Shown in pieces: positions 1 to 11,135 of a DNA stretch of 11,135 nt. The stretch is from Bacteroides sp. (GTDB lineage Bacteria; Bacteroidota; Bacteroidia; Bacteroidales; Bacteroidaceae): contig JAJPZL010000453.1 of NCBI GenBank assembly GCA_021204375.1, positions 1-11,135 of the forward strand, read 5' to 3'. The position numbers were made by a program, and so were the translations under genes. Position 1 is the first letter of the stretch. Each line of letters opens with the position of its first letter. The notes beneath the pieces were generated by a model. It was not told the DNA's origin, made no database searches, and worked only from the letters and a program-made list of their open reading frames with translations.

Positions 1-55
1 ACTTTTAATTGTTTAATGCACGGTAACACGGTTGTCTGATAAACACATATTATTT
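1..55 (+). other. Leader upstream of first gene; possible tail of a preceding gene
   Basis: Reading from base 1, an open frame runs for twelve codons to a TGA at 37-39 followed directly by TAA at 40-42. A tandem stop is compatible with the 3' end of an upstream gene, which would put the first recognisable gene here in the middle of an operon. The piece is too short to identify. I see no Bacteroidota-type promoter (TTTG plus a TAnnTTTG -7 box) and no convincing hairpin terminator, so the operon promoter probably lies outside the window. Confidence 0.25.
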
Positions 56-1294
56 ATGAAAAATATTCTCAAAAAACTTGGTCTTTTCTGGGCAACCATT
101 ACCCCCGGAATTTTTCTGGTTGGTTATAATATAGGAACGGGGAGCATCACCACGATGGCCTCTGCCGGAGCTTCCTATGGGATAGCTCTTACCTGAGCAT
201 TAGCTCTTTCCTGTCTATTTACCTATGTAATGGTTATTGCATTTTCGCGCTTTACGCTGGTAACAGGGCAGACGGCTCTTGGAGAGTATAAAAGACATTT
301 TGGAAAAGCGATTACTCTTTTTATCTTTTTCTCCCTGGTGATCAGTGAGACAGTTTCCTGTATGGGAGTAATGGGATTAGTAGCCCAGGTTATTCAGGAG
401 TGGTCCCGTCCTTTGACCGGCAGTGGAGAAGGATTCAGTATGGTATGGGTCACAATTATTATCAGTATGATCCTTTATTATATTTTCTGGCAGGGGAAAC
501 AGGGCTTTTTTGAGAAGATACTCAGCCTGTTTGTTTTTATTATGGGCCTCTGTTTCCTGATCACCATGTTTGTAGTAATGCCGGCTCCGGCTGATATAAT
601 GAAAGGACTTATTCCTACCATTCCTAATAAGCCGAATGCCTTTCTGATCGTGACAGGTATGGTAGGAACTACGATGGGGGGAGTTTTGTATGTGGTACGC
701 TCCATACTGTTCAGTGAAAAGGGCTGGGGTATAAGAGATATGAAGATCCAGAAGCGGGACGCGGCTGTTTCTGTTTCTATCATGTTCTTCCCGAGTTTTG
801 CCGTTATGGCCTGTGCGGCAGGTACGATGTTCCCGCTGGGCATTGAAGTGGATAATGCCATTGATATGGTGAAGCTGATGGAACCATTGGCCGGACAATT
901 AGCTGTTTCTCTTTTTGTGGCAGGTATTGTGTGTGCCGGAATCTCTTCTCTTTTCCCCATTATTGTATTGGGTCCGTGATTACTGAGCGATTATCTGGGA
1001 ATTGAGAGGGATCTTACTAAAAAGTGGGCTCGTCTTTTTGCGCTGGGAGTGCTTCTGTGTGGTTTGATCGTTCCGTTATTTGGCGGACGTCCTGTTTTTG
1101 TGATGATTCTTTCTCAATCTCTGGCCATTATTTCTACGCCTGTTATACTTATTCTTATGATCATTCTCCTGAACCGGAAAGAGATCATGAGCCGTTACAG
1201 GGCTACCTGGAAAGAGAATATTATCTATGGAATTACTTTCCTTTTTACAGTGATCGTATCCATTGTCGTGATAGTGGAAATTATTCAATCATAA
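56..1294 (+). pseudogene. Divergent NRAMP-fold transporter, two in-frame stops
   Basis: Restored length is 412 residues, normal for the NRAMP family of LeuT-fold inner-membrane transporters. The ATG at 56 gives a short basic N-terminus followed by TM1, and about eleven hydrophobic segments follow. Family resemblance is clearest in TM1 (TPGIFLVGYNIGTGS, residues 16-30) and in the TM6 region around residues 200-220. The classical metal-site motifs are not conserved: the DPGN of TM1 is replaced by IGTG, and the MPH of TM6 reads MGG (207-209). Divalent metal transport is therefore uncertain. Two TGA codons interrupt it, at 194-196 (residue 47, where the family usually has Trp) and 977-979 (residue 308); similarity continues in the same frame after each. 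Both look like TGG to TGA changes. The gene stops four bases before the sugar isomerase, which implies co-transcription. The position in a glycan operon suggests import of a degradation product or cofactor, but this is inference. Confidence 0.8.
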
Positions 1295-1298
1295 AGCT

Positions 1299-2272
1299 AT
1301 AAAAAAGAGTATAGATCCACATATTACCTGTGCTTTTCTCTATCCGATCACCCGGTATGGCTATCCACCCCCTGCCCGGGAGATGGAAGAGTATATCCGG
1401 GAGATGGCAGAGCTGGGCTTCCGTTCTGTGGAACTGGAGGGGATCGGAGGAGAGCATCTGACACAGGTATATGAAAAGCGTTTTTCTATCGGGAATGTCC
1501 TGGAAGAGTATGACCTGAAAGTACCTGTTTTTTGTACTGTATTACCCGGCCTTACTTCCGGGGAAAAGAGTGTTGTCAGGCACACAATGGAGCTTTTCCG
1601 GAAAGGATGTGAAACAGCTTGTTACCTGGATGCAAAGGGAGTTCTGGATAATGGACCTCTGCTGCCTTATCTCTTTCCGGAGGATATGGAGATCCACCGT
1701 CACTATACGCCCGGGGTACTCAGGTACGCTCATATTCCCGATGGACTTGTGTAAGGTCAGTGGTGGGATTGGGTAATAAAGTGTATGGATGAGGTGTATG
1801 ATATTACTTCTTCTTTCGGGCTGGATTACTACCTGCATCCCTGCATGGGAGTGCTTACCGATACCACGGATGCCTATCTGCTCTTAAAACGGGAACTGGG
1901 AAGAGCGAACCTGAAGTTTTGTCTGGATACGGCCAATCAGTTCTTTATGCGGGAGAATCTCCGGACTGCTCTCCGGGAGCTGGCCGGGGAGCTGGATTAT
2001 ATCCATCTTTCTGATACCGGTGGAGAGTGTATAGAACACCAACCTCCGGAAAAAGGCAAAATAGCCTGGGATGATTTTTTCGCTACTCTGAAAAGGATCG
2101 GTTTCAAGGGTAACATTGCGGTAGATGTAGGAGGAGAGGAGAGTCATATTACTGATCTGGACAACGCTTTTTTATATACTGCACAACTAATAGAAGAAAA
2201 ACTGGAATACTATGAATTTATTAAATGCTTATGGATGGCAGGGCTTATCTCCCTGAAGAGTTTTGCTGCTGA
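1299..2272 (+). pseudogene. Xylose-isomerase-like TIM-barrel sugar isomerase/epimerase, broken
   Basis: A cytoplasmic TIM-barrel protein of the AP-endonuclease-2/xylose-isomerase-like fold, a family of metal-dependent sugar (phosphate) isomerases and epimerases. Similarity begins at codon 1299, which is ATA; an original ATG here would give a start MKKSIDPHITCAFLYP four bases after the transporter stop. Recognisable blocks are VLDNGPLLPYLFPED (about residues 113-127), LHPCMGVLTDTTDAYL, LDTANQFF (probable metal ligand Asp), IHLSD and VDVGGEES, in the usual barrel order. A TAA at 1752-1754 (residue 152) interrupts it, probably from CAA. Near 2223 one A seems lost from an AAAA run; restoring it ends the protein at TGA 2270-2272 (324 residues) with a 61-base overlap with the next gene. 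Without it, the barrel reads straight into the GH28-like enzyme. The exact substrate cannot be read from sequence. Confidence 0.75.
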
Positions 2273-3635
2273 TTACGATGTACGTGATTTCGGGGCAGTA
2301 GGAGATGGGGACCGTGTCAATACGGAAGCTATTCAGCAGGCCATTGATGAGTGTGCAAAGCTGGGTGGCCGGGTACTTATTTCTCAGGGTAACTATGTTA
2401 CGGGAACGCTTTATCTCAAAAGCAATACTTCACTGGTTATAGAGCGTAACGCCCGCCTGACGGGATCGACTGATCTGGCGGATTATCCGCATAATAAGGT
2501 CGATTTCCGTTTCTGGAGCGATACCTGGATAAGCCAGGCCCTTATTATAGCACACAATGTAGAAAATATCTCTATTGAGGGAGAGGGTACTATTGATGGA
2601 CGGGGAGATGCTTTTCCGATGACGACCCGTAAAAAACCGGACAAATACCACAATCGTCCTTACTTGCTCTGGGTAGCCGATTGTAACCAGGTAACGGTAA
2701 AAGGGGTAGAACTTCGCAGTTCTGCCATGTGGATGCAGTCGTACATCCGTTGTGACAACCTTCGGATTGAGAACATCCGGATCTTTAATCATGCTAACAA
2801 TAACAATGATATGATTGATATTGACGGTTGCCGGGATGTAGTGATCACCGGTGTAATAGGGGATGCGGATGATGATGGGATCACCCTTAAAAGTACCTGC
2901 GATCGTATTAGTGAGAACATTGTTATCTCCAACTCTATTTTAAGCAGTCACTGCAATGCCCTTAAGTTCGGGACAGAAACTACGGCAGGATTCCGGAATG
3001 TGACCATTACCAATTGTATTATCCGTAAATCGGCTGTCAAAGAGGTTATTTCCGGAGCTCCCGAAGGCATCTGCGGACTGGCGCTGGAAATTGTGGACGG
3101 AGGTATTATGGAGAATATCAATATCAATAACCTGGTCATTGACGGACAGCGGGTACCGCTCTTTGTCCGGTTAGGGCACCGGGCCAGAAAACATTATGCA
3201 GAAGCCCCTGAACCTTCTGTGGGTAGTATGAAGGATATTATTCTTTCTAATATCACAGCGGTCGCTTCTTCGCCTATAGGGTGTTCCGTTACAGGAATTC
3301 CTTCCGGAAAAATTCAGGGTCTGACATTGGCCAACAGCCGTTTTATCTGCGTAGGAGGAGAAGATGCCTCCCTTATTCACAAGGAGGTGGAAGAGTTGGA
3401 GAAGGAATACCCGGAATCAAGCATATTCGGTATCCTACCTGCCTACGGACTCTATGTACGGCATGTAGAGAACTTTAACCTGTATGGAACTCATTTTGAA
3501 CTGACTGCCCCGGATGGACGTGCCACTATCATGTGTGATGATGTGGTAAACGGCTTTATACGAGATATTACCCTTAGTGGTAGCCAGGGAGGAGAAAAAG
3601 TAATGGTAAAAAACAGTGAGAATGTTCAGTATTAA
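2212..3635 (+). CDS. Exported GH28-like (polygalacturonase-type) pectin-lyase-fold glycosidase
   Basis: Predicted periplasmic glycosidase with a right-handed parallel beta-helix. The mature part starts at ADYDVRDFGAVGDG, the typical N-terminal motif of GH28 and related beta-helix enzymes, followed by repeated strand-turn units. Likely catalytic carboxylates are kept: NNNDMIDIDG (D200, D203, D205) and DADDDGI (D220-D222). The usual GHG turn is SHC instead (H247), so it is not a classical endo-polygalacturonase. ATG 2212 plus one restored A near 2223 gives a proper signal peptide, MNLLKCLWMAGLISLKSFA, and 474 residues. As the sequence stands, that ATG runs into a stop, and the enzyme is in frame only with the upstream isomerase or from ATG 2235, which leaves an 11-residue remnant too short for export. 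The enzyme body of about 455 residues is uninterrupted. The substrate could be a galacturonate-containing glycan or another alpha-linked sugar. Confidence 0.8.
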
Positions 3636-6175
3636 GGAAAATATAAAGAAGTGGAGCATGATCTGTCTGCTTTTTCCGGGGGGAGTCTCTCTCTTGGGGC
3701 AAAGCGCAGATATACCTATCCTTCCGTTACCGAAGGTAGCTGTTGTGGGAAAAACCTCTCCGGAGAAGATTGCCTGCGGAAAACTGACTTTCGGGTGGAA
3801 AGGCATCGATCCCTCTTTGTATAAAGCTATTGTTTCCGAGTTTGACCAGTTGGTTGTTCCTGCTTCCGGAGCTGCTTTAGAGGTAAATTGTGAAAAGATG
3901 ACTTCTGTAAAAGCCCTCAGAAACGTTTTAAAGGCGTTGGGACTGGATGAAAAGCTGGCAGAGAAAATAGGAGCAGAAGGATATATTATAGCAGGTGGGC
4001 AAAGAGGGTATCGGGTTATTGCAGGTAGTGATACCGGTATCTTGTACGGATTACAAAGTATCAAGCAACTTCTTCGGAGTGGCTATACTGTGGCGGATAT
4101 AAAGGTGGTAGACTGGTCGGATTTCTCCAGCCGTATCTTCTTTGATGATATCAGCCGGGGGTCGATCTCTACCGTAGAATTTGTCAAAGAACAGATCCGT
4201 CACTTATCGGAGATGAAATACAACGGTCTCACTTTTTATATAGAACATGTGGTACAGCCTGTATCCTATCCTGATTCTGCACCGGTGAACGGTAAGTTTA
4301 CCGTGGAAGATATACGGGAGATCTGTACCTATGCCCGGGAGTATCAGATGGAGGTAATAGGGGGTTTTCAATGTTTCGGACATTTTGAAAATATTCTTGC
4401 TGTAGAAAACTATGCTTCTCTGGGAGATACTCCTTCCATGATCGCTCCTCTGAACCCGGATGCCCGTAACTTTTTACAAACTATACTGGGAGAACTGGCG
4501 GATGCTTTTTCTTCGGATTATTTCAATATTAATTGTGACGAAGTGTGGGATCTGGGTAAAGACAAATCGGCTGTACAGGTGGCAGAGATCGGTGCAGACC
4601 GTTTCTTTGCAGACCATATTCTCTTTTTGCATCAAACCCTGGGAGCGAAAGGAAAAAAGATCATAATGTGGGGAGATATGATCATGAAGTATCCGCATCT
4701 TATGGATCGGCTTCCCCGGGATATTGTTTACCTCACCTGGAATTACGGAGGTACTGATTACGAACCCTGGCTGAAACCTTTCCGGGAGAGAAAAAGCCGT
4801 TTTATAGTATGTCCGGGTATACTTAACTCCAACCGTCTCTTTCCGGATCTGAATATGACCCGGGAGAATATACAATTTATTACCGATGGGTACAGGTCCG
4901 GTGCTTTGGGAGTAATTTATACCGCCTGAGACGACTCTTCTTTCCATAATTTTATTTCAACCCTGTATGGAGTGGCTTTGGCTGCTGAGCATAGCTGGAA
5001 CGCTACCCGTAGTACAGATCGCTTCTCATTCGAAAAACGTTATTGCACGATGCGTTTCGGAAAAGAGGAACCTGCTTTTCTTCGTACGCTGGATGCATTG
5101 ATGAAATTTGGTGAGATAGGGATTACGTACGAAATGAATGACCGTATTTTCTATGAGGGTTTTACTCCGGAACCCGGAAAATACTTGAATATCAATAAAG
5201 AAGAGATAGAAAAAGCACGTATTATCCTGAATGATGTATTAAAGGCCGCTTCCGGAATTGAGACAGACCGGGAGCATCCTGAAATAAAAGCATTGTTGTA
5301 TGCCGTTAAACAGTATCAGTTTATTGTGGAAAGCCGGGAAATACTTAGTTATGTCTCCAACTCTTATAAAGAGGCTCTCCGGGTAGCCCGAACAGAAAAA
5401 CACCAGGCCCGTTCCCGGTTATTACAGGCTGTTACTGAGGTCAACCGGTTGGAAGAACTTACTCTCTGGCTGAGAAATCAGTTTACCGGGATCTGGTTAT
5501 CTGAAAATCAATCCTACTCTCTCATAAGAGGTCTCGAACTTTATCAGTAGAAGTTGGCTCAGATCAAGAGAGTAAAAGCAGTGCTGGTGGAAAGTATCGA
5601 TACAATCGATCGGGGGGGAAGTGCCGGACGCTATAGAGAATACCGGCCTCGAAGTAAGAGAGGTAAACAGCAACTATTTTCCATGTTGGCTTTTTTGCGG
5701 AAGTTTTGAGAACGGTGAGCTGCATGAAGCCTACCTGGCCTATGCCGGAGGAGAAGCACAGGCTGATCCCATTCCGGGAGAACGATTTACCTATGCAGGA
5801 CAGGAGTATAAATGGACCCGGTATCTCTCTGAGAACGGATTCGTGATGGACTTTAACCGGGCCTGGTCTTCGGTTAATAACGGAATTGCTTATGCTACCG
5901 CAGTTCTGTATGCAGAAGAAGAGACTGAAATAGAGATCCTCTTTGGCGCCAGTGGGGAGAACCTGCTTTTCTGTAACGGGGAGCAGGTAGGCAGAACCGG
6001 TAAAGAGAATGAGTTCCTGGCTGATAAATATCGATGGATCGTGTCGTTAAAACCAGGCCCCAACCGGCTTATTCTTAAATCCAGGTAATTAGTGAATGAG
6101 TGGAAATTCTCCTTCCGGATTGATGGCAAGGTTGTTAAATCGCATAAACAAAATATTACCTGTATTAATCTATAA
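3622..6175 (+). pseudogene. GH20-type beta-N-acetylhexosaminidase with C-terminal accessory domain, four lesions
   Basis: Restored protein is 850 residues from ATG 3622, which overlaps the GH28-like stop by 14 bases; GTG 3616 is an alternative. Residues 1-29 form a signal peptide. An N-terminal zincin-like GH20b domain ends near SDTGILYGLQSIKQLL. The (beta/alpha)8 catalytic domain starts at DFSSRIFFDDISRG and carries the Asp-Glu pair expected for substrate-assisted GH20 catalysis in NCDEVWD (D306-E307). A helical region follows, then a beta-rich C-terminal domain (about 665-850) that may bind carbohydrate. Lesions are TGA 4927 (residue 436, in the TA-W-DDSS motif, so Trp is lost), TAG 5548 (residue 643), one extra G in the seven-G run 5612-5618, and TAA 6086 (residue 822). 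Reading resumes correctly after each. Expected role: release of terminal GlcNAc or GalNAc in the periplasm. Any product from the present sequence would stop inside the catalytic barrel. Confidence 0.85.
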
Positions 6176-6186
6176 AACCAATATGT

Positions 6187-7431
6187 ATGAATAAGTATCT
6201 TATTTTATTAATGACCCTGATAACTGTCAGTACCAGTTGTACCCAGGCACAATCTTCTCCTATCAGGAATGAGTTGCTCAAGGCAATGAATGAGTGTACC
6301 GACTATGCAGTCAATATACTGCTGGATGAGGAGGGGAAATCACGGTGTGATTATAACCTTGTCCGGGGAGAATGGTTTCCCTATGAAGAGCCCTGGCATA
6401 CCGGACAGATCATACTCGGACTGGTAGATGTGTATGAAATTACTCGGAATGAAACCGCTCTGGCAGCTGCAAGGAGAGCTGGGGATTGGTGGATCGGCAT
6501 GGAGATTAAAGATCATCCTAAATTAAAAGGGATGGTGGCTGCTACCCACGGTGATGTAGTAGGGAACAACCAGATCGTATTTGCTACCATCAGTGACGGT
6601 ACCCACGGTATCTATGAACTGAGTCGGGTAACAGGCGATCAGAAGTATGCCCGGGTAGCTACCGGGGCTGCTACCCGGATGCTGGAGAATATGTACTATC
6701 CTGAAGAGGGAGTTTGTTATGATCTGGTTGATCTGGCTACGGGAGAGATCCTGAAACAGGATAGTCCGTTCCATTGGGACAAGGAGATCCAAAGTCTGGA
6801 AGATGTCTCCCGACCCAATACGGAAGGTTCTCCTTTCAAGGATGCCTATCTCTTTACCAAGGAGGAACGTTTTAAAGAGGCTCACCTTCTGTTGTGTAAC
6901 TCCCTGATCGAAAAACAGAATAAAGATGGGATCTGGATGGATTATATGCCTAACCATAAAAAGGTCTCCTCTTTCCATCCACGTTTTAATCTCTGGTATG
7001 CCGAGTCGTTGCTGGAAGCCTACGAACTGACGGGAGATAAAAAATACCTCGAGGCAGCTGCTAAAACCGCCCGCACTTATGCAAAGGCCCAACGGGCGGA
7101 TGGTACCCTGTACTACGATAACTATACAGATGGTAAACCCTCTGATAAAGGCTCCGTATATGGTTCGGCTATAGCTTTTGCCGGTATTCTCTGGATCAGG
7201 CTGGCTGAGTATGGATACGATGAGTTTATTCCTCATTATGAAAAGAGCATTGCCTGGATATTGAAAAACCAGTATGCCATGGATCATCCTGATCCTAATC
7301 TGCGCGGAGCGGTGGTCAATACCCGGATGCACCATCGTAAAGGAGAAGTGTGGCTTACCCAACGGGATGTAGGCACCTCTTTCGGGCTTCGCTTTATGGC
7401 TGCCTATTATAATCTCAGATTTAATAACTAA
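6187..7431 (+). CDS. Exported (alpha/alpha)-barrel, six-hairpin glycosidase-like protein
   Basis: An uninterrupted 414-residue protein. The N-terminus MNKYLILLMTLITVSTSC resembles a signal peptide; the Cys could be a relaxed lipobox (STSC), or signal peptidase I could cut near TQAQ, so lipoprotein status is open. The remainder is helical hairpins with the recurring pattern of (alpha/alpha)6 carbohydrate enzymes: GLVDVYEITRNETALAAARRAGDWW near residues 78-102 and LLEAYELTGDKKYLEAAAKTARTYAKAQ later. Conserved-looking polar and aromatic clusters include EPWHTGQ, SPFHWDKE, DGIWMDY and GEVWLTQRDVGTS, which probably line a sugar-binding cleft. GH88/GH105 unsaturated uronyl hydrolases, GlcNAc 2-epimerase-like proteins and glucuronyl C5-epimerase C-terminal domains share this fold; I cannot choose among them. 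Eleven bases separate it from the GH20 stop and 13 from the nagB-like start. It is one of two genes here with no visible lesion. Confidence 0.65.
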   Translation: MNKYLILLMTLITVSTSCTQAQSSPIRNELLKAMNECTDYAVNILLDEEGKSRCDYNLVRGEWFPYEEPWHTGQIILGLVDVYEITRNETALAAARRAGDWWIGMEIKDHPKLKGMVAATHGDVVGNNQIVFATISDGTHGIYELSRVTGDQKYARVATGAATRMLENMYYPEEGVCYDLVDLATGEILKQDSPFHWDKEIQSLEDVSRPNTEGSPFKDAYLFTKEERFKEAHLLLCNSLIEKQNKDGIWMDYMPNHKKVSSFHPRFNLWYAESLLEAYELTGDKKYLEAAAKTARTYAKAQRADGTLYYDNYTDGKPSDKGSVYGSAIAFAGILWIRLAEYGYDEFIPHYEKSIAWILKNQYAMDHPDPNLRGAVVNTRMHHRKGEVWLTQRDVGTSFGLRFMAAYYNLRFNN

Positions 7432-7444
7432 ACTATTAATACGT

Positions 7445-8218
7445 ATGAAAAATGAAATAAAAACTATTCAGGTAGACTCCCTCAGGGTACGGGTCTATGA
7501 AACCCGCCGGGAGATGGGAATAGCAGCCTATGAACTCTATAAACAATATATTACCGGGCTGCTGGCAGAACAACAAAAGATAAGGAGCATATTTGCTGCT
7601 GCCCATTCACAGGATGATTTTCTGACAGCACTTGTCACAGACCAGGAGATCGACTTTACCCGTATTACCGCTTTTCATATAGATGAGTATATGGGGCTGA
7701 GGAAAGAGGCCCCTCAGAACTTCGGGAACTTTCTTCGCAAGGCTATTTTTTCGAAAAAACCTTTTGAGCGGGTACATTATGTGAATTCCGGTGCTGAGGA
7801 TGTAACTGCCGAATGCAGCAGGTATGAAGCTCTGCTCAGAGAAAGCCCCCTCGATATAGTCAGTATAGGGATCTGTGAGAACGGGCATGTAGCCTTTAAC
7901 GATCCTCACGAGGCTAAGTTTACAGAATCTGCCTGGGTAAGAGAAACTACTCTGGATAGGGTCTGTCGCCAGCAGCAGGTGAACGATGGAGAGTTTGAGT
8001 CGTTGGAGCAGGTTCCTGAAAGTGCTCTTACGCTAACCATACCGGCCCTTATGTCCTGTAAAAAAGTAATATGTATTGTTCCTACTGCCAGTAAAGCGGA
8101 TGCTGTTTATGAGACGTTTTATGGAAGTGTTTCCGAAGTCTGTCCGGCTTCTGTCTTACGAACTCATCCCCATGCAACGCTCTTCCTTGACAAGGAAGCA
8201 GCCAGCCGAATCTTATAA
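7445..8218 (+). CDS. Glucosamine-6-phosphate deaminase (NagB) family protein
   Basis: An uninterrupted 257-residue cytoplasmic protein of the NagB/SugarP-isomerase family (E. coli NagB is 266). These enzymes convert glucosamine-6-phosphate to fructose-6-phosphate and ammonia. HIDEYMGL (residues 78-85) matches the FNMDEYVGL block with the catalytic Asp; GICENGHVAFNDP (142-154) matches the GIGxxGHIAFNEP loop; and the later blocks RQQQVNDG, LTLTIPALMSC and RTHP are family-like. Two positions differ from E. coli NagB: the active-site Asp141 is Asn146 here and Glu148 is Asp153, as in a paralogous NagB-like group in Bacteroidota, so the exact substrate may differ. Cys144 replaces the glycine usual in GIG, which may be a decay mutation. 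With the upstream hexosaminidase it points to an amino-sugar-containing substrate. The start ATG at 7445 is 13 bases past the previous stop, with no strong ribosome binding site. Confidence 0.85.
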   Translation: MKNEIKTIQVDSLRVRVYETRREMGIAAYELYKQYITGLLAEQQKIRSIFAAAHSQDDFLTALVTDQEIDFTRITAFHIDEYMGLRKEAPQNFGNFLRKAIFSKKPFERVHYVNSGAEDVTAECSRYEALLRESPLDIVSIGICENGHVAFNDPHEAKFTESAWVRETTLDRVCRQQQVNDGEFESLEQVPESALTLTIPALMSCKKVICIVPTASKADAVYETFYGSVSEVCPASVLRTHPHATLFLDKEAASRIL

Positions 8219-8236
8219 TTTAAAAACGTTACAATC

Positions 8237-11135
8237 ATGAAAAACATTTATCGTAATTTTTTAGTCATGGTCGCCTTCTTATTGCCGTTGGTGGCCTATG
8301 CTCAGGGGAAAGGGAATTTGTGGGGAACCGTAAAAGATGAAACGGGCGAGGTATTGCCCGGTGCTGCTGTGATGGTAAAAGGTACTACGCTGGGTAGTGC
8401 TACCGACCTGAACGGCTCTTATATAGTACAGGGGATTCCTGCCGGTACGGTGGATATTGTGGTGAACTATCTGGGGTATGAGCCGGTGACCCGGGAATTT
8501 ACCATAACCAATGGAGGTACTACTACGGCCGATTTTGTACTCTCACAATCTGCTATTGCATTGGGAGATATCGTGATCTCTGCGGCTGTGGACGGCCAGT
8601 AACGTGTCCTTAACCAGCAGAAAGTCGCTGATAATATGATGCAGGTTGTTTCGGCAGACCAGATGGGACGTTTTCCCGACCTGAATGTGTCGGATGCCCT
8701 TCGCCGCCTCAGTGGGGTAACTTCCGACGGAAAAGAGGTACAGCTCCGGGGAACTCCTGCCAACTTTACCAGTATCAATGTGAACAGTGAACAGGTTATG
8801 AGTAGCCAGGAGGGTGGAAAGAGAAACGAGTCACTGGATGTGATCCCTTCGAATATTCTCTCTTCCATGGAGGTACAGAAAACGCTGTTACCTTCCAACG
8901 ATGGAGATGCCATTGCCGGAGTGATCAATATGCGTACGGGAACCGCCCGTTCACTCAATCCAAAATTTACACTTGATCTGGGAACCGGTTGTAACTTCCT
9001 GCGTAACGATATGAATTATAATGTAAAGGGTAGTTATGCACAACGATACTTTGCTACCGATAAAAATCAGGGTGGAGTATTAGGGTTACGGTTTAATTAT
9101 AGTTACCTGACAGAACATATCGGATATGACCGTCTGGAAGCTCAGGCCTGGGAACCGGCTAAACTGACGGATTATGTTACCGGAGAGGTAATAGATGAAG
9201 CAGCCTATATGCCTACCGACTTCCGTTACCGGTACCAGATGCTTACTACAAAGCGTCACGGCGGTGCTCTGACACTAGACTGGGCTCCCAACCAGAACAC
9301 CAAGTTTATTCTCAGTACTATTTATAACCAACGGGAAGAGGATGGAGATCGTTACCGCAACCGGACCCGTTTTCGCGATAACGGAAGTTATTTCCTGATG
9401 GAAGATGGCAGTATCGGTTCCAAACGTATGCAAAATATTCCTAGGTAACTACTTCACTGGAAACAGTACGGAATATCAATATCAACCTTGACGGAGAGTC
9501 TACCATTGATAGCTGGAAAGTGGACGGAGGTGTTTTTTATACCAAATCCAGTAGAAGTTATGAAAGTAGTATGTATGGATTCCGTACTCCCGACTGGCGT
9601 GCCGACAGAACTACAGGTGGTATTAGTATTCCTTCCTCCGACGTAATTGGAGTTATACCGGCTGTTGAAAAGTATCTCAATGCCAGCTATATTTACCAGC
9701 CTGGTGAGGGGGTTCCGGCACTGGATGCTGTATCCCGTTATAATTTCTACAATGTGGAGAACTGGAACCATGAGACCCGTGGAAATAATTTTACTGTAAG
9801 AGCCAATGCTTCCAAAAACTATTTCATTGGTAATAATGCTTCTATACTTTCGTTTGATGCCAAGGCTAAATTTATGCAGAACCGGGGATATGTGCCTGGT
9901 GATGTATGGAATTACGATATCAATGCCAGTGATAATAACTGGCTTACCAATATGCTCTACAAAGAGCAGTTATCCGGTAACTTTTTGAATAATCACCTTG
10001 GTTTTGGTATAGCACCGGATGCTTCTAAAGTGCAGGCCTATATGAATAACAGCGCCAACAGCGGGGATATTGTATTGAATGAATATACCTCCAATGTGGC
10101 TCGGGATGCTTACTTTTACAATGCTCATGAAAATGTAACATCCGGTTATATTATGAATAAGATCCAGTTTGAAAAGCTGATGTTCCTCGCAGGTGCCCGT
10201 ATAGAAGCTACCAACGTGACCTACAAAGCGAATGAGATTGAGAGATTCGTAAATCCGGACACACCTGTTCAGAACGGGGATGAAGATAATTTTAATGACT
10301 ATCATCTTACTCCTGTCAAAGAGAGCCAGAACTATATAAAAGTGTTACCTAATATCCAGTTCAAATATGATTTAATAGATCGTTCTGTTTTCCGTCTGGC
10401 TTATACCACCGGATATTCACGGCCCAATATCAGCGAACTAGTTCCCAAACAGGATGTGGCGCAGGAAACCCAGCGGGTAAATATTGGTAATCCCGATCTG
10501 AAGCCGGCTTATGCTCATAATATAGACCTGTTGTTTGAACAATATCTCTTCAACGTAGGTCTTCTTTCCGGAGGTTTCTTCTTTAAACATATCAATCAGT
10601 TCCAGTATGTGAACTAGGGTATTGTACACGACTCTTCCAGTTCGTATGACGGATGGCAACTGATACAGACTAAAAATGGAGATGCCGCTAAATTATATGG
10701 AGCGGAAGTAACCCTGAACAGCAACCTCTCTTTCCTTCCGGGATTTTTGAAGAACCTGCTTTTTACCAGTAACTATACCTACATTCATTCCAACGCTGTT
10801 ACGGAAGAGGATAGAGGTAGTATGCGTCTTCCCGGACAGGCTAAACATACAGCAAACTTTGCACTGGCCTATTCAGTAAAACGTTTTACCCTTCAGGCAG
10901 CTATGAACTATAACGGAGCTTATATCATGGCACTTGGATCGGATGAAGACCGGGACATCTGGAGAGACGAACGCTGGCAGTTAGATCTTAACGATTCTGT
11001 ACAATTGGCCAAAGGTCTTACTCTCTGGACAGAGGCTGTGAATGTACTCAGTAGTGAAGCATTTACCTACTTTGGAGATAAGAGCCGTGTGTATAACCTC
11101 CAGTATAACGGTGCTAACGGACGGGTGGGGGGGGG
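8237..11135 (+). pseudogene. TonB-dependent outer-membrane receptor, three lesions, 3'-truncated by window end
   Basis: Outer-membrane importer. Residues 1-23 are a signal peptide ending AYAQ. A carboxypeptidase-regulatory-like domain follows (LWGTVKDETGEVLPGAAVMVKGT, to about 105), then the plug (QMGRFPDLNVSDALRRLSGV, about 145-230) and a long 22-strand-type barrel. The plug signature GRFPDLNVSDAL and the preceding RVLNQQK are typical of TonB receptors related to the Caulobacter oligosaccharide type, which usually work without SusD; a SusD gene downstream cannot be excluded. Lesions: TAA 8600-8602 (residue 122, between the N-terminal domain and the plug), loss of one base near 9443 (the frame shifts; restoring a G gives IPRVTTSLETV), and TAG 10615-10617 (residue 794, inside the barrel, probably from CAG). 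About 965 codons are present, and the sequence ends in a run of G before the last strand is complete. It sits 18 bases after the nagB-like gene and so belongs to the same operon. Confidence 0.88.
11127..11135. repeat. Terminal run of nine Gs
   Basis: The window ends in an uninterrupted stretch of nine Gs straight after GGACGGGT. It falls where the receptor's last beta strand should be coded, and the encoded Gly-Gly is not the aromatic-ended C-terminus such proteins need. The run may be a read artefact at a contig edge rather than genomic sequence. Confidence 0.6.

Follow-up and report, generated by a model that had tools for sequence, protein, structure and literature searches.

Probable recent genome-wide gene degradation, running in parallel, in two sister Bacteroides species, as sampled at a broken glycan-utilisation operon

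Does a glycan-utilisation operon that appears broken in most of its genes reflect the loss of one nutritional pathway, the decay of a whole genome, or errors in the assembled sequence? The question is raised by the window analysed here, that is, the whole contig JAJPZL010000453.1 (11,135 nt) of a Bacteroides sp. (assembly GCA_021204375.1, a fragmented MAG; hereafter designated G000), for which a contig (L012) of the sister genome Bacteroides sp. MAG C.2_15 (designated G061) served as the reference in indel and codon comparisons. All seven genes are encoded on the forward (+) strand. An NRAMP-type metal transporter gene (56..1294; PF01566, E 2.4e-36 on 230-979) is broken by stops at 194 and 977. 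The following xylose-isomerase-like TIM-barrel gene (1299..2214; PF01261 on both pieces) has lost its start codon at 1299-1301, contains a stop at 1752 and, through a one-base deletion near 2215 relative to L012, reads on into a GH28 polygalacturonase-type gene (2212..3635; PF00295, E 2.9e-15), the frame of which is put out of register with its own start by the same deletion. The GH20 hexosaminidase-type gene (3622..6160, ends approximate; PF00728 and PF02838 on the first piece) carries stops at 4927, 5548, and 6086 and, relative to L012, a frame-breaking one-base insertion in a G run at about 5612 and a one-base deletion near 6150 that alters the last residues only; its later pieces align to L012 and match no Pfam family. 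A GH127-like glycoside hydrolase gene (6187..7431; PF07944, E 1.7e-10) and a NagB-like glucosamine-6-phosphate isomerase gene (7445..8218; PF01182, E 5.8e-14) are open in the window. Finally, a gene for a SusC-type TonB-dependent receptor with a carboxypeptidase-regulatory N domain (8237..11135, to the contig end; PF13715, PF00593, and PF14905) contains stops at 8600 and 10615 and a frameshift due to a one-base indel at about 9442 relative to L012. The eight in-frame stops comprise TAG, TGA, and TAA, and an Rfam search of the window gave no match.

The preliminary description had counted about twelve lesions in five of the seven co-oriented genes, with family motifs continuing on both sides of them. 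Both points were confirmed, in that the eight stops, the frame-breaking one-base indels, and the lost start fall in the NRAMP, isomerase, GH28, GH20, and TonB receptor genes, and the Pfam profile search gave same-family matches on both flanks of the lesions in the NRAMP, isomerase, and TonB receptor genes. Because the flanking pieces match the same families and L012 aligns at 91.7% identity over nearly the whole window, chance is excluded as the source of the broken frames. Comparison with the orthologous operon of a close relative, as had been proposed, revealed a sense codon in L012 at all eight stop positions. The G061 copy has lesions of its own, an internal stop in the GH127-like ortholog and a frame shift near the end of the NagB ortholog among them, and no lesion common with the window was found. 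A DNA search for the operon in 60 related genomes (36 of the same genus) yielded weak, partial matches in five only, and when rpoB was searched in 158 genomes of the genus, G000 among them, the nearest match was at 93% and the next at 81%; the former is in G119, on a contig of the same number as in G061, so that the two are very likely one genome. Judged from its sequence, the operon has probably lost the function of five of the seven genes, and this incidentally to the decay rather than as its target.

Lesions were then defined as nonsense and frameshift events in an HMM scan and expressed per coding kb; the scan undercounts, reporting six events in the window where about twelve lesions are real, and it includes false calls, with 5 of the 36 stop calls that have a partner codon being gene junctions. 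In the 58 contigs scanned for G000, 232 lesions were found in 469 kb of coding sequence (0.49 per kb), and the window ranks 22nd of these 58 loci by lesion rate. Thus, the window is average for the sampled genome and the lesions are not particular to the operon. Two samples of G061 gave similar values of 0.34-0.35 per kb (97 lesions in 274 kb and 65 in 194 kb of coding sequence), against control rates of 0.04-0.06 per kb in a complete same-genus genome (G021, 7 lesions in 193 kb) and four other same-genus assemblies sampled at five loci each (G008, 1 in 19 kb; G010, 1 in 26 kb; G028, 2 in 52 kb; G004, 3 in 52 kb). When interrupted genes were counted elsewhere in the same genome, a check also suggested in the preliminary description, 117 of 271 gene models of at least 600 nt (about 43%) carried at least one lesion in the stretches sampled of G000; the corresponding counts were 63 of 155 and 39 of 122 in G061 and 7 of 113 in G021. 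SusD domains gave a comparable picture, with stops, among the 150 matches listed of 262, in 6 of 20 domains in G000, 3 of 30 in G061, 0 of 69 in G021, and 0 of 31 in G026. Frameshifts were about as frequent as stops in G000 (118 and 114), and the stop codons involved were TAG (62), TGA (30), and TAA (26).

The lesions are distributed unevenly between gene classes. Named core genes of G000 contained a single lesion in 29.9 kb, as compared with 231 in 439 kb elsewhere (p=3.9e-6), and the difference persisted when two contigs fetched for rpoB or ribosomal genes were left out (1 in 19.6 kb versus 231 in 438 kb, p=4.4e-4). In G061, the core genes were free of lesions (0 in 14.3 kb versus 97 in 259 kb, p=0.0055), a difference that was not significant without the contigs fetched for rpoB, mutS, and mutL (0 in 6.0 kb versus 92 in 245 kb, p=0.11). 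The rpoB gene is open in both genomes, no stop is present in the ten ribosomal protein genes that lie together on a contig of G000 (rplB partial), and only one of the 34 panel core genes matched in G000, a map-like gene, has an internal stop. These results, above all the near absence of lesions from core genes in G000, disfavour the consensus error that the preliminary description had offered as the alternative and favour pseudogenisation. In a tRNA-synt_1 search, one match with a stop was observed in the control genome G026 and none in G000 (4 matches) or G061 (2 matches).

The lesions of the two species were compared in 147 kb of aligned G000 and G061 sequence, in which the scan called 45 lesions in G000 and 38 in G061. 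Two of these coincided in place and type, and both were rejected on inspection as ordinary gene junctions, as were all four sites at which the partner codon of a stop call was also a stop. Four more pairs lay within 60 nt of each other, one being a junction and the rest separate events at adjoining places. The lack of a common lesion points to two recent, independent onsets in the sister species, which weighs against the decay reading in that it would call for a common cause. With near-coincident pairs removed, both species were hit in the same 1-kb stretches more often than expected (14 versus 7.4, p=0.002), an excess that was not significant with 1.5-kb bins (11 versus 9.6, p=0.32). Pooled dN/dS was higher in lesion-bearing than in lesion-free non-core genes (permutation p=0.018), all values being low: 0.123 for genes broken in G000 or in both species, 0.089 for clean non-core genes, and 0.062 for core genes; at 0.090, genes broken in G061 only are not raised. 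The dS values were lower in lesion-bearing genes than in clean genes.

The stops and homopolymer indels of both genomes might in principle stem from errors in consensus or assembly, with cytosine deamination in the sample as one source. Both are fragmented MAGs, the L012 contig has a stated coverage of about 9x, many indels lie in homopolymers, the stops are of the C-to-T type, the absence of common lesions fits random error, and the core-gene test in G061 is weak once the chosen contigs are dropped. Error should not avoid essential genes, however, as the lesions of G000 do with or without the chosen contigs; the four further assemblies of the genus that were sampled are clean, lesions in the two separately assembled genomes tend to fall in the same stretches (at 1-kb though not at 1.5-kb bins), and dN/dS is higher in lesion-bearing genes taken together, so that we regard error as an unlikely source. 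A methylation-motif consensus error at the stops was also considered and rejected, no motif common to their contexts being seen by eye. It is very improbable that silencing was limited to this operon, with one nutritional pathway lost and the rest of the genome healthy: its lesions do sit in one co-oriented operon, but the genome-wide rate equals that of the window and 21 of the 58 loci are worse. Accordingly, what had been described as a recently silenced operon retains its recent pseudogenisation and loses its restriction to one pathway. Recoding or readthrough of the stop codons, leaving the genes working, is scarcely credible either; frames and domains carry on beyond the stops, but all three stop codons are involved, frameshifts are about as frequent as stops, and internal stops are confined to the one map-like gene in the matched G000 core panel. 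Collectively, a recent and real genome-wide degradation that runs in parallel in two sister species is the probable explanation on this sequence evidence.

Single-step recent stops arose by 25 transitions and 2 transversions (26 and 2 before one gene junction was dropped), a bias of some 60-fold per opportunity; at fourfold sites, eight pairs taken together gave 992 transitions and 793 transversions. All the nonsense transitions are C>T or G>A, so that loss of ung or damage would fit as well. One-base coding indels numbered 18 in runs of at least 6 (about 155 such runs in aligned G000 coding sequence) versus 38 in 91,896 runs of 1-2. Among polarised missense changes, C>T and T>C numbered 49 and 21 in G000 and 14 and 22 in G061, with only 10 polarised changes in total within core genes, too few to be informative; the C>T excess in G000 is ambiguous, being explicable by ung loss and DNA damage alike. 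As for the repair genes themselves, a single internal stop interrupts each of mutS and mutL in G061, at a codon that is sense in G021 and G026, and a search for ung gave no match in G000 (79% complete) or G061 (84% if identical to G119), for which incompleteness could account, the gene being present in G021 and G026. Within the decay reading, these features, together with the transition bias and the concentration of indels in long runs, may suggest that repair was lost first and that a mutator state, not relaxed selection, drives decay in both species. We consider this possible though doubtful, since the mutS and mutL lesions of G061 are single and may have arisen late in the decay, nonsense mutations do not become fixed through a mutator state alone, and both loci fall in assembly gaps in G000. 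Lost DNA repair has probably speeded the decay.

Under parallel degradation, the window would be a sample of a Bacteroides-type genome in an early, fast phase of genome-wide decay. Presumably, much of the accessory genome has recently come under weaker selection in both lineages, most likely because each became restricted to a stable existence with supplied nutrients or in a small population. Host restriction, which the preliminary description had given as an example, is a plausible form of it. Loss of DNA repair, indicated by the mutS and mutL stops of the sister and the missing ung matches in both genomes, would have raised transitions and homopolymer slippage and so hastened the decay. A bolder version, in which early loss of uracil and mismatch repair drives this two-species clade into mutational meltdown, each species losing the same accessory functions on its own and in parallel, is speculative and rather unlikely; if true, Bacteroides would offer a view of gene loss at its outset, ahead of deletion. 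Sister Bacteroides eroding separately would amount to replicated evolution, in which one may ask which functions are the first to go, whether the losses fall on the same genes in the two species, and in what order repair loss and relaxed selection come. In decaying lineages of this sort, gene calling and completeness estimates from fragmentary MAGs may be misleading.

The process itself is of a known kind, and a literature search found no report of such decay in, or of a pseudogene-rich, Bacteroides. Natural mismatch-repair mutators show transition bias and homopolymer slippage, as seen here; such mutators are not generally known to lose 40% of their genes. Unlike in them, mutator features and mass gene breakage occur here together, mutS and mutL loss being seen in the sister only. 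Most known cases of young mass pseudogenisation come from proteobacterial endosymbionts of insects, such as SOPE, which belongs to the genus Sodalis and has a weevil host. In the report on SOPE, 43.4% of the candidate genes of this recent endosymbiont are given as pseudogenes, and, as here, many genes are broken by frameshifts and premature stops (in SOPE also by truncations) in a still large genome (PMC3914690). SOPE is described there with a massive IS expansion, a known host among insects, and strain HS as a close relative that is intact (PMC3914690), whereas here two sister species erode separately and no intact close relative was found. For Burkholderia sp. Lv-StB of Lagria beetles, also a metagenome bin, the report gives 45.29% of ORFs as pseudogenes and a degraded DNA repair with mutS missing, a likeness to the present pair, in which mutS is interrupted in G061, and differs in a coding density down to 59%, GC loss, and 159 transposase ORFs (PMC7042692). 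As compared with that account, the stage observed here looks earlier, since coding density in the G000 sample is still about 91% and GC4 about 0.53.

The preliminary description had read the window, which is the entire contig C11 of the metagenome-assembled genome G000 (3.30 Mb in 506 contigs, 79% complete), as either the recent silencing of one operon or consensus error. Its seven genes, all in one orientation, encode an NRAMP transporter, a xylose-isomerase-like protein, GH28, GH20, a GH127-like hydrolase, NagB, and a SusC-type TonB receptor, and the damage described for five of them proved to be real, comprising in-frame stops at eight positions, one-base indels that break the frame, and one lost start; GH20 also lacks one base near 6150, a deletion that changes only the end of the gene. 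Decay is the favoured reading, but not its restriction to this operon, lesions being spread over the sampled loci of G000. Indeed, when interruptions elsewhere in the same genome were counted, as had been proposed, with a coding-potential HMM written with penalised read-through stops and frameshifts and run on stretches of several genomes, 232 lesions (in-frame stops or frameshifts inside genes) were called in 469 kb of G000 coding sequence from 58 loci, picked by contig number except for the window, C61 (rpoB), and C262 (ribosomal genes). The window, with 6 HMM events, ranks 22nd of the 58 by rate and is therefore typical; as it holds about 12 true lesions, the HMM overlooks about half. Lesions were found in 117 of the 271 G000 gene models of at least 600 nt, and the coding density of ~91% suggests that deletion has scarcely begun.

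The sister-species metagenome-assembled genome G061 gave 97 HMM lesions in 274 kb across 24 loci, of which four (the contigs with the operon, rpoB, mutS, and mutL) were chosen by content; a second set of 20 loci, picked by number, gave 65 in 194 kb. The complete control genome G021 gave 7 in 193 kb (20 loci). Same-genus controls of five loci each yielded 1 lesion in 19 kb (G008), 1 in 26 kb (G010), 2 in 52 kb (G028), and 3 in 52 kb (G004). Two more sets, mostly picked from earlier search matches, were kept out of the rates (G061, 76 in 179 kb, 13 loci; G000, 33 in 66 kb, 7 loci).

The possibility that these lesions are random error was weighed with 127 E. coli K-12 core proteins placed in the sampled loci. 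Of these, 28 names passed the cut in G000, with tufA and tufB mapping to a single position, and 8 did so in G061. In the essential-gene check that had been proposed, the G000 core genes held 1 lesion in 29.9 kb versus 231 in 439 kb for the rest (binomial p = 3.9e-6), the sole core lesion lying in a map-like gene, possibly a paralog; random error would not be expected to spare essential genes in this way. The corresponding G061 values were 0 in 14.3 kb versus 97 in 259 kb (p = 0.0055). Because rpoB and rplB were already known to be open, the test was redone without the contigs fetched for core genes, giving 1 in 19.6 kb versus 231 in 438 kb for G000 (p = 4.4e-4) and 0 in 6.0 kb versus 92 in 245 kb for G061 (p = 0.11). 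The core-gene case for decay over error is strong in G000 and only suggestive in G061. Further observations point the same way. The rpoB frame is open in both, and tRNA-synt_1 matches contain no stops in G000 (4 matches) or G061 (2), one with a stop being found in the control G026. SusD domains with stops, counted by hand among the 150 listed of 262 matches, numbered 6 of 20 in G000, 3 of 30 in G061, 0 of 69 in G021, and 0 of 31 in G026.

Comparison with the orthologous operon of G061 (L012, one of two loci returned by a contig scan; 91.7% identical to window positions 1–11123) revealed sense codons at all eight window stops, so that an intact copy of each position exists. The L012 operon (1309–12419) is also broken, at different sites, several of them in G runs, and its lesions include the two genes that stay open in the window. 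Pairwise dN/dS was 0.124 for the window versus 0.044 for rpoBC; these values indicate that selection acted on the genes through most of their history and that the decay is recent. Close to the start of the NRAMP gene (window 56–1294; L012:1309–2572), two mutually cancelling one-base indels ~30 nt apart between the species change ~10 residues. The terminal G run of the contig (11127–11135), without a match to the sister sequence, is probably an assembly end artefact.

Across 24 aligned G000/G061 blocks (147 kb), with 45 HMM lesions in G000 and 38 in G061, no shared lesion was found. Two lesions coinciding in place and type were both ordinary gene junctions, and every other site where both genomes have a stop was likewise a junction. 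Both genomes were hit in 16 of 120 1-kb bins versus 7.8 expected (p = 1.6e-4), and in 14 versus 7.4 after removal of lesion pairs no more than 60 nt apart (p = 0.002); with 2-kb and 1.5-kb bins, p was 0.005 and 0.32, respectively. A tendency to be damaged in the same stretches is thus suggestive, not firm. Non-core dN/dS was higher by 0.029 in lesion-bearing genes (33) than in lesion-free ones (45; permutation p = 0.018), with no rise in the six genes broken in G061 only (0.090 versus 0.089 in clean genes). It was far under 1 in every gene class, again pointing to recent decay. In the aligned blocks, dS was lower in genes broken in G000 or in both (0.22–0.24) than in clean genes (0.36), perhaps owing to recent exchange between the two species.

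The 36 stop calls that had a partner codon in the alignment were made up of 26 single-step transitions and 2 transversions, 4 changes needing two steps, and 4 calls with an identical stop in the partner; 5 of the 36, from 4 sites, have a stop opposite them and are false calls at gene junctions. One such junction is among the 26 transitions, giving a ratio of 25:2 and, with 0.19 transition opportunities per transversion, a per-opportunity bias of ~64 (67 for the uncorrected 26:2; 95% interval, 17–580). Fourfold-site transitions and transversions over eight pairs stood at 992:793. Coding indels were frame-breaking in 87 cases versus 14 multiples of three, and those of one base clustered in homopolymers in the G000/G061 alignments. 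Missense C>T versus T>C changes numbered 49 versus 21 in G000 and 14 versus 22 in G061; the G000 excess could reflect either ung loss or DNA damage. The ung family had no match in G000 or G061, both incomplete, and was matched in G021 and G026; its loss from both drafts is likely. The proteins of G061 mutS (L113:62–2650) and mutL (L114:3394–5256) are well conserved apart from a single internal stop in each, which indicates loss of mismatch repair in this genome; the G000 loci lie within assembly gaps. Repair loss may have caused the decay or followed it.

The broken share of G000 gene models is near the pseudogene shares given in excerpts of reports on SOPE (43.4%; PMC3914690) and Lv-StB (45.29%, with mutS absent; PMC7042692). 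By its sequence, G000 behaves like nascent genome degradation and is a candidate host-restricted symbiont; no report of such degradation in Bacteroides was found in the literature searched, most subscription journals and preprints lying outside its reach. Ten long pieces were considered per contig class. Lesion-free contigs carry two SufB/D proteins, PriA, ribonucleotide reductase, and a 7TM-HD protein, together with GH106, GH77, glycogen debranching, fucose-pyrophosphorylase-type, and TonB-receptor-type proteins, so that some carbohydrate functions survive. Pieces recognised on lesion-dense contigs, which are not necessarily the broken genes, include an AcrB-type pump, an outer membrane efflux protein, NAGLU, an ABC transporter, sulfite/nitrite reductase, a sigma-54 regulator, a thiamine-diphosphate enzyme, a sensor kinase, alpha-L-fucosidase, and a contractile-injection tape-measure protein. 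The tape-measure piece lies at L130:4610–6217 on the lesion-rich G000 contig C37, and the contractile injection system may be decaying as well.
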